NCBI RefSeq assembly: GCF_014635665.1
Contig: NZ_BMDG01000003.1
Location: 62,001 to 126,000 of the forward strand
Length of the DNA: 64,000 nt
Direction: 5' to 3'
DNA from: Isoptericola cucumis
GTDB lineage: Bacteria; Actinomycetota; Actinomycetes; Actinomycetales; Cellulomonadaceae
Position 1 is the stretch's first letter, and each line of letters begins with the position of its first letter. The position numbers and the translations under genes are program-made. Below are positions 1-64,000 of this stretch, piece after piece. The notes beneath the pieces are model-generated. The model was not told the origin of the DNA. It saw only the letters and a program-made list of their open reading frames with translations, and made no database searches.

Positions 1-1
1 G

Positions 2-523
2 CACGTCGAGCCGCACCACGTCGCGGGCGGCCTCGTCGTCGTCGCGGGCGTGGCGGTCGTCGCCGGCGCGGGCGCCCCGAAGCTCGTGGCCGACCGCGGC
101 GGCGCCGGCCTCCGCTGGGGCGTCTACACCGGCGCCACCATCGCGGCCTACACGCTGTGGGACGGCTTCGCCGTGACGACGCTCGGCCTCGACCCCGTCG
201 TCTACTTCGCGTTCTTCGCCGCCTGGCAGTCCATCACTCTCACGCCGGTGCTCGGGGGACGTGCCCGCCGCGCCGAGGCCCGCGACATGGTCCGCCGCCA
301 CCTGAGGGAGATCGTCCTCATCGGCGTGCTCTCCCCGCTGGCGTACATCCTGGTGCTGGTCGCGATGCAGACGGCGCCGATCGCCCTGGTGGCCCCCGCC
401 CGCGAGTCGAGCATCGTCGTCGGGACGCTGCTCGCGTGGTGGCTGTTCAAGGAGCCCCGGCCGGCCGCGAAGATCGCCGGGTCGGTGGTCGTCGTCGCGG
501 GCATCGCCCTGCTCTCGGTCTGA
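2..523 (+). CDS. EamA/DMT-family transporter permease, 3' part
   Basis: The reading frame is open from the left edge, so the start lies outside the window. The visible 173 residues are hydrophobic and show five membrane segments in the pattern of the second EamA repeat of drug/metabolite transporters. The end has the typical family features: PARESSIVVGTLLAWWLFKEP, i.e. a small-residue helix followed by a conserved glutamate-proline turn, and then a last helix. It would be an inner-membrane permease; the substrate cannot be told from sequence. The next gene is convergent. Confidence 0.8.
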   Translation, partial: HVEPHHVAGGLVVVAGVAVVAGAGAPKLVADRGGAGLRWGVYTGATIAAYTLWDGFAVTTLGLDPVVYFAFFAAWQSITLTPVLGGRARRAEARDMVRRHLREIVLIGVLSPLAYILVLVAMQTAPIALVAPARESSIVVGTLLAWWLFKEPRPAAKIAGSVVVVAGIALLSV

Positions 524-558
524 CGTCCTCGGCCCGGCGCTCGCGGGCCGACGCCGGT

Positions 559-1494
559 CTACGGCGCGGGCGGCAGCAGGGCGTCGCAGACGTCCAGGAG
601 CCGGGCCCGCAGCCCCTGGCCGCGCTCGGCGAAGGCGCGCTGGCGGCGGACGTATTCCGCCTTGCCGTCGGGCGTCTCGATCGGCACGGCCTCGACGCCG
701 TAGGCGGACACGTCGTACGGCGCGGCCGCCATGTCCGTGTACCGGACGTCGCGCGCCAGCTCGAACGAGTCGAGCAGCAGGTCGCCCGGGACGGCGGGCC
801 CGAGCTTCTGGGCCCACTTGTACAGGTCCATGGTGGCGTGCAGGCAGCCCGGCTGCTCCATCGCGGGCTGGCGCTCGCGGGTGGGCCGCAGCTGGTTGCG
901 CTCGCGGGCCTCGGGGGTGAAGAAGCGGAACGCGTCGAAGTGCGAGCAGCCGATGCGGTGCGACTCGACGACGGCGTCCGTGCCCTCGTGGCCGAGCCGC
1001 AGCGGCAGCGGGTGGCGGTGGTCGCGCCCCGCCGCCCGGTCCCGGTAGACCATCGCCCACTCGTGCAGCCCGAAGCAGCCGAACGTGCCCGGCCGCGACG
1101 CCGTGGCGCCGACCAGGGCGCGCACGTACCGCACGGTGTCCCCGCGGTCCGCGAGGAACGCGTCCGCGTCGAGCGTGGCGCCCGTGCCGCCGCCGGGCAG
1201 CGCGACCTCGCGGTACCAGCGCCACCCGGCGTGCTCGGCGGCGTCGGCGAGGACGACGCCCGCCCCGGGGTGCCAGCGGCGCAGGTGCGACACGCGGGTC
1301 GGGTAGTAGGTGAACAGGAAGTCCTCGATCGCGTGCGCCTCGCCCCGGTCGCGGGCGTCGCGCCAGACGGCCGTCAGGGCGTCGGCACGCTCCGCGTGGG
1401 CGGCCGCCGTCGGCCCCCAGGCGCTCGCGGGCACCGCCGCGTCGCCCGCTGCGCGGGGCGCGCGGCGGGTCGTCGGGGACGCGGGGGAGGGCAC
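559..1494 (-). CDS. Conserved actinobacterial protein, commonly annotated as 3-methyladenine DNA glycosylase
   Basis: A 311-residue soluble protein. It has family hallmarks such as EDFLFTYYPTR, LRRWHPGAGVVL, FGCFGLHEWAMVYR, HRIGCSHFDAFRFFTP and EQPGCLHATMDLYKWA. These match a conserved actinobacterial family that public annotation labels 3-methyladenine DNA glycosylase; I know of no direct test of that activity. The GTG at 1494 is chosen because a TACCCT -10 hexamer sits six bases upstream, which predicts a leaderless transcript; an upstream extension would run into the divergent phzF-like gene. The 61-bp gap to that gene holds both promoters. Confidence 0.7.
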   Translation of the reverse strand: MPSPASPTTRRAPRAAGDAAVPASAWGPTAAAHAERADALTAVWRDARDRGEAHAIEDFLFTYYPTRVSHLRRWHPGAGVVLADAAEHAGWRWYREVALPGGGTGATLDADAFLADRGDTVRYVRALVGATASRPGTFGCFGLHEWAMVYRDRAAGRDHRHPLPLRLGHEGTDAVVESHRIGCSHFDAFRFFTPEARERNQLRPTRERQPAMEQPGCLHATMDLYKWAQKLGPAVPGDLLLDSFELARDVRYTDMAAAPYDVSAYGVEAVPIETPDGKAEYVRRQRAFAERGQGLRARLLDVCDALLPPAP

Positions 1495-1500
1495 CGTCCC

Positions 1501-1506
1501 AGGGTA
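1501..1506 (-). promoter_or_regulatory. -10 hexamer TACCCT, leaderless start at 1494
   Basis: TACCCT lies six bases before the GTG at 1494 on the minus strand, so transcription should begin at or near the start codon. No Shine-Dalgarno sequence is present. Confidence 0.6.
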
Positions 1507-1542
1507 CGAGCCGCGCGCCGGGCCGGTGGCCGCGGACGGGGC

Positions 1543-1548
1543 TAGCGT
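1543..1548 (+). promoter_or_regulatory. -10 hexamer TAGCGT, leaderless start at 1556
   Basis: TAGCGT lies seven bases before the ATG at 1556. The spacing matches actinobacterial leaderless promoters, and no ribosome binding site is visible. Confidence 0.6.
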
Positions 1549-1555
1549 GTGCGAC

Positions 1556-2416
1556 ATGCCGCACACGCTCGGGCTCCGCCAGGTCGACGTCTTCGCCTCC
1601 GGTCCGTTGACCGGCAACCCGGTCGCCGTCGTGCACGACGCCGACGACCTCACCGACGACCGGATGGCGGCCTTCGCCCGGTGGACCAACCTGTCGGAGA
1701 CGACGTTCCTGCTCGCGCCCACCCACGCGCGCGCGGACTACCGCGTACGGATCTGGACGCCCGGCGGCGAGCTGCCGTTCGCCGGCCACCCCACGCTCGG
1801 CACGGCGCACGCGTGGCTCGAGGCCGGCGGCGTGCCCCGCACGGAGGGCGCCGTCGTGCAGGAGTGCGGGGTCGGGAACGTGACCCTCCGGCGCGGCGCC
1901 CCCGGCAGGCCCGACGACGGCCGGCTCGCCTTCGCCGGACCGCCGCTGCTGCGCTCCGGGTCGGTGGCGCCCGAGGACCTGGCGCACCTCGCGCGCGCCC
2001 TGCGCGTCCCGGTGAGCGACGTCGTCGACGCGGCCTGGGTGGACAACGGGCCGGGCTGGGTCGCGGCGCTGCTGCCGGACGCGGCCGCGGTGCTGGCGGT
2101 GGAGCCCGACCTCGCCGCCTTCGGCGACCTCAAGATCGGCGTCGTCGGGCCGTACGAGCCGGGGGAGTCGGACGCGGCCGTCGAGGTGCGCGCGTTCGTG
2201 CCCGGCCTCGGCGTGGCGGAGGACCCGGTCACGGGCAGCCTCAACGCCGGGATCGGCGAGTGGCTCGCCGGGCCGGTCCTGCCGGAGTCGTACGTCGCGT
2301 CGCAGGGCACGGTCCTCGGCCGGCGCGGGCGGGTCCACGTGCGTCGTGACACGGACGGCGTCGTGTGGGTCGGCGGGGACACGGTGACCACGATCAGCGG
2401 GTCGGTGACGCTCTGA
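1556..2416 (+). CDS. PhzF family isomerase-like protein
   Basis: A 286-residue protein of the PhzF/YddE family, whose fold resembles diaminopimelate epimerase. The N-terminus has the family pattern QVDVFASGPLTGNPVAVV. It is followed by NLSETTF with the candidate catalytic glutamate at residue 48, the half-repeat GGELPFAGHPTLGTAHA, and a C-terminal AEDPVTGSLNAGIGEWL. PhzF proteins isomerise small amino-acid-like substrates; the substrate here is unknown. The start at 1556 follows a leaderless -10. The 3' end overlaps the convergent membrane-protein gene by 23 bp. Confidence 0.85.
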   Translation: MPHTLGLRQVDVFASGPLTGNPVAVVHDADDLTDDRMAAFARWTNLSETTFLLAPTHARADYRVRIWTPGGELPFAGHPTLGTAHAWLEAGGVPRTEGAVVQECGVGNVTLRRGAPGRPDDGRLAFAGPPLLRSGSVAPEDLAHLARALRVPVSDVVDAAWVDNGPGWVAALLPDAAAVLAVEPDLAAFGDLKIGVVGPYEPGESDAAVEVRAFVPGLGVAEDPVTGSLNAGIGEWLAGPVLPESYVASQGTVLGRRGRVHVRRDTDGVVWVGGDTVTTISGSVTL

Positions 2417-3635
2417 CGTCCTCTGCCCGGTCGGCCGCCCGGTCGGCTGCGTGGTCGGCCACCGACCCGAGCAGCCGCTCGAGGGGCCCGCGCCCGAGCA
2501 GGAACCGCCACGCCGTCGCCGCGACGAGGGTCACGACCACCAGGAGCACGAGCGGCCCGTTCGTGGTCGACTCGAGCAGGTCCCAGCGCCAGATGGCGAC
2601 GATCTGCAGCGAGTAGACGGTCAGGGCCATGGCGCCGGTCGCCGCGAGCGGCGCGAGCACCCACCGTCCGACCCGCCCCACGTACAGGCACAGCCCCACG
2701 ACGGCGACGGCGAAGCCGCCGGAGCCGACGACCTCGAACGTCGTGTCGTGGTGCGGGCCCGCCAGCGCGAGGTACGCCGCCGCGGGCCACGGGTCGTCCC
2801 AGCCGTAGGGCGTCGTGGTGAGCAGGCTGGACGTGGTGGTGACCTGCAGGTCGATCGCCTCGGCCCCGCCCGCCGCGGCGACGAGCCGCTCGGACACGAT
2901 CCCCGCGACGGCCACGGCGGCGAGCCCGCCGACCAGCAGCCCGCGCCGCAGCCGGGGCGAGCGCAGGTCGCAGCGGCCGATCGCCATGCCCGCCAGCACG
3001 TACGCCATCCAGACCACGGCCGGGTAGTGGCCGGTGAGCACGAAGTCGGTCACGGAGCCCGACCCGTCGCGCGGCAGCCGCAGGCCCGCGCGGGCGAGCA
3101 CCTCCGGGCCCCAGTGCGCGAGCACCGGCCCGACGAGGGCGATCGTGGTGGCGAGCGCCGCGAGCCGCGGTGGGCGCCAGCGCAGGAACGGCAGCGCGAG
3201 CACGAAGTAGGCGGCGTAGAAGCCGAGGATCAGCGCGACCCGCGTCCCGAGCAGGTCGAGCAGCGCGACGAGCCCGAGCAAGAGCGCGGCCCGCACCAGC
3301 AGCCGGGTGCGCGCGCGGGTCAGGGCGGCGCCGGTCGCGGGCCGGGTGCCGCCGGAGACGATCGCGATCGAGACCCCCGCGACCAGCGCGAACAGGATGG
3401 ACGAGCGGCCGTGCGCGATCGACAGCCAGCCGGACAGGGTGCCCAGGTCGTCGGAGGTGACGCCGACGTGCGCGGTGAACATGCCGAGGACGGCGATCCC
3501 GCGGGCGACGTCGATGCCGGGCACGCGGCCGGGCCCGCCGGTGAGGTTCGCGGTGTGGCGGCGCCACCAGCCGCCCGCCGGCGTGGGCGGAGCGGTCGGG
3601 GCGGGGTCCGCGACGGGTCCCCGGGGCGCGCCCAT
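2394..3635 (-). CDS. DUF418/DUF1624-like polytopic acyltransferase-type membrane protein
   Basis: A 413-residue protein with about ten hydrophobic segments. After a proline-rich cytoplasmic N-terminus comes RVPGIDVARGIAVLGMFTAHVG. This is the signature of heparan-alpha-glucosaminide acetyltransferase-like (DUF1624) and YeiB-like (DUF418) families, in which the conserved Asp/Arg and His lie at the first membrane helix. The C-terminal part ends with TVYSLQIVAIWRWDLL, as in DUF418. It may transfer acyl groups across the membrane, but no function is shown. The ATG at 3635 is preceded at seven bases by CATCCT, one mismatch from the leaderless -10 pattern. It overlaps the convergent phzF-like gene. 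Confidence 0.7.
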   Translation of the reverse strand: MGAPRGPVADPAPTAPPTPAGGWWRRHTANLTGGPGRVPGIDVARGIAVLGMFTAHVGVTSDDLGTLSGWLSIAHGRSSILFALVAGVSIAIVSGGTRPATGAALTRARTRLLVRAALLLGLVALLDLLGTRVALILGFYAAYFVLALPFLRWRPPRLAALATTIALVGPVLAHWGPEVLARAGLRLPRDGSGSVTDFVLTGHYPAVVWMAYVLAGMAIGRCDLRSPRLRRGLLVGGLAAVAVAGIVSERLVAAAGGAEAIDLQVTTTSSLLTTTPYGWDDPWPAAAYLALAGPHHDTTFEVVGSGGFAVAVVGLCLYVGRVGRWVLAPLAATGAMALTVYSLQIVAIWRWDLLESTTNGPLVLLVVVTLVAATAWRFLLGRGPLERLLGSVADHAADRAADRAEDVRASPTR

Positions 3636-3726
3636 GGCGCCAAGGATGCCACCCGGAGCCGTCCCACGGCAGGCCGCGCGTCGTCCGCAGGGTGAGAACC
3701 CGCCGGTGGGGAGGCGTCCGGGTCAC

Positions 3727-3732
3727 TACCGT
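3727..3732 (+). promoter_or_regulatory. -10 hexamer TACCGT, leaderless start at 3740
   Basis: TACCGT lies seven bases before the ATG at 3740, with no ribosome binding site. Confidence 0.6.
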
Positions 3733-3739
3733 GGGGCCC

Positions 3740-4654
3740 ATGAGCGACCAGCCCTCGGCGTCCGCCCCCGACCTGACCGGTTCGGAGTTCGCCGGCGCCG
3801 ATCTCAACGACGCGATCGAGGCCCCCAGCACCCACCACACGGTGCCCAGCAAGGAGTCGGAGTCGTACACGCACGGCCACCACGAGTCCGTGCTGCGCTC
3901 CCACCGCAGCCGCACCGTGCAGAACTCGGCGGGCTTCCTCATGCCGCACCTGCGCGACGACATGTCCCTGCTCGACGTCGGTTGCGGCCCGGGCACGGTC
4001 ACCGCCGACTTCGCCCGGATCCTGGCCGGCGGCGACGTGGTCGGCGTCGACGCGTCCGAGAACGTCCTCGACGCGGCGCGCGAGCACGCCGCGGCGCTCG
4101 GCTACGCCAACGTCCGCTTCGAGCAGGCCAACGCCTACGAGCTGCCCTTCGACGACGACGTGTTCGACGTCGTCTACGCCCACCAGCTGCTGCAGCACCT
4201 GTCCGACCCGGTCGCGGCGCTGCGCGAGATGAAGCGGGTCGCCAAGCCCGGCGGGCTGGTCGCCGTGCGCGACGCCGACTACGCGGCGATGGCCTGGTAC
4301 CCGGAGTCGAACGGCCTCGAGGAGTGGAACACCCTCTACCACGAGGTCACGCACGCCTACGGCTTCGAGCCCGACGCCGGACGCCGGCTCATGTCCTGGG
4401 TGCAGGAGGCGGGCCTCGGGGGCATCGTGCCGTCGGCGTCGTCCTGGTGCTACGCCACGCCCACCGACCGGCAGTGGTGGGGCGAGCTGTGGGCCGAGCG
4501 CTGCGTGGAGTCCAACTTCGCGGTCCAGGCCAAGGAGTCCGGCCTGGCGGACGACGTGGCGCTCGAGCAGATCGCGCAGGACTGGCAGGCCTGGGCGCAG
4601 GCGCCCGACGGCTGGTTCGCCATCCTGCACGGCGAGGTGCTCGCCCGCGCGTGA
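3740..4654 (+). CDS. Class I SAM-dependent methyltransferase
   Basis: A 304-residue protein with a Rossmann-fold methyltransferase core. Motif I LLDVGCGPG is at residues 77-85, the acidic ribose-binding residue is in VVGVDAS shortly after, and FDVVYAHQLLQHLSDP represents the motif near the substrate pocket. A C-terminal region with several tryptophans probably forms the acceptor-binding part. It resembles UbiE/Coq5-type methyltransferases, but the substrate is unknown. The ATG at 3740 is preferred because of its -10 hexamer at seven bases; the N-terminal 60 residues are polar and poorly conserved. Confidence 0.85.
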   Translation: MSDQPSASAPDLTGSEFAGADLNDAIEAPSTHHTVPSKESESYTHGHHESVLRSHRSRTVQNSAGFLMPHLRDDMSLLDVGCGPGTVTADFARILAGGDVVGVDASENVLDAAREHAAALGYANVRFEQANAYELPFDDDVFDVVYAHQLLQHLSDPVAALREMKRVAKPGGLVAVRDADYAAMAWYPESNGLEEWNTLYHEVTHAYGFEPDAGRRLMSWVQEAGLGGIVPSASSWCYATPTDRQWWGELWAERCVESNFAVQAKESGLADDVALEQIAQDWQAWAQAPDGWFAILHGEVLARA

Positions 4655-4667
4655 ACCGTCGCGCCAG

Positions 4668-4673
4668 TACGCT
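4668..4673 (+). promoter_or_regulatory. -10 hexamer TACGCT, leaderless start at 4680
   Basis: TACGCT lies six bases before the GTG at 4680. This promoter probably also drives the downstream NUDIX gene. Confidence 0.6.
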
Positions 4674-4679
4674 GGGCGC

Positions 4680-5462
4680 GTGCGCATCGCGAGATTCACC
4701 ACCGGAGACGACCCCCGCTTCGCCCTGGTCCAGGCCGAGGGCGACAAGACCTTCCTCGCCGTGCTGGGCGGTGACCCGCTGTCCATGCCGGCGATGCCGA
4801 CGGGGGAGCGGATCGAGCTCGGCGACGGCGTGCGGCTGCTGGCGCCGGTCATCCCGCGCTCCAAGGTGGTCGCGGTGGGCAAGAACTACGCCGACCACGC
4901 GAAGGAGATGGGCGGCGAGGTGCCGGCCACGCCGCTGCTGTTCTTCAAGCCGAACACGTCCGTCGTCGGCCCGGACGACCCGGTCGTCCTCCCCGAGTTC
5001 ACGCGCGAGGTCAGCTACGAGGCCGAGCTCGCCGTCGTGATCTCCAAGGTGTGCAAGGACGTCGAGCCCGAGAACGCCCGGTCGTACGTGCTGGGCTACA
5101 CCGTCGCGAACGACGTGACCGCGCGTGACGCCCAGCGCACCGACGGCCAGTGGGCGCGGGCCAAGGGCTTCGACACCTCCTGCCCGCTGGGGCCGTGGAT
5201 CGACACCGACCTCGACCCGGAGGACGTCGGCGTGCGCAGCTACGTCAACGGGGAGCTCAAGCAGGACGGCCGCACCGCGGACATGGTCTTCGACGTCCCG
5301 TTCCTCGTGTCGTACATCAGCAAGGCGATGACCCTGCTGCCGGGCGACGTGATCCTCACCGGCACCCCCGCCGGCGTCGGGCGCATCGACCACGGCGACC
5401 GCGTCGAGTGCGAGGTCGAGGGGATCGGCACGCTCGCCAACCCCGTGTTCCGCCGCGACTGA
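4680..5462 (+). CDS. Fumarylacetoacetate hydrolase family protein
   Basis: A 260-residue FAH-fold protein. VVAVGKNYADHAKEMG opens the catalytic domain. The metal-binding acidic residues fall in EVSYEAELAVVI, and NDVTARDAQ and GDVILTGTPAGVG are family motifs. Such proteins hydrolyse or isomerise acylpyruvate-like compounds. In actinobacteria a member often sits just before gltX, as here, but the physiological substrate is not established. The GTG at 4680 is set by the leaderless -10. The stop is one base before the next GTG. Confidence 0.85.
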   Translation: MRIARFTTGDDPRFALVQAEGDKTFLAVLGGDPLSMPAMPTGERIELGDGVRLLAPVIPRSKVVAVGKNYADHAKEMGGEVPATPLLFFKPNTSVVGPDDPVVLPEFTREVSYEAELAVVISKVCKDVEPENARSYVLGYTVANDVTARDAQRTDGQWARAKGFDTSCPLGPWIDTDLDPEDVGVRSYVNGELKQDGRTADMVFDVPFLVSYISKAMTLLPGDVILTGTPAGVGRIDHGDRVECEVEGIGTLANPVFRRD

Positions 5463-5463
5463 C

Positions 5464-6033
5464 GTGACGGACCTGCGAGCCGACGCCCGGTCCGTGCTCC
5501 GGCGGGCGGCGCCGGCCACGGAGCACCAGCGGGCCCTGCGCGACCGGTTCGTCACGCACCTCGACGACCACCCGGACGGCGCGTGGCGCACCTGCCGGCC
5601 GGACCACCTCACCGCGTCGACGGTCGTGCTCTCCGCGGACGGCGCCCACGTGCTGCTCACCCTGCACGCCAAGGCACGCCGGTGGTTCCAGCTCGGCGGC
5701 CACCTCGAACCGGGGGACCGCACGCTGGCGGGTGCCGCCCGGCGGGAGGCGGTGGAGGAGTCGGGGATCGACGTCGAGCTCGATCCCGTCCCGGTGCACC
5801 TCGACGAGCACGCGGTGCCGTTCTGCGGTCCTGACGCCGAGGCGCACCATCTGGACGTGCGCTTCGTCGCCGTCGCCGCCGACGGCGCCCGACCCGCGGC
5901 GAGCGACGAGTCCCTCGAGCTGCGCTGGTGGCCCGTCGCCGACCTGCCGAACCCGGACCTGGCGGAGCCGGTGGCGCTCGCCGTCGCTCGCGTGGGCGCC
6001 CGACAGGGGCTCGCCGACCGCGGCTCGCGGTAG
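5464..6033 (+). CDS. NUDIX hydrolase
   Basis: A 189-residue protein with a Nudix box, GGHLEPGD followed by REAVEESGI, fitting the GX5EX7REUXEEXGU pattern except that Asp replaces the first Glu. This motif binds Mg2+ and positions pyrophosphate-containing substrates. The first 45 residues form an extra helical lead-in. The GTG at 5464 follows the upstream stop by one base, so translation is probably coupled to the FAH-family gene. The substrate is unknown. Confidence 0.85.
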
Positions 6034-6070
6034 CGGTCCCCGCCGATGCCGGCCGGGGCCCGGGGCCAAC

Positions 6071-6076
6071 TACGCT
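6071..6076 (+). promoter_or_regulatory. -10 hexamer TACGCT, leaderless start of gltX
   Basis: TACGCT lies six bases before the GTG at 6083. An in-frame extension upstream would overlap the NUDIX gene. Confidence 0.6.
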
Positions 6077-6082
6077 GTTCCC

Positions 6083-7534
6083 GTGATCCCCGCACCTGGT
6101 TCTTCCGACGTCCGTGTCCGCTTCGCCCCGTCCCCGACGGGCATGTTCCACGTGGGCGGCGGCCGCTCGGCGCTGTTCAACTGGGCGATGGCCAAGCAGT
6201 CGGGCGGCACGTTCGTGCTGCGCGTCGAGGACACCGACGCGGCGCGGAACAGGCCCGAGTGGACCGACGGCATCCTGACGGCGCTCGCCGCGCTCGGCAT
6301 GCACGCCGACGACCCGACGTTCGAGGGCCCCTACTTCCAGTCGCAGAACGTCGAGAAGCACCGCGCCGCCACCGGGCGCCTGCTGGAGGCGGGCCGCGCC
6401 TACTACTGCGACTGCACGCGCGACGACGTCGCCGCCCGCACGGGCAACCCGCAGTCGGGCTACGACGGGTTCTGCCGCGACCGCGGCCTCGCCTACGAGC
6501 CCGGCCGGGCGCTGCGCTTCCGCACGCCGGACGAGGGCGAGACGCAGGTCGTGGACCTCATCCGCGGCAACCCGGTCTTCCCGAACTCCGCCATCGAGGA
6601 CTTCATCGTCGCCCGCGGCGACGGGTCGCCGGTGTTCCTGCTCGCCAACGTCGTCGACGACCTCGACGAGGGCATCACGCACGTCGTGCGCGGCGAGGAG
6701 CACCTGTCGAACACGCCCAAGCAGCAGCTGCTGTGGGAGGCGCTCGGCGCCACGCCGCCGGTCTGGGCGCACCTGCCGGTCATCGTCAACGAGAAGCGGC
6801 AGAAGCTGTCCAAGCGCCGCGACAAGGTGGCGCTCGAGGACTACCTCGCCGAGGGCTACCTGCCCGACGCGATGGTCAACTACCTCATGCTGCTCGGCTG
6901 GGCGCCGGGCAACGACGAGGAGATCCTGCCGTTCGACGAGCTGGTCTCCCGGTTCCGCATCGAGGACGTGAACAGCGCGTCGGCGTTCTTCGACGTCAAG
7001 AAGCTCACGTCGTTCAACGGCGAGTACATCCGGGCGCTGTCGCTCGACGAGTTCGTCGCCGCCGTCGACCCGTGGCTGCACGCCCCGCACGCGCCGTGGA
7101 CGGAGGAGCAGTACGACGCCGCCGCGTTCGCCCGTGTCGCGCCGCTCGCGCAGTCGCGCGTCGCCCTGCTGGCCGACATCACCGACAACGTCGACTTCCT
7201 GTTCCTCGACGTGCCGGTGGACGACGAGCGGTCGTGGGCCAAGGCGATGAAGCCGGGCGCCGCGGAGCTGCTCGCGGACGCCCGCGAGGCGATGGCGGCG
7301 CTCGGGACGTGGGAGGCCGAGCCGCTCAAGGACCTCGTCACCCAGGTGGGCGAGAAGCACGGCCTCAAGCTGGGCAAGGCGCAAGCGCCGGTGCGCGTCG
7401 CGGTCACGGGCCGGACGGTGGGGCTGCCGCTGTTCGAGTCGCTCGAGGTGCTCGGGCGCGAGCGCACGCTGTCGCGGGTCGACGCCGCGATCGCGCGCCT
7501 CGCCGCCGCACCGGCAGCGGACGCCCCGGCGTGA
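6083..7534 (+). CDS. gltX: Glutamate--tRNA ligase
   Basis: A 483-residue class I aminoacyl-tRNA synthetase that charges tRNA-Glu, and in bacteria lacking GlnRS also tRNA-Gln for later amidation. VRFAPSPTG then [12 protein letters not shown] carries the HIGH-like motif, here [13 protein letters not shown] is the KMSKS-type loop. The C-terminal half is the helical anticodon-binding region. Length is normal. The GTG at 6083 is supported by its leaderless -10. The stop TGA overlaps the GTG of the HAD gene (GTGA), so the two are co-translated. Confidence 0.95.
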
Positions 7535-8271
7535 CCGGGCGCGTCGACGGCGTCCTGCTCGACGTCGACGACACGCTCGTCGACACCAAGGGCGCGTTCG
7601 CTGCGGCGCTCACCGCCGTCGCCGTGGAGCACCTGCCGCACGTCCCGGCCGACGAGTACCCGCGGCTGCTGGCGCACTGGCGCTCCGACCCGGGCGGCCA
7701 CTACCGGCGCTACACGCGCGGCGAGACCGACCACCGCACGCAGCGACTGCTGCGCGCCGACCTGCTGCACCGCACGTTCGGCGGCGAGCCCGTCACCGAG
7801 CACACGTTCGCCGACTGGGACGCCCTCTTCTGGGGCACCTTCGAACGGTCGTGGCGCCCGTTCGACGACGCCCGCCCCGCGCTCGACGCGCTGCGGGCCG
7901 GCGGGGTCGCGGTGGGCGTCGTCACCAACGCCGCCACCGAGCTGCAGGAGCGCAAGCTGCGCGTGGCCGGGCTGGCGGACCTGCCCGTGCTCGTGGGCGT
8001 GGACACCCTCGGCTACGGCAAGCCGCACCCGGACGTCTTCACCCAGGGCGCGCGCCTGCTGGGCACCTCCGCGGCGCGCACCGCGTACGTGGGCGACGAG
8101 CCGGAGGTCGACGCGCGCGGCGCGCACGACGCCGGCCTGGTCGGCGTCTGGCTCGACCGGCCGGGCGCGCGCCGGGACGGCGAGCACGACGTGGACGTCG
8201 CGGCGATGCGGGGTGCCGGGATCGTCGTCGTGCCCGGACTGGCGGACCTGGCCGCGGCCCTCGGCCTCTGA
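7531..8271 (+). CDS. HAD superfamily hydrolase
   Basis: A 246-residue phosphatase-type HAD protein. Motif I is [11 protein letters not shown], with nucleophile and acid/base aspartates. Motif II is VVTNAAT, the motif III lysine is in [10 protein letters not shown], and motif IV is [16 protein letters not shown] helical cap lies between motifs I and II. It starts four bases inside the end of gltX. The substrate is unknown; members next to gltX are common in actinobacteria and may be house-cleaning phosphatases. Confidence 0.9.
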
Positions 8272-8281
8272 CCCGCGGCCG

Positions 8282-9430
8282 TCAGGGGGCGAGCAGGAGG
8301 ACCGCGGCCAGCCCGATCCCGGTGACGGCGACGGCGCCCAGCGCCCCGAGCAGGAGCGGCCGGCGGGCGGTGCGCGCCAGGCGCGGCACGTCGACGCCCA
8401 TGCCCAGGGCGAACATCGCGGCCACGAACAGGACGGTCGTGACCTGGGTGGCGGCGTCCGTCACCGCCTCGGGCAGGACGCCCGTGCTGCGCACCAGCAC
8501 CGCCGCGAGGAAGCCGAGCACGAAGCCGGGGACGGGCGCCGCGCGCGACCCGGTGCCGCGACCGTCCTCGGCCGCGCCGCGCGTTGACCGCCGCGCGAGC
8601 ACCGCGCCGGTCCCGGCGACGATCGGGGCGAGGAGCACCACGCGCGCGAGCTTGGTGACGGTCGCGGTGGCGAGGGCCGCCGCCGAGACGGTCCCGGCCG
8701 CGGCGACCACCTGCGCGACCTCCTGCACGCTGGCGCCGATCCACAGGCCGGCCTGGTGGTCGGTGAGGCCCAGCGCGCCCGCGAGCAGCGGCAGCGCGAC
8801 GATCGCCACCGTCCCGTAGACGGTGACGAGCGCGAGCGCCGCGGCGACGTCGTCCCGCAGCCGGGCCGGTGCGCCCGGCCCCGACCGCGGGTCGCGCTCG
8901 AGGACGCTGGTCATCGCCGAGACGGCCGCCGCGCCGCAGATGGAGAAGCCTGTGGCCACGAGCAGGGTGGTGCGGTGCGGGACCTTCAGCAGGCGGCCCA
9001 GCGCGAGGATCGCGGCGAACGTCCCTGCCACGGTGACGACGACGACGGCGATGCCGCGCCAGCCGAGCGCCAGGACGTCCGGGATCGCGAGCTGCAGCCC
9101 GAGCAGGACCACTCCCGCCCGCAGCACCGTGCGCGCCGTCCACTCTGTGCCCGGCGCGATCCGTGCGCCCACCAGCGCCGCGGTGCCGCCGTTCCCCACG
9201 AGCCGGCCGAGCACGGAGCCGACGACGGCCCCGGCGACCAGCGCGAGGACCAGCGGGGACAGCGCCCCGCCCGTGACGGGGCCCAGGAGTCGGCTGCCCG
9301 CCAGCAGGACGGCCGTCGCGGCCGCGGCGAGCGCGAGGCCGGGCAGCAGTCGTGCGACGGCGGTGCGCCGGGTCGCCGCGCCGGTGTGCGGGGGATGGTG
9401 GGGTGGTGCGGTCGGGGGAGTGGTCGTCAC
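8282..9430 (-). CDS. YeiH-type putative sulfate exporter (UPF0324)
   Basis: A 382-residue membrane protein with about ten helices. Family features include GLQLAIPDVLALGWRG, TGFSICGAAAVSAM with a conserved Cys, and HQAGLWIGASVQEVAQVVAA. The family is annotated as putative sulfate exporters and is typically controlled by a divergent LysR regulator, exactly as here. The GTG at 9430 gives a proline-rich cytoplasmic tail of about 25 residues before the first helix; CAGCCT at six bases resembles the leaderless -10 with one mismatch. It converges on the HAD gene, 10 bp away. Confidence 0.85.
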   Translation of the reverse strand: MTTTPPTAPPHHPPHTGAATRRTAVARLLPGLALAAAATAVLLAGSRLLGPVTGGALSPLVLALVAGAVVGSVLGRLVGNGGTAALVGARIAPGTEWTARTVLRAGVVLLGLQLAIPDVLALGWRGIAVVVVTVAGTFAAILALGRLLKVPHRTTLLVATGFSICGAAAVSAMTSVLERDPRSGPGAPARLRDDVAAALALVTVYGTVAIVALPLLAGALGLTDHQAGLWIGASVQEVAQVVAAAGTVSAAALATATVTKLARVVLLAPIVAGTGAVLARRSTRGAAEDGRGTGSRAAPVPGFVLGFLAAVLVRSTGVLPEAVTDAATQVTTVLFVAAMFALGMGVDVPRLARTARRPLLLGALGAVAVTGIGLAAVLLLAP

Positions 9431-9488
9431 GCCCCCAGGCTGGTCGCTCGCGCGGTGCGGCCGGAAGCGCCAGGTGCCGATCGATCCA

Positions 9489-9494
9489 TAGACT
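9489..9494 (+). promoter_or_regulatory. -10 hexamer TAGACT, leaderless start at 9501
   Basis: TAGACT lies six bases before the ATG at 9501, in the 70-bp divergent gap that should also contain the regulator's own binding site. Confidence 0.6.
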
Positions 9495-9500
9495 GGCGCT

Positions 9501-10409
9501 ATGGCAGATCGTCCACCCCTGGCCGCCCTCGAGCTGCTGGTCGCCCTCGACCAGCACGGGTCGATCAGCGCCGCGGCGCGCGCGGCGGGCGTCTCGCAGC
9601 CGACCGCGTCGGCCGGGCTGCACCGGCTGGAGCGGCGCCTCGGCCTCGAGCTCCTCGTCCGCGGGCCGCGCGGCTCGGAACCCACCGCCGTCGGGAGGCG
9701 CGTCGCCGAGGCGGCCCGCGACGTCCTGGCGGCCGTGGACCGGTTCGAGTCGGCCGCGGGCGCGCTGCGCGAGGAGCCGGTCGAGGGCCTGCGGGTGGCG
9801 GCGAGCCTCACGATCGCGGAGTACCTGGCGCCCCGGTGGCTGGCGGCCTTCGCCCGGGCCGAGCGGGAGAGCGGCGGCGCGGCGCCCGACGTCGAGCTCG
9901 TGGTGCGCAACTCCCGCGAGGTGATGGAGCTCGTGCTCGACGGGACCGTCGAGCTGGGCTTCGTGGAGAGCCCGACGGTGCGGCCGGGGCTGCGGGCGCG
10001 GACCGTCGCCCGCGACGAGCTCGTGGTCGTCGTGGCCCCGGGTCACCCCTGGGCCAGGCGGCGGTCGGTCGGCCCGGCCGAGCTGGTCACGGGAGGGCTC
10101 GTGCTGCGCGAGGCGGGCTCGGGCACCCGCGACGTGCTCGAGGAGGCGCTCGGCCAGGCGGGGGCGCGGCTGCCGGACCACGTGACCGCGCTGGGCTCCA
10201 CGGTGGCGGTGAAGACGGCGGTGCGGCACGGCGACGGCGTCACCGTGCTGTCGGCGCTCAGCGTGGCGGACGACGTCGCCGCGGGGCACCTGGTGACCGT
10301 GCCGATCGCCCAGCTCGACCTGTCGCGCCGGCTGCGCGTCGTGTGGCGCGACGGGGCCGTGCTGCCGGCGTCGGCGCGACGGCTGGCCGCGGTCGCGGGG
10401 GCTCGCTGA
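9501..10409 (+). CDS. LysR family regulator of the divergent exporter
   Basis: A 302-residue LTTR. The winged helix-turn-helix is at residues 8-65 (HGSISAAARAAGVSQPTASAG), followed by the periplasmic-binding-like effector domain. It is divergent from the YeiH-type exporter, the arrangement seen for YeiE/YeiH and CysB-like pairs, so it very likely activates that gene. The effector is unknown; sulfur compounds are a guess from the neighbour. Confidence 0.9.
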   Translation: MADRPPLAALELLVALDQHGSISAAARAAGVSQPTASAGLHRLERRLGLELLVRGPRGSEPTAVGRRVAEAARDVLAAVDRFESAAGALREEPVEGLRVAASLTIAEYLAPRWLAAFARAERESGGAAPDVELVVRNSREVMELVLDGTVELGFVESPTVRPGLRARTVARDELVVVVAPGHPWARRRSVGPAELVTGGLVLREAGSGTRDVLEEALGQAGARLPDHVTALGSTVAVKTAVRHGDGVTVLSALSVADDVAAGHLVTVPIAQLDLSRRLRVVWRDGAVLPASARRLAAVAGAR

Positions 10410-10448
10410 GCGCGGCGTGGGCGTGACGCACGGCACCCGTGCTCCGTT

Positions 10449-10477
10449 TTGGCTGGCGGGCCCGAGTCCGGTAATGT
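10449..10477 (+). promoter_or_regulatory. Promoter of the tRNA-Gln gene
   Basis: TTGGCT (10449-10454) and TAATGT (10472-10477) are separated by exactly 17 bases and lie about 67 bases upstream of the tRNA-Gln gene. It is a sigma-70-like arrangement with a typical precursor 5' leader. Confidence 0.5.
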
Positions 10478-10543
10478 TCTGCGTCGTTGGGCCGAACGCG
10501 GCACGCCGGCGATAGTCGGATTTGCCCGGAACGTCCGATCCCT

Positions 10544-10615
10544 TGGGGTATGGTGTAATTGGCAGCACGAGTGGTTCTGGTCCACTTAGTCTAGGTTCGA
10601 GTCCTGGTACCCCAG
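10544..10615 (+). tRNA. tRNA-Gln (anticodon CTG)
   Basis: A 72-nt cloverleaf. The acceptor arm TGGGGTA pairs with TACCCCA. The anticodon stem AGTGG/CCACT encloses TTCTGGT, giving anticodon CTG, and the T arm contains GGTTCGAGTCC. The 3' CCA is not encoded. It reads CAG codons, the dominant Gln codon at this GC content. Confidence 0.95.
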
Positions 10616-10695
10616 CGCAGTGCCCTCGCCCGCCGGCTGGCGGTGTGTAGAGTTTTTGCACGGCACGGAGACCCCTCGGGGTCGCCGAGTCATAG

Positions 10696-10768
10696 GCCCC
10701 CATCGTCTAGCGGCCTAGGACGCCGCCCTCTCACGGCGGTAACACGGGTTCAAATCCCGTTGGGGGTA
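10696..10768 (+). tRNA. tRNA-Glu (anticodon CTC), copy 1
   Basis: A 73-nt cloverleaf. Acceptor GCCCCCA pairs with TGGGGGT, and the anticodon stem CCGCC/GGCGG encloses CTCTCAC, giving CTC. CCA is not encoded. An identical copy follows at 10831. It is the substrate of gltX 3 kb upstream. Confidence 0.95.
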
Positions 10769-10830
10769 CGCAGGTCGCCGGTCCGCCGGCGCCGCAGCTG
10801 GCCTCTCGCCCCGGCGCGAGGTCGTTCCAG

Positions 10831-10903
10831 GCCCCCATCGTCTAGCGGCCTAGGACGCCGCCCTCTCACGGCGGTAACACGGGTTCAAATCCCGTTGGGG
10901 GTA
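10831..10903 (+). tRNA. tRNA-Glu (anticodon CTC), copy 2
   Basis: Identical over all 73 nt to the copy at 10696. Here the following bases happen to read CCA (10904-10906), so this copy may encode its own 3' end. A hairpin terminator begins seven bases downstream. Confidence 0.95.
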
Positions 10904-10909
10904 CCACGC

Positions 10910-10940
10910 AAGGCCCGGTCCATACGGATCGGGCCTTTGT
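10910..10940 (+). terminator. Intrinsic terminator after the tRNA cluster
   Basis: AAGGCCCG (10910-10917) pairs with CGGGCCTT (10930-10937), with further pairing in the loop, followed by a short T-rich stretch. It ends the tRNA-Gln/Glu/Glu unit. Confidence 0.75.
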
Positions 10941-11029
10941 CGTGCCCGTCGACTCGTGCGCCGCCGCCTGGTGCCCGGCGGTTGCGGGGCCCGGGCTGCA
11001 GCGGGGCCCGGGCCGCAGCGCGGAGGGGC

Positions 11030-11809
11030 TCAGAGGAACGGGTCGGGCACGTACGCGCCGCCGCCGTGGCTCTTCGGCGGGGCGAAGCGTGGGCCGGGGT
11101 CGGTCGTCCGCACCGCGTCGATGTCGTCCGGGCGGGGCGAGCGCCCCGCGGGGCTCACCCGGATGGGCTGGGTGATCGGGCGCGGCTCCGAGCCGTCGCC
11201 GGGCGAGCCGTCGTCCGGGCCCCCGCCGCCGGGCGCGACGGACGGCGGCGGGCCCGGGAGGTCGTCGTCGTCCATGCTGCTCCCGCTGCCGGGGGTGAAG
11301 ATCGTGTCGCACAGGGTGCGGTACGTGTCGTCGGGGGACGGGACGAAGTTGATCGTGCGCAGGGCCTGGTCCTGGCCCGCGGACTCCATGTCGAAGCGCC
11401 CGTAGCCGAGCACCTGGCCGAGCGGGCTGCGCGAGTAGCCCATGTCGGTGACCTTCTTCAGGGGCATCATCGACACCCGGTGCACCACCAGCCCGTACAG
11501 GAGCAGCAGGCGCTTGTCGGTCGCGACGAACCATTCGTAGCGCCACTCGAGCCACTTCCAGGCGAGGCGGCCGGCCACGAGGAACCACGCGACCCAGAGC
11601 CACTGGACGGTGCCGCGCACGTCCACCGGCGTGGACATCACGACGGCCCCCACCAGGAAGAACGCCGCGACGGTCGTGAGGATGGGCTCGAGCAGCCGAG
11701 CCCAGTGCCGCCGGGTGGCGATGACCACGTTCTCGTGCGGCAGGACGTAGCGACGCAGGTGGCGGTGCGTCCGCACTGCGTCGCGTGGTCGAGCCTCGCC
11801 GAGGAACAT
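11030..11809 (-). CDS. PH (bacterial pleckstrin-like) domain membrane protein
   Basis: A 259-residue protein. Two adjacent membrane segments lie at about residues 40-85, followed by a bPH2-type domain (WRYEWFVATDKRLLLLYGLV to GYGRFDMESAG) like YdbS/YdbT proteins. The C-terminal 90 residues are low-complexity, rich in Gly, Pro and Asp. The role is unknown; such proteins are conserved in Micrococcales. The ATG at 11809 is eight bases after the stop of a 55-residue membrane peptide gene, so the two form a unit. Confidence 0.75.
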   Translation of the reverse strand: MFLGEARPRDAVRTHRHLRRYVLPHENVVIATRRHWARLLEPILTTVAAFFLVGAVVMSTPVDVRGTVQWLWVAWFLVAGRLAWKWLEWRYEWFVATDKRLLLLYGLVVHRVSMMPLKKVTDMGYSRSPLGQVLGYGRFDMESAGQDQALRTINFVPSPDDTYRTLCDTIFTPGSGSSMDDDDLPGPPPSVAPGGGGPDDGSPGDGSEPRPITQPIRVSPAGRSPRPDDIDAVRTTDPGPRFAPPKSHGGGAYVPDPFL

Positions 11810-11817
11810 GGCAGCGC

Positions 11818-11985
11818 TCAGGAGGAGATGGTCGAGAAGAACTCGCCGAAGCTCGAGATCGTGTTGGTGATGAAGTCCCAGATCGACGTGACGATGTTGC
11901 CGGCACGGTTCGGGTCGTTCACGATCGCGAAGATCAGGAAGATCACGACGATCCAGATCAACAGGGTCTTGGCCTTCGCGGGCAT
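11818..11985 (-). CDS. Small (55-aa) membrane protein
   Basis: An ATG at 11985 with GAGGA four bases upstream opens a 55-residue frame. The protein starts with a basic tip (MPAKAK), continues with one membrane helix (LLIWIVVIFLIFAIV), and ends in an amphipathic tail rich in Ser, Thr and Phe. It precedes the PH-domain gene with an eight-base gap. I do not recognise the family, but the SD sequence, the topology and the coupling to the next gene argue that it is real. Confidence 0.65.
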   Translation of the reverse strand: MPAKAKTLLIWIVVIFLIFAIVNDPNRAGNIVTSIWDFITNTISSFGEFFSTISS

Positions 11986-12070
11986 CAGGTCCTCACGCCT
12001 CTCGGGTCGGGGAGCGGAGTTGCCCCGTCAGCCAGGAGCGTACTGACCTGGGGCGGGGCCCGACAGTACC

Positions 12071-12111
12071 GTGCCCGGCGCGCCGCCCGGAGCGGGCGGC
12101 GCGCCGGGCAC
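12071..12111 (-). terminator. 18-bp perfect hairpin downstream of the IclR gene
   Basis: Bases 12071-12088 are fully complementary to 12094-12111 around a five-base loop. It lies 27 bp past the stop of the IclR-type regulator on the minus strand. There is no T tract, as is common for actinobacterial terminators. Confidence 0.6.
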
Positions 12112-12137
12112 GAGGGCGGCGGGATGCGGTGGGGGTG

Positions 12138-12857
12138 TCACTCTCCGGCGCGGCGCAGCACCTCGGTCAGCCGGTTCGCGGCGGCGACCACCGCGGCGGA
12201 GTGCAGGCGCCCCGGCTGCCGGGTCAGGCGCTCCACCGGCCCCGAGACGGAGACGGACGCGACGACGCGCCCCGACGGGCCGCGCACGGGGGCGGAGACG
12301 GAGGCGACGCCGAGCTCGCGCTCGGACACCGACTGCGCCCAGCCGCGTCGCCGGACGCCGGAGAGGATCGTCGCGGTGAAGACGGCCTCGCGCAGGCCGC
12401 GGTGCAGGCGGTCCGGCTCCTCCCAGGCGAGCAGGACCTGCGCGGCGGAACCCGCATGCATGGTGAGCGTCGCGCCGACCGGGATCGAGTCGCGGAGCCC
12501 GACCGGCCGCTCGGCGGCCGCCACGCACACGCGGTGGTCGCCCTGGCGGCGGTAGAGCTGCGCGCTCTCGCCCGTGTGGTCGCGCAGCGCCGTCAGCACC
12601 GGGTTCGCCGCGGCGAGCAGCCGGTCCTCGCCGGCGGCCGTGGCGAGCTCGTTGAGCCGTGGTCCGAGCACGAATCGTCCCTGCATGTCGCGCGCGACGA
12701 GGCGGTGGTGCTCGAGCGCCACCGCGAGACGGTGAGCCGTCGGTCGTGCGAGGCCGGTCGAGGAGACCAGCTGCGCGAGGGTGGCCGGACCGGCCTCGAG
12801 TGCGCCCAGCACGGACGCGGCCTTGTCGAGTACGCCGACTCCGCTAGTATCGTCCAT
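12138..12857 (-). CDS. ndgR: IclR family regulator NdgR/LtbR, divergent from leuCD
   Basis: A 239-residue IclR-type protein. The helix-turn-helix occupies about residues 8-65 (ATLAQLVSSTGLARPTAHRL), followed by the GAF-like effector domain with SIPVGATLTMHAGSAAQVLLAW. An IclR regulator divergent from leuCD is the conserved arrangement of Streptomyces NdgR and Corynebacterium LtbR, which control leucine biosynthesis; position and length fit. The ATG at 12857 gives the usual short N-terminus. Its 139-bp divergent gap with leuC contains an inverted repeat suited to its binding. Confidence 0.85.
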   Translation of the reverse strand: MDDTSGVGVLDKAASVLGALEAGPATLAQLVSSTGLARPTAHRLAVALEHHRLVARDMQGRFVLGPRLNELATAAGEDRLLAAANPVLTALRDHTGESAQLYRRQGDHRVCVAAAERPVGLRDSIPVGATLTMHAGSAAQVLLAWEEPDRLHRGLREAVFTATILSGVRRRGWAQSVSERELGVASVSAPVRGPSGRVVASVSVSGPVERLTRQPGRLHSAAVVAAANRLTEVLRRAGE

Positions 12858-12882
12858 AGGTCGATACTGACGTCTCGCCCAC

Positions 12883-12911
12883 TGAGATCGCAAGTCGAGG
12901 ACGAGATCTCA
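12883..12911. promoter_or_regulatory. Candidate NdgR operator in the ndgR-leuC gap
   Basis: TGAGATC at 12883-12889 and GATCTCA at 12905-12911 form a perfect 7-bp inverted repeat with a 15-bp spacer. It lies midway between the divergent starts. Assigning it to the adjacent IclR regulator is an inference from position. Confidence 0.5.
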
Positions 12912-12995
12912 CTGGACGAAACCGCGGGACGGTAGCACGACAGGGTCCTACGAGGTAGTCACGAGAGCCGCGCACACGCGGCGGACGAGGAGCGC

Positions 12996-14474
12996 ATGAT
13001 GGCCGGCACGCTGGCGGAGAAGGTCTGGGAGGCGCATCTGGTGCGCCGCGGCTCCGACGGGTCGCCGGACCTCCTGTACATCGACCTGCACCTCGTGCAC
13101 GAGGTGACCAGCCCGCAGGCCTTCGAGGGGCTGCGGCTCACGGGCCGCCCGGTGCGGCGCGCGGACCTGACGATCGCCACCGAGGACCACAACACCCCGA
13201 CGCTCGACATCGACCTGCCGATCGCGGACCTCACGAGCCGCACGCAGATCGACACGCTGCGCAACAACGCGCGGGAGTTCGGCGTCCGCATCCACTCGCT
13301 GGGCGACGCCGACCAGGGCATCGTGCACCAGGTCGGGCCGCAGCTCGGCCTGACGATGCCGGGCCTGACGGTCGTCTGCGGCGACTCGCACACCTCCACG
13401 CACGGCGCGTTCGGCGCGCTGGCGTTCGGCATCGGCACGTCCGAGGTGGAGCACGTGCTCGCCACGCAGACGCTGCCGCTGACGCCGTTCAAGACGATGG
13501 CGATCACCGTCAACGGCGACCTGCCGCCCGGCACCACCAGCAAGGACATCATCCTCGCGATCATCGCCAAGATCGGCACCGGTGGCGGCCAGGGGTACGT
13601 GCTCGAGTACCGCGGCGAGGCCATCCGCAAGCTGTCGATGGAGGCGCGGATGACCATCTGCAACATGTCCATCGAGGCCGGCGCCCGCGCCGGGATGATC
13701 GCCCCGGACGAGACGACGTTCGAGTACCTCGCCGGGCGCCCGCACGCGCCCGAGGGCGCCGACTGGGACGCCGCCGTCGAGTACTGGAAGACGCTGCGCT
13801 CCGACGACGACGCCGAGTTCGACGCCGAGGTCGTGCTGGAGGCCGCCGACCTGGAGCCGTTCGTCACCTGGGGCACCAACCCCGGTCAGGGGCTCCCGCT
13901 GTCCGCGTCCGTCCCGGTGCCGGCCGACATCGCCGACGAGGGCGACCGGGTGACCGCGGCGAAGGCGCTCGAGTACATGGGTCTCGAGGGCGGCACGCCG
14001 CTGCGCGACATCACCGTGGACACCGTCTTCATCGGGTCGTGCACCAACGGCCGTATCGAGGACCTGCGCTCGGTGGCGAAGGTGCTGCGGGGCCGCACGA
14101 AGGCCGACGACGTCCGAGTCCTCGTGGTGCCGGCGTCGGCCCGCGTGCGGCTGCAGGCGGAGGCCGAGGGCCTGGACGTCATCTTCAAGGAGTTCGGCGC
14201 CGAGTGGCGCAACGCCGGCTGCTCGATGTGCCTGGGCATGAACCCCGACCAGCTCGCGCCGGGGGAGCGCGCGGCCTCGACGTCGAACCGCAACTTCGAG
14301 GGGCGGCAGGGCAAGGGCGGCCGGACCCACCTGGTGTCCCCGCTGGTGGCGGCGGCCACCGCCGTCCGCGGCACCCTGTCGTCCGTGTCGGACCTCGATC
14401 TCGACGAGGACGTCGACCTCGCCACCTTCGACGGCACCCCGCTGGCGCCGCTGTCCGCGCCGTCGTTCGTCTGA
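12996..14474 (+). CDS. leuC: 3-isopropylmalate dehydratase large subunit
   Basis: A 492-residue aconitase-superfamily protein that, with LeuD, isomerises 2-isopropylmalate to 3-isopropylmalate in leucine synthesis. [13 protein letters not shown], then [20 protein letters not shown], are family starts. The iron-sulfur cysteines are in [13 protein letters not shown] and [10 protein letters not shown]. Two ATGs are adjacent; GAGGAG lies three bases before 12996 and six before 12999, so 12999 may be the true start. leuD follows after 25 bp. Confidence 0.95.
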
Positions 14475-14499
14475 CCACCCCGCAGCTCAGGAGACCACC

Positions 14500-15138
14500 A
14501 TGGAGAAGTTCAGCACGCACACGGGCGTCGGGGTGCCGCTGCGCCGCAGCAACGTCGACACCGACCAGATCATCCCGGCCGTGTACCTCAAGCGCGTCAC
14601 GCGCACCGGCTTCGAGGACGCGCTGTTCGCCGCCTGGCGCGGCGACCCGTCGTTCGTCCTCAACCAGGAGGCGTACTCGGCGGGCTCCGTGCTCGTCGCC
14701 GGGCCGGACTTCGGCACCGGCTCGTCCCGCGAGCACGCCGTCTGGGCCCTGAAGGACTACGGCTTCCGCGTCGTCCTCGCGTCGCGCTTCGCCGACATCT
14801 TCCGCGGGAACTCGGGCAAGCAGGGCCTCGTGGCCGGCGTCGTCGCCCAGGAGGACGTGGAGCTGCTCTGGAAGGTCCTCGAGACCCGGCCGGGCACCGA
14901 GGTGACCGTCGACCTCGAGGCGAAGACCGCGACCGCCGACGACGTCACGGTGCCCTTCCAGATCGACGACTACACGCGCTGGCGGCTCATGGAGGGCCTG
15001 GACGACATCGGCCTCACCCTGCAGCACGAGGCCGACATCACGGCGTTCGAGGAGCAGCGGGCGTCGTGGCGCCCGAAGACGCTGCCCGCCAAGCACCTGC
15101 CGAGCGTGCCGATCGAGCCGGCCCGACCCGTCGGCTGA
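14500..15138 (+). CDS. leuD: 3-isopropylmalate dehydratase small subunit
   Basis: A 212-residue partner of LeuC. It has [26 protein letters not shown] near the N-terminus and [14 protein letters not shown], the substrate-specificity loop of the swivel domain. AGGAG lies six bases before the ATG. It ends 14 bp before a long perfect hairpin that separates it from a convergent gene. Confidence 0.95.
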
Positions 15139-15152
15139 GCCCGGTCTCACAT

Positions 15153-15209
15153 CGAGCGTGCTGATTCGTTCCTCAAACAGGCCGTTTGAGGAACGAATCA
15201 GCACGCTCG
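15153..15209. terminator. 26-bp perfect hairpin between convergent leuD and the luciferase-like gene
   Basis: Arms 15153-15178 and 15184-15209 are perfectly complementary around a five-base loop. The stem is noticeably AT-richer (ATTCGTTCC) than the surroundings. It lies between two convergent stops and can act in both directions; there is no long T tract on either side. Confidence 0.65.
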
Positions 15210-15216
15210 TTGCGTG

Positions 15217-16080
15217 TCAGAGGGACGGCGGGCCCTGCCGCACGCGCTCCAGGAGCCACTCGGGCGTGACCGACGTCGGGTCCCACCACGACTCCAGCCA
15301 CCAGGTGGCGCCCGCCTCGGCGACCTCGCGGGCCTGACGGGCGGCCGTCTGCGGGTCGGCGTCGAGGCGCCCCTGGTAGACGACGTCGTACGGGCCGGCG
15401 TCGGGGCCGCGCTGCGCCACGATCCAGTCGACCAGCTCGCGGATCTGCTGCGGGCCGGCCTCGGCGTCCTCCGGCGACTCGCCGCGCACCTGCGGCACCA
15501 TGCCGTCCCAGCGCAGCGCGCGGTCGAGGCTGCGTCGCGGCGGGCGCTCGGCGTCCCACACCGCGACCGGCCACACCGGGATCCGCCCGTGCACGGGCGG
15601 CTGCGAGAACCGGAACTGGCCGGTGGTCACCTGCGCGCCCTCGTGGGTGAACGTCTCGCCCGACCACGAGCGCTCGAGCCACGCGAGCACCTCGTCGAGC
15701 GCTTGCGCGCGGTCGCGCAGCGCCGTCGGCTGCCCGGGCACGGAGGTGAACGCGCGGTCCGTCGGGACGCCGACGCCGACGGGCAGCACGAGCCGACCGC
15801 CGGACAGGTGGTCGACCGTCAGCGCCCGCTGGGCGAGCTCCCACGGCCGGTGGCGGGGGAGGGCGAACACCATCGCCCCGAGGGTGATCCGGTCGGTGAC
15901 CGCCGCCGCGGCGGCCAGGAGCCCGAACGGGTCCCAGGTGGGATGGGCGTCGAAGCCGGGCTCGTCGAGGCTCACCCCGTCCCAGGTGAAGAAGCCGTCC
16001 CAGCCGTGCTCCTCGCACTCGCGCGCGAGCCGCACCTGCTGCTCCGGGGTGCCGTAGCTGCCGATGAACCCGAACTTCAT
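15217..16080 (-). CDS. LLM class (luciferase-like) flavin-dependent oxidoreductase
   Basis: A 287-residue TIM-barrel protein of the bacterial luciferase family. MKFGFIGSYG starts the first strand. FTWDGVSL, ITLGAMVFALPRHRPWELAQRALTVDHLSGGRLVLPVGVG are the conserved core with the flavin (FMN or F420) binding region. The ATG at 16080 has GGAGG about eight bases upstream and a TAGCGT hexamer roughly 30 bases upstream. Substrate and cofactor cannot be decided from sequence. Confidence 0.85.
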   Translation of the reverse strand: MKFGFIGSYGTPEQQVRLARECEEHGWDGFFTWDGVSLDEPGFDAHPTWDPFGLLAAAAAVTDRITLGAMVFALPRHRPWELAQRALTVDHLSGGRLVLPVGVGVPTDRAFTSVPGQPTALRDRAQALDEVLAWLERSWSGETFTHEGAQVTTGQFRFSQPPVHGRIPVWPVAVWDAERPPRRSLDRALRWDGMVPQVRGESPEDAEAGPQQIRELVDWIVAQRGPDAGPYDVVYQGRLDADPQTAARQAREVAEAGATWWLESWWDPTSVTPEWLLERVRQGPPSL

Positions 16081-16154
16081 GTCGCCGCCCTCCGTCGTCG
16101 TCCGTCCGACCGACGCTAGCCACGACCACCGACACCGGCCGGCCCGGCGCCGCA

Positions 16155-16160
16155 TAGGGT
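16155..16160 (+). promoter_or_regulatory. -10 hexamer TAGGGT, leaderless start of rnhA
   Basis: TAGGGT lies six bases before the GTG at 16167; this spacing decides between 16167 and an in-frame GTG at 16161. Confidence 0.6.
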
Positions 16161-16166
16161 GTGCGG

Positions 16167-16631
16167 GTGCCAGACGAGAACCCCGACACCACCGACCAGC
16201 CGCTCGTGGAGATGTGGACCGACGGCGCCTGCAAGGGCAACCCCGGGATCGGCGGCTGGGGCGCGCTGCTGCGCTTCGGCCCGCACACCAAGGAGCTGTT
16301 CGGGGGCGAGGCGGTGACGACCAACAACCGCATGGAGCTGACGGCCGTCGTCGAGGCCCTGCGGGCGCTCACGCGGCCCAGCACGGTCGTGGTCCACGTG
16401 GACTCGTCGTACGTCATGAACGGGATGAAGACCTGGATCGCCGGCTGGAAGCGCAACGGCTGGCAGACGTCGGCGAAGAAGCCCGTGAAGAACGTCGACC
16501 TGTGGCAGGCGCTCGACGCCGAGGTCACCAAGCACGACGTGCGCTGGGTGTGGGTCAAGGGGCACGCGGGGGACCCGGGGAACGAGCGGGCCGACGCCCT
16601 GGCGAACCTGGGCGTGGACTCGGTGCGCTGA
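16167..16631 (+). CDS. rnhA: Ribonuclease HI
   Basis: A 154-residue RNase H1 that cuts RNA in RNA-DNA hybrids. [17 protein letters not shown] holds the first catalytic Asp, [13 protein letters not shown] the Glu, VHVDSSYV the second Asp, and [12 protein letters not shown] the last Asp. Length is normal for a stand-alone bacterial enzyme. It is leaderless from 16167. The intergenic start sits back to back with the luciferase-like gene. Confidence 0.9.
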
Positions 16632-16684
16632 CCGTCGCCGAGCGGTGCGACGGATGTCACGCCGCGGGGCTTCCGCGCGGCTAA

Positions 16685-16690
16685 TAGGCT
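16685..16690 (+). promoter_or_regulatory. -10 hexamer TAGGCT, leaderless start of lpdA
   Basis: TAGGCT lies six bases before the ATG at 16697. Confidence 0.6.
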
Positions 16691-16696
16691 GACCCC

Positions 16697-18100
16697 ATGG
16701 CTTCCCACTACGACGTCGTCCTCCTCGGAGCTGGCCCCGGCGGCTATGTCGCCGCGATCCGTGCGGCACAGCTCGGCAAGTCCGTCGCCATCATCGAGGA
16801 GAAGTACTGGGGTGGTGTGTGCCTCAACGTGGGCTGCATCCCCTCGAAGGCCCTGCTGCGCAACGCGGAGCTCGCGCACATCTTCAACCACCAGGCCGAC
16901 TTCTTCGGCATGTCGGGTGACGTGACGTTCGACTTCGGCAAGGCGTTCGACCGGTCCCGCGAGGTCGCGGACGGCCGGACCAAGGGCGTCCACTTCCTCA
17001 TGAAGAAGAACAAGATCACCGAGCTCGACGGCCGCGGCACGTTCCGCGACGCCAACACCATCGAGGTCGCTCTGAACAAGGGCGGTACCGAGACGGTGAC
17101 GTTCGACAACGCGATCATCGCGACCGGTTCGCAGGTCAAGCTGCTGCCGGGCGTCGAGCTGTCCGAGAACGTCGTGACCTACGAGAAGCAGATCATGACG
17201 CGCGAGCTGCCGAACTCGATCGCCATCGTCGGCGCCGGCGCCATCGGCATGGAGTTCGCCTACGTCCTCAAGAACTACGGCGTGGACGTCACGATCATCG
17301 AGTTCCTCGACCGTGCCCTGCCGAACGAGGACGCGGACGTCTCCAAGGAGATCGCCAAGCAGTACAAGAAGCTGGGCGTCAAGATCCTCACGTCCACCGC
17401 CGTGCAGACGATCAAGGACAACGGGTCGTCCGTCACCGTCTCCTACAAGGGCGTCAAGGACGACAAGCCCGGCGAGATCGTCGTGGACAAGGTCCTGTCG
17501 GCCGTCGGCTTCGCGCCCAACGTCGAAGGCTTCGGCCTGGAGAACACCGGTGTCCAGCTCACCGAGCGCGGCGCCATCGCCATCGACGACCACATGCGCA
17601 CCAACGTGCCGCACATCTTCGCCATCGGCGACGTCACCGCCAAGCTCATGCTGGCGCACGTCGCGGAGGCGCAGGGCGTCGTCGCGGCCGAGACCATCGG
17701 CGGCGCCGAGACCATGACGCTGGGCGACTACCGGATGATGCCGCGCGCCACGTTCTGCTCCCCGCAGGTCGCGTCGTTCGGCCTCACCGAGGCGCAGGCC
17801 AAGGACGAGGGCTACGACGTCAAGGTCTCCACCTTCCCGTTCATGGCCAACGGCAAGGCGCACGGTCTGGGCGACCCGACCGGCTTCGTCAAGATCGTCG
17901 CGGACGCCAAGTACAACGAGCTGCTCGGCGCCCACATGATCGGCCCGGACGTCTCCGAGATGCTGCCCGAGCTCACCCTCGCGCAGAAGTGGGACCTCAC
18001 GGCCGACGAGGTCGCGCGCAACGTGCACACGCACCCGACGCTGTCGGAGTCCGTGCAGGAGTCCATCCACGGCCTCGTGGGGCACATGATCAACTTCTAG
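16697..18100 (+). CDS. lpdA: Dihydrolipoyl dehydrogenase
   Basis: A 467-residue FAD/NAD disulfide oxidoreductase, the E3 component of 2-oxoacid dehydrogenase complexes. [21 protein letters not shown] is the FAD-binding fold, [15 protein letters not shown] the redox-active CX4C, and [14 protein letters not shown] the NAD-binding fold. The C-terminal HTHPTLSE contains the active-site His-Glu dyad. A strong hairpin terminator follows 38 bp downstream, just before the integrase segment. Confidence 0.95.
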
Positions 18101-18138
18101 AAATCGGGACGAATCGGTCACCGATCGATCGCCTGGTC

Positions 18139-18183
18139 AGAGGCCCGGATCTGCGAGTTTCCGCAGGTCCGGGCCTCTTTTCT
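18139..18183 (+). terminator. Intrinsic terminator of lpdA
   Basis: AGAGGCCCGGA (18139-18149) pairs with TCCGGGCCTCT (18168-18178), with a second inner stem CTGCG/CGCAG, followed by TTTTCT. It is the most canonical terminator in the window. Confidence 0.9.
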
Positions 18184-18216
18184 GTCGTGGTGAGGCCTGG
18201 ACACCTAGAGACAGAA
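18180..18216. repeat. Inverted repeat TTCTGTC/GACAGAA upstream of the integrase
   Basis: TTCTGTC at 18180-18186 and GACAGAA at 18210-18216 are perfect inverted 7-mers with a 23-bp spacer. They lie between the lpdA terminator and the integrase. They could be recombinase arm or core sites, but nothing in the sequence proves this. Confidence 0.3.
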
Positions 18217-18274
18217 GGACCCCCGCCGTGCCACGAGATGTGGCACGGGGGTGGCACGAACCAGGAGGATCGAG

Positions 18275-19554
18275 ATGGCCACGAAGGGTGCGGCGCGACA
18301 GCGTCGCGAGGCATGGGGCATGCTCCGTCAGCTGCCGTCGAAGCGGTGGCAGGCGCGGTACAGGGGCCCCGACGGGAACGTGTACTCGGCGCGCACGGCT
18401 GACGACCGGCCGCTGACCTTCCTCACGAAGACCGACGCGCGAGGGTTCCTCAATCGGACGCAGGCCGCGATCGCGCGCGGCGAGTGGGAGTCGCCCGAGG
18501 ACGCGGCGCGACGGCGCGAGGCGGAGGCCGCGGAGGCCGCGCGGCGGGACGTCACGTTCCGGGACTATGCGCTGGCCTGGCTGGAGCGCGTCCAGCACGA
18601 GCCGGGCAAGGGCGGCCGGCCCCGGCGTCCGGGCACCGTGATGGTCTACCGCGGGCGGGTGCACAACTACCTGCTCGAGCCGCTCGGCGACGTCCGGGTA
18701 CGGGACATCGACACCGCCGTTGTCCGGGAGCTGACGGCGCAGATCGTCGCGCGGCCGTCCGCGCTCAAGCCGGGCGCGACGCACAACGGGTCGCCGGCGA
18801 CGCCGTCGACATGCTCAAGATGATCCTGCGTGCCGCCGTGCGCGACGGTCTCCTCGAGACGATGCCGGACGTGCCCACGCCGTCGCGCCGCTCCGTCCGG
18901 CACGACGCCGACCACACGCCCGAGGACGACGTCGCGACGCCGCAGCAGGTCGACGCGCTGCACGACGCGCTGCCGCAGCCGTGGCGGATCGCCGTGCTGC
19001 TCGCGGCGTGGTGCCAGCTGCGCCGGGGCGAGGTTCTCGGGCTGCAGCGGCGCGACGTCGTCTGGGATGCCGACCGCACCGCCGCCACGCTGTACGTGCG
19101 ACGGCAGAAGAACGGCACCACCGGGCAGCTCGCCGACCCGAAGTCCGAGAAGGGCGTGCGGTCGATGGCGGTGCCGCCGCTGATGATCGCGCGGCTGTGC
19201 GAGCACCTCGACGCGCACGTGGCCGCGGGGCGGACCGCGCCGATCGTGCCGCTGAGGTCCCGGGGCGCCGAGCACATGTCGTCGACGACGTTCCACTCGG
19301 CCTGGGCCGCTGCCCGGGTCGAGGTGCCCGGGCTGCCCGAGGGGTACAGGTTCCACGACCTGCGGCACACCGGGCTGACGCGGTTCGCGCAGGAGGGCGC
19401 GACGCTCGCCGAGCTGATGCGGCGCGGCGGGCACTCCGACGTCAACGTCGTGCTTCGGTACCAGAAGGCCACCATGGCGCGGGACATCGACCTCGCCGCG
19501 CGGATGAGCGCCACCGTGCTGTCGGAGCTCGAGTCCGCTCGTGGGGACGCGTGA
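18275..19554 (+). pseudogene. Tyrosine-recombinase integrase interrupted by one frameshift
   Basis: The ATG at 18275 has AGGAGG six bases upstream. The N-terminal arm-binding and core-binding domains (RWQARYRGPDGNVYSA; VTFRDYALAWLERVQ) read in one frame up to about 18787. The catalytic domain continues in another frame with the first Arg in QLRRGEVLGLQ, then FHDLRHTGLT, GHSD and YQKATM, i.e. the full R-H-R-H-Y set. Adding one C at 18787 restores a 426-residue phage-type integrase. It may therefore be a sequencing error rather than a dead gene. An excisionase-like gene follows. Confidence 0.85.
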
Positions 19555-19606
19555 ACACCTGAGTTGTGAGGGCGGCACGAGGGCGCCGCCGGCAAGGAGC
19601 AGGACC

Positions 19607-19834
19607 ATGGGAACCGCCACGATCCAGGAACGCCCCGGAGGGCACGGGCGGCTCGTCGATCTTGCGGCCGCCGCCGAGGAGTTCAGCGTGTCGGTAAAGA
19701 CCGTCCGCCGGCGCATCGCCGACGGCACGGTCACCGGATACCGCGTGGGCAGACTCATTCGCGTCGACCTCGACGAGCTACGCGAGCAGCTGGCTGTCGC
19801 CATCCCGACCGTGCCCAGAAGGTTCGGGTCCTGA
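19607..19834 (+). CDS. Excisionase-like helix-turn-helix protein
   Basis: A 75-residue MerR/excisionase-fold DNA-binding protein. LVDLAAAAEEFSVSVKTVRRR is the helix-turn-helix and IADGTVTGYRVGRLIRV the wing. AAGGAG lies upstream of the ATG at 19607. Its size and place directly after an integrase suggest a recombination directionality factor, though plain regulators of this fold are also common. Confidence 0.75.
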   Translation: MGTATIQERPGGHGRLVDLAAAAEEFSVSVKTVRRRIADGTVTGYRVGRLIRVDLDELREQLAVAIPTVPRRFGS

Positions 19835-19857
19835 CCCGACCCGACGGCAGAGGAAGC

Positions 19858-20171
19858 CCCACGGCGCTGCGGAGTCCGCAGGGCCGTGGGCTCCGCCGCG
19901 GAGCGCCGGAGCCGGCCACCTCCACGGTGGTGGGGAGTCACCACCACCGTGGGCTCCGCTGCGAAGCGCCAACGCCGTCGACGGTCCGGTGGTGAGGAGT
20001 CCTCACCACCAGGGGGGTCCGCGCACGATCCTGGCCGTTGCTTCCGATCCTCACGGTGGCGGTCAGCGTGCCCGTGCCCGACGTGCGGTGGTGCGGAGTC
20101 CGCACCACCGTGGGCTTCCCCACGAAGAACCGGCACCGTCGGCACGCCGGTGGTGAAGAGTCATCACCACC
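19858..20171. repeat. Array of five palindromes with centre GAGTC
   Basis: Centres are at 19874, 19937, 19999, 20098 and 20160, i.e. steps of 63, 62, 99 and 62 bases. Copies 2-5 are 23-mers of form GGTGGTGNGGAGTCCNCACCACC; the copies at 19988-20010 and 20087-20109 are perfect with 11-bp arms. Copy 1 uses CTGCGGAGTCCGCAG with an outer CCCACGGC/GCCGTGGG stem. Most are followed by a GTGGGCTCC or GTGGGCTTCC block. The differing but compensating arm bases indicate that pairing is what is kept. Confidence 0.8.
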
Positions 20172-20346
20172 GGAGGGGCCGCCGCAGGCGGCTCGGCGCG
20201 ACCGGTGGCACGACCGCCCTCCCGAGCAGAGGCGCAGACCGCCCGACGCCGGGCGGTCCGACGTCCGGACCGACGCCCACGCGCAGAACTCGCGGCTGCG
20301 GGAAGATTTCATGCCGTCGATGGTGGCCCGGGTGCGTTACCGGAAA

Positions 20347-20436
20347 CGTACGGGGTAGCCACCCCGTACGCACCCCGTACGCACCCCGTACGCACTCTCC
20401 GTGGTCGCATCATCGCAGGCCAGGGTGCGTACGGGG
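20347..20436. repeat. Iteron-like cluster of CCCCGTACG
   Basis: Direct copies start at 20362, 20373 and 20384, an exact 11-bp period, and are flanked by inverted copies at 20347-20355 and 20428-20436. This is the layout of a multimeric protein binding site, an operator or replication iterons, 140-220 bases upstream of the AbiEi-like gene. Confidence 0.65.
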
Positions 20437-20534
20437 AGAGCTCGAGGAATTTTCCGATCGGGGACTGACGCTGTTCTCGACGGGACCCGGTTTGCGGTGG
20501 CCTGCTCGGGCCACACGTTCCTCACCGTATGCAG

Positions 20535-20553
20535 GTCTACCCTTGCCGTAGAC
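20535..20553. promoter_or_regulatory. Inverted repeat in front of the AbiEi-like gene
   Basis: GTCTAC (20535-20540) and GTAGAC (20548-20553) flank a seven-base spacer and end four bases before AAGGAGG. The position fits autoregulation by the downstream antitoxin-like protein; this is an inference. Confidence 0.4.
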
Positions 20554-20571
20554 AGTAAGGAGGTGGTCCGG

Positions 20572-21126
20572 GTGTCGGTCCTGACGATCGAGTCGGCACG
20601 CGCGGCAGGGCTGCGCAAGGACGAGGTCTACCGCATGGCCCGGTCCGGGGAGCTGGAGCGGATCGGGCGCGGGGTCTACATCCGGCCCGGTGAGCTCGAT
20701 CCCGCCGTGGCGTCGCTGGCGGGCGCGACGGCGGTCAAGCCGGCCGCGACGATGTGTCTGACGAGCGCGCTGGTCTACCACGGGCTGAGCGACGAGATCC
20801 CGGTCGCGACGGACATCGCGCTGCCGCGCGGCACCAGGTTTCCTGCGGGCTTCGAGCACGTGACGTGGCATGCCTTCGGGCAGGCGACGTTCGACGTGGG
20901 CCGCACCGTCATGTCCGAGCACCCGGAACTGCGGGTGTACTCGGCCGAGCGGACCATCGTGGACGCGTACCGGATCGCGCATCTCGAGGGAATCGACCAG
21001 GCCAACGAGGCGCTGCGTCGCTGGGTACGACGCTCGGGGAGCTCACCTGCTGAGCTGCTTCGCACTGCAGGGCACTTCCCGCGCACCGTCGCCGTCATCC
21101 ATCGGGCGCTCCAGGTGCTGCTCTGA
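20572..21126 (+). CDS. AbiEi-like type IV antitoxin/regulator, orphan
   Basis: A 184-residue protein. The N-terminal winged helix ARAAGLRKDEVYRMARSGELERIGRGVY is typical of AbiEi and related antitoxins. The C-terminal domain has ALVYHGLSDEIP, HVTWHAFG and VYSAERTIVDAYR. The GTG at 20572 has a perfect AAGGAGG eight bases upstream. AbiEi normally precedes the nucleotidyltransferase toxin AbiEii, but no such gene follows in 21127-21334. It may act alone as a regulator, or its partner was lost. Confidence 0.75.
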   Translation: MSVLTIESARAAGLRKDEVYRMARSGELERIGRGVYIRPGELDPAVASLAGATAVKPAATMCLTSALVYHGLSDEIPVATDIALPRGTRFPAGFEHVTWHAFGQATFDVGRTVMSEHPELRVYSAERTIVDAYRIAHLEGIDQANEALRRWVRRSGSSPAELLRTAGHFPRTVAVIHRALQVLL

Positions 21127-21322
21127 GGTCGCTTCATCCGGGTGCGACGACAGGCGCGCGCTGGAAGGAAACTTGGTGGGGAACAGTCGAGCGCGCGTGC
21201 TTCGTGTCCGTGCACCCGCCAGTTCTGCGGACCCTCGTCAGCGTGAGGTCGCTCGCCGAGGTGATCACCGTGCCGTGCGCCAGAGTTCCGCTCACTCTCT
21301 TTCGTTGAGTCGTACGTTGTAA

Positions 21323-21328
21323 TACGCT
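21323..21328 (+). promoter_or_regulatory. -10 hexamer TACGCT, leaderless start at 21335
   Basis: TACGCT lies six bases before the GTG at 21335 in a locally AT-rich stretch. Confidence 0.6.
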
Positions 21329-21334
21329 ATGTGA

Positions 21335-21616
21335 GTGTTCGAGACGGCGGACTGGTCGCAACGTGCCGACCACATGTGGGACGGGCATGGCGTCCGCCCT
21401 GCTGAGGCCGATGAAGCGCTGGGTGACCCGAACCGGGTAGTAATCGACCCTGATTACAACAGTCGCAGCGGCGAGGGAGTTCGGATCATCGGCTTCTGCG
21501 CCAGTCGAGGCGAGGTGCTGACCGTCCTCGTGCACAAGCCGACGGGCTACGGCATCAACGGATGGCGGTCCAATGCGAAGGACCGCCGGATCTACCGAGA
21601 GGAAGGAACGCCATGA
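21335..21616 (+). CDS. BrnT-like toxin candidate
   Basis: A 93-residue protein. The layout matches the BrnT ribonuclease fold: DHMWDGHGVRPAEADEALGDP with the HGV helix, VIDPDYNSRSGEGVRIIGF as strands, VLTVLV, then a basic C-terminal WRSNAKDRRIYREE. BrnT toxins precede their ribbon-helix-helix antitoxin BrnA, and here a ribbon-helix-helix gene overlaps the stop by four bases (ATGA). Sequence similarity is distant, so the toxin role is an inference. It has its own leaderless promoter. Confidence 0.65.
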   Translation: MFETADWSQRADHMWDGHGVRPAEADEALGDPNRVVIDPDYNSRSGEGVRIIGFCASRGEVLTVLVHKPTGYGINGWRSNAKDRRIYREEGTP

Positions 21617-21945
21617 CCAAGGACATCGCGCAGATCCTCGCCGCCGAGTCGCAGGCGGCTGAAGACGCCGAGGCGCGGGACGGGCAGCTCCGTGACCTGT
21701 CGGAGGTCAGGGTGGCCCGGGGGCACTCGCGTTCCCGGGTGCTGCAGATCCGGCTCAACAGCGACGAGCTGGAGCGGCTCGAGAGTCTCGCCGAGGAACG
21801 TGGCCTTCCGACGTCCACGGTGGCGCGGGCGCTGCTGCTGCAATCGCTGGAGAGTGGCCGCGCAGACCTTCCCGACGTCGAGGCGGCCGTGCGTCATGCG
21901 CTTCGAGCGACCCTCCGTCAGGATCTGCTCGCACCCGCGTCCTGA
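21613..21945 (+). CDS. Ribbon-helix-helix antitoxin candidate
   Basis: A 110-residue protein. The central part SRVLQIRLNSDELERLESLAEERG then LPTSTVARALLLQSL is a ribbon-helix-helix (CopG/Arc-like) DNA-binding unit, preceded by an acidic 35-residue arm that could cover the partner. The ATG at 21613 overlaps the upstream TGA, and AAGGA lies upstream. The order of toxin first then ribbon-helix-helix antitoxin is the BrnTA order. Confidence 0.7.
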   Translation: MTKDIAQILAAESQAAEDAEARDGQLRDLSEVRVARGHSRSRVLQIRLNSDELERLESLAEERGLPTSTVARALLLQSLESGRADLPDVEAAVRHALRATLRQDLLAPAS

Positions 21946-21972
21946 TCGGCTCACTCGGGCGCGCGCGTCGAC

Positions 21973-22314
21973 TCATCCCCAGAAGATCGGGTCCTCGTGG
22001 CTACCGATGTGGTCGAGCAGGCCCTGCACGTTCTTCGTCGGTCGCTTGCGCTTGTACTCGTGGAACTTCAGGTTCCGGTCGCGCCAGTAGATGCTCCAGT
22101 GGCCGGTCGTGGCGGTGTAGCGCAGCCGGGCGACGGGGAAGCGGGTCCAGTCGCCCTTACCGTCCCACGGCGGGCGCGTCTCGATGATCGTCACGTGCCG
22201 GTCGGCGATCTCGGCCTCGACACGCACCTGGTCCCACAGGTGCTCGGGGACCTGCGCCCGGCACCACCGTCCGATGCGCAACAGGTCGGTCTCGGGCATC
22301 GTCATGGTGGTCAT
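21973..22314 (-). CDS. DUF3024 family protein
   Basis: A 113-residue protein. RVEAEIADRHVTIIETRPPWDG, WTRFPVARLRYTATTGHWSIYWRDRNLKFHEY and the final DPIFWG are the DUF3024 signature. Function is unknown. Three in-frame ATGs (22314, 22305, 22299) are possible starts; the first is used. It is convergent with the ribbon-helix-helix gene, which may mark the end of the mobile segment. Confidence 0.8.
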   Translation of the reverse strand: MTTMTMPETDLLRIGRWCRAQVPEHLWDQVRVEAEIADRHVTIIETRPPWDGKGDWTRFPVARLRYTATTGHWSIYWRDRNLKFHEYKRKRPTKNVQGLLDHIGSHEDPIFWG

Positions 22315-22383
22315 CCTGGACGACGGCGCCGACGGGCACGCGCAAGAACCTCCCGCCTCGCGACATGATGTCGACGACGGACC

Positions 22384-22865
22384 ATGTCGGGAGGAGAGAT
22401 GGCACCAACCGCCAGTGACGGGCCGCCGACACCGGAGCGTCGGCGTCTCGTGCGCATGCCGCTCTGGGCGACCGCGGGTGCGTTGGCCATCGTCGCGCTG
22501 ACCGTCCTCGCCGCCGTCGTGCGCCCGGACTGCAGCAGGCGTGCCCCGCGATCGGCTACTCCAGCCTCCTCACGGTGACGCTCGAGGGAGACGCGTCCGA
22601 GGTGGCCGTCATCCAGGTGCGCGACGACGACCAGTGGCAGCCGCCGTACCCACCGGACGCGGAGGTGCCCACGATCCCGACCACGCACGACGGCGACACG
22701 TGGACCTTCACACTGTTCTCCTCGCCGCGCTCGGTCATGCTTCGCGCGCTGGACGACGACGGGGACGTGGTCGAGCAGACCGAGGTCGACGTCGGCTGGG
22801 AGCGCGTGGGCGGGACGGCCGAGTGCGGCGGTCCGATGGAGGCGCGCGTCGACTGGACGATGTGA
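22384..22865 (+). pseudogene. Membrane-anchored small protein interrupted by one frameshift
   Basis: An N-terminal 50 residues with one membrane helix (MPLWATAGALAIVALTVLAAVV) read in one frame. After about 22533 the sequence continues in another as CPAIGYSSLLTVTLEGDASEVAV and a beta-rich domain ending in CGGPMEARVDWTM. Adding one C at 22533 gives a continuous 160-residue protein with DCQQACPAIGYSS at the join. A true start at 22399, preceded by GGAGGAG, is also possible. The family is not recognised. Confidence 0.6.
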
Positions 22866-22909
22866 CCGTAGGCCGCGCCGGCGGTGCAGCTGACGCACTG
22901 CCGAACGGG

Positions 22910-23263
22910 TCAGGCCGTCTCCGTGTGGGTCCCGACGTTGATGACCCGGCCGTCCAGCCCGCGGTAGAAGAACCGCGTCACGCCCCACGGCTCGCGGGTC
23001 AGGGGATGCACGATCTCGACGCCCGTCGCACGGGCGCGCTCCAGCGCCGCGTCCACGTCGTCGACGAAGACCGAGACGTCGGGGTTCACCGCTGCCGAGG
23101 CATCGCGCGACATCAGGCTGAGCTGGTGGCCGTCGTCGTCGGCCAGCGTGACGATCCACCCGTGGTCCATGACGACCTCGAGCCCCAGCACCTCCCGGTG
23201 CTCGCGCACCGCCTGCCGCACGTCCGGGACCCTCAGGATCGGCACCACTCGCTCCACGCGCAC
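22910..23263 (-). CDS. VOC (glyoxalase/bleomycin-resistance fold) protein, copy 1
   Basis: A 117-residue single-module VOC protein. Conserved blocks are VPILRVPDVRQAVREHREVLGL, WIVTLADDDGHQLSLMS, SVFVDDVDAALERARATGVEIVHPLTREPWGVTRFFYR. The last matches the usual DP.G.....DP end of VOC domains. The GTG start at 23263 is chosen by alignment with its paralogue at 26792-27142. The substrate is unknown. Confidence 0.8.
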   Translation of the reverse strand: MRVERVVPILRVPDVRQAVREHREVLGLEVVMDHGWIVTLADDDGHQLSLMSRDASAAVNPDVSVFVDDVDAALERARATGVEIVHPLTREPWGVTRFFYRGLDGRVINVGTHTETA

Positions 23264-23363
23264 GGGTCCAGGGAAGCATGGATGCCTGGTCGTCGGCGCC
23301 TCGGGGGGCCGTGCGGATCCGCCCGTACGACCGCACGCCGGGTGGTGCGGGGAGAATGGCTCT

Positions 23364-23576
23364 GTGGACGCGAGCGAGTTCGTCATCGAGACGCCCGACG
23401 GCGACGTCGGGTTCGCCGGCGCCGGACCGGCGGCGGAGTTCCTCCTGGACAATGGGTTCGCGAACGCGGACCGTGAGCCGCACTGGCACCTCCGCTGGTG
23501 CCTCGACCGTATGACGGTCGGCGAGCAGCTGGATGTCGGCCCTGCGTTTGTCGCCCGCGGCGGGCCGTCGGACTGA
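23364..23576 (+). CDS. Small hypothetical protein (70 aa)
   Basis: A GTG at 23364 opens a 70-residue acidic protein (DASEFVIETPDGDVGFAGAGPAAEFLLDNGFA, then HWHLRWCLDRMTVGEQLDVG). No family recognised. GAGAAT six bases upstream keeps two of the three fixed positions of the leaderless -10. It lies between two minus-strand genes and may have its own promoter. Confidence 0.45.
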   Translation: MDASEFVIETPDGDVGFAGAGPAAEFLLDNGFANADREPHWHLRWCLDRMTVGEQLDVGPAFVARGGPSD

Positions 23577-23581
23577 GCTCG

Positions 23582-24481
23582 CTATACGCGACCGGCGCCG
23601 ACCATCGCCTGGCAGACCGCGAGGACGGCGGGCGACGTGCGCTCGGGCAGCCGCGCCACGATGCGACGGCGGACCTCCGGTGGCACGCCCTCGACGCGGA
23701 CCAGGGCGATGTCGGGGACGAGCGACGGGGCGAGGTGGGACCCGACGGTGGTGACACCGTGGCCGGCGGCGACGAGGCGGAGCTTGGTGAGCCAGTCGCG
23801 CACGCTGTGGGCGACGCGCGGTCGGCCGGGCAGGCCGGGCCAGACGCCGAGGAGCGGCTCGCCCGCCGGCGACGGGCTCGCGATCCAGTCGACGTCGGTG
23901 AGCTCGTCGGCGTGCACGGCGTCCCGTCCCGCGAAGCGTCCGGTGCGCGCGACCGCGAGGCGCAGCTCGCCCTCGTCGATCGTCTCGGTGTGCAGCGGGG
24001 GAGCCTCGTCGTCGGGGGAGCGGTGCGGGGGTCGCGAGGTCAGGACGGCGACGTCGAGCGACCCGGACCGCAGTGCGCGCACCAGCGCCGGCGTCGTGCC
24101 CTCCCGGGACGTGACACGCACGAGCGGGTCGGTCTCGGCGAGTCGGGTGAGCACCTGGGGCAGCAGGTCGAACCCGCCGCTGACGTAGACCCCGAGCCGC
24201 ACCTGCTCCGTCGCCGCCGGCTCGCCCCCGAGCTCGCCGGCCGCGGCGTCGAGCGCGTCGAGGGCGACCCGGGCCCGGCCGAGCAGGACCAGCCCGGCGC
24301 TCGTCAGCCGGACGCCGTCGTGGCCGCGCTCGAACAGGGCAGCGCCGGCGGCCCGCTCGAGGGCCGCGGCCTGGCGCGACACCGCCGACTGCGTGTACCC
24401 GAGCCGTTGGGCGGCGGCGCTGAAGCTGCCGGTCTCGGCGACCTCGCGCAGCGTGCGGAGGCCGACGGTGCTCACGTCCAT
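23582..24481 (-). CDS. LysR family regulator divergent from a dehydrogenase
   Basis: A 299-residue LTTR. Residues 5-63 form the helix-turn-helix (TGSFSAAAQRLGYTQSAVSRQ), the rest the effector-binding domain. The 89-bp gap to the dehydrogenase gene contains GATG-N6-CATC (24501-24514), a candidate LTTR box. It probably controls the divergent gene. The last base of its gene is five bases from the upstream small ORF. Confidence 0.9.
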   Translation of the reverse strand: MDVSTVGLRTLREVAETGSFSAAAQRLGYTQSAVSRQAAALERAAGAALFERGHDGVRLTSAGLVLLGRARVALDALDAAAGELGGEPAATEQVRLGVYVSGGFDLLPQVLTRLAETDPLVRVTSREGTTPALVRALRSGSLDVAVLTSRPPHRSPDDEAPPLHTETIDEGELRLAVARTGRFAGRDAVHADELTDVDWIASPSPAGEPLLGVWPGLPGRPRVAHSVRDWLTKLRLVAAGHGVTTVGSHLAPSLVPDIALVRVEGVPPEVRRRIVARLPERTSPAVLAVCQAMVGAGRV

Positions 24482-24497
24482 GCGGCGGTAGCATACC

Positions 24498-24514
24498 CAT
24501 GATGCTCGATCATC
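24498..24514. promoter_or_regulatory. Candidate LysR box
   Basis: An imperfect palindrome (GATG-N6-CATC) in the divergent gap, placed 17 bases from the LysR start and 57 from the dehydrogenase start. Assigned by position only. Confidence 0.35.
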
Positions 24515-24570
24515 GCTTCACGCATGACCTGCCCGTCACTAGCGTCACGCAGGACGAAGGAGGAGCGAAC

Positions 24571-25653
24571 GTGCGAGCAGCAGTCTTGGAACGGTTCGGC
24601 AGCCCACTCGTGGTGCGTGAGCAGGACGACCCGGTGGCCCATGGCGGAGAGGTACTGGTGCGGGTGCTGGCGACCTGCATCCTGCCGTACACGGCGGAGG
24701 TGTTCAGCGGCCGGCGCCGGTACCCGCTGGTGCCCCCGGTCGTGCCGGGGGCGGGCGCCGTCGGACGAATCGTGACCGTCGGGCCGGACGCCACCCGCCT
24801 GCGGGCGGGCGACCTCGTCTGGTGCGACCCGACGGTGCGGTCGCGCGACGACGCCCGCACGCCCGACGTCGCGCTGCAGGGGCTCAGCTCGCGCGGGGAC
24901 GGCGGGGCGAGGCTCGCCGAGCACCTGCACGACGGCGCCTTCGCGGAGCTGATGCGGGTGCCCACCGAGAACGTCTACCGGCTGCCCGAGGCCGCCGCCC
25001 AGGACCCGGCGCGCTGGTCCACGCTGACCGTGCACCTCGTCCCGTACGGCGGGCTGCACGCCGTCGGCCTCGCCGCGGGGGAGACCGTGGTGGTCAGCGG
25101 CGCGTCCGGGAACCTCGGCGGCGCGGCGGTCGCCGTCGCCCTCGCGATGGGTGCTGGGCAGGTCGTCGCACCGGGCCGGAACCGGTTCGCGCTGGACGCC
25201 CTGGTCGGACGCTTCGGCGACCGGGTCCGCCCCGTCGTCCTGAGCGGCGACGAGGACGCCGACCGGGCGGCCGTCGTCGCGGCCGCCGACCACCCGGTCG
25301 ACGTCGTGATCGACCTGCTGCCGCCCTCGGCGCCGAGCACCGTGACCCGCGCCGCCGCGATGACGGTGCAGGAGGGCGGCCGAGTGGTGCTCATGGGTGG
25401 CGTGGGCATGCTCGGCGGACCCGACCTCGCCCTGCCGTACCCCTGGCTCATGCGGAACTCGGTGACCGTGCGCGGGCAGTGGCTCGGCTCGCGCACGGAC
25501 AACGTCGCGATGATCCGGATGATCGCCTCGGGAGTGCTGGACCTGGGCCCGGAGACCGTCACGACGTTCGGCCTGGACGACGTGAACGACGCCGTCGCCT
25601 TCGCCTCCGAGCACGGCGGTGCGTTCGACCGCACCGTGCTCGTCCCCGGCTGA
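24571..25653 (+). CDS. Medium-chain (zinc-type) alcohol dehydrogenase family protein
   Basis: A 360-residue MDR protein. Residues 1-140 form the GroES-like domain (PGAGAVGRIVTVGPDATRLRAGDLVWCDP). VVVSGASGNLGGAAVAVALAMGA starts the NAD(P) Rossmann fold. The usual catalytic Cys near residue 40 is present as ATCILPYTAEV, and the structural zinc Cys cluster is absent, so it may be a quinone reductase-like or alcohol dehydrogenase-like enzyme. The GTG at 24571 has AAGGAGG seven bases upstream. It is regulated by the divergent LysR gene by inference. Confidence 0.85.
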   Translation: MRAAVLERFGSPLVVREQDDPVAHGGEVLVRVLATCILPYTAEVFSGRRRYPLVPPVVPGAGAVGRIVTVGPDATRLRAGDLVWCDPTVRSRDDARTPDVALQGLSSRGDGGARLAEHLHDGAFAELMRVPTENVYRLPEAAAQDPARWSTLTVHLVPYGGLHAVGLAAGETVVVSGASGNLGGAAVAVALAMGAGQVVAPGRNRFALDALVGRFGDRVRPVVLSGDEDADRAAVVAAADHPVDVVIDLLPPSAPSTVTRAAAMTVQEGGRVVLMGGVGMLGGPDLALPYPWLMRNSVTVRGQWLGSRTDNVAMIRMIASGVLDLGPETVTTFGLDDVNDAVAFASEHGGAFDRTVLVPG

Positions 25654-25753
25654 GCGGCCGGCCGACGTCTCCCGCCGGCGGTGGGGTAGCCACCGGCACG
25701 GTCGGAGGCGGGCCTCATGGCCGGGGCCGGCGCGGGGACACGACGGTGGAGCC

Positions 25754-26554
25754 ATGTCTCGTCAGCCCCGGGCCGACCTGGCCTCGTTCGGAGTCGTCAC
25801 CGTCGCGCTCTCGTGGATCCCATGGATCGCGCTGGGCGTGTCCGGTGCCGACGTCTCCCGTGGGGCGGGGGAGATCGTGTTCGCCCTGGCGGCGGCAGGG
25901 CCGTCGTTGGCGGCCGTCGCGCTGTGGTGCCGCCGGCCACGCGACCGGGTCGCGCCGCGGGTGCGCCCGCGCGTCTCGTGGGTGCTGGTGGCCCTGGTGG
26001 CGGGAGGCCTGGGGCCGGTGGTCGCCTCTGTCGTGCTCGCGCCGGGGGACATCGGCGCTCACGCCTCGACGACGGTCGCGAGCGTGGGCGGGGTCGCCGG
26101 CGTCGTCGCCTACACCCTCGTGTCCGGGCCGCTGTCGGAGGAGCTCGGATGGCGCGGCTACCTCCAGCCCCGCGTGCGGCTGCTCGTGCCGCGCCGGTGG
26201 GCGGCGGCGCTCGTCGTCGGCGTGGCGTGGTGGGCCTGGCACCTGCCGCTGTTCTTCCTGCCCGGCACCAGCCAGCACGACAAGGGGCTGCTGACCGTCG
26301 AGGGGCTGTGCTTCTTCGCCTCGCTCCTGCTGCTGAGCTACGTCGCGTTGTTCCTGGTCGAGCGGCTGCGCGGCGGCGTCGCGTCCGCGGTGCTGCTGCA
26401 CGCCGCCTGGAACGTGACCGACGCGCTGATGCCGCCGACCGGGGCCGCGGGCGCCGCGATCCAGGTGGTGGTGATGGCCGCGACGGCGGCCGCCATCGCC
26501 GCGTGGTGGCGTCGGGCCGAGGCCGCAGGCCCGGCCGTCGCGCGGGTCAGGTGA
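25754..26554 (+). CDS. CPBP intramembrane metalloprotease, copy 1
   Basis: A 266-residue protein with about seven membrane segments. The CPBP (CAAX protease/bacteriocin-processing, Abi) motifs are present: EELGWRGYL (Glu pair), WHLPLFF (His), and HAAWNVTDA (His-Asn). It would cleave peptide substrates within the membrane; the target is unknown. The ATG at 25754 is preceded at six bases by GACGGT, one mismatch from the leaderless pattern. A second, different CPBP gene is at 55055. Confidence 0.85.
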   Translation: MSRQPRADLASFGVVTVALSWIPWIALGVSGADVSRGAGEIVFALAAAGPSLAAVALWCRRPRDRVAPRVRPRVSWVLVALVAGGLGPVVASVVLAPGDIGAHASTTVASVGGVAGVVAYTLVSGPLSEELGWRGYLQPRVRLLVPRRWAAALVVGVAWWAWHLPLFFLPGTSQHDKGLLTVEGLCFFASLLLLSYVALFLVERLRGGVASAVLLHAAWNVTDALMPPTGAAGAAIQVVVMAATAAAIAAWWRRAEAAGPAVARVR

Positions 26555-26576
26555 CGTCGCCGCTCACGGGGTCGCG

Positions 26577-26738
26577 TCAGTATCCGGCGACCGGGTCGAC
26601 GATGGCGTCCACGCGGGCGCGCTCCGGCAGGTGCCGCAGCGTCGCCAGGGTCAACGCGAGGGCGTGCTCGGCCACGGGGCGCGCGAAGGAGCCCTTCGCG
26701 GAGGTCCAGGCGATGCCGGGCGCCGGCTCGCTCATCAT
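26577..26738 (-). pseudogene. Remnant of a D-2-hydroxyacid dehydrogenase
   Basis: A frame of 53 residues reads WTSAKGSFARPVAEHALALTL then LRHLPERARV. This is the helix just before the Rossmann fold of D-isomer-specific 2-hydroxyacid dehydrogenases (VAEHALAL is their hallmark). The NAD-binding and catalytic parts are missing and the sequence ends in an unrelated tail. It is best read as a decayed fragment. Confidence 0.55.
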
Positions 26739-26791
26739 CTGTTCGGCCTCACCTTCACCTCGGGTGCGCAGGGTGGATCCCACCGGCCTCG

Positions 26792-27142
26792 TCAGACGGC
26801 GGTGTGGGTGCCCACGTTGACGACCCGGCCGTCGTGCCCGCGGTAGAAGAACCGCGTGACACCCCAGGGCTCGCGCGTCATCGGGTGCACGATCTCGACC
26901 CCCGCGGCCCGGGCGCGCTCGAGGGCCGCGTCGACGTCGTCGACGAACACCGAGACGTCCGGGTTCACCGGGGCTGACGCGTCCCGGGACATCAGGCTGA
27001 GCTGGTGGCCCTCGTCGTCGCCGAGGGTGACGATCCACCCGAGGTCCATGAGGACGCGGAGCCCCAGCACCGCCTCGTGCTCGCGCACTGCCTGGCGTAC
27101 GTCCGGCACGGTCAGGATCGGCATCACTCGCTCCACTCCCAT
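26792..27142 (-). CDS. VOC (glyoxalase fold) protein, copy 2
   Basis: A 116-residue protein, very close to the VOC protein at 22910-23263 (the blocks WIVTL..D.GHQLSLMSRDAS and NPDVSVFVDDVDAALERAR are shared). The ATG at 27142 is preceded at six bases by TTGCCT, close to the leaderless -10. Its GTP-independent role and substrate are unknown. The two copies are about 3.5 kb apart in the same orientation and probably arose by duplication. Confidence 0.8.
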   Translation of the reverse strand: MGVERVMPILTVPDVRQAVREHEAVLGLRVLMDLGWIVTLGDDEGHQLSLMSRDASAPVNPDVSVFVDDVDAALERARAAGVEIVHPMTREPWGVTRFFYRGHDGRVVNVGTHTAV

Positions 27143-27639
27143 CGGCCCAGGCAATCACGGATGACGTCGAACATCCCGGCCGGACCCCGTGGTGACGCCG
27201 ATCATGGTCGCAGGTCAGGCCCCTCTCACCGAGGGGGACGGCCCGGGCTGCGCATGGGTCGTTTGTGGTATAACCGTGACCGACGGATCCGGTCGCCGGC
27301 GCGCTGCGCCGCACTACGCCGCCCCCTGAGGAAGCCCGATGCCACGTCGCGTCGGCGCCCCTGGCGCGAGCCCACGGTCCCGTCACCGCCTCGCCGGCCC
27401 GGTCTCGGGTGTCGGCGCCTGAACGCCTCGGCCGCGGCGCAACGCTCTGCGCTCGGACGACGCCGCTGAAGAACGGAAGGAGCTCTGTGCTGTCGACCCA
27501 GCCGGCTCGGTACGCGCGACCCTGTGCGTGCCGCCCCGCCTGTCCCCGACGAGTCCCGCCCGGCTGACGGCCGTTCCCCACCCGTCCCTCCCGGAGCTTC
27601 ACCTGGCTTCCGGTTCCCTGACGAGAGAGTGAGAACGCC
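27143..27639 (+). other. Long leader region of the symporter gene
   Basis: This stretch of 497 bases holds a short hairpin (CCCCTC/GAGGGG, about 27219-27237), a TATAAC hexamer near 27269 that could be a -10, and a 26-codon reading frame with a strong ribosome binding site (27487-27567). I could not match it to a known riboswitch family. A transcript starting near 27280 would carry a leader of about 360 nt. Confidence 0.45.
27487..27567 (+). CDS. Candidate 26-residue leader peptide
   Basis: GGAAGGAG is four to five bases before the GTG at 27487. The frame reads MLSTQPARYARPCACRPACP and then RRVPPG, rich in Arg, Cys and Pro, and ends 72 bases before the symporter start. Three cysteines in six residues recall cysteine-containing leader peptides of actinobacteria that sense amino-acid supply. 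Function is an inference. Confidence 0.4.
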   Translation: MLSTQPARYARPCACRPACPRRVPPG

Positions 27640-29343
27640 TTGGGCGAGCTGCAACAACTTCCTGGGTCCGTCGTGATCCTCATCTTCCTGCTGTTCTTCG
27701 GCGGCAGCTTCTACATGTCGGTCCGCATCAGCCGCAAGAAGGAGAACGCGGACGGCTACATGACCGGCGGCGGCAAGATCGGGTTCGGCATCTCCGCCGC
27801 GTCGATGACGGCCACCTGGATCTGGGCGTCGTCGATGTACGCCTCGGCCACGTCCGGCTACACCTACGGCGTCTCGGGCCCGATCCACTACGGGCTCTGG
27901 GGCGCGCTGATGATCCTGCTCATCTACCCGTTCGGGCGCCGGATCCGCGCGGTGGCGCCGCGCGCGCACACGATCGCGGAGGTGATGTTCGCCCGGCACG
28001 GCCGTTCGAGCCAGCTCATGCTCGCGGGGTCCAACGTGCTCGGTAGCGTCATCAGCCTCACGTCCAACCTGATCGCCGGCGGGGCGCTGGTCGGCATGCT
28101 CACGCCCTACACGTTCACGCAGGGGGTCGTCGCCATCGCGGCCGGCGTGCTCCTGTACACGCTGTGGTCGGGTTTCCGGGCGTCGGTCCTCACCGACTTC
28201 GCGCAGGTGGTGGCGCTGCTGGGTGCTGTCGTGGTCATCATCCCGGTCGTGTTCTTCGCCGCGGGCGGTCCCAGCCTGTTCGAGACAGGCGCGGCGAACC
28301 TCACGCCCCAGCAGGAGAACTTCTTCTCCTCGGACGCGTTCTTCAACCAGGGCGCCCCGTACATCGCCGCCGTGCTGGCCTACGCGATCGGCAACCAGAC
28401 CATCGCCCAACGGCTCTTCGCGGTCCGGGAGGACCTCATCAAGAAGACGTTCGTCACGGCGACGTTCGGCTACGGCGCGACGATCATCGGCATCGGGATG
28501 CTCGGCGTCATCGCCCTGTACGCGGGGATCCAGCCCCTCGACGGCGACGTCAACAACCTCATCCCGCAGCTGGCCGCGACCTACCTGAACCCCCTGCTGC
28601 TGTGCCTGTTCTTCGTGATGATCATCGGGTCGCTGTCGTCGACGGCGGACTCCGACCTGACGGCGCTCTCGGCGATCGTCATGGCGGACGTCTACGGCCA
28701 GAACGTCGCGGGCAAGAAGCGGGCGAACCCGCGCACGATGGTCCTCATCGGCCGGATCACGATGGTCGTCGCGATCGCCGCGGGGCTCGTGTTCGCCGGG
28801 GGCAGGTTCAACATCCTGGACCTGCTGGTGTTCGTCGGCGCGCTGTGGGGTGCGCTCGTGTTCCCCGTCATCGCGAGCTTCTACTGGGACCGTGTCACGA
28901 ACGTCGCGTTCAGCGTGGCGGTCGTCGCGGGCCTCGCGGTGTTCCTGCCGGTGCGGTTCTCGTGGGTGGACCTGTCGGGCGGTCTGGGGATCGCCTCGGA
29001 CGTCCTGTCCACCCTCGGCATCGGGGTCGTGCTCGGCCTCATGGCCTTCGGCTTCTTCGGCACGCGGGTCGCGCTCGTCGTCGGGATCCTCGCCACGGTG
29101 GTGGCCGCGCCGTTCGCGATCGGGTTCCTGCACACCTACCCGGTGCTGTCGGGGTCGCTCGTGGCCTACGCGGCCAGCACGGTCGTCTGCGTCGCCCTGA
29201 CGATGCTGAACAAGGACCGGTTCGACTTCGCGCTCATCAAGGAGCGCACCGGTGACTTCGACAAGGAGCCGGCGGCCGTGAGCCAGCCGGTCGACGAGCC
29301 GCGACGGCCCGAGCCCGTCGCGGCAGGAGAGGGGATCTTGTGA
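27640..29343 (+). CDS. Sodium:solute symporter family protein
   Basis: A 567-residue membrane protein with about thirteen helices, of the SSS family. Landmarks are ADGYMTGGGKIGFGISAASMTATWIWASS, a signature close to urea/DUR3-like members, and GSLSSTADSDLTALSAIVMADVYG, the conserved Na+-site region. A 50-residue polar tail follows. The start is TTG at 27640 with GAGAGAGTGAG upstream. It is followed by an overlapping 42-residue partner gene. The solute is unknown; urea, amino acids or short acids are possible. Confidence 0.85.
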   Translation: MGELQQLPGSVVILIFLLFFGGSFYMSVRISRKKENADGYMTGGGKIGFGISAASMTATWIWASSMYASATSGYTYGVSGPIHYGLWGALMILLIYPFGRRIRAVAPRAHTIAEVMFARHGRSSQLMLAGSNVLGSVISLTSNLIAGGALVGMLTPYTFTQGVVAIAAGVLLYTLWSGFRASVLTDFAQVVALLGAVVVIIPVVFFAAGGPSLFETGAANLTPQQENFFSSDAFFNQGAPYIAAVLAYAIGNQTIAQRLFAVREDLIKKTFVTATFGYGATIIGIGMLGVIALYAGIQPLDGDVNNLIPQLAATYLNPLLLCLFFVMIIGSLSSTADSDLTALSAIVMADVYGQNVAGKKRANPRTMVLIGRITMVVAIAAGLVFAGGRFNILDLLVFVGALWGALVFPVIASFYWDRVTNVAFSVAVVAGLAVFLPVRFSWVDLSGGLGIASDVLSTLGIGVVLGLMAFGFFGTRVALVVGILATVVAAPFAIGFLHTYPVLSGSLVAYAASTVVCVALTMLNKDRFDFALIKERTGDFDKEPAAVSQPVDEPRRPEPVAAGEGIL

Positions 29344-29468
29344 CGTTCCTGCTGACGCTGTACGTGCTCATCTGGCCGGTCGTCGTGGCCGGCGTGCTGT
29401 TCGTGATCAGCCGCGCGTTCTTCCGGGAGCTGCGCGCGGCGAAGGCCGAGGGGCGCAGCGTCATCTGA
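29340..29468 (+). CDS. Small transporter-associated membrane protein (42 aa)
   Basis: The GTG at 29340 overlaps the symporter stop (GTGA). The product has one membrane helix (LLTLYVLIWPVVVAGVLFVI) followed by a basic, amphipathic tail (FFRELRAAKAEGRSVI). A short gene of this kind directly after SSS transporters is common in actinobacteria and is annotated as a transporter small subunit. It probably binds or stabilises the symporter. Confidence 0.75.
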   Translation: MTFLLTLYVLIWPVVVAGVLFVISRAFFRELRAAKAEGRSVI

Positions 29469-29470
29469 CG

Positions 29471-32032
29471 TCAGCGCAGGCGCAGCGTGGCGGTGAGGCT
29501 CGCGCCGTACGCCTCGCGCGTGCGGGCCCGCACCTCGGTGCCGCCCGGCACCCGTCGCACCTCGACGTCGTCGTCCGCGGAGACGGCGTCGAGGTGCCGG
29601 CCGCGAATCGTCAGCGTGACGGCGTCGCGCAGCATGGTCGGGTCGGACAGCGCCACGGCCGTGCCGCCGCCGTCCTCGCGCACGAGGACGGACGCCGGGC
29701 CGTCGATCGTCAGGTTCCGCACGTGCGCACGGCCGGAGAACACGTTCGCGGCGAGCAGCCCGAGGCCGGAGTGCCGCACCGCCTGCACCCGCTCGTCGTT
29801 CGCGAGCACGGCCAGCGGACCCCGGCGCCCGTAGCCCGCCAGCTGCTCCTCGGTCGCGCCCGGCACGATCGCGTAGGCGAGCTCCGCGCGGCGCCGGCTG
29901 TGCTCGTCGCTGTGCTCGACGGTGGCCGTGAACACCCGCTTCGTCACCGCGGTGTCCGGGTTGGACGTGCGGACCACGCGGCGGCTGCGCGTCACGTCCT
30001 CGAGCGTCACGCGCACCGGCTCGGACTCGTGAGGGGAGCCGAGCAGCGCGTACCCGACGGCCACGCCCTGCGCGGGGTTGTCCCACCGCAGCCACGCGAG
30101 CCGCTCCGCGCCGTCCTGCGGCGACCACGAGCCGCCGTCCGCGCGGCGGCCGGTGACGACCACGCCGTCGCCGGGCGCGGCGATGCGGGCATCCAGCGTC
30201 GTGACGACGTCGCGGCCGTGCTCGTCACCGATGCCCGCCGCCAGCACGACCACCTCGTCGTCGAGCAGGAACCACGACTTGGTCGCGCGCGCGTTCGCGT
30301 AGACCACGAAGTCGTCGGGCAGGACACCGGCCTGCGCGTCGCGGTAGGGGACGTCGTCGGACAGCACCATCCCCGCGGCGCCGAACGTGCCGAGGGTCGC
30401 GCCGCCGGAGAAGGAGTTCGTGGCGCGCGGGAAGTAGACGTACGTGTTCTGGGACTCCGACGACGACGTGAACCCGAGCGGGTGGCCGGGGTTCTCGTAC
30501 CAGAGCCGCCCGTACGCCTCGGGGACGGTCTGCCGCTCCTCGACCGGCACGGTGGTGCCGGGCAGGCGGTACGGCGAGACGGTGGTGTAGAAGTCGACGC
30601 CGAACGCCTGCGCGTGGTCCTGGCCGGCGAGGTAGAGGTGGAACGCGCCGTCGCCCTGGAACCACGGCATGAGGTTCTCGCCGCTCATGTACTCGTACTT
30701 GCTGATCCGGCCCGAGCTGCGCGCCAGCGCGAACGTGTACCCGGGACGCCGGTGCACCGTGCGGTCCATCGCGTTGAGCGCGACCGAGCGCTCGGGCGGG
30801 TTGAGGTCGGCGGCGGGCGCGCCGGCGTCCGCGAGGAGGTCCGCGTAGCGGACGATGCTCACCGGCGAGACGAACCGGGCGGGGTCGGGCGGCGTGGGCG
30901 ACGCCGTCGCCAGATGGCGGACGTACGCGCCCAGGGCGGCCGCGTGGCCGGGGCTCGTGTAGGCGCTCAGGTCGACCACGGCCTCGATGACCGTGGCGAC
31001 GTCGGCGTACCCGCCGCCGGTGCGCACCACGGAGCGGCCCTTGACGATCTCCATCATCCAGCCGTCGACGATGACGGGCGCGAACCCGTCGCGCACCCAG
31101 CCGTGCACGACGTCCGGCAGCTCGGTCCCGGGTGCCGCGGCCGTGCCGTCGAGCAGCTTCACGGTCTGCACGACGCGGGTCAGCAGCGTGCGCCCGTACG
31201 AGCCGGTGTAGGCCACCGAGTGGTGCTGGATGAACGAGCCGTCGGCGTAGTAGCCGTCGGTGTTGCCGTGCTGGAGGTCGTACGGGTCGATCGTCGTGAA
31301 CACTGTGGACTGGTCGGCGATCGCCTTGGACACCCGGGCGTCGTCGCCGGTGAGCGCGCCCTGCAGGATGCGGTTCGTCGTGATGTCGGCGAGGTTCGCG
31401 CCGGTGTGGAAGCGGGAGTCGAGGTCGACGTCGCCGTTCTTGCCGTTGCGCAGGTACGCGTCCATCGAGGCGACGTACGTCGCGATCAGGCCCGGTCGTT
31501 CCGCCGCCGTCAGGTCGGCCAGGAGCGCGAACGTCTTGCTGACGCTCGCGGGGATGCCGATCTCCCAGTGGAACCAGTTGCCGTAGTAGCCGGCGCTCTG
31601 GTCGCCGTAGTAGCTGGCGTGCAGCCACTCGAGCCCGTCGAGCACCCGACGCTGGACGGCGGCGTTCCCCACCAGGTCGGACGCGTAGCCCGGGGTGCCG
31701 GTCGCCAGCGCGATCTCGTACAACCGCAGGAACGACGTGGCGAGGTTCGGGTCGCTCGTGCCGAGCGGGACGCCCGCGAACAGCTCGCCCGGGCCGGCGG
31801 CGTCCAGCCCGGCGAGGTGGGAGCGCGCCGCCGCGTGGATCGCGGCGAGCTTGGCCGCGGCTTCCGGCCGCGAGTTCGACTCCGACGTGCCGGCGAAGAT
31901 CCCGCGGGCGTTCGTCAGCAGGCGGGCATGGTCCGACGGCACGTCGGCGCGGGCGCTCAGCGGCGCCGCGACGGCCACGAACGCTCCGGCGGGGACCATC
32001 GCCAGGACCTGGCGGCGGGACAGCTGCGGCAT
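29471..32032 (-). CDS. Polysaccharide lyase family 8 (hyaluronate/chondroitin/xanthan lyase type), Tat-exported
   Basis: An 853-residue secreted enzyme. The N-terminal SRRQVLAMVPAGAFVAVAAPLSARA is a twin-arginine signal. The alpha/alpha-toroid follows. DGSFIQHHSVAYTGSYG carries the catalytic His and Tyr of PL8, and NTDGYYA and GGGYADV are neighbours. C-terminal beta-sandwich domains make up the rest. PL8 enzymes cut uronic-acid polymers by beta-elimination; the substrate here is not decided. The ATG at 32032 has AGGGAG six bases upstream, and a LacI-type operator lies about 55 bases upstream. Confidence 0.85.
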   Translation of the reverse strand: MPQLSRRQVLAMVPAGAFVAVAAPLSARADVPSDHARLLTNARGIFAGTSESNSRPEAAAKLAAIHAAARSHLAGLDAAGPGELFAGVPLGTSDPNLATSFLRLYEIALATGTPGYASDLVGNAAVQRRVLDGLEWLHASYYGDQSAGYYGNWFHWEIGIPASVSKTFALLADLTAAERPGLIATYVASMDAYLRNGKNGDVDLDSRFHTGANLADITTNRILQGALTGDDARVSKAIADQSTVFTTIDPYDLQHGNTDGYYADGSFIQHHSVAYTGSYGRTLLTRVVQTVKLLDGTAAAPGTELPDVVHGWVRDGFAPVIVDGWMMEIVKGRSVVRTGGGYADVATVIEAVVDLSAYTSPGHAAALGAYVRHLATASPTPPDPARFVSPVSIVRYADLLADAGAPAADLNPPERSVALNAMDRTVHRRPGYTFALARSSGRISKYEYMSGENLMPWFQGDGAFHLYLAGQDHAQAFGVDFYTTVSPYRLPGTTVPVEERQTVPEAYGRLWYENPGHPLGFTSSSESQNTYVYFPRATNSFSGGATLGTFGAAGMVLSDDVPYRDAQAGVLPDDFVVYANARATKSWFLLDDEVVVLAAGIGDEHGRDVVTTLDARIAAPGDGVVVTGRRADGGSWSPQDGAERLAWLRWDNPAQGVAVGYALLGSPHESEPVRVTLEDVTRSRRVVRTSNPDTAVTKRVFTATVEHSDEHSRRRAELAYAIVPGATEEQLAGYGRRGPLAVLANDERVQAVRHSGLGLLAANVFSGRAHVRNLTIDGPASVLVREDGGGTAVALSDPTMLRDAVTLTIRGRHLDAVSADDDVEVRRVPGGTEVRARTREAYGASLTATLRLR

Positions 32033-32085
32033 GACGAACTCCCTTGTTCGACGATGTCGACATCCAACCAAGATCGTGCCGTTGC

Positions 32086-32100
32086 TGGCAATCGTTTCCC
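32086..32100 (-). promoter_or_regulatory. LacI-type operator upstream of the PL8 gene
   Basis: AATCGTTT in the centre fits the AANCGNTT core of LacI/GalR operators. It lies about 55 bases before the lyase start. No LacI-family gene is in the window, so the regulator is elsewhere. Confidence 0.5.
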
Positions 32101-32113
32101 TGGGATTCGACGG

Positions 32114-33082
32114 TCAGCAGACGGCACCGGCGTCGAGGTCGTCGCAGACCAGGCGGGTGCGGGCCTCGGTGACCGTCGTCGGGTCGGTGGTGCTGGTGGT
32201 GGTGACGTTGCCCGGGATCTCGGTCCAGGTGCTGGTGCCCTGGACGCGGAAGCGGCCCTGCCAGGTGGTGGTGAGCGAGGCGGCGACGCCCGTGCGGTAG
32301 GTGTTGCCCTTGTCGTCGACGGCCGTGCCCGCGTCATCCCCGGGCGTGCCGAGGCGGCTGTAGGTGTGCCCGACCCACGAGCTGTCCGGGGTGGGGTCGC
32401 CCTCGTGCCACGCCCGGCCGGGGGACGTGGTGGTGAGGGTGCTTCCGCCGGCGGAGTGCGGGTCGTCGAAGTCCCACGTGTACTCGGTGGGCTCCGCGCG
32501 GATGACGACCGGCACGCCCAGCAGCGTGACCGTGCGGTCCTGGGGTGTCGCGGAGGTGTAGGCCGGATAGTGCACGTTGACGACCATCGGAGGGTTGCCC
32601 TGCACCGTCGCCTCCGGCGCCGCGATCTTCATCGACCTGAACTGGCGCTGCGCCTGGGCGGCGAGCTCGGCGGGGGAGACGCACTCGTCCTCCGACAGCT
32701 GCTCCGACTCGCCGTACGTGCCGTCGTCCTGGACCCGCTGGACCCAGAGCGCGCTGAGCTCGTACTCGTCGTCCTCGCACGGCACCGTGATCTCGACGAC
32801 GTCCTTGCCCTCGGGGCATGCACCCGGTGCGGTCACGATCCCGCTGATCGCGTCGATCTCAGCGCCCAGCGTCCCGCACATCACCGCGTCGGTGCGCGCA
32901 TAGCGGTCCTTCGGCTCGTCGCTGGCCGGCTCACGCCCACTGGCGGTTTCCACCCAGCCTTGACCGCGGCCCTCCACGCTGTACTCGTTGTCGTTGTCGT
33001 TCGCGCGACTGTCGTAGTCGGCGTTCGGCACAGCCAAGGCAAGCGTTGCGATCAGGGCCATTACCATTGACGACCTGAGCAT
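32114..33082 (-). CDS. Secreted protein, function unknown
   Basis: A 322-residue protein. A signal peptide (MLRSSMVMALIATLALAVPNA) is followed by a polar region with four to five cysteines (MCGTLG, PGACPEG, PCEDD, EDECVS). A C-terminal beta-rich domain follows (PVVIRAEPTEYTWDFDDPHSAGG) that resembles a PKD-like fold. The ATG at 33082 overlaps the upstream stop by one base (TGATG), so it is co-translated with the lipoprotein gene. No catalytic motif is visible. Confidence 0.7.
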   Translation of the reverse strand: MLRSSMVMALIATLALAVPNADYDSRANDNDNEYSVEGRGQGWVETASGREPASDEPKDRYARTDAVMCGTLGAEIDAISGIVTAPGACPEGKDVVEITVPCEDDEYELSALWVQRVQDDGTYGESEQLSEDECVSPAELAAQAQRQFRSMKIAAPEATVQGNPPMVVNVHYPAYTSATPQDRTVTLLGVPVVIRAEPTEYTWDFDDPHSAGGSTLTTTSPGRAWHEGDPTPDSSWVGHTYSRLGTPGDDAGTAVDDKGNTYRTGVAASLTTTWQGRFRVQGTSTWTEIPGNVTTTSTTDPTTVTEARTRLVCDDLDAGAVC

Positions 33083-33681
33083 CAGGACTCCGGAATGTCG
33101 GGCACGCCGACGATGACCCAACGACCGTCGCTACGAGTGGTCTCAACTCGTGCCGTGCTCGTTTGCGCCGGTTGTTCGAAAACCACCTTGCCCTTGACGT
33201 CGGTAATCGTCGAGCGAGACTCCTTGATCTCAACATCGATCGGCCAGATCCCCGTTGCCGCGTCTTGCTCGTACGTATGCAGGATCCGGATCCGGGCTTC
33301 GCCTCCTTCGAACGTGTCCCCACGTTCGGCGATGAGGTTCGCCTGGTCGAGACGATTGGTGCAATACCCGCAGCTCTTGTGCGACATCGCTTCCCACTCC
33401 GCGGTGTCGCCTGTCTTCATGATGTAGTCGTCGAGCTCGAGGAAGTACACCGCGGCGGCCTCGGCGCCGGCGGGGCCGTCGTCGTCCATCGCCTGGGGCC
33501 GCTCGGGCGCGACGACCACGGAGGTGGAGGTCGGCGACGGGGAGGGTGACGCGTCGGCGCTCGCGGTGGCGGTGGGCTCTGGCGACGGTGTCGCAGGCGT
33601 GTCGTCGCCGCAGCCGGCGACGAGGAGCGCGGCGGCCGAAGCGATGGAGGTGGCGGCGAGGATGGCCCGGGCTCGGGTCAT
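33082..33681 (-). CDS. DUF6318-type lipoprotein
   Basis: A 199-residue protein. The signal peptide ends in a lipobox (AALLVAGC). A Ser/Thr/Pro-rich linker of about 35 residues follows. The folded domain has GAEAAAVYFLELDDYIMKTGDTAEW and SCGYCTN, the pattern of DUF6318 proteins, which are NTF2-like. It is anchored on the outer face of the membrane. It starts the two-gene unit with the secreted protein downstream. Confidence 0.75.
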   Translation of the reverse strand: MTRARAILAATSIASAAALLVAGCGDDTPATPSPEPTATASADASPSPSPTSTSVVVAPERPQAMDDDGPAGAEAAAVYFLELDDYIMKTGDTAEWEAMSHKSCGYCTNRLDQANLIAERGDTFEGGEARIRILHTYEQDAATGIWPIDVEIKESRSTITDVKGKVVFEQPAQTSTARVETTRSDGRWVIVGVPDIPES

Positions 33682-33856
33682 GACGGGTCTCTCTGTCGGC
33701 GGTGACGTCGGGCGTCACTGTAGAGCAAACGACGAGACGGTTGCCCGGGGGTCTGTGGACAACGGTGTTGCTGCAGGTCGCGTGCGACGCGGGCCCGACC
33801 GCTGAGCTGGCCGCCACCGCACGCCGGGGAGCGGGCCGTCGTGCCAAGCTGGCCCC

Positions 33857-34906
33857 GTGGACACCGACGCCGAGCACCGGGCATGGCTGCTCATGGTGGC
33901 GGGCGACGACCGCGGTCATGCCGGGAACTCGGGTTACGACGACCAGGTCGGCGCGTACTACTCCTGGGACAGCAAGGTCCAGAACCACAAGAACGTGCAG
34001 GTCGGGGACGTCGTCGCCCTGTGGGACAGGAAGCGACTGCTCGGCGTGTCGGTGGTCGAGGCGATCGAGGCGGAGCCCGGTACCAAGGAGCTTCAACGCT
34101 GCCCCGCCTGCGGCCTGACACGAGTCAAGCGACGCGCGGACCGTTCATGGCGCTGCGACAAGTGCCGACACGTCTTCGCGACGCCGGTCTCCGAGCTGGT
34201 CGACGTGACGAGGTATCGCGCCCGGTACGACGCGGCGTGGACGTCGCTGGACGGCCTTCTGTCTGCGGCGGAGATCCGGCCGCTGACCGAGAGGCCCCAG
34301 GGCTTCAACGCGATCCGGGAGCTGAGCTGGGAGCGGTTCGGCGCGGCGCTCCAGGCGCGAGACGCGGTGCAGGCGGTCAGTCGGCTGGCGTCGCGCTCGG
34401 CGGACTTCGTGTGGCCGGGCCTCGACGTGCGGGCCGAGTTCACCCATGGGCACGGCCAGGCCCTGGTGCGGGTGCGGCGGGGTCAGCGGGCCTTTCGGGA
34501 GCACCTGTTGGCGAACCAGGGAGAGGCGTGCGCCTTCACGGGTGGTGCTCCGGCGCGGGTGCTCGAGGCCGGACACCTCTACAGCTACGCCCGCCTCGGA
34601 GAGCACCACGAGCACGGCGGACTGATGCTGCGCCGGGACATCCACCGGCTGTTCGACGATGGCATGCTCGCGGTCGACCCGGACCTGCTTCGCGTCGACG
34701 TGTCCCCCGAGCTGGAGCGGTTCTCGCAGTACTCCCGGCTCCACGGAGCCGGTCTGACGGCACGGCTCCGCGACTCCCAGGTCGATTGGCTGGCCCGGCA
34801 CTGGGACGAGCACCGAGCTCACCTCCAACTCGGTGGGGGACCAGCCGCAACGTCCCCCGGTCAGCTCAGCGAGTCGCTCGCCCGCGGAGCCTTGTGGCGC
34901 AGGTAG
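33857..34906 (+). CDS. PUA-like/zinc-ribbon/HNH nuclease, modification-dependent type
   Basis: A 349-residue protein in three parts. Residues 8-75 (WLLMVAGDD, VGAYYSWDSKVQNHKNVQVGDVVALWDRKRLLGVSVV) resemble a PUA/EVE-like base-reading fold. Residues about 82-112 form a zinc ribbon (CPACG, CDKC). The C-terminal part holds an HNH_2 nuclease (CAFTGG, EAGHLYSY, GLMLRRDIHRLFDDG). Such fusions cut modified DNA, as in type IV restriction. Activity is inferred. The GTG at 33857 has CAAGCT at six bases. Its end overlaps the convergent CGNR gene by 46 bp. Confidence 0.75.
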   Translation: MDTDAEHRAWLLMVAGDDRGHAGNSGYDDQVGAYYSWDSKVQNHKNVQVGDVVALWDRKRLLGVSVVEAIEAEPGTKELQRCPACGLTRVKRRADRSWRCDKCRHVFATPVSELVDVTRYRARYDAAWTSLDGLLSAAEIRPLTERPQGFNAIRELSWERFGAALQARDAVQAVSRLASRSADFVWPGLDVRAEFTHGHGQALVRVRRGQRAFREHLLANQGEACAFTGGAPARVLEAGHLYSYARLGEHHEHGGLMLRRDIHRLFDDGMLAVDPDLLRVDVSPELERFSQYSRLHGAGLTARLRDSQVDWLARHWDEHRAHLQLGGGPAATSPGQLSESLARGALWRR

Positions 34907-35475
34907 TAGCGGGCGACGCGGGCGCGGTTGCCGCAGATGTTCGGGGTGCACCAGCGGCGGCGGGGGTTGCGGGGGAGGAACAGCATCACGCAGGCCGGGG
35001 CGTCGCAGCGGCGCACGTCGAGGATGTCCGGCGTGGCCAGGAGCTGGACCGTCTCCTCGGCGAAGGTTGCCGCCAGGCGGGTGGCGAGGGAGCCGGCCCG
35101 GCGGGGCTCGGCGGTGACCGAGGCGCCGTCCCACCGCGCGTGCACGGTGGCCGGCGCCGCGCGCACGGCCTCGTTGAGCCCGGACAGCGCCCGCGCCGGC
35201 GGCTTCCTGCCGTGGCGGGCGGGTTCGACGGCGGCCGCAGCGTGCTCGCGCACGGCCTTCAGGGCCTCCGCGTCGCCGTCGGTGACCGCGGCGGCGTCCT
35301 CGGCTCCGATGTCGAGCCGCGGTGCGAGGGCGCCGAGCCACGCGTCGCGTTGCTCGCGACCGTCGAGGACGTCCATCCAGGTGTCGGAGTCGGTGAGGTA
35401 GAGGCGTGTGTTCACTAGGTCGAGCGCCAGCGGTTCGGTGAGCAGCACCGAGGGGATCGCAGGCGTCGTCGTCAT
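34861..35475 (-). CDS. CGNR zinc-finger (ABATE domain) transcription-factor-like protein
   Basis: A 204-residue protein. The N-terminal ABATE (DUF1470) domain begins LALDLVNTRLYLTDS. The C-terminal zinc finger is RRCDAPACVMLFL...RRRWCTPNICGNRARV, with four cysteines and the CGNR tetrad. Members are thought to regulate stress or metabolic genes. It is leaderless from the ATG at 35475. Confidence 0.9.
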   Translation of the reverse strand: MTTTPAIPSVLLTEPLALDLVNTRLYLTDSDTWMDVLDGREQRDAWLGALAPRLDIGAEDAAAVTDGDAEALKAVREHAAAAVEPARHGRKPPARALSGLNEAVRAAPATVHARWDGASVTAEPRRAGSLATRLAATFAEETVQLLATPDILDVRRCDAPACVMLFLPRNPRRRWCTPNICGNRARVARYYLRHKAPRASDSLS

Positions 35476-35482
35476 ATGGCTA

Positions 35483-35488
35483 ATGGTA
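35483..35488 (-). promoter_or_regulatory. -10 hexamer TACCAT, leaderless start at 35475
   Basis: TACCAT lies seven bases before the ATG at 35475 on the minus strand, with no ribosome binding site. Confidence 0.55.
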
Positions 35489-35594
35489 ACCAGATCCCTT
35501 GACCCATGAGGTGTCCGTGTGGTGACGTGGACGGGCCACTATTCCTGGCGCGGCCCCTTCGGCCGCTGCCCGCTCACCCCGAGAGGTCGTGACG

Positions 35595-36080
35595 ATGGCG
35601 ACGACGCCAGCTTCGGTCGCAGCAGAACCTGGGCGTGCCGACGACGGCTGGGCCGGATTCCAGGCCGCGCAGAGGTCGGCGCTGGACGCGCTGGTGGCCG
35701 GGGACCCGGAGCCCTTCCAGGGGCTGTGGGACCAGACCTCGGAGGTCTCGTTGCTCGGGGCCTTCGGCGGCGTCGCGCAGGGCTGGGACGAGGTGCGCGA
35801 CCGGCTCGCCGCCGTGGCCGCCGTCTACCGCAACGGCGTCTACCGGCGGCTCGACCAACTGGAGGAGCGCGTGCACGGAGACCTGGCGTACACGGTGCAC
35901 GTGGAGGAGATCCACTCGCGTGCGCCGAACGGGGAGCGCGAGGTCCGCGAGCGTCGCGTCACCAAGGTCTGCCGACGCGGCGAGTCGGGGTGGCGGATCG
36001 TGCACATGCACTCCGACCCGCTGGTGACCACCGCCTTTCCTGACCGCGACCACCCGACGGAATCGCCCCTTGGAGGTTGA
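35595..36080 (+). CDS. NTF2-like (SnoaL/DUF4440 type) protein
   Basis: A 161-residue protein. The cone-shaped fold is indicated by the helix AALDALVAGDPEPFQGLW, a WDEVRDRLAAVAAVY helix, and the end GWRIVHMHSDPL, typical of SnoaL-like/DUF4440 proteins. An N-terminal extension of about 25 residues is low complexity. An in-frame GTG at 35589 is an alternative start. It is followed, with one base between the stop and the next ATG, by a methyltransferase gene. Confidence 0.75.
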   Translation: MATTPASVAAEPGRADDGWAGFQAAQRSALDALVAGDPEPFQGLWDQTSEVSLLGAFGGVAQGWDEVRDRLAAVAAVYRNGVYRRLDQLEERVHGDLAYTVHVEEIHSRAPNGEREVRERRVTKVCRRGESGWRIVHMHSDPLVTTAFPDRDHPTESPLGG

Positions 36081-36081
36081 G

Positions 36082-36930
36082 ATGGCGACCGAGACCGGCA
36101 CGAGGACCGACACGACGAACGGCACGACGAACGGCACGGCGACGGACACCCGGTACCTGTTCGAGACCGGCTCCGACCACGGGCGCGTGCAGGTGGACTG
36201 CCTGTCCGCCATGCTCGACAGCACGACGACGGGCGTGCTCGACGACCTCGGCGTGCGCGAGGGCTGGCGGTGTCTCGAGCTGGGCGCCGGGAACGGCTCG
36301 GTCGCCCGGTGGATGGCGCAGCGCGTCGGCCCCGCCGGGTCCGTCGCGGCCGTCGACATCGACACCCGCCACCTCGACCCCGCACCCGGCGTGACCGCCT
36401 ACCGGCACGACATCAACGACGGCCTGCCGCAGGACGGGCCGTTCGACGTCATCCACGCCCGGATGCTCCTGGTCCACCTGCCCCGGCGCGAGCAGATCCT
36501 CCGCACGCTGGCGGGCGCGCTCGCACCCGGCGGGTGGCTGGTCGTCACCGACATCTCTGACCGCCTCCCCACCGCGGCCGCGGGCACCGACCCCGGCCCC
36601 GCGGAGCTGTTCGACCGGGTGCTCGACGCCGGCATGAACGGCCTCGGTCGTGCGGCCGGGATGGACCTCGAGTGGGCCCGCGACGTCGGCCGGCACCTGC
36701 GCGACGCCGGGCTGGAGGACATCCACGGGCTCGAGGACGCCTTCACCGCCCGCGGCGGAACACCGGCGCTGCTGTACTACCGCAGCCTGATCAAGCAGCT
36801 CGAGCAGCCGCTCCAGGCCGCCGGGCTCACCGCGGACGAGGTGCGCCGGTTCGGGGACCTCATGCTCGACCCGCAGTTCAGCGCCTGGTCGTACCAGTTC
36901 GTCACGACCTGGGGTCGGCGGCCCAGGTGA
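36082..36930 (+). CDS. Class I SAM-dependent methyltransferase
   Basis: A 282-residue protein. Motif I is LELGAGNGSVARWMA, followed by VAAVDIDTRHLD; FDVIHARMLLVHLPRREQIL and APGGWLVVTD are later motifs. GGAGG lies five bases before the ATG at 36082. It forms a unit with the NTF2-like gene, so both may act in modifying the same small molecule. The substrate is unknown. The first 25 residues carry a Thr/Asn/Gly repeat. Confidence 0.85.
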   Translation: MATETGTRTDTTNGTTNGTATDTRYLFETGSDHGRVQVDCLSAMLDSTTTGVLDDLGVREGWRCLELGAGNGSVARWMAQRVGPAGSVAAVDIDTRHLDPAPGVTAYRHDINDGLPQDGPFDVIHARMLLVHLPRREQILRTLAGALAPGGWLVVTDISDRLPTAAAGTDPGPAELFDRVLDAGMNGLGRAAGMDLEWARDVGRHLRDAGLEDIHGLEDAFTARGGTPALLYYRSLIKQLEQPLQAAGLTADEVRRFGDLMLDPQFSAWSYQFVTTWGRRPR

Positions 36931-36966
36931 TCTCCGCCGGCCCGAACGCACCAACCGGCTGCGCCC

Positions 36967-38622
36967 CTACCGAACTCGGACCCCGAACGTCTCGAGTGTG
37001 TGGACAAGCCGACGCCAGGCGTCGTCGGAGGCAAGCGACCTTGCGCGCTCCGCGACCGCGTTGATGTCGTCGACGAGCCTAGCCGTCTCATCGTCGCGTC
37101 CGTCGGCGTAGCGATGGTCCAGGAGGTAGGGCGATTCACGTACGGAGTGCATCGCCACGGCGTCAAGGAAGACGGTGAGCGAGCGGGCGGCCCGTCGACG
37201 TTCCAGGGCCTGTCTCTCGTCGCGCTCGTCCGTGGTCTCTTCGCCATGCGGCGTGAGCTCTGGACGACCGTCGTCAGCATCCAGCTGGGGAACCACGACC
37301 TTGAACCGGCCCTCCCACAGTCGGCTGAACGCCTCGTCGACGGCGAGGCCGATCACCGTGCCGATCTCGGGACGGCTGTGATCGGTCGTCTCGATCGACT
37401 CCCGGAGGCCGGCCACCTCGTAGGCGAACCGGAGCAGGTTGTCGTCCGTCATCGACGCGCCGACGACGAGAAGGTGCTTGGTGAGCATGAGTGACTGCAC
37501 GAGCGAGCCGACCGGTTTCCAGCGGCTGTCGTAGTGCACGAACGAGCTGCGTGACAGGACGATCGACTCGTGATGCTCGACGTCACCGTGCATCTTCAGC
37601 AGCCAGGGTCGCCCGCTCGACGTTCTGGCCCACGGAAGAACGGCGATGGGAGAGTCGTCCTCGGTCTCGCAGGCCGCCGTCACGGCACGTTCGTAGAGTC
37701 GGTCGTAGTTGGTCGTGACCGCTTCCCGCACCTGAAGGCTCGCGAGCAGGGTATGGGCGAGGCTCGGCCGTGCCGCGTGGTCGCCGACGACCTCGGCCAC
37801 CATTCGGCCGAGCTCTGCCTGCGAGCCCGCAGGGTCGGCCTGGCGGGCCGCCGCGAGGGTCACCTGGACGAGCTCGGCCTGCTCGAGTGGGCCGAGCTTT
37901 TCGATCTTGTCCTTGATCTCGTCGAGCCCCAGCCGATGGACGAGCTCGTCGAGCAGGCCGCGCCACGAGGGGAGGCCTGCAGCGATGCTCACACCGGCAC
38001 CGAAGAACAACGCCACCTCGCCTCGACGAACGCGTTGCCCGAGCTCTTCGGCGATCGTGGCGTCGGCCAGGGTGGGAGGGGTTCCGCTGTCTCGACGCCG
38101 GTGCTGCAGGGCCGCGTAATCGGAACGCTCTGAGGCGACAAGGGCGACGTCGACGCCGAGCCGGTCTGTGGCGTCGCGCAGGGTGGAGACCAGCGCGGCG
38201 ATGACCTGTCCTCGTCGCCGGCTTTGGCCCCCAGCGCCTGTCCCGACGACGGGCATGGCGATGAGGGGTAGGTCGCGACCGGCTGAGTTCGCGGACCGGA
38301 TCAGGATCTCGCTTGAGTGCTCGACGATCGCTTCGACGACGCGGAGTGCCGCTTGGCCCACCTCGGACGGCGAGCCCGCGACGACATCGAGGAACCACAC
38401 CTCGGGCACGGATTCGGCTGTCCGCTTCTGACGTGCTGGTAGTGCAGCGCCGCGGGCCCAGCCCTCAGGACGCAGGTTGTTCCAGGTGTCGCCTGGACCG
38501 AGGCCGACGGTATCGCGCCACCAGTTCCTGACGGCGAACCGTGCGTCCGTGGGAATGACGACGGCGTCGGCGCTCAGCGCGTCGAGCCGGCCGTTGACCA
38601 CGAAGAGGTGCCCGGGCTTCAT
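36967..38622 (-). CDS. Macro-domain-like/SIR2 fusion, defence-effector type
   Basis: A 551-residue protein. Residues 5-178 look like a macro domain (VVNGRLDALSADAVVIPTDARF, MPVVGTGAGG at 123-132), which would bind ADP-ribose-type ligands. Residues 200-450 are a SIR2 domain: FFGAGVSIAAGLPSW (207-220), TTNYDRL (303-309), and KMHGD (343-347) with the catalytic His at 345. SIR2 effectors in phage defence destroy NAD+; here the macro domain could sense or bind the product. It is leaderless from 38622 and 80 bp downstream of the hydrolase gene. Confidence 0.8.
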   Translation of the reverse strand: MKPGHLFVVNGRLDALSADAVVIPTDARFAVRNWWRDTVGLGPGDTWNNLRPEGWARGAALPARQKRTAESVPEVWFLDVVAGSPSEVGQAALRVVEAIVEHSSEILIRSANSAGRDLPLIAMPVVGTGAGGQSRRRGQVIAALVSTLRDATDRLGVDVALVASERSDYAALQHRRRDSGTPPTLADATIAEELGQRVRRGEVALFFGAGVSIAAGLPSWRGLLDELVHRLGLDEIKDKIEKLGPLEQAELVQVTLAAARQADPAGSQAELGRMVAEVVGDHAARPSLAHTLLASLQVREAVTTNYDRLYERAVTAACETEDDSPIAVLPWARTSSGRPWLLKMHGDVEHHESIVLSRSSFVHYDSRWKPVGSLVQSLMLTKHLLVVGASMTDDNLLRFAYEVAGLRESIETTDHSRPEIGTVIGLAVDEAFSRLWEGRFKVVVPQLDADDGRPELTPHGEETTDERDERQALERRRAARSLTVFLDAVAMHSVRESPYLLDHRYADGRDDETARLVDDINAVAERARSLASDDAWRRLVHTLETFGVRVR

Positions 38623-38628
38623 GCGGGA

Positions 38629-38634
38629 ACGCTA
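38629..38634 (-). promoter_or_regulatory. -10 hexamer TAGCGT, leaderless start at 38622
   Basis: TAGCGT lies six bases before the ATG at 38622, giving the macro-SIR2 gene its own promoter in addition to possible read-through from the hydrolase gene. Confidence 0.6.
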
Positions 38635-38702
38635 GGGGAACACGGCCGATGCGCGGCGGTCAGATACTCCGTTGAGCGGGTGAATTGTCTCCTGGCACCC
38701 TT

Positions 38703-40739
38703 CTACTGCGTCGTCACCTGTTCCGATTCTCCGCCACGTTCGGTTCCCGAAAGGGCGGACGCCGACACCACTGCCCGCTTGCGTCGGAGCAGCGATCCCA
38801 CGGCGCCGGCGGTACCTGCCGCGGCGTTCTTGAAGGCCGATCCGGCGTCTTCGGCAGCGGACCGGACGCGAGGCTTGTCCGGAATCCCGTCGCCGTCGAG
38901 GTCGACAGCGCGGAACGCCTCAGTGGCACGCTCGAGAAGAGCCGCGGCGGGGATCTTCGCGGCGTCCGGTTCGTCCGGGCCGAGCCCCGCCGTGCTCAGG
39001 TGAACCAGGGCACGGTCGATCGTCTTCAGCTTGCGCTCGAGCTGCTTGAGGGCTGGCGCGCCGTCGTCCGAGATCGGCGCGAGCCGGGCAAGATCCCGGC
39101 GCAGCTCGATCCCTGTCTCGGCGAGGCTCTCCCATGTCGTCAGGTCCCTGTCGAAGCCTTGCGACTTCCGCAGGAGCGCGGCAGTGAGTTGGCTCGCCAC
39201 GTACGCCTCGACGGCTTCGGTGGTGGTTGCAGGACTCGCGAGACCGACCGCCACTCCGCCGCCGCCGGCGCCGACGAGTGCACCGGCCGTCAACAACCCA
39301 CCGACCATCCCGCCGGGGCCGAACGCCGCGAGCGCGCTGGTGATGGCTGCCGCTCCCGCGACCCCGGGGGCGACAGAGAGAACGAGCCCTCCGGTGGCGA
39401 CGACGAGAGACGCCGCTCCGAGGCCGACGGCGGCCCACTTGATCCAGTTCGTGCCGTCGCCGGAGAGCGCCTTGTCCGCAGCCTCTTCGGCAGCGACCAG
39501 GTCACGAGCGAACTGTCTCCCCAGACCCATCTCGATGGTCAGGTCCTCGAGTGCCTCAGCCCTGATCGCGGGGGAAACGTTGATCTCGAAGGGCTGGACG
39601 ATATTCGTCGTCATGATGCCGATCAGCGGGACGACGCTCTCTTCCTTCGACAGTTGGAGGAGCCGCGCCGGCTCCGGCGCGACCGACGTGGAGTCGCTGA
39701 GGTCGACCGCCAGCTCGCCCACAGCGCCTGGGAGCGGCCTGCCCTCCTGCTCCCTCCGTGTGATCATCGCGTCGACCGCCGTGGACTGGACATGTCGCCG
39801 CGCCTCGGCGTACCGAACCTTCCGGGCGCCGTCGAGCTTGGTCTCGATGAGGAACGCGTACCGCAATGCCAGGAGCATGAGGGTCTCGGGGGTGTCGACT
39901 GGGACGTCGACGCCGGGGTTCGTGACGGTGAGCTCCTTGGACAACGATCCGTGCAGCGCGTAGCCGATCGCGCGTGCCACCAACTCGCTCTGCAGATAGG
40001 TCACGGCGTCGTGCACGCGGTGGTCCACGCGCGCGTTGACGCGATAGTCGGTCATCCACGGGAAGACCGACGAGACACCCCGGTGTGTCGTCACCGCGTC
40101 CGCGGGGTGCCAGAAGCTGACCCACCAGCCCAGGTTCGTCGGGGGCTCCTTCAGCGCCTCTCGCAGCCCATCGACGTGGAAGAGCGAGCTGGACAGCGGG
40201 CTGCCGATGGTCACCATGCCCACCACCTCGACTTCGGCCGGCAGTCGGCGCAGGACGTCCGCGGCGATGACCGATCCCAGGCTGTGGCCCACGACGACGA
40301 GCCGACCCGAGGGCGGCACCTTCGCGAGGACCTTGTTCAGGACGTGGGCCCGGATGCGAGGATCCTTGAGGTAGTTCGCGGCCTGCCGGAACTTCGAGAG
40401 CCTGAGCGATGCCGCGGCGATCGGGTCGCCGCCGAACCATGCGGCACCGGGGTCGTGCGTTCCAAGCATGACTTCAACCGCGCTCTCGCGACGCTCGAAT
40501 TCGCGGCGGTTCTGCTTGGCCGCCTCCCCGGTTGGGGGCTTGACCGTCAGGGCGGGCAGTGGCTCGTCGTCGTCCACGCCGTGCAACGCGTTCGGGTACT
40601 TCGGGGCGATCACCGTCACCCCGTCCAGACTGGGGTACCCCAGCCGGACCATGGCCGCCTCTAGGGCGGTCTTCCACCCATCATCTTGGTCGCCAGTGCC
40701 GACGCCGTGCAGGAACAGGAGGGTGGGCTTCTCTGGCAA
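38703..40739 (-). CDS. Alpha/beta hydrolase with glycine-rich membrane segment, effector type
   Basis: A 678-residue protein. LLFLHGVGTG opens an alpha/beta-hydrolase domain with the nucleophile elbow GHSLGS (Ser153), resembling lipases. Residues 434-502 form a long hydrophobic, Gly/Ala-rich segment (WAAVGLGAASLVV, GPGGMVGGLLTAGALVGAGGGGVAVGL) that could insert in membranes. A helical tail includes an EF-hand-like DLDGDGIPD. The start is TTG at 40739 with AGGAG six bases upstream. It lies between the GmrSD-type and macro-SIR2 genes. It may be a lipase or membrane-disrupting effector; this is an inference. Confidence 0.7.
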   Translation of the reverse strand: MPEKPTLLFLHGVGTGDQDDGWKTALEAAMVRLGYPSLDGVTVIAPKYPNALHGVDDDEPLPALTVKPPTGEAAKQNRREFERRESAVEVMLGTHDPGAAWFGGDPIAAASLRLSKFRQAANYLKDPRIRAHVLNKVLAKVPPSGRLVVVGHSLGSVIAADVLRRLPAEVEVVGMVTIGSPLSSSLFHVDGLREALKEPPTNLGWWVSFWHPADAVTTHRGVSSVFPWMTDYRVNARVDHRVHDAVTYLQSELVARAIGYALHGSLSKELTVTNPGVDVPVDTPETLMLLALRYAFLIETKLDGARKVRYAEARRHVQSTAVDAMITRREQEGRPLPGAVGELAVDLSDSTSVAPEPARLLQLSKEESVVPLIGIMTTNIVQPFEINVSPAIRAEALEDLTIEMGLGRQFARDLVAAEEAADKALSGDGTNWIKWAAVGLGAASLVVATGGLVLSVAPGVAGAAAITSALAAFGPGGMVGGLLTAGALVGAGGGGVAVGLASPATTTEAVEAYVASQLTAALLRKSQGFDRDLTTWESLAETGIELRRDLARLAPISDDGAPALKQLERKLKTIDRALVHLSTAGLGPDEPDAAKIPAAALLERATEAFRAVDLDGDGIPDKPRVRSAAEDAGSAFKNAAAGTAGAVGSLLRRKRAVVSASALSGTERGGESEQVTTQ

Positions 40740-40966
40740 GGCGGACTCCTGCGGACATGGTGAGGGACTGACTGCGAATAGTCGGGCTGGGTCATGAACG
40801 GGGGAGGCGCCGTGCCCAAGCCAGCTGGCAGGACGAACGTAGTAGAAGGCAGGCTCGTACCCGGACGGAACGCCGGGTGAATTCCAGCCGAACTGGGTCC
40901 GCACCGCAGGGAGTCGACAAGCTTCCCGGAGGGGTGCCAGGTTGGCGTACCGGTCCAGTGCCGAAC

Positions 40967-43483
40967 TCAGAGGTACGCAGGGAAGATCGCGGCGAACCTC
41001 TCGGCCGTCGTCACGAGCCACTCTGCAAGCTGTGGGGCCTGATCAGCGTCTCGAAAGTCGCCGTTGCCCCGGACGATGATTCGGCTCGCCTTCCTGGTCG
41101 GCAGTTCTAGCCAGTCGAGCCTCGATCCGACCGCAGCTTCGATCTCCGCGCGCTTCGCGTACAACTCGGTAAAGAGTTGCTTGTCGTTAACGATGTACAG
41201 CTCGCAACCGGCTGTCGGCGTGCGCGAGCTCACGGTGAGACTCAGGTGCGCGCGTCCGGTGCCGATGCTGATGTCGAGCCAGTGCTGGGGCTGAGGCTTC
41301 GGCCAGTACTTCACGACTGTGCCGGTCGCTCGGCCGAGGTCGCGTACGCGACCGAAGAATTCGAGTTGTTGGGCCTTGAGATTGTTGGTGCGACCTGACT
41401 CTGATGATGCGTCGGAAGTACGCCAACCGGCTTGGTCTACGTCGAGGCCGGTGAGCGAGGCGAGCTCCGTCGCATCGATGAACTGTTCTGGAGAAGCATG
41501 TCCAGCGTCATCGAAGTTCAGCCCCTCGGATTCGAGGTGGGCCTTCGGGTCGTCCGTGCGACTGGGCTCGTGCCAGCGGAACCCGGGAGAGATGGTTCCC
41601 CCGGTCTGTAAGACGCGCCACGCGTTCGCCATTGAGTAGCTCCCGAGGAGTCCTGCAACAGGCTGCGGATACGTGCCCGCGACGAGGGCGACCTCGCCAT
41701 ACGAGGTCCAACGGCCTGCCGGGATCTCGGCGACGATCGAGGCAACCACAGCGCGGATGGCCGAAGGTTCGTCAGCGACCGACCCGACGACGGTCTCGTC
41801 GGGGCCAGGCCATAGGTCGATGATCTTCGCAGCAAGCGCCGCGCCACGAGCCGCAATCTCGGCGGTTCCCCAAGTGTCGTGCGCAGCGATCTCCTGATTC
41901 ATCCGGAGGCCGCTCTCAGCGAGCATCGTCCTCTTGCTGTGGAAGCCCTTGTTGGAGAGCTCGCTGTTGTACCCGCTGAGAGTGAGGTTCCCCAAAGTGT
42001 GTACGACCCGCTCGTGCTCGTATGTCACGTCTGCCCCGTCGGGAAGCCCGGTGGCGAACGTCTCACGGACTGCCTGGGTGAGGGTCTGAGGCAGGACGTG
42101 TTCGATAGTGAGGTTTGCCGGGTCGACGGCTTCTTTGGAGCCGTACGACTCTTCGATCCACTGCAGGATGAGCTTCTTCTGAGCTGCCCGGCCCTGCCAG
42201 TAGAACGGGACCGTGCTGGCCGCGTCACGGACCTGCTGGTCGGTGGCGTAGTACTTGCGGCCACGGGAAAGAAAGTCGCGGAGTGCGACGTCCACCGGAT
42301 CATCGCCCGAGATGGCGCCGACGGCCTGCAGAAGGGTGCGGTTGAGGCTCGCCGTGGCTCGCCCGATGACGATGCGGCGCACGAAGTAGGACTCGAGATA
42401 GGTCAACGCCCGGGCGACTTCCTCCACAGTTGCGGTGCTCGACGCGCGACGGTCGAGGAGCCGCATCACGACCGGATACGCCGTCGTCGAGCCCCAGGCC
42501 TTGATCCGGCCGAGGCGCCGGCGGATCTCGCCGTCGTCCTCTCGGGCCGGCTCGAGGATCGTCGCCAAGACGTCTCCGAGCTTGGCGACACGCAGAACCT
42601 CGGCCTCGATCTCGTCGACGCTCTTGAGCCGCTCCAACCGCTTCTGCTGGCCGACGTACGTGTCGGACTGCTTGGCACGCTCGTCTGTCTGGACGAGGTC
42701 GAGCCAGAACAACAGTTCGAGGTTTTCTCCGTCGAGTTTCTTCTCCAGCGGCAGCCACACGCTCTCGTAGACGACGTCTGCTTTCTCGCCGAGTCGCATA
42801 AACAAGTAGTTCTTCAGCAGGTCGGACTGATTGAGCTGCAGGCCGGTGTTGTTCAGCGACTCGAAGATCCGATGGGCGTTGTCGCCCGCCTCCGCGGTCA
42901 CGACAACGATGGCGAGTCCGCGCACGACTGCGTTCTCGATCTCTTCCAGGTCGTGTGGGTCGTCCGGGTCGTCCGCCGCCGAGATCTTCGAGCGGAAGTG
43001 GTTGTACGCCTCGCCGACCGCGTCGCTCCCACCTGCCTCCGGCGCAGAGTGCACGACCGCGAGGTAAGCCTCGCGGTCAGCTTGGGTCGGAAGGATCTTC
43101 GTCGGCTTGCCCTTGTCGTACACGTTGACCAGGTACTGCGCGTACACGCCCTCTGCCCGTTCGCGGTCGCCCGTTTTGTTTAGGTGGTCGCGCAGCGCCG
43201 CAAGGAGCAGCGTGAGTGTCGTCAGTCGCTGCTGTCCGTCGACGACGAGCAGCTTGGAGACCCCGACGACTGAGAAGTCGGGGCTGGCAGCGAGGACAAG
43301 CGAGCCGATGAAATGCGTAGCGCCGGGGTCTGTCCGACGCGTTTCGGCGAGCTCGACGATGTCGTTCCACAGCTGGTCGAGCTGCTTCTTCCCCCACGAG
43401 TATGTGCGCTGGTAGAGGGGGACTTGGTATTGCTTCTTGCCCTCAAGTACACCCGCGAGGTTTGTCTCCGTTGCCTTGACCAC
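40967..43483 (-). CDS. GmrSD-type (DUF262-DUF1524) protein fused to an ATL-like and a DUF4268-like domain
   Basis: An 838-residue protein. The DUF262 part (PLYQRTYSW at 22-30, DGQQRLTT at 82-89) is the nucleotide-handling module of type IV restriction enzymes. DUF1524 with an HNH-like centre is EHVLPQ at 461-466 and HTLGNL with SNKGFHSKR at 495-518. Residues about 577-640 match the DNA-binding domain of alkylguanine transferases (IVAEIPAGRWTSYGEVALVAG), but the PCHR motif reads AWRV, so an alkyltransferase-like sensor. Residues about 715-838 look like DUF4268. It starts at GTG 43483 with GGAGG five bases upstream. Confidence 0.8.
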   Translation of the reverse strand: MVKATETNLAGVLEGKKQYQVPLYQRTYSWGKKQLDQLWNDIVELAETRRTDPGATHFIGSLVLAASPDFSVVGVSKLLVVDGQQRLTTLTLLLAALRDHLNKTGDRERAEGVYAQYLVNVYDKGKPTKILPTQADREAYLAVVHSAPEAGGSDAVGEAYNHFRSKISAADDPDDPHDLEEIENAVVRGLAIVVVTAEAGDNAHRIFESLNNTGLQLNQSDLLKNYLFMRLGEKADVVYESVWLPLEKKLDGENLELLFWLDLVQTDERAKQSDTYVGQQKRLERLKSVDEIEAEVLRVAKLGDVLATILEPAREDDGEIRRRLGRIKAWGSTTAYPVVMRLLDRRASSTATVEEVARALTYLESYFVRRIVIGRATASLNRTLLQAVGAISGDDPVDVALRDFLSRGRKYYATDQQVRDAASTVPFYWQGRAAQKKLILQWIEESYGSKEAVDPANLTIEHVLPQTLTQAVRETFATGLPDGADVTYEHERVVHTLGNLTLSGYNSELSNKGFHSKRTMLAESGLRMNQEIAAHDTWGTAEIAARGAALAAKIIDLWPGPDETVVGSVADEPSAIRAVVASIVAEIPAGRWTSYGEVALVAGTYPQPVAGLLGSYSMANAWRVLQTGGTISPGFRWHEPSRTDDPKAHLESEGLNFDDAGHASPEQFIDATELASLTGLDVDQAGWRTSDASSESGRTNNLKAQQLEFFGRVRDLGRATGTVVKYWPKPQPQHWLDISIGTGRAHLSLTVSSRTPTAGCELYIVNDKQLFTELYAKRAEIEAAVGSRLDWLELPTRKASRIIVRGNGDFRDADQAPQLAEWLVTTAERFAAIFPAYL

Positions 43484-43670
43484 GCACGCCTCCGTGTTCT
43501 CAACTGGCCAGCATTGTTGTTCACCATATCGCCCGGTGCGTCTGCCGACACGTGTCCTCCAGTGCGGCGTCGCGTGAGTCGTGCAAGGGACCTCGACGAC
43601 CTGGGGCGGTGGAAGAATTCCGGGGCAGGTTCACAGGGCCACGACGCTGGATGGGACGACGGCACCCGGC

Positions 43671-45106
43671 GTGGCAGACGCCGGGCCGGTGGCCGCGGCG
43701 CTGGCGTGGCTGCGCGGGCTGTGCTTCGACTCGCGGTTGGGTGACGCCGCGGGAGGTGCTCGAGGCGCTCGGCCGATTTCGCCGTCGGTCGGCGGATGCT
43801 GGAGGCTGCGGTGGCCGACCCGCGGTCGCGGGACGTGTGGCGGCGGCTGCGGTTCGTGGTGGACCGGGCGCGGGCGTGGGGCGAGGTGTCGCACGGCGGG
43901 CTGCGCGCGTACCTCGCGTGGGCGGCGCATCAGGGCACGGAGACCACGCAGGTGGCCGAGTCCGTGCTGCCGGAGACTGACGTCGACGCCGTGCGCGTCA
44001 TGACGGTGCACGCCGCCAAGGGGCTGGAGTTCCCGATGGTGGTGCTGTCCGGGATGACGTCGCGGCCGGTGCGGCGGCCGGGGGTGAAGCTGCTGTGGCC
44101 CGACGGCGGCGGGTACGCCGTGCGGTTCCGTGCCGGCGTGGAGACGGACGACTTCGGCGTGGTGCAGCCCGTCGACGAGCAGATGGACGACCTGGAGAAG
44201 CGGCGCCTGCTGTACGTGGCGGCGACGCGGGCGCGCGACCACCTGGTGGTGTCGCTGCATCGGGCCGGTGGCGCGGAGTCGGCGGCGAAGCTGCTCGCCG
44301 AGACCGGTGGTGCCGGGTCGCTGGGGGAGGAGCGGTTCTCCGCTTCGCCTGACGCTGGTGGCGCGCCAGGAGCTGGCGCCGGGGAGGAGGCCGTGGAGCC
44401 ACCGCCGCCGTACGACGTGTGGCTGGCGGGCGTGACCGCCGCGCGGACGAGCAGCGAGCGGGACGCCGCGATCAGCGCGTCCGGGCTGGAGGGTACCGAG
44501 CCGGCGCTGGTGCTGGCCGAGCCGGACGACGTGGCCGAGGGGCAGGCGAAGGGCGGCCGCGACCTGGAGCTGCCGCCGTGGTCGAAGGGCCGGTACGGGT
44601 CTGCGATCGGGCGGGCCGTGCACGCCGTGCTGCAGGCGGTGGACCTCGCCACCGGCGACGGCGTGGACGAGGCCGTGGCCGCGCAGTGCGTGGTCGAGAG
44701 CGTGGTGGGTACCGAGGACCTGGTCGGCGCTCTGGTGCGGTCCGCGCTGGCCAGCGACCTGGTGCAGCGCGCGGCGCAGCGCGAGCACTGGCGGGAGACG
44801 TACGTCGGGACGCTGGACGACGACCCAGATCCTGATGGCACCGTGCTCGAGGGATACGTGGACCTCGTCTTCCGCGACGACGACGGCACGCTCGTCGTCG
44901 TGGACTACAAGACCGACGCCGTCCCGGCGGGCGCGTACCCCAGCCGGGTGGAGTACTACGCCCCGCAGCTGCGGGCGTACGTGCAATGCCTGGGCGACGC
45001 GAATGGCGCGACTGTGCGTGCGGAGCTGTTGTTCCTGCACCCGCAGCGGGCCGTACCAGTGGGTGTCGCCTCAGTTGGAGCAGCGCAGCCCTCAACTGGC
45101 TCATAA
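43671..45106 (+). pseudogene. 3' part of an AddA/RecB-like helicase-nuclease, truncated and frameshifted
   Basis: The sequence reads as the end of a UvrD-type helicase with a RecB nuclease domain: VMTVHAAKGLEFPMVVLSGM (helicase motif V), EKRRLLYVAATRARDHLVV (motif VI), then GRAVHAVLQ and LEGYVDLVF...LVVVDYKTDAV, the nuclease core with its catalytic Asp-Lys. The first two thirds, including Walker A, are missing. Two single-base indels (extra T near 43737, missing G near 43771) break the start. The frame runs into a tRNA-Met 3' end. It is probably non-functional, cut by an insertion or deletion. Confidence 0.8.
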
Positions 45107-45141
45107 CCCAGAGGCCGCAGGTTCAAATCCTGCCCCCGCTA
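45096..45141 (+). other. 3' half of a tRNA-Met(CAT) gene, candidate attachment scar
   Basis: The bases include an anticodon loop CTCATAA, a T arm GCAGG-TTCAAAT-CCTGC and the acceptor 3' strand CCCCGCT with discriminator A. The 5' half (45045-45095) does not form a D arm or a full acceptor partner. tRNA 3' halves of this size are typical att sites left by island integration. Confidence 0.6.
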
Positions 45142-45146
45142 CGAAA

Positions 45147-45190
45147 AAGGCCCCTGGCCAGCGAAAACGCTGACCAGGGGGCCTTCCCTT
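45147..45190 (+). terminator. Intrinsic terminator after the tRNA fragment
   Basis: A long stem with loop AAAA (arms about 45147-45163 and 45168-45185, one mismatch and one bulge) followed by CCCTTTT. It would have ended the tRNA transcript. Confidence 0.8.
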
Positions 45191-45235
45191 TTGCTCCGAA
45201 ACCGCCTGGCTACGGTCTGCGCTACGGTCTAGCGA

Positions 45236-45829
45236 TCACGGGGTCGTCTCGGGCTCCCACGGCCACCACCACACTGCCCCTCCGCGCCAGGCTTCAAGGC
45301 CGGAGCTGGCGTAGCCCCGCTGCAGGGAGCCCAGGGCCGCGTCCCGCTCGGGGCCGTCCTCGTAAGGCCCGCCAGTGGCCTTCTGCGGTTCGGGCTGCAG
45401 GACGACGACCGTGGAGTCGCGGTCGAGGCGCAGCAGGTCGAGGAGGTCGGCCAGGATCCGGCCGCTGAGGCGCTGATGCCGCCACTGCGGGTCCAGGTGC
45501 ATCCGGTCGACGAGCACGACGGTGTCAATCCACTGCTCAGGATGGACGCGGATGATGTGGGCGGCGGTGGCACCCAGGGTCTCGGCGTCGGTGCTCACGG
45601 CATCGGCGGCGTCGTGGACGTCCTCCTTGAGTGCGTCCCAGCCGATCCAGCCGCGCACCGTCCCGATCTCAACGGTCCGGAGCGCGTCGTAGGCGGTCAC
45701 GACGGCGGAGAACTGACGGAGGAAGACGTCGGCATCGGCCTCGGGACGGTCGATGCTAGTGATGCGCACGAAGAAGTCGGTGTCGTCGGGGTCGAAGGCC
45801 TCCGGACCGACGTCGGTGTCCGTGGTCAT
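45236..45829 (-). CDS. Acetyltransferase-like protein, function unknown
   Basis: A 197-residue acidic protein. HLDPQWRHQRLSGRILADLLDLLRL followed by VVVLQPEP is compatible with the acetyl-CoA binding turn and beta strand of a GNAT fold, but the R/Q-x-x-G-x-G/A motif is weak. The ATG at 45829 is preceded at seven bases by GAGACT, near the leaderless pattern. It is divergent from the methyltransferase operon. Confidence 0.5.
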   Translation of the reverse strand: MTTDTDVGPEAFDPDDTDFFVRITSIDRPEADADVFLRQFSAVVTAYDALRTVEIGTVRGWIGWDALKEDVHDAADAVSTDAETLGATAAHIIRVHPEQWIDTVVLVDRMHLDPQWRHQRLSGRILADLLDLLRLDRDSTVVVLQPEPQKATGGPYEDGPERDAALGSLQRGYASSGLEAWRGGAVWWWPWEPETTP

Positions 45830-45975
45830 GTCCGCCAGTCTCACAGGCGGACCCGCGTCCTGGTGGCCATCGGCCTCGTCTGCAGGCCGCTGTCAGCGCT
45901 CACCGGTAACCTGACCTCACGGATGATGCGCCCCGCTCCCGGCAGTGCAGCAGGGGCTGGTGAGGAAGGGCAGGC

Positions 45976-47091
45976 ATGGCGGCTCAGGTTGGAACGTCTA
46001 CGAAGCAGCAGAGCCTCGCCGACGCCAAGGCTGCTAAAGATGATGAGTTCTACACGCAGCTGAGCGACATCGAGAAGGAGCTGCGGCACTACAAGAAGCA
46101 TTTCAAGGGGAAGGTTGTCTACCTCAACTGTGATGACCCCCGAGAGTCGGAGTTCTTCCATTATTTCAGCTACAACTTCGAGAAGTTGGGTCTGAAGAAG
46201 CTTATCGCTGCGTGTTACAAGAGTCAGAACGTCGACCTGTTCTCGCAGGAGGACAGTGAGCAGGCCGTCTACCTGGAGTACGAAGGTGATAAAGACGGTG
46301 ATCGCGTCCCTGGGCGCGACGAGATCGAGGTGGAGTACTTCGAGGGGGACGGCGATTTCCGCTCGAAGGAGAGCATTGCCCTCCTAGAGCAGGCGGACAT
46401 CGTCGTGACCAACCCTCCGTTCAGCCTGTTTCGCGAGTACATTGCCCAGCTCATTGAGCACGAGAAGAAGTTCCTGATTATCGGGAATATGAACGCGATC
46501 ACGACGAGAGACATCTGGCCGCTCGTCCAGCAAGGAAAGTTTTGGCTTGGTGTCACACGTACGGGCACGGGACAGATGTGGTTCCGGGTTAGCGAAGATT
46601 TCCCAGCCAAGAGCGGTCAACGGATCGGCGAAGACGGGCATCGGTACCAGACGATCGGCAACTCTGCCTGGTTTACGAACTTGGACCACGCGAAGCGGCA
46701 TGAGGATCTCATCCTCTATAAGACGTACGACCCAGATCTGTATCCGGCGTACGACAACTTCGACGCCATCAATGTGTCAAAGGCTGTCGATATACCTATG
46801 GACTTCGATGGCGTGATGGGGGTACCAGTCAGCTTCTTGGGGAGACATAATCCTGACCAATTCGAGATTGTCGGCATCACCAAGACCTGGTTCGGTGCCG
46901 CGACGAAGAAGTACCCAACTCAGATTCAGGTCAGTGCCAATGGTCGAACGAGCGAGGTGTCAAAGCTCAACGACGGAGCGGTGCTCAAGGTGACAACTCC
47001 TCCTCTGGGAAAGACCTACTACAAGATTGATGACGAGTGCTTCATCCAGACGTATCCGCGCATCCTCATCCGACGCAAGGACACCGCATGA
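45976..47091 (+). CDS. EcoRI-type adenine-specific DNA methyltransferase
   Basis: A 371-residue protein. KDDEFYTQLSDIEKEL near the N-terminus and NPPFSLFREYI at 146-156 (catalytic motif IV) identify the EcoRI methyltransferase family, which methylates N6 of adenine. Its base composition (about 50-55% GC by eye) is far lower than its neighbours, a sign of recent transfer. GAGGAAGGG lies upstream of the ATG. The stop overlaps the next ATG by four bases (ATGA). It may protect host DNA from the DUF262-HNH nuclease encoded next. Confidence 0.9.
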   Translation: MAAQVGTSTKQQSLADAKAAKDDEFYTQLSDIEKELRHYKKHFKGKVVYLNCDDPRESEFFHYFSYNFEKLGLKKLIAACYKSQNVDLFSQEDSEQAVYLEYEGDKDGDRVPGRDEIEVEYFEGDGDFRSKESIALLEQADIVVTNPPFSLFREYIAQLIEHEKKFLIIGNMNAITTRDIWPLVQQGKFWLGVTRTGTGQMWFRVSEDFPAKSGQRIGEDGHRYQTIGNSAWFTNLDHAKRHEDLILYKTYDPDLYPAYDNFDAINVSKAVDIPMDFDGVMGVPVSFLGRHNPDQFEIVGITKTWFGAATKKYPTQIQVSANGRTSEVSKLNDGAVLKVTTPPLGKTYYKIDDECFIQTYPRILIRRKDTA

Positions 47092-48239
47092 TGGAGATCA
47101 AACTCCACGAGATCACGGTCCGCGACCTCGTCGAGGACTACGAGGACAACGACGAGCTGGGCGTGAGGGCCTACGGCGGCAAGCTCGACGTCCGCCCGCC
47201 CTACCAGCGGGAGTTCGTCTACAAGGACAGGCAGCGAGACGCCGTGATCGAGACGCTGCGCCGTGATTTCCCGCTCAACGTCATGTACTGGGCCGTCCAG
47301 GACGACGACACGTTCGAGATCATCGACGGCCAGCAGCGCACGATCTCGATCTGCCAGTACGTCGAGGGCGACTTCTCAATTCCCATAGACGGGCACCAGC
47401 TTGCCTTCCACAACCTGCAGAGCGATCAGCAGGAGCAGATCCTCAACTACAAGCTCATGGTCTACTTCTGCCAGGGCACGGACTCCGAGAAGCTTGATTG
47501 GTTCAAGACGATCAACATCGCGGGTGAGGAACTCACCGACCAAGAGCTGCGCAACGCGGTATACCACGGCCCGTGGGTGTCGGCGGCCAAGAAGTACTTC
47601 AGCAAGAACGGCTGCCCGGCATATCAGATCGGCAGTGACTACATGACCGGCGTGGCGATCCGCCAGGACTATCTCGAGACCGCGATCGAGTGGATCAACG
47701 ACGGCAAGGTCGACGAGTACATGCGCGACCACCAGCACGACACCAACGCCAACGAGTTGTGGCTCTACTTCATGGGTGTCATCAACTGGGTCAAGGCGAC
47801 CTTCCCGAAGAAGCATGCCCAGATGAAGTCGGTCAAGTGGGGGCCGCTGTACAACCAGTACAAGGATGCTCACCTCGATCCGGCCAAGCTCGGAGCCCGC
47901 GTCGAGGCCCTGATGGGCGACTTGGACGTGAAGAACAAGCGCGGTATCTATGAGTTCGTGCTCGGCGGTGAGACCGACACGAAACTGCTTCAGGTCCGTG
48001 TGTTCGACGAGAAGACTAAGCTCGCGGCCTACGAGAAGCAGACGAAGAAGGCCAAGACCGATGAGGTGTCCAACTGCCCGCTGTGCGCGGTCGGCACCAA
48101 CGCCAACGCCACACGGATCTACGAACTCAGTGAGATGGACGCCGACCATGTGACCGCGTGGTCCAAGGGCGGCTCGACCGACCTGTCCAACTGCGAGATG
48201 CTCTGCGTTCCGCACAACAGGTCGAAGGGCAACAGGTAG
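47088..48239 (+). CDS. DUF262 and HNH nuclease protein
   Basis: A 383-residue protein. The DUF262 domain has PYQREFVY at 38-45 and DGQQRT at 80-85. A helical middle follows (NELWLYFMGVINWVKATFPKKHA). The C-terminal 60 residues form an HNH nuclease with CPLC, ADHVTAWSKGGSTDLSNCEMLC and a final HNRSKGNR. GmrSD-like proteins of this layout cut DNA after nucleotide-linked control. Coupling to a modification enzyme suggests a restriction pair. The first methionine (47088) is followed by a second at 47091. Confidence 0.85.
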   Translation: MMEIKLHEITVRDLVEDYEDNDELGVRAYGGKLDVRPPYQREFVYKDRQRDAVIETLRRDFPLNVMYWAVQDDDTFEIIDGQQRTISICQYVEGDFSIPIDGHQLAFHNLQSDQQEQILNYKLMVYFCQGTDSEKLDWFKTINIAGEELTDQELRNAVYHGPWVSAAKKYFSKNGCPAYQIGSDYMTGVAIRQDYLETAIEWINDGKVDEYMRDHQHDTNANELWLYFMGVINWVKATFPKKHAQMKSVKWGPLYNQYKDAHLDPAKLGARVEALMGDLDVKNKRGIYEFVLGGETDTKLLQVRVFDEKTKLAAYEKQTKKAKTDEVSNCPLCAVGTNANATRIYELSEMDADHVTAWSKGGSTDLSNCEMLCVPHNRSKGNR

Positions 48240-48246
48240 TTGGGAG

Positions 48247-48762
48247 ATGGTTCTCCCTGCCGACGACTCCCAGCGAGAAGCGATCCGGGACGAGGTGTCT
48301 CGGATCCACGAGAGCGCCGTCTACTCCGCACAGGGGCACTTCGAGGCCGCGAAGGTCTGGCGGTATGTTCACTGGGGTCTCGGTGCGCTGGCTGCGGCAC
48401 TGAGCACCGCGGCGGCCGTGATCACGTTCGCCTCCGACATGCAGGTCCTCTCGGGCGTGATAGCGATCCTTGCGGCCATTACGGCGGCCATCGTGACCGG
48501 TAGCCGGCCGGACAAGCTCGCCGAGCGGGCGCAGAGCTCCGGCAACGACTACACGACCCTGCGCAACGATGCTCGCCGGCTCCGCGACATCGCCGTACCC
48601 TCCGACCCGGTACTCGAACTCCGTGATGCCCTGGCCGAGCTCTCGGGCCGAGCTTCCGAGCTCGACCACGCGGGGGACGTGATCCCGCGCTGGGCCTACA
48701 AGCGCGCCAAGCGCAACATCGAGAGCGACGGCGGTCAGCGATTCGAGGTGGATGGCTCATGA
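48247..48762 (+). CDS. SLATT-type two-transmembrane effector
   Basis: A 171-residue protein. Two membrane helices at about 41-61 and 66-85 (GLGALAAALSTAAAVIT, VIAILAAITAAIV) sit between helical cytoplasmic flanks. This is the SLATT (SMODS and SLOG-associating 2TM) layout, in which nucleotide signals are thought to trigger membrane damage. It begins seven bases after the DUF262 stop, and its own stop overlaps the CD-NTase start by four bases, so it is the effector half of a CBASS-type pair. The family assignment is by topology and context. Confidence 0.75.
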   Translation: MVLPADDSQREAIRDEVSRIHESAVYSAQGHFEAAKVWRYVHWGLGALAAALSTAAAVITFASDMQVLSGVIAILAAITAAIVTGSRPDKLAERAQSSGNDYTTLRNDARRLRDIAVPSDPVLELRDALAELSGRASELDHAGDVIPRWAYKRAKRNIESDGGQRFEVDGS

Positions 48763-49598
48763 CGGCTACGGCTGGCTCGACGTTGGACTCGATCATCCGG
48801 GATGTGACCCCCGACGAGGACGCCCGGAGCACCGCGGCCAGCCATCGCGCCTCCGTCGAGTCGTGGCTCACGCAGGATCTGAACATCGTCAGGATGCGTG
48901 AGACGGGCTCGTGGCATCACGGCACCGCGATCACCGGTTCCAGCGACGTCGACTATTTCGTGACGATGCCGGGTTCGAGGCCGGAGTATTCGTCGACCGC
49001 CTTGGAGAAGCTGCGCGACTCGCTCCTGCGCGGGCTCTCGAACTGCGTGGTGCGCATCGACCGGCCCGCGGTGCGTCTGGTCTACTTCGATGGCGGTCCC
49101 GACGTGGAGATCACGCCGGCCTACTACAGGGACACCGACGACTACGACATCCCTGACCCGGACGGGATCGGCTGGATCCAGAGCAATCCTGCCGTCCACC
49201 TGGACTACGTGAACGAGGCTCAGCAGAAGACGAACGGCAGAGCGAAGAGCTTGATCCGGCTGGTGAAGACGTGGAAGGCGCGGAACTCGGTCCCGCTGTC
49301 GTCCTTCTACCTCGAGATGCGCGCTGCCCAGTACGCCCTTGCCAACGATCCCCTCATCTACGACTGGGACCTCCGGAACTTGTTCAGGGGGCTCTCCTCG
49401 GACGGCCTGCGCGAGATGAACGATCCGACGCACTACGGCCGGCGTATCTCGACCGGGACCGGCGGCAACGACTTCATGGCGAAGTACGCGGTCGACGAGG
49501 CTGCGCGACTGTCCGCGCTGGCCAAAGTTGCCTCCGACGCTGACGACCATGCCACGGCTGTGAACTACTGGGTGCAGCTGTTCAAGGTGCGGGCATAG
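48759..49598 (+). CDS. SMODS-type CD-NTase (CBASS signal synthase)
   Basis: A 279-residue nucleotidyltransferase. GS at 50-51 and SDVDYFV (Asp63, Asp65) form the GS-X(n)-DxD catalytic site; DVEITPAY at 115-122 supplies the third acidic residue, Glu in place of Asp. A helical thumb follows (GRAKSLIRLVKTWKA). CD-NTases make cyclic di- or tri-nucleotides on phage infection and the signal activates the effector, here the SLATT protein. No Cap2/Cap3 ubiquitin-like genes are present, as in minimal type I CBASS. Confidence 0.85.
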   Translation: MTATAGSTLDSIIRDVTPDEDARSTAASHRASVESWLTQDLNIVRMRETGSWHHGTAITGSSDVDYFVTMPGSRPEYSSTALEKLRDSLLRGLSNCVVRIDRPAVRLVYFDGGPDVEITPAYYRDTDDYDIPDPDGIGWIQSNPAVHLDYVNEAQQKTNGRAKSLIRLVKTWKARNSVPLSSFYLEMRAAQYALANDPLIYDWDLRNLFRGLSSDGLREMNDPTHYGRRISTGTGGNDFMAKYAVDEAARLSALAKVASDADDHATAVNYWVQLFKVRA

Positions 49599-49632
49599 AG
49601 GCGCAACGTCGTCCTTTGTGGAGCGGTAGCGC

Positions 49633-50517
49633 TTAAGACTCGACGTCACGACTCGACAGGCTCCACCCCATCAGCTCGGGGTGCTGGTCAGCCCACTGCT
49701 CCAGCGGTGAGTCGTCGAGCCCGAGATAGCTGATGACGTGCTGCGCGGCCGAATACACGCTGCCGCAGGCGACAGCCATCTGCCATCGGATCACCTCCGG
49801 CTCCGCGATGAACGCCTGGTGCAGTCGATTTTCCAGCTGGGTCACCCGCGTCTGCTCCTTGAGTCGGGCCAGAGCCGGGTGCGTGAAGGACGAGAGCATG
49901 TCGTAGAGGCCGGGTCGATGGAGGCGTTCACGGCCGAAGTCGTTGACAGCCTTGCGCAAGCTCGAATACTGCTCACCGCCGACGATCCACTCGTTGGGGC
50001 CGTCTTCGCCGTACAGCACGATGTCCGGGAACATCGTGCGAGCCTGGGCGATCGTCGCCTCTCGCGCCTTCCTGAACTCCTTTGCTCGAGCACGGTGCCC
50101 GATGTTGTTCTCGGACACGCGGGCCATGTGCAGACCGACGATCCGCTCCATGTAAAACCGTGCGACCCGATTGATCGGCTCCACATCGGTAGCCAACAGC
50201 CACGCCACGCGGCCGCAGTACTCGTCCACCGATCTGGTCACGGTCCAGCCCGTGAGGACGACCTCCGGCCCGAGGAGTCGTGCCAGAGCACGCACATGCT
50301 GGGCCGCGGCCGTGACGTACACGGCGGAATCCTGAGCGATTGACCGGGTCAGCTGTTCGGGGGCCTCCACCGAGGACGGGAGCACCGTGGCCTCCAACGC
50401 GCACCTGCTTGAAGGTGGAGTCGGGTCGCCGCAGTGGTACGCCACGGCGTCCCATGCCGCCGCGAACTCTCGCATGCCGTCGGCCAGACCGTCGAAATCG
50501 ATGCCCTCATCGCTCAC
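49633..50517 (-). CDS. Mainly helical hypothetical protein in the defence island
   Basis: A 294-residue protein. It is largely alpha-helical, with ARLLGPEVVLTGWTVTRSVDEYCGR, FYMERIVGLHMARVSEN, and FTHPALARLKEQTRVTQ. No catalytic motif or known domain is recognised. The GTG at 50517 lies 35 bp after the stop of another helical gene on the same strand, so they form a unit convergent with the CBASS operon. Unusual membrane or nucleic-acid binding signals are not seen. Confidence 0.6.
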   Translation of the reverse strand: MSDEGIDFDGLADGMREFAAAWDAVAYHCGDPTPPSSRCALEATVLPSSVEAPEQLTRSIAQDSAVYVTAAAQHVRALARLLGPEVVLTGWTVTRSVDEYCGRVAWLLATDVEPINRVARFYMERIVGLHMARVSENNIGHRARAKEFRKAREATIAQARTMFPDIVLYGEDGPNEWIVGGEQYSSLRKAVNDFGRERLHRPGLYDMLSSFTHPALARLKEQTRVTQLENRLHQAFIAEPEVIRWQMAVACGSVYSAAQHVISYLGLDDSPLEQWADQHPELMGWSLSSRDVES

Positions 50518-50552
50518 ACGGACAATCCTGGCACCCCGCGCAGGGTTTCCCT

Positions 50553-51338
50553 TCAGTACTGCGGCGTCGAGCGCTGGGCATGCAGCTTCAACACGGACTC
50601 GGTCAGGTTGGTCGCGGCCCACACGAGGTAGAGCGCCCGGGTCAGGTCGGTCGAGAACCGCACTGAGAACACGTCGGGGTCCGCGGTAGGGATCTCCACG
50701 CGCTCGGAGAACGCGAGGTTGGCCCACGTGAATCCGTGCGCAAAGCCCGAGCACAGCTGCCATGGGAGGAGGACCCCAAGAGCCGCGCCACTATGCTCGT
50801 CGGCGTAGGTCACGGCCGCGGTGCTCGTGAATCCACGCTTGACCGCCGCGATGTCGATCTCCGGATGTCGCTGGGCGACCTCGAGGATCGTAGCGATCCG
50901 CTCGTCGTAGGACGCGGGGTCCTTGAGGTCCAACGGCGCGAGTGCCCGCCGGGCGTTCTTGGCGTTGACCATCTGCCAGCGCAGGCACCGCGTCACGCGC
51001 TCTGCCCTCGATGTCGGATGGAGCATCCAGAAGGCCGCCGCCATGTTCTCGAGGCTCCCGCGGATCAGTGAGGCCGGTGCCGCGACGTGCAGGCTATGGG
51101 CGTCGACGACGAGCGTCTTGCACGCGTGCAGGTGGTCCGCACCGGCGACGATGCAGGCGTTGACCGCGTGCGAGACGTGGAAGGGCGGCGACCAGGCGTC
51201 GTCCCCGGTCAGCGAGGACCCGGGCCGCGCGTTGAACTCGTCCTTGGTGTCGGTCCGGGCCTGAAGCTTGTTGATGAGATCAGCGAGCCTCTTCCACTGA
51301 TCGGACACCTGTTCGTCGGTCAACGGTGCGTTCTCCAC
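50553..51338 (-). CDS. Mainly helical hypothetical protein, paired with the downstream gene
   Basis: A 261-residue protein with a helical core: HACKTLVVDAHSLHVAAPASLIRGSLENMAAAFWML, and WQLCSGFAHGFTWANLAF. Its general layout (RGSLE..A..F helix, then R-rich helix, then a final aromatic helix) is similar to the downstream protein, so they could be distant relatives. No known domain recognised. The GTG at 51338 has TTGGAT six bases upstream, close to the leaderless pattern. Confidence 0.6.
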   Translation of the reverse strand: MENAPLTDEQVSDQWKRLADLINKLQARTDTKDEFNARPGSSLTGDDAWSPPFHVSHAVNACIVAGADHLHACKTLVVDAHSLHVAAPASLIRGSLENMAAAFWMLHPTSRAERVTRCLRWQMVNAKNARRALAPLDLKDPASYDERIATILEVAQRHPEIDIAAVKRGFTSTAAVTYADEHSGAALGVLLPWQLCSGFAHGFTWANLAFSERVEIPTADPDVFSVRFSTDLTRALYLVWAATNLTESVLKLHAQRSTPQY

Positions 51339-51409
51339 GTCCCCATCCAACCGTGGACCTCCGACAACGGAGCTCCGAATGTGTCGCTCCTCGATGGCAA
51401 CATGAATCC

Positions 51410-51874
51410 ATGATCGATCTGGTCCGCTCACGTTGGGCCGACGAGCACCCGCAGGCGCTGCAGGATCTCGTCGACCCGACGATCCGCATCGTTGCCAGCG
51501 ACCTCATACCACGCTGGGCGCTGCCAGCAGGGTGGGTGCGGATCGTCAACCATCTGCACGCCGATCTCGTCGCGCTGCTCGGCGACTATGGGCTCGTCCG
51601 AGCTGGGACCAAGCTCGCGTCTCTGAGATACGTCGTCAGCTACCCGGCCGACGCTGACCCAGAGGTCTGTGTCGCAGCCGATGCACGGATCGCCGCGGCC
51701 AAGACGGAGTCCCTGACGACATGCGATCTCTGTGGCGTGCATGTCGACAACTCGGTGTCGTTCGGCGTCGTCCGCTGCGAGCGGCACCCACAGGAATACG
51801 TCAACACCCCCAACGGTGCGATTGCTCGTCCACCGGGGTCGACAGGAGACGACGTGCCCTCGAGCCTCGCCTGA
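51410..51874 (+). CDS. Hypothetical protein with C-terminal Cys pair
   Basis: A 154-residue protein. It starts with MIDLVRSRWADEHPQALQDLVDP, has VRIVNHLHADLVALLGDYGL in the middle, and ends with TTCDLCGVHVDNSVSFGVVRCERH, a possible small zinc site (CX2C...C...H). No function is known. It is divergent from the helical gene pair, with CAACAT six bases before the ATG. Confidence 0.55.
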   Translation: MIDLVRSRWADEHPQALQDLVDPTIRIVASDLIPRWALPAGWVRIVNHLHADLVALLGDYGLVRAGTKLASLRYVVSYPADADPEVCVAADARIAAAKTESLTTCDLCGVHVDNSVSFGVVRCERHPQEYVNTPNGAIARPPGSTGDDVPSSLA

Positions 51875-51907
51875 CTGGTCATGCCGGAGAATGTCCGACC
51901 CCGTCGC

Positions 51908-51913
51908 TACGCT
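51908..51913 (+). promoter_or_regulatory. -10 hexamer TACGCT of the gene at 51945
   Basis: TACGCT lies 31 bases before the ATG at 51945, leaving a short leader that contains GGAGGAGG. This favours 51945 over the upstream ATG at 51891. Confidence 0.45.
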
Positions 51914-51944
51914 GGACCGAGAGTTCCAACGGAGGAGGCGGACC

Positions 51945-52637
51945 ATGGTTGACGTCCCGGTGGCGGTATCGAGGCTCGGTGAGGACGACTCGCGCGAGGC
52001 ACAGAGCGCACGCGCCGTGGCGTGGCTGCTGGCCCAGCCCGGCGGACCCGTGATCGTCGTGACCCCGCAGCGGAAGTTCGAGAGCGCGAGCATCCAGCGA
52101 CTCATCGCCCGACCTCAGGTGCGCCACCATGCCTGGCGCGGCTTCAGCGGCGGCCACTTAGATGGTCACCGGGTGCTGTACGCCTGGCCGGACCGCAAGC
52201 ATCTGAACGAGGTCTGGAACGTGGAGGCGGACGCGATCGCGGTGATCGAGTGGGGTACCCACGAGACCGCCGAGTGGATCGAGGACGTGAACCCCGTCCA
52301 GCTCTTCCCGGGGGAGATGATCGAACCTGCCACGGACCCCGAGCCCGAACTCGAACCGTTGCCGGGCGGCGTCGACGGCATCCTCGAGTACGTCGCAGGG
52401 ATGGCCGCCGGCTACTCCACCGGTCTCAAGTGGAACGAGGAGGACAAGCTCAAGGCCGACATGATGAACCGGCCCGACCGCTGGGCTCCGGTCACCGTCG
52501 AGCAGGTACGCGCCAAGTGCCGGGTGCTCGGCATGCGGGGCGACGACGTCGACACGATCACGGACGTCCTGCAGCGGCGCAAGGACGGTCGTCGCTTCAA
52601 CGTGGGGCCGACCTACCGGGATTTCCAGTTCAGATAG
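51945..52637 (+). CDS. Hypothetical protein, possible nucleic-acid-associated
   Basis: A 230-residue protein. VVTPQRKFESASIQRLIARPQVRHHAWRGFSGGHLDG, then VLYAWPDRKHLNEVW and IAVIEWG suggest an alpha/beta core with alternating strands, like small ATP- or helicase-related folds, but no Walker motif is present. The C-terminus has WAPVTVEQVRAKCRVLGMRGDD. GGAGGAGG lies six bases before the ATG at 51945; an in-frame ATG at 51891 is an alternative. No family recognised. Confidence 0.55.
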   Translation: MVDVPVAVSRLGEDDSREAQSARAVAWLLAQPGGPVIVVTPQRKFESASIQRLIARPQVRHHAWRGFSGGHLDGHRVLYAWPDRKHLNEVWNVEADAIAVIEWGTHETAEWIEDVNPVQLFPGEMIEPATDPEPELEPLPGGVDGILEYVAGMAAGYSTGLKWNEEDKLKADMMNRPDRWAPVTVEQVRAKCRVLGMRGDDVDTITDVLQRRKDGRRFNVGPTYRDFQFR

Positions 52638-52949
52638 GCGCTCCCGAGGCCAGGCCGCGGAGTCTCATAGACATCTCCTTGGCAAGACGCGATAGACCTC
52701 CGCGGTCATGCGGGGATCGCGGTCTCAAGAGAGTGGTCTTAAGGTGCTCGAGGTTCGCACGCCCGGACATTCTGAATGGCAGGCGCCGGCGGGCTGGCAG
52801 ACGGAAGACGACCCAAAATGTGGCGAGGGCTCGGTCACTGTGGACGAGTGGTATGCGTGGCCGAGTGCGCGCGGCGTCGTTCTTCGCTGGATAGATCGTC
52901 GAGAGCCGGGCAGTAGGAGGTCATTGCCTGACCGGTGGTCGGTCGGCGT
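52638..52949. other. Intergenic region, nothing recognised
   Basis: No gene, hairpin or repeat is supported in these 312 bases. They separate the defence genes from the ABC transporter end and may contain the island boundary. Confidence 0.4.
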
Positions 52950-53638
52950 TCAGGCGGCGGTGACGGGCTCGTCGATCCGGGCGTCGACCATCCGCACGGT
53001 GGCGTCGACGGAGGCGAGCGTGGACGCGTCGTGCGACACCAGCAGCGTGGCGGCGAACATCTCCCGCGCCAGCCGGGTGATCAGCTCCACCACCTGCGTG
53101 CCACGTTCGTGGTCGAGCGCAGACGTCGGCTCGTCGACCAGCAGCACTTCCGGTCGCCCCACCAGCGCCCGCGCGATCGCCACCCGCTGCCGCTGCCCGC
53201 CGGTGAGTTGTGCGGGCCGCTTGTGTGCGTGGTCGGCCACGCCGACGGCGTCGAGCAGCTCCATCGCCCGCCCGTGCACGCTGGACGGCCTACGTCCACG
53301 CAGGTGGGCGTGCAGCTCCAGCTGCTCCAGCGCGGTCAAAGAGCCGAGCAGCTGCGGCGACTGGAACCCCATGCCGATGCGCTCGAGCCGCACGCGGGTC
53401 GCCTGCGCCACGGTGGTGTCGGGGGTGAAGACGACGTCACCGCCGATGCGGACGATGCCGCGTGTCGGCCGGGTCAGGCCGGATGCCACGGCCAGGAGGC
53501 TGGACTTGCCGGCCCGAGACGGGCCGAGCAGGGCGGTGGTGGTCCCCGCGGGGACGGCGAGGTCGACGTCGTCGACGGCGGTGAGGGTGCCGTCGCCGTC
53601 GGGGTAGAGGAGGGTGATGTGCTCCAGGTGCAGGTCAC
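52950..53638 (-). pseudogene. ABC transporter ATPase with a frameshift at its start
   Basis: A MacB/LolD-type ATPase. Walker A is GPSRAGKSSLL, the signature LTGGQRQRVAIARAL, and Walker B EVLLVDEPTSALDH. The core is intact, but the only good start (GTG at 53638, AAGGAG six bases upstream) is out of frame by one base with the rest. Adding one C to the ACC-TG junction near 53633 joins them into 229 residues. It is read here as broken or mis-sequenced. It pairs with the permease just upstream. Confidence 0.8.
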
Positions 53639-53682
53639 GGGTGACTCCTTCGAGATCAGCGGGCAGCGTCGGCGAGCACGGT

Positions 53683-54812
53683 TCAGCGGGCGGCCAGCGC
53701 CGCGTGCGGGTCGATGCGGTGATGCGGGCGACGGAGACGCCGGCGCCCACCAGGCCGAGCAGCACCAGGCCCGCGGCGGGCAGCAGCGTGGTGGCGGCGG
53801 TGACGACGACCGGGACGGCGTCGGGCAGCAGGGCCGCGGCCGCCGCGGATAGCCCGGCGCCGACGGCGACGCCGCCGACCAGCAGCACCGCCGCCTGCCC
53901 GAGCGCGTCGCGCAGCAGGTACCCGGTGGAGGCGCCCAGCACCTTGACTACCGCGATGTCGCCGGTTCGGCTGATGGTCCACACGGTGAAGAACGCGCCC
54001 ACCACCAGCGCGGAGATGACCAGCAGGAACGCCTGCATCGTCGTCAACGACGTGTTCTCCCCGGCGAACGACGCGACGGCCAAGCGCGCGTCCGACGTCG
54101 TCACCGTCGTCGTGCCGAGCGCGTCGTCCGCCTCGGGGAGGGCCCCGGCAAAGACATCGTCGTCCGAGGTCGTCAACGCCACGACGGACGCGACGGGCTC
54201 ACCTTCGGACGAGCCGCGCGCCCCGACCGCCTGCGAGTCGTCGAGCGTGGTCCACACGACGGGCGTGTGCGAGAACGACTGGTTGGCGTCCACGGTCGCG
54301 GCGACGGTGAGCTCGGCGCCGCCGAGGGTCACGACGTCGCCCACTTGCGCGTCAAGGGCGTCCGCGGCGCCGGGCGTCAGCACCACCGTGCCGGGCGCGA
54401 CGTCGCCGGCGTCGCCGTCGTCGACCTCGCCGTCAGCACCAGGCACCAGGCCCGAGCCCTCCGCCACGCCGAGGGCGGCGACGGACGCCGTCGCGCCGCC
54501 GGCCTCGGCGCGCGTGGTCGCGACGCCCAGGGGCTCGGCTGACTCGACGCCGGGCACGTCCGCCCAGCCGCCCCACTGGTCGGCGTCGACGCGCGACGCG
54601 GTGAACTCCGGCGCGTCGCCGGCGGCGGGCATGGAGAACGCGAGGTGGTCGGTGAGCAGGTCGGTGACGGCTGACGTCGACTCCCGGGCCAGGCGGCGGT
54701 CAACGACGCGAGGTACGTGACGAGGAAGGTGATCAGCACGATCACCACGGACAGGAGCTCGAGCGGTCCCGGACGCGCCCGAGGACGCGCAGGGCGACGA
54801 ATGCACGTGCAT
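53683..54812 (-). pseudogene. FtsX/MacB-type ABC permease with four frameshifts
   Basis: The pieces FVALRVLGRVRDR, then LELLSVVIVLITFLVTYLAS, then LARESTSAVTDLLTDHLAFS with the long extracellular domain, FTVWTISRTGDIAVVKVLGAS, and the end RIDPHAALAAR are a complete small FtsX permease read in changing frames. Single-base additions near 54805, 54764, 54694 and 53716 make one protein of about 377 residues from the ATG at 54812. As given it is non-functional. Exclusive one-base losses in short C/G runs suggest sequencing error. Confidence 0.75.
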
Positions 54813-55054
54813 CTGTACGGAACGCGCTGTTGCCGCACCGATCGGGTCCGAGACCATTGCCGATCCGGAGTGATTCTGTGGCGCCGAGGGTGGCCCGCGC
54901 ACTATTCAGCTGGCTCGCGGGGCGACATCGAGGTTCATGCCATCCCCCGGGAGAGCTACTCGACCTGCTCACCTGCGGGCGATTCGCCCGCCGACCGGCG
55001 CTCCTAGCGTTGTTGCTGGTCGCGGCTCCGCGCGACCTGTAGCGAGGAGGCTTT

Positions 55055-55930
55055 ATGAGCACGACAGCCACGACCCACGACCAGGACGCCCTGGCCACCA
55101 CGGGCGACAACCCCGGCAGGTTCACGCGCTTCCTGCGGTTCCCGCTGACGTGGATGCTGATCGGCCTGGTCGGTGTCGTTGTCATCGCCGGTGCGACGGC
55201 GCAGACGGAGCCGGTCACGGTGGTCCCGGTGCTGGGTGCGGCGCTGGCGGTGTTGGTCTACTGGGCGGTGATGCGCTTCGTCGCCCGGCGCCGCACGCCG
55301 GAGCTCGCCGCCCGCGGTGCGGTGCCGGAGGCGCTGCTGGGCCTCGCCATCGGGGTGGGGTTCGTCGCGCTCTCGGCGGCGGTCATCACCGCGCTGGGCG
55401 GCTACGCGTTCCGCTGGGCGGACGTCGACGTGCTCCCCGTGGTGGGGCCGGTGCTCGGCCTGATGTGCGGGGCCGCGGTCACGGAGGAGCTCATGTTCCG
55501 CGGCTTCGGGATCCAGGCCATCGAGCGGCTGCTGGGCAGCTGGGCCGCTCTGGCGGCGACGGCGCTGATCTTCGGCATCATGCACCTGCTCAACCCGGGC
55601 GCCACGGCGTGGTCCGGGCTGGCGATCGCGATCGAGGCCGGCGTCATGCTGGGTGCCGCGTTCCTCTGGCGCCGCAACCTGTGGTTCGTCATCGGCATCC
55701 ATTTCGCCTGGAACACGACCGTCGCGCTGCTCGGCCTCAGCGTCTCGGGGCACGCGGCCTCGGGCCTGCTGACCGCGGAGGTCTCCGGCCCGGCCCTGCT
55801 GACGGGCGGCTCCTTCGGCATCGAGGGGTCGGTGGTGACGGTGCTGCTCGGGGTGCTGATCGCCGTCCCGATGCTGCTGCTCGCCCGCCGCCGCGGCACG
55901 CTGGTCCCGGTGCGCCGCCCGCGCCCGTAG
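55055..55930 (+). CDS. CPBP intramembrane metalloprotease, copy 2
   Basis: A 291-residue membrane protein. The CPBP motifs are EELMFRGFG, GIMHLLNP and HFAWNTTVAL. About eight helices are predicted. GGAGG lies before the ATG. It sits between the ABC transporter and a two-component system, a setting common for antimicrobial-peptide sensing or immunity. Its stop codon TAG also forms the first three bases of the -10 hexamer of the histidine kinase gene. Confidence 0.85.
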   Translation: MSTTATTHDQDALATTGDNPGRFTRFLRFPLTWMLIGLVGVVVIAGATAQTEPVTVVPVLGAALAVLVYWAVMRFVARRRTPELAARGAVPEALLGLAIGVGFVALSAAVITALGGYAFRWADVDVLPVVGPVLGLMCGAAVTEELMFRGFGIQAIERLLGSWAALAATALIFGIMHLLNPGATAWSGLAIAIEAGVMLGAAFLWRRNLWFVIGIHFAWNTTVALLGLSVSGHAASGLLTAEVSGPALLTGGSFGIEGSVVTVLLGVLIAVPMLLLARRRGTLVPVRRPRP

Positions 55931-55933
55931 GCT
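55928..55933 (+). promoter_or_regulatory. -10 hexamer TAGGCT, overlapping a stop codon
   Basis: TAGGCT lies six bases before the GTG at 55940. Its TAG is the stop codon of the CPBP gene. Confidence 0.6.
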
Positions 55934-55939
55934 CGGCGC

Positions 55940-57262
55940 GTGCCCGCCCACCCCGACACCGTCCCGCGGCTGCGCGCGTGGCTCGGCCGGTGGCGTGCGC
56001 ACCGTCCGGCCGTCCGGGACGGCCTGGCGGCGGTGCTCCTCGCGGTGCTCGGCTTCGTCCCGACGCTGGCGACCATCGGCGTCGAGCTCAGCGACCTGCC
56101 CGAGCGACCGACCGACGCGCTGGCCGTGATCCTCGTCCTGGCGCAGGCCCTGCCCCTGGCGTTCCGACGCCGGTGGCCGGCGGCCTGTCTGGCGGTCGTC
56201 GGCATCGCGCTCGCCCTCGACGAGCTCCTGGCCTACCCGCCCACGTTCGCGAGCGTCGGCCTCTACGTCGCGCTGTACTCCGTGGGGGCCTACCAGGCGC
56301 GGTTCCGCCGTCGCCTCGCCGTCGTCGCGACGGTCGCCTACGCGGCCCTGGCGGTCGCCCTGACCGTACTCGGCTCGCCCAACGGGCCCGCGGACTTCCT
56401 CGCCTTCTACCTCGTCCTGGTGGTGATCTGGTTGGGGGGCACGGCGATGCGCCGCCGGCGGGCGGACGAGGCCGAACGACGGCGCCTTGCCGCCGTCGTC
56501 GCGACGTCGGACGAGCGGGCCCGGATCGCCCGCGAGCTGCACGACGTCGTGACCCACCACGTGACCGCCATGGTGGTGCAGGCCGACGCGGCGCCGTACC
56601 TCCTGCCCGCGACGCCCGGCCGGGCGGGCGACGGCCTCGCCGCCATCAGCGACACCGGCCGCCGCGCCCTGACCGAGCTCCGCTACCTGCTCGGCGTGCT
56701 CGAGGCGACCGGCGAGACGGCGGCCAGCGCATCCGCGGCGGGCGAGGCGGCGCCCGCGGGTCGGGCGCCCGCGCTCGGCCGGGTGGGCGACGTCGTCGAG
56801 CAGGCCCGCCGGTCGGGCCAGCCCGTCGAGTGGGCGGAGGACGGCGACCCGCGGCCCCTGCCCGACGCCGTCGAGCTCGCCGCCTACCGCGTGGTGCAGG
56901 AGGCGCTCACCAACGCGCTCAAGCACGCCGCCGGCCGGCCCACCGTGGTCCGCCTGCGGCACGGCCGCGAGCACCTCGAGGTCGAGGTCACCACCCACGG
57001 CCCGGCCTCCCCGGGCGCCGCCACGGCACCACCCGGCACCGCGGCGCCACCGCCCGCCGTCGTCACCCCGGCCGCGCCGCCCGGCGGCCGCGGGCTGGCC
57101 GGGCTGGCCGAACGTGTCCGGGTGCTCGACGGCGAGCTGGAGTCCGGCCCGCTGCCCGACGGCGGGTTCCGCGTGCGCGCCTCGATCCCCGCCACCCCGA
57201 CGAGCCAGGCCACTCATGCCACCCCGCCGACGCAGGCCACCCCGACCCGGAGCCGCTCATGA
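55940..57262 (+). CDS. NarL/LiaS-type sensor histidine kinase
   Basis: A 440-residue kinase. Residues 25-170 hold five to six membrane helices without a clear extracellular sensor. The HisKA_3 dimerisation helix has ARIARELHDVVTHHVTAM with phospho-His201. The ATPase domain has the N box AYRVVQEALTNALKHA and the G box GGRGLAGLAERV. The C-terminal Thr/Pro-rich tail is low complexity. It is leaderless from 55940. The stop overlaps the regulator start (ATGA). Confidence 0.9.
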   Translation: MPAHPDTVPRLRAWLGRWRAHRPAVRDGLAAVLLAVLGFVPTLATIGVELSDLPERPTDALAVILVLAQALPLAFRRRWPAACLAVVGIALALDELLAYPPTFASVGLYVALYSVGAYQARFRRRLAVVATVAYAALAVALTVLGSPNGPADFLAFYLVLVVIWLGGTAMRRRRADEAERRRLAAVVATSDERARIARELHDVVTHHVTAMVVQADAAPYLLPATPGRAGDGLAAISDTGRRALTELRYLLGVLEATGETAASASAAGEAAPAGRAPALGRVGDVVEQARRSGQPVEWAEDGDPRPLPDAVELAAYRVVQEALTNALKHAAGRPTVVRLRHGREHLEVEVTTHGPASPGAATAPPGTAAPPPAVVTPAAPPGGRGLAGLAERVRVLDGELESGPLPDGGFRVRASIPATPTSQATHATPPTQATPTRSRS

Positions 57263-57960
57263 CCGACCAACCGCCGGAGACCCGGCCGATCCGCGTGCTC
57301 GTCTGCGACGACCAGGAGCTGGTCCGGGTCGGGTACGCCACCATCCTGTCCGCGCAGCCGGACATGGAGGTCGTGGGGGAGGCGGCGGACGGGCGCGCGG
57401 CGGTCGAGGCAGCGCGCGGGCTGCGGCCGGACGTGGTGGTCATGGACATCCGGATGCCCGAGCTGGACGGCATCGAGGCCACGCGGCGGATCGCGGGGCC
57501 GGACGTCGGGTCGCCGGCCAGGGTGCTGGTGGTCACGACGTTCAACGTCGACGAGTACGTCTACCAGGCGCTGCGGGCGGGGGCGAGCGGCTTCCTGCTC
57601 AAGGACTCGCCCCCGGCCGAGCTGGTGGGCGGCGTGCGGACGGTCGCGCGGGGCGAGTCGCTGCTCGCCCCGACCGTCACCCGCACCCTCATCGGCCGGT
57701 TCGCGGAACGGCTGCGCCCGACCGACACGTCCCGGCCCGCCCGGGACGAGGTCGTGCGCAGCCTCACGGCCCGTGAGCTGGAGGTGCTGGAGCAGCTCGC
57801 CGCCGGGCGGTCCAACGCGGAGATCGCCGTCGAGCTCGTCATCACCCCGGAGACGGTCAAGACCTATGTCTCGCGGATCCTGGCGAAGCTCGGCCTGCGC
57901 GACCGGGTGCAGGCGGTGGTGCTCGCCTACCGGGTGGGCCTGGTCTCGCCGGCGGACTAG
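57259..57960 (+). CDS. NarL/LuxR family response regulator
   Basis: A 233-residue response regulator. The receiver domain has VLVCDDQELVR, the phospho-acceptor Asp63 in VVVMDIRMP, and a conserved Thr/Lys (VVTTF, FLLKDSP). A LuxR-type helix-turn-helix is at 168-232 (LTARELEVLEQLAAGRSNAEIA). It forms one transcript with the kinase. Targets probably include the neighbouring ABC and CPBP genes. Its end overlaps the convergent transketolase by four bases. Confidence 0.9.
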   Translation: MTDQPPETRPIRVLVCDDQELVRVGYATILSAQPDMEVVGEAADGRAAVEAARGLRPDVVVMDIRMPELDGIEATRRIAGPDVGSPARVLVVTTFNVDEYVYQALRAGASGFLLKDSPPAELVGGVRTVARGESLLAPTVTRTLIGRFAERLRPTDTSRPARDEVVRSLTARELEVLEQLAAGRSNAEIAVELVITPETVKTYVSRILAKLGLRDRVQAVVLAYRVGLVSPAD

Positions 57961-59831
57961 GTGCGGGCCAGGACGCGGGCAGCCGCAGCGATGTGGTCGG
58001 CGTCGATCCCGGCCCAGGCGAGCAGCTCGGGCCCGCTCCCGGACCCCGGAACCCCGCGGACGGCGAGGTGCTCGAGCCGCAGCCCGGACACCCCCGCCTC
58101 CACGAGCGCCGCGATCACCGCCGCCCCGAGACCGCCCTCGGGGTGGTGGTCCTCCGCCACGACGATGCGGCCTCCGGTGGCTTCGGCAGCCGCTGTGAGC
58201 GCCGCGACGTCGATCGGCTTGACGGAGTAGGCGTCGATCACGCGCGCGGTGATGCCGTCGTCGGCGAGGAGGTCGGCGGCGCGCAGCGCCTCGTGGGTGG
58301 TGATGCCCGCGCCGACGAGCGTGACCTGGTCGGCGGCGCTGCTGCGCAGAGTCTTGGAGCCGCCGACCTCGAACGTCTCCTGCGGGTCATAGAGCACGGG
58401 GTAGGCGCCGCGCGTCGTGCGCATGTACACGACTCCGGGGGTGTGGGCCATGACGTCGACGAGTGCGACCGTGGAGGTCGCGTCGGCCGGGTAGAGCACG
58501 GTGGAACCGTGCGTCGCACGGATCATCGCGAGGTCTTCGAGCGCCATCTGAGAGGGGCCGTCGGCGCCGATCTCGACGCCGGCGTGGGACCCGACCAGAC
58601 GCAGGTCGGCGCGGGAGACCGGGGCCATGCGGATGAAGTCGTAGGCGCGGGTGAGGAAGGCCGCGAAGGTCGAGGCGAACGCGACGTAGCCGCGCACGGA
58701 CAGACCGGTCGCCGCGGCCACGAGCTGCTGCTCGGCGATGTACATCTCGAAGAAGCGCTCGGGAATCGCGTCGGCGAACGTGTCGGCGTGGGTCGAGTTC
58801 GACACCTCGCCGTCGAGCGCGACCACCCGCGGGTCGGCCCGTCCGAGCGCGAGGAGCCCGTCGCCGTAGGCGTTGCGGGTGGCGACCTCCGTCCCGAGCT
58901 CGTAGGTCGGCAGCTCGACCGGGGTGGTCGTGAGATCCGGCGGAGTCACGTCGGGGGGCAGCGGACCGCGCACCTGAAGGTGCCGTTCCCCGCCGAGCTC
59001 GGCGATCGCCTCGTCGGCGAGGTCGGACGGCAGCGGCTTGCCGTGCCACTCGGGGCTGTCCTCGATCTTCGCGAATCCCTTGCCCTTGACGGTGCGGGCC
59101 AGCACGACCACGGGACGGTCGATCTCGTCGTCCGTCGCGGCGGCCAGCGCGGCGTCGATCTCGTCCAGGTCGTGGCCGTCGATGACGATGGCGCGGGCAC
59201 CGAACGCCTCGACGCGCCGCGCGTAGGCGTCCATGTCCCAGCCGAGGTCGGTCTCGCCCCGCTGTCCGAGTCGGTTGACGTCGACGAGGGCCACCAGGTT
59301 CGTCAGCCGGTAGTGCGAGGCCTTGTCCAGGGCTTCCCAGATGGATCCCTCGGCCAGCTCGGAGTCGCCGCACAGGACCCACACGCGGTACGGGGCGTCC
59401 TCCAGGTGCCGGCCGGCGAGCGCCACCCCGACGCCGTCGGGCAGGCCCTGCCCGAGCGAACCGGTGGCGACGTCCACCCACGGGAGCCTGGGGGTGGGGT
59501 GGCCCTCGAGTCGCTGGTCGAAGCGCCGGTAGCCCGACATCAGCTCGTCGTCGTCGACCACCCCGACCGACTTGAACACCGAGTACAGGAGCGGGGAGGC
59601 GTGTCCCTTGGAGAAGATGAGGTGGTCGTTCCCCGCAGCGCCCGGGTCGTCCCAGTCGTAGCGCAGGTGCCGGGTGACCAGCACGGCCAGAAGGTCGGCC
59701 GCCGACATGCTCGACGTGGGGTGGCCGGACCCGGCCGAGGTGGACGACCGAACGGAGTCCACCCGCAGCTGGGCGGCGACCTCACCTGCCAGATCGAGGT
59801 CGATCGGGGCACGGGTCGTCGTCTCGCTCAT
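57957..59831 (-). CDS. tkt: Transketolase
   Basis: A 624-residue thiamine-diphosphate enzyme of the pentose phosphate pathway. FSKGHASPLLYSVF and GDSELAEGSIWEALDKASHYRLTNLVALVDVN are the TPP/Mg2+ motif, here GDS instead of the usual GDG. The C-terminal half has the transketolase pyrimidine-binding and C-terminal domains. It is shorter than Escherichia TktA (about 660 residues) and closer to the animal-type length. AAGGAG lies upstream of the ATG. A specialised role as a second copy cannot be excluded. Confidence 0.85.
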   Translation of the reverse strand: MSETTTRAPIDLDLAGEVAAQLRVDSVRSSTSAGSGHPTSSMSAADLLAVLVTRHLRYDWDDPGAAGNDHLIFSKGHASPLLYSVFKSVGVVDDDELMSGYRRFDQRLEGHPTPRLPWVDVATGSLGQGLPDGVGVALAGRHLEDAPYRVWVLCGDSELAEGSIWEALDKASHYRLTNLVALVDVNRLGQRGETDLGWDMDAYARRVEAFGARAIVIDGHDLDEIDAALAAATDDEIDRPVVVLARTVKGKGFAKIEDSPEWHGKPLPSDLADEAIAELGGERHLQVRGPLPPDVTPPDLTTTPVELPTYELGTEVATRNAYGDGLLALGRADPRVVALDGEVSNSTHADTFADAIPERFFEMYIAEQQLVAAATGLSVRGYVAFASTFAAFLTRAYDFIRMAPVSRADLRLVGSHAGVEIGADGPSQMALEDLAMIRATHGSTVLYPADATSTVALVDVMAHTPGVVYMRTTRGAYPVLYDPQETFEVGGSKTLRSSAADQVTLVGAGITTHEALRAADLLADDGITARVIDAYSVKPIDVAALTAAAEATGGRIVVAEDHHPEGGLGAAVIAALVEAGVSGLRLEHLAVRGVPGSGSGPELLAWAGIDADHIAAAARVLART

Positions 59832-59935
59832 CCTCACACTCCTTCGATCGCGGTGTGCCGCGGGGTGGTGCAGGACCTGCCCCGGGCTTCCCCAGTCAAC
59901 GTCGCGAGCGTCGGCCACGCATCCGGCGCAGGTCG

Positions 59936-59941
59936 TAGGCT
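59936..59941 (+). promoter_or_regulatory. -10 hexamer TAGGCT, leaderless start at 59949
   Basis: TAGGCT lies seven bases before the ATG at 59949. Confidence 0.6.
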
Positions 59942-59948
59942 CCGGAGC

Positions 59949-60674
59949 ATGCCCACTGTCCTGCTCGTCCGCCACGGCCGCACGACCGCGAACGCGCAGG
60001 GCATCCTGGCGGGTCGCGCCGCAGGAGTGCGGCTTGACGCCGTGGGCCGCGAGCAGGCAGCCCGGGCCGCTGCACGACTGGCGGCCGTGCCTCTCGCGGC
60101 GGTGGTGTCGAGCCCCCTCGAGCGTTGCCGGCAGACGTCGCGCATCGTCGTCGAGCACCAGCACCAGCACCAGCACCAGCACGAGCAGGACGGCGAGCAT
60201 GCGCCACAGCTCCTCGTCGAGCGCGGCATCACGGAGTGCGACTACGGGCAGTGGCAGGGGAAGGCGTTGCACGACCTCGCGAACGACCCCCTGTGGTCGC
60301 AGGTCCAGACGCAGCCGTCGGCGGTGACGTTCCCCGGCGGCGAGTCGCTCGCGGCGATGCAGGCCCGGTCCGTGGCAGCGATCCGCCGCCACGACGCGGC
60401 GGTCGAGGAGCAGCACGGCCAGGGCGCGGTCTGGGCGGCCGTCGCGCACGGCGACATCATCAAGTCGGTGCTCGCCGACGCCCTCGGCACGCACCTCGAC
60501 CTCTTCCAGCGCATCGTGGTGGGCCCGGCGTCGGTCTCGATCGTGCGGTACGGGCCGCACCGCCCCGAGGTCGTGGCCACCAACACCGACGCCGGCGACC
60601 TCTCGTGGCTGCGCGACGCCGGACCGGCGGGCGACGCGCCCGTCGGCGGCGGGGCCGGCGCGGGAGCCTCTTAG
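59949..60674 (+). CDS. Histidine phosphatase (phosphoglycerate-mutase-like) family protein
   Basis: A 241-residue protein. LLVRHGRTTAN (RHG triad), PLERCRQTS and AHGDIIK are the catalytic blocks of the family. An unusual (His-Gln)4 run at about residues 70-77 is encoded by repeated CACCAG. This gene, the DUF3090 and the SCO1664 gene form a conserved actinobacterial set. The substrate is unknown. The stop TAG overlaps the -10 of the next gene. Confidence 0.85.
   Translation: MPTVLLVRHGRTTANAQGILAGRAAGVRLDAVGREQAARAAARLAAVPLAAVVSSPLERCRQTSRIVVEHQHQHQHQHEQDGEHAPQLLVERGITECDYGQWQGKALHDLANDPLWSQVQTQPSAVTFPGGESLAAMQARSVAAIRRHDAAVEEQHGQGAVWAAVAHGDIIKSVLADALGTHLDLFQRIVVGPASVSIVRYGPHRPEVVATNTDAGDLSWLRDAGPAGDAPVGGGAGAGAS
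60157..60185 (+). repeat. CACCAG hexanucleotide repeat
   Basis: About four to five tandem CACCAG units inside the phosphatase gene encode His-Gln pairs. Changes in unit number would keep the frame. Confidence 0.7.
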
Positions 60675-60677
60675 GGT
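60672..60677 (+). promoter_or_regulatory. -10 hexamer TAGGGT, overlapping a stop codon
   Basis: TAGGGT lies six bases before the ATG at 60684. Its TAG is the stop codon of the phosphatase gene. Confidence 0.6.
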
Positions 60678-60683
60678 GGACGC

Positions 60684-61280
60684 ATGACCATTCTCGTGTA
60701 CGAGTTCGACTGGCCCGACCGGGTCGTGGTCGGCACGGTCGGGCTCCCCGGATCACGCACGTTCTACCTTCAGGCCCGCACCGGCGGCCGCACCACGAGC
60801 GTCGCGCTGGAGAAGGAGCAGTCCGCCATCCTCGCGGAGATGATCGACCGCCTCCTCGACGAGCTCATGACGTCGGACGACCGGCTCACCATCCCCGCGG
60901 AGGCTCCCGCGGAGCTCCTCGACGACGAGCCGCTGGAGCAGCCGGTGGAGGAGGACTTCCGGGCGGGGTCGATGCGGCTGGGCTGGGACCCGCGGACCGC
61001 GCAGCTGGTGATCGAGGCCTTCCCCGTCGACGAGGAACCGTCCGACGCCGCCGCCGACACCGACGACGCCGCCGCCGACACCGACGAGGCCGACGTCGAG
61101 CCCGACGACGACGAGGCCGAGCCCAGCGAGATGCTGCTCGTGCGGATCCCCGTCGGCACGGCACGGGCGTTCGCGCACCGTGCGCGCCGGGTCGTCGCGG
61201 CCGGTCGCCCGGCGTGCCCGGACTGCGGCATGCCGATGGACGACGACGGCCACGAGTGCGCCGCGGATGCCGGCGCGTGA
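60684..61280 (+). CDS. DUF3090 domain protein
   Basis: A 198-residue protein. VYEFDWPDRVVVGTVGLPGSRTFYLQAR and the final zinc-like end CPDCGMPMDDDGHEC are the DUF3090 signature. An Asp/Ala-rich acidic stretch interrupts the middle. Function is unknown. The order histidine phosphatase, DUF3090, SCO1664 is conserved in actinobacteria, suggesting joint action. Confidence 0.9.
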   Translation: MTILVYEFDWPDRVVVGTVGLPGSRTFYLQARTGGRTTSVALEKEQSAILAEMIDRLLDELMTSDDRLTIPAEAPAELLDDEPLEQPVEEDFRAGSMRLGWDPRTAQLVIEAFPVDEEPSDAAADTDDAAADTDEADVEPDDDEAEPSEMLLVRIPVGTARAFAHRARRVVAAGRPACPDCGMPMDDDGHECAADAGA

Positions 61281-61310
61281 GCCCGCCGTGAGCAACCCGT
61301 CGAGCACGCC

Positions 61311-62096
61311 GTGACCGAGCAGCAGGTCGACCTCGAGCAAGACACCCTCGAGGTCGTCGGCCGCATCCAGGTCGCCTCGAACGCGACGTTCCTCGGCCGG
61401 ATCGGCGGGGCCACGGTCGTCTACAAGCCCGTGGCCGGCGAGAAGCCGCTGTGGGACTTCCCGGACGGCACGCTGGCCGGCCGCGAGGTCGCCGCCTACC
61501 TCGTCTCCGAGTCGCTCGGCTGGGGCGTCGCGCCCCGCACCTGGCTGCGCGACGGACCGCTCGGCCCGGGCATGGTCCAGCTCTGGCAGGAACAGGACCG
61601 CGACCAGGACCCTGTCGACGTCGTCCCCTCAACCGCCGCACGCCGCGACGGGTGGCGGGTGGTGCTCGAGGGCAGCGACGCCGACGACGAGCCGGTCTGC
61701 CTGGTCCACGAGGACTCGCCGTCGCTGCGGCGGATGGCGGTGTTCGACGCGCTGGTCAACAACGCCGACCGCAAGGGCGGGCACGTCCTGCCCATGCCGG
61801 ACGGACGCCGCCTCGGGGTCGACCACGGCGTCACGTTCCACGTCGAGCCGAGGCTGCGCACCGTGCTGTGGGGGTGGGTCGGCCAGGCCCTGCTGGCGGA
61901 CGAGCTCGACGGCGTCCGGCGGGTCCGCGCGGAGCTCGACCGGGACGGCGAGGACGGCCTCGGAGGCCGGCTCGCCGCGCTGCTCGACGACGCCGAGGTT
62001 GCCGCCTTGGCCGAGCGCTGCGACCGGCTGCTGGCCACGGCCGTCTTCCCGTCGCCCGAGAGGGACATGCCGGCCGTGCCCTGGCCGCTGTTCTAG
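61311..62096 (+). CDS. SCO1664 family (kinase-fold) protein
   Basis: A 261-residue protein. SNATFLGRIG and VVYKPVAGEKPLWDFP resemble the nucleotide-binding lobe of HipA/PI3-kinase-like folds. VFDALVNNADRKGGH and GVDHGVTFH carry catalytic-type Asp residues. The actual substrate is unknown. It starts with GTG at 61311, 31 bases after the DUF3090 stop, and is likely in the same transcript. Confidence 0.85.
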   Translation: MTEQQVDLEQDTLEVVGRIQVASNATFLGRIGGATVVYKPVAGEKPLWDFPDGTLAGREVAAYLVSESLGWGVAPRTWLRDGPLGPGMVQLWQEQDRDQDPVDVVPSTAARRDGWRVVLEGSDADDEPVCLVHEDSPSLRRMAVFDALVNNADRKGGHVLPMPDGRRLGVDHGVTFHVEPRLRTVLWGWVGQALLADELDGVRRVRAELDRDGEDGLGGRLAALLDDAEVAALAERCDRLLATAVFPSPERDMPAVPWPLF

Positions 62097-62121
62097 GTGC
62101 AGATTCCCCGCGCGGCGGCCG

Positions 62122-62565
62122 TCACCTCGTGAGGTCGCCGCCCTCGGCACGCCTCTTGAGCCCCCCGGCCTCCATGGCCAGGTACTGCTCGGTGCGCTTG
62201 CGGTAGAACCGTCCGACGACGCCGCCGACCGCCCCGGACATGACGACGCGCAGCCCGACACGGGTGCCACCGTCGCCCAGCGGCGCGCACTCGTGGTGCG
62301 CGGCCACGGTGCTGCCGGGCTGGCGCTGCTCCCAGACGAAGGTGCTGGTCGGGTCCAGCACGGTCACGGTGTACGTGCCGGTGGGGATGCGCGGCTGGGA
62401 CACTTCGACGCGGGACCCGACGGCGAGCGGCCCGTCATCGAGCGACCGGACGGCGGTGACGGAGTCGGTCCACTCCGGCCATCGCTCGACGTCGAGAAGC
62501 ACCTCCCACACGCGCTCCGGCGGGGCGTCGACGTCGATGCTGGTGTGCAGGTCCACGCCGCTCAT
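62122..62565 (-). CDS. SRPBCC (START/polyketide cyclase-like) protein
   Basis: A 147-residue protein. VDAPPERVWEVLLDVERWPEWTDSV is the START-like hallmark, with a central cavity-forming beta sheet and a long C-terminal helix. Members bind or transform hydrophobic ligands. The ligand is unknown. It is convergent with the SCO1664 gene. Confidence 0.85.
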   Translation of the reverse strand: MSGVDLHTSIDVDAPPERVWEVLLDVERWPEWTDSVTAVRSLDDGPLAVGSRVEVSQPRIPTGTYTVTVLDPTSTFVWEQRQPGSTVAAHHECAPLGDGGTRVGLRVVMSGAVGGVVGRFYRKRTEQYLAMEAGGLKRRAEGGDLTR

Positions 62566-62627
62566 TCTCGCAGGCGGTCGCGATCGTCGGCGAGGACGCG
62601 GACCGACGGCACTCCCCGTGCGGCGTG

Positions 62628-64000
62628 TCAGTCGACCGCGTCGGTCTGCAGCACGGCATACAGCACGGCGTGGACGCGCTCACGCAGGCCGTGGCCGACC
62701 CCGACGGGGTCCTCCTCGACCGCCGCGCGGGTGGCCTTGTCGGTCCCCGGCAGCATCGCGAGCATGAGGTCGTTGCCGTACCGGGCGGCCAGGCCGGGGT
62801 CCATCCAGTCCCCGAGCACGGCGTCGGTCGACACGACGCCCTGGAAGCCCCACTCGCCGCGCAGCACGTCCTGCAGGAGCGGCTCGTTGCCGCCGGCCCA
62901 CACGCCGCCGATGTTGATGAACGAGCTCATGGCGCCGGTCGGGTCGGCCTCCTTGACGGTGATCTCGAACGGCTTGAGGTAGAGCTCGCGCAGCGCCTGC
63001 TCGCTGGTGAACACGTTGACGCCGGAGCGGGCGTTGACCTCCTGCTCGTTGAGGGCGAAGTGCTTCATGAAGGTCAGGACGCCCTTGCTCTCGGCGCCCG
63101 ACACCATCGCGGCGGACATCATGCCCGACAGCAGCGGGTCCTCCGAGAAGTACTCGAAGTCGCGCCCGCCCAGCGCGGTGCGGTGCAGGTTCATCCCGGG
63201 GGCGTACCAGCCCTCGACGCCGTACGCGTTCGCCTCGGTACCGACGGCCTCGCCCAGCGCGTGGGCGAGCTCGTCGTTCCACGTCGAGGCCACGACCACC
63301 TGCGTCGGGTAGGCGGCCGCCTCCAGGGGGCTGAACAGGGAGTTCAGCCCGGCGGGGCCGTCGAGCAGGTCGACGGCGGGGATGCCGAGGCGCTCGACGG
63401 CGTGGGTGCGGTACGCGCCCTTGGCGAAGAGGTCGACCTGCTCCTCCAGCGTGAGCTGGTCGAGGAACGCGTCCCACTGCGGGTCGTCGTACTCGAGCCC
63501 CGCGAGGTCGGCGAGCTCGAGGTCGTGGTCGGCGCCGTAGGTCGGGACCTCGCCCTCGGCCGGCTCGATCTGCGGGTCCATGCGCGCGAGGAGCTCGTCG
63601 GAGGCGGTGGTGCCGGCCTCGGGCGCCTGCGGGTAGGTGCCCTCCCAGTCGTCGCGCGAGAGGTAGCTCAGGTCGCCCTCGGCGTCGGCGAAACGGTTGC
63701 CCAGCTCGTGGCCGGTGTCGGCGTCCTTGTCGTAGACGACGTCCCGGGCCACCCGGTGCTCGAACTCGTCCACCGGCGAGTGCACGTCGGTGCGCACCGA
63801 GATCCCGTAGGTGCCGGCCTCGAGCAGGTAGGCGCCGTCGCCGCCGGTGTCCCACGACGCCATGTCCCGCACGTCGAACGAGACGGTGACGGTGCCGGTC
63901 TGCCCCGGCTCGAGCGAAGGCGTCTTGGCGTAGCCGGCGAGCTCGATGGCGGACTTCTCGATCCCGCCCGGCGTGTAGGGCGCGGAGAAGTACGCCTGGA
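62628..64000 (-). CDS. Glycoside hydrolase family 3, domain-permuted, 5' end beyond the window
   Basis: The frame is open through the right edge, so the N-terminus is missing. In the visible 457 residues the fibronectin-like region (QAYFSAPYTPGGIEKSAIELAGYAK) comes before the catalytic barrel. The barrel has TQVVVASTWNDELAHALG, YAPGMNLHRTALGGRDFEYFSEDP and FMKHFALNEQE, and the nucleophile block GVVSTDAVLGDW. This order is permuted relative to typical GH3 enzymes and resembles Ruminococcus-type beta-glucosidases. The Asp in STDA would be the nucleophile. Confidence 0.85.
   Translation of the reverse strand, partial: QAYFSAPYTPGGIEKSAIELAGYAKTPSLEPGQTGTVTVSFDVRDMASWDTGGDGAYLLEAGTYGISVRTDVHSPVDEFEHRVARDVVYDKDADTGHELGNRFADAEGDLSYLSRDDWEGTYPQAPEAGTTASDELLARMDPQIEPAEGEVPTYGADHDLELADLAGLEYDDPQWDAFLDQLTLEEQVDLFAKGAYRTHAVERLGIPAVDLLDGPAGLNSLFSPLEAAAYPTQVVVASTWNDELAHALGEAVGTEANAYGVEGWYAPGMNLHRTALGGRDFEYFSEDPLLSGMMSAAMVSGAESKGVLTFMKHFALNEQEVNARSGVNVFTSEQALRELYLKPFEITVKEADPTGAMSSFINIGGVWAGGNEPLLQDVLRGEWGFQGVVSTDAVLGDWMDPGLAARYGNDLMLAMLPGTDKATRAAVEEDPVGVGHGLRERVHAVLYAVLQTDAVD

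What the first reader, a model, noticed from the sequence alone, without database searches (positions are those of the whole stretch)
40967..43483. GmrSD-type restriction protein with an alkyltransferase-like domain
After the DUF262 and DUF1524 parts the protein carries a domain like the DNA-binding part of O6-alkylguanine transferase, but with AWRV where PCHR should be, as in ATL damage-sensing proteins, then a DUF4268-like end. It suggests recognition of alkylated or bulky-modified phage bases.
Basis: partly seen in the sequence, partly recalled or inferred. Interest (0 to 1): 0.6.

Follow-up and report, generated by a model that had tools for sequence, protein, structure and literature searches.

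The report
Restriction enzyme with cysteine-less alkyltransferase reader
This bacterial gene encodes a probable anti-phage DNA-cutting enzyme carrying a DNA-repair-type domain that has lost its repair cysteine, and the same altered domain turns up on several other kinds of DNA-defence protein, which suggests a shared sensor for unusual DNA.

Summary
The 838-aa minus-strand gene (40967-43483) encodes DUF262 (GmrS), DUF1524 (GmrD), a PF01035 alkyltransferase domain and DUF4268. Residues 566-683 fold with high confidence (pLDDT 90.5); the best structural matches are alkyltransferase-like (ATL) proteins. The catalytic cysteine is alanine (NAWR where PCHR is expected). None of 33 GmrSD-fused domains found by profile search has cysteine, against 27 of 42 ordinary relatives. 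The arginine finger said to be conserved in AGTs and ATLs is lost too (Arg in 1 of 33 against 39 of 42; glutamine here). So it has the ATL fold but is not a standard ATL.

GmrSD with PF01035 was reported in 2015 (PMC4619093), mainly from Streptomyces. What my limited searches did not find in print is the cysteine/arginine loss, or that the same subfamily sits on McrB-like proteins paired with McrC, on a nuclease-like family with weak NucS resemblance, and on an Mrr_N-like protein. That favours a portable DNA-state reader for restriction. The ligand is unknown. DUF4268 models like YbjN and secretion chaperones, perhaps for dimerisation.

The parts
40967..43483 (-). GmrSD-ATL-DUF4268 gene, 838 aa, GTG start
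   Evidence: single frame in L002 (79%) and L003 (76%)
43489..43493 (-). GGAGG ribosome-binding-like site, 5 bases before the GTG
   Evidence: sequence
42800..43453 (-). GmrSD_N / DUF262 domain, residues 11-228
   Evidence: Pfam PF03235 1.4e-34
43226..43240 (-). DGQQR nucleotide-hydrolysis motif, residues 82-86
   Evidence: sequence; aligned with DndI; motif role from passages of PMC11662687
41828..42244 (-). GmrSD_C / DUF1524 HNH nuclease domain, residues 414-552 (H462, N499, N506)
   Evidence: Pfam PF07510 6.5e-23; H462, N499, N506 invariant in the 38-row alignment A5
41453..41764 (-). Cysteine-less AGT/ATL-fold domain, residues 574-677
   Evidence: PF01035; model pLDDT 90.5; ATL matches
41609..41626 (-). 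NAWRVL, residues 620-625, in place of PCHRVV: Ala at the Cys site, Trp at the His site
41708..41710 (-). Trp592, conserved in the restriction-type subfamily
   Evidence: 69 of 69 rows of A4; all GmrSD-fused rows
41663..41665 (-). Gln607 at the arginine-finger position (R39 of Atl1)
   Evidence: alignment printed; Arg in 1 of 33 GmrSD-fused rows
40970..41380 (-). DUF4268 region, residues 702-838; YbjN/type III secretion chaperone-like in the model
   Evidence: Pfam PF14088 728-837; VIA Z 8.4 to SycT over 705-838

Best explanation
A single-gene Type IV (modification-dependent) restriction enzyme of the GmrSD family. DUF262 binds and hydrolyses a nucleotide through DGQQR, and DUF1524 is an HNH nuclease that nicks or cuts DNA. 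The next domain has the AGT/ATL fold but cannot do alkyl transfer because the nucleophile is alanine. It most likely scans DNA as a reader of altered bases or altered helix and licenses the nuclease on foreign, probably modified, phage DNA. It must do so without the usual arginine finger, so it either flips bases with other residues (Gln607, Tyr595, Trp592) or reads them without full flipping. DUF4268 probably holds a dimer together. Shown: the domains, predicted folds, catalytic motifs, loss of cysteine and arginine, and recurrence on other defence-type proteins.
For: Domains and motifs. ATL fold with high confidence. Core like DndI, SspE and BrxU. 0 of 33 GmrSD-fused domains have Cys. The same subfamily lies N-terminal of an McrB-like AAA domain with McrC overlapping its end (L064, L113: PF10117 2.9e-58 and 7.1e-59), at the end of a nuclease-like family (L091, L098, L099; front parts 42-52% alike; NucS_C under its cut-off in L099 and L116) and on an Mrr_N-like protein (L097). 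In the domain tree the GmrSD-borne copies do not form one clade (AU p 0.028, test chosen after seeing the tree). No recurrent partner gene in 28 loci. The host has two PCHR proteins and one PWWR ATL-like protein elsewhere, so repair is covered without it.
Against: No binding or cleavage data. The arginine finger and the motif proline are gone, so ATL-like base flipping may be lost. Tyr595 is not kept in 4 of 33; L132 and L133, from another genus of the same family, have diverged motifs. In McrB-like proteins the domain stands beside another candidate reader (Mrr_N-like). In DndI a residue of the DUF262 part (Y25) is implicated in sensing (PMC11662687 passages), so a separate reader may not be needed. 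BrxU recognises several cytosine modifications (PMC12409352 passages) and its matched chain ends where the ATL domain would begin. PF01035 stays under its cut-off in several of the fusions tested.
Confidence: 0.55

Rival explanations
1. The domain is only a non-specific DNA-binding winged-helix tether that raises affinity or positions the nuclease; discrimination of foreign DNA is made by DUF262/DUF1524.
For: Arginine finger absent in 32 of 33. BrxU, a GmrSD enzyme, recognises modified cytosines (PMC12409352 passages). Helix-turn-helix part retained in the model.
Against: Trp592 and the A-x-R-V-L motif region are strongly conserved, more than a mere tether would seem to need; whether they line a pocket was not measured.
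Confidence: 0.25
2. It senses alkylation damage such as O6-alkylguanine in host DNA and triggers nuclease action, as damage-coupled cleavage or altruistic death.
For: ATLs recognise O6-alkylguanine, and ATL-EndoV and AGT-EndoV fusions exist in archaea (PMC10779285 passages).
Against: Arginine finger lost; host carries two PCHR proteins and a PWWR one; other fusion partners look like restriction proteins.
Confidence: 0.1
3. It works like SspE or DndI, in which a DUF262 protein senses phosphorothioated self DNA, and the extra domain is accessory.
For: Closest solved cores are DndI (VIA Z 20.7) and SspE (17.6).
Against: No DndB or DndC match in the host genome; no recurrent partner genes. Ssp proteins were not searched.
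Confidence: 0.05
4. The domain is a decaying remnant with a structural role only.
For: L132 and L133 have lost Tyr595 and FxW.
Against: Trp592 in 69 of 69 rows of A4; recurrence on different scaffolds.
Confidence: 0.05

Closest known systems
GmrSD homologues with PF01035 (Machnicka et al. 2015, PMC4619093)
   Same: DUF262-DUF1524 proteins with a DNA_binding_1 domain, noted in several homologues, mainly Streptomyces; DUF4268 also listed among added domains (passages)
   Different: The passages I saw do not mention the missing cysteine, the missing arginine finger, or the same subfamily on other restriction-type proteins; whole text and supplements not read
ATL proteins (S. pombe Atl1 3gva/3gx4; 2kif of V. 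parahaemolyticus, titled a methyltransferase-family protein but without the Cys)
   Same: Fold, no catalytic Cys, flipping tyrosine kept (Y595)
   Different: Ala instead of Trp at the Cys site, Asn for the motif Pro, Gln for the arginine finger, Trp592 added; fused to a nuclease
DndI / SspE / BrxU
   Same: DUF262 + DUF1524 core, DGQQR and HNH residues
   Different: Matched chains cover the core only (model residues up to about 576); DndI and SspE work with phosphorothioation genes, and dndB and dndC were not found here
McrBC
   Same: The same ATL-type subfamily is fused before the AAA domain of McrB-like L064 and L111 (PF01035; under cut-off in L111) and of L109 and L136 (my profile only)
   Different: Different motor and nuclease; here a single protein
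Archaeal ATL-EndoV and AGT-EndoV fusions (PMC10779285 passages)
   Same: An AGT/ATL domain joined to a nuclease
   Different: EndoV is a repair nuclease; here the partner is a restriction-type core

Membership tests
GmrSD family (Type IV restriction) | DUF262 with DGQQR | tested here: met
   PF03235 1.4e-34; D82-R86
GmrSD family (Type IV restriction) | DUF1524 with HNH residues | tested here: met
   PF07510 6.5e-23; H462, N499, N506 invariant in 38 rows
GmrSD family (Type IV restriction) | cleaves modified DNA | not testable with these tools
   needs protein and phage assays
ATL proteins | AGT C-terminal domain fold | tested here: met
   VIA Z 12.1 (3gx4), 10.7 (3gva), 10.0 (2kif); first row outside the AGT/ATL family Z 4.1
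ATL proteins | catalytic Cys absent | tested here: met
   A621; 0 of 33 GmrSD-fused rows with Cys
ATL proteins | base-flipping tyrosine | tested here: met
   Y595 opposite Y25 of Atl1 (alignment); Tyr in 29 of 33
ATL proteins | arginine finger | tested here: not met
   Q607 opposite R39 of Atl1; Arg in 1 of 33 against 39 of 42 ordinary rows. A PCHR protein of the host (L118) also has Gln here by eye
AGT (O6-alkylguanine transferase) | PCHR nucleophile | tested here: not met
   NAWR
DndI/SspE phosphorothioate systems | dnd modification genes in the host | tested here: not met
   0 matches to DndB and DndC in the host genome; controls rang in 2 of 14 for DndB, and in 5 of 14 (none over the cut-off) for DndC; Ssp genes not tested
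DUF4268 | PF14088 match | tested here: met
   3.4e-20

The most novel reading that the evidence does not exclude
Actinomycetota use a dedicated, portable base reader derived from an alkyltransferase: cysteine to alanine, arginine finger lost, tryptophan gained. It has been plugged into at least three different restriction-type machines (GmrSD, McrBC-like, and a nuclease-like family with weak NucS resemblance). Because an AGT pocket is shaped for guanine, its targets may be modified guanines of actinophages, such as the 7-deazaguanine family (recalled, not from a call), rather than the cytosine marks known for GmrSD.
Probability: 0.35. Interest if true: 0.75.

Novelty: new variant of a known kind. 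Interest (0 to 1): 0.52.

Why it matters
How a GmrSD enzyme (BrxU) recognises modified bases is stated to be unclear (PMC12409352 passages). A separable reader domain with a known fold, shared by GmrSD, McrB-like and other nuclease-like proteins, would make that question directly testable by domain swaps and binding assays. It would add a fold to the PUA-superfamily and winged-helix readers that PMC11037411 describes (passages).

Tried and rejected
Rejected: active alkyltransferase (no Cys). Phosphorothioate partner: no DndB or DndC in the host. Phage-borne copies: none of 20 pattern matches in viral contigs encodes a relative; the 10 phage records hit cover at most 67% of the query, the GmrSD core only. 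A conserved neighbour gene: none in more than 4 of 28 loci, apart from frames lying over the gene itself (frames of 100 aa or more, flanks of 5 kb or less, the window with 14 kb). DUF4268 homology of the C-terminal part of the other GmrSD-ATL proteins: hhalign probability 2.8% on noisy alignments, so undecided. The five NucS-like rows as one clade: not rejected (p 0.357). Promoter scan: none found; terminator-like sites 3 against 2.1 expected. The models' coordinates were not in my Python box, so pocket geometry was not measured.

Bias told: the genome-contig scan used a pattern with Ala at the Cys site and RVL after it, so its 42 loci were left out of the Cys counts; but they are in A4, where part of the motif conservation is therefore by construction. 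The profiles used were themselves built from rows without Cys (A4 includes rows). The counts come from loci handed out (at most 30 per search). Of 123 hits 95 were left after removing duplicates; L008 was then found to be a cut second copy of L127 and dropped, leaving 94 (still had it). Three of the 94 have no residue at 592 and fall in no group. Some ordinary rows are near-identical. The ordinary set was defined by lacking Trp592, so the Trp592 contrast is circular; the Cys and Arg contrasts are less so. The 16 Trp592 rows without a GmrS/GmrD hit include fragments of probably broken GmrSD frames (L012, L092, L107). The McrB, NucS and other labels were assigned by me.

Full report
What is there. 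The gene lies on the minus strand, 43483 to 40967, 838 aa, GTG start with GGAGG five bases upstream. Pfam finds GmrSD_N 11-228, GmrSD_C 414-552, DNA_binding_1 579-654 (27.7 bits, cut-off 27) and DUF4268 728-837. NCBIfam has no match. PADLOC ranks 'Orf5' and HEC-06 models over the DUF262-DUF1524 part first and gives PDC-S11 for the C-terminal end. The catalytic motifs are whole: D82-GQQ-R86, and H462, N499, N506, the last three invariant in 38 homologues, aligned with DndI of solved structure. In DndI the DGQQR motif serves nucleotide hydrolysis and N541 the nuclease (passages of PMC11662687); in the alignment, DndI N541 falls opposite N506 (my counting).

The ATL domain is real. By single sequence the PDB hits for residues 562-661 are weak: 2kif (0.0086), 3gva (0.56) and an unrelated entry (0.79). 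With a profile of 38 homologues the first two rise to 2.8e-6 and 3e-7. The domain model (69 rows) has pLDDT 90.5 and pTM 0.83. Foldseek's first three hits are 2kif, 3gva and 3gx4 (only the first two under 0.001). VIA-align gives Z 12.1 (3gx4, rmsd 3.3, 97 aligned), 10.7 (3gva, 1.9, 90) and 10.0 (2kif, 2.9, 95); the first row outside the AGT/ATL family has Z 4.1. In the full model (pLDDT 84.8, pTM 0.61) residues 4-562 match DndI (Z 20.7, rmsd 7.3) and more loosely BrxU (Z 10.3, rmsd 19.2), 572-673 match Atl1 (Z 10.0), and 705-838 match secretion chaperones (SycT, Z 8.4, rmsd 3.6, 113 aligned) and YbjN (Z 7.9). A Z near 8 may be only a common arrangement, so the DUF4268 reading is tentative. Dimerisation is my inference from that fold (recalled to be dimeric).

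What is altered. The review PMC10779285 (passages) says that ATLs keep the helix-turn-helix, arginine finger and tyrosine, and that in most the cysteine is tryptophan. Here Cys is Ala621, His is Trp622, Pro is Asn620 and the finger is Gln607; Tyr595 and Glu653 are kept. In the profile-found set (94 rows), 33 GmrSD-fused domains have Ala 29, Gly 2, Pro 1, Val 1 at the Cys site and no Cys; at the finger Arg 1, Gln 18, Val 10, Ala 3, Gly 1; FxW in 28; Trp592 in all (counted on 34 before L008 was dropped). Sixteen further Trp592 rows, in frames without a GmrS or GmrD hit, have no Cys (15 have a residue there) and Arg at the finger in 3. Forty-two ordinary rows have Cys 27, Trp 14, Ser 1; Arg 39; Pro at 620 in 40; Trp592 in none by definition. 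Against a strict reading, one PCHR protein of the host (L118) has Gln at the finger by eye, as do 2 of the 42 ordinary rows.

Where else it occurs. A scan of genome contigs (84,980 species by the tool's description) found 156 pattern matches, of which 42 encode relatives, all with titles of Actinomycetota organisms as I read them (the pattern requires Ala). L040-L053 all carry the window's GmrS, GmrD, ATL and DUF4268 parts (14 of 14), one of them (L049) in a shortened frame. Others carry the domain with a different C-terminal part, or at the very end of a different GmrSD core (L013-L015, L090). Of four such GmrSD fusions given to Pfam, PF01035 passes its cut-off in two (L061, L065) and not in two (L054, L056). 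A Streptomyces plasmid carries a 43% identical protein over 83% of the query, annotated as DUF262. Beyond GmrSD: L064, an McrB-like AAA protein (PF01035 7.1e-7, over its cut-off) with an McrC gene (2.9e-58) overlapping its end; L111, likewise McrB-like (PF01035 0.0011, under cut-off) with McrC overlapping (7.1e-59, seen in L113); L091 (1.5e-6, over), L099 (9.1e-5, under) and L098/L116 (2.4e-5, under), which share a front part (L091-L099 52%, L098-L099 42%) with NucS_C hits under the cut-off in L099 (3.1e-4) and L116 (0.0053) and none in L091; and L097 (2.3e-8, over) with very weak Mrr_N (0.054) and HEPN (0.078) hits. L109 and L136 are McrB-like and were matched by my profile only (for L109 25 of 29 Pfam rows were shown, for L136 Pfam was not run). 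Frequency: 31 of 297 genomes of the order and 33 of 396 of the phylum have a match at 1e-10, many of them ordinary AGTs.

History of the domain. In a tree of 91 rows (106 columns, few for so many rows; bootstrap not settled) 18 of the 19 ordinary AGT/ATL rows are set apart by a branch of 1.48 (100/99); the nineteenth, L023, carries Trp592 and no Cys and falls among the others. GmrSD and NucS-like copies intermix at starred forks, and two of three McrB-like copies form a starred group with L097. Several of these are long branches. Holding all GmrSD copies together is disfavoured (AU p 0.028); holding the NucS-like copies together is not (p 0.357). The tests were chosen after the tree was seen. 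The simplest reading is exchange of one module among restriction scaffolds.

Context. The gene seems to stand alone: no neighbour recurs in more than 4 of 28 loci apart from frames lying over the gene. In the window it sits in a defence island, with a SIR2-domain gene, an alpha/beta hydrolase, an EcoRI-type methylase with a DUF262-HNH enzyme, and a CD-NTase with a 2TM effector. The host has two PCHR proteins and one PWWR protein elsewhere.

What is known and what is new. GmrSD with PF01035, and GmrSD with DUF4268, were reported by Machnicka et al. 2015 (passages of PMC4619093). Searches: GmrSD with alkyltransferase (none); alkyltransferase-like, restriction, DUF262 (46, 20 listed, none of the 20 holding 'alkyltransferase-like'); McrB with alkylguanine (three, none on this by title and abstract); McrBC, MGMT, Type IV restriction (62, 20 listed); alkyltransferase-like, defense, McrBC (377, 10 listed, none of the 10 holding 'alkyltransferase-like'); methylguanine with GmrSD (two, the 2015 paper and a McrBC paper seen in listing only); a wider one (514, 15 listed). 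None of the listed titles and abstract starts describes the cysteine loss or the McrB-like and NucS-like fusions. The McrBC census PMC11090510 has no 'alkyl', 'methylguanine' or 'MGMT' in its main text (supplements not read). Subscription papers are not covered. I therefore call it a new variant of a known kind.

Noticed in passing
L064:2-3468; L113:2496-6213: McrB-like proteins with an Mrr_N-like part and a cysteine-less ATL-type domain before the AAA domain, with an McrC gene overlapping the end.
   Followed up: partly
L091, L095, L096, L098, L099 (wider stretches L115-L117): A family of proteins (frames of 449-519 aa) with a front part weakly like NucS_C that ends in the same ATL-type domain.
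   Followed up: partly
L097:247-2223: Protein with a very weak Mrr_N-like start, an ATL-type domain and a very weak HEPN hit.
   Followed up: no
L068, L069, L071-L075, L077-L081: ATL-type domains, mostly in short frames, in Solirubrobacterales and relatives; AHRVL motif, no FxW, and Arg at the finger in 7 of the 13 rows of this group, which also holds L016 and L017.
   Followed up: no
window 40970-41380: DUF4268 models like YbjN and type III secretion chaperones (Z about 8), a fold hint for a domain of unknown function.
   Followed up: partly
window 36967-38622: SIR2-domain gene (PF13289 at 300-405) with about 190 residues ahead of its SIR2-type part that have no Pfam match, next to an alpha/beta hydrolase gene at 38703-40640.
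   Followed up: no
window 43796-45106: Frame of 436 aa matching the C-terminal helicase and PD-(D/E)XK part of AddA/RecB-like proteins, without the N-terminal part, next to the gene.
   Followed up: no
window 45976-49598: EcoRI-type methylase, DUF262-HNH enzyme, 2TM CBASS effector and CD-NTase in a row.
   Followed up: no
L132, L133: Relatives of the window protein in another genus of the same family whose ATL-type domain has lost Tyr595 and FxW, perhaps another specificity or decay.
   Followed up: no
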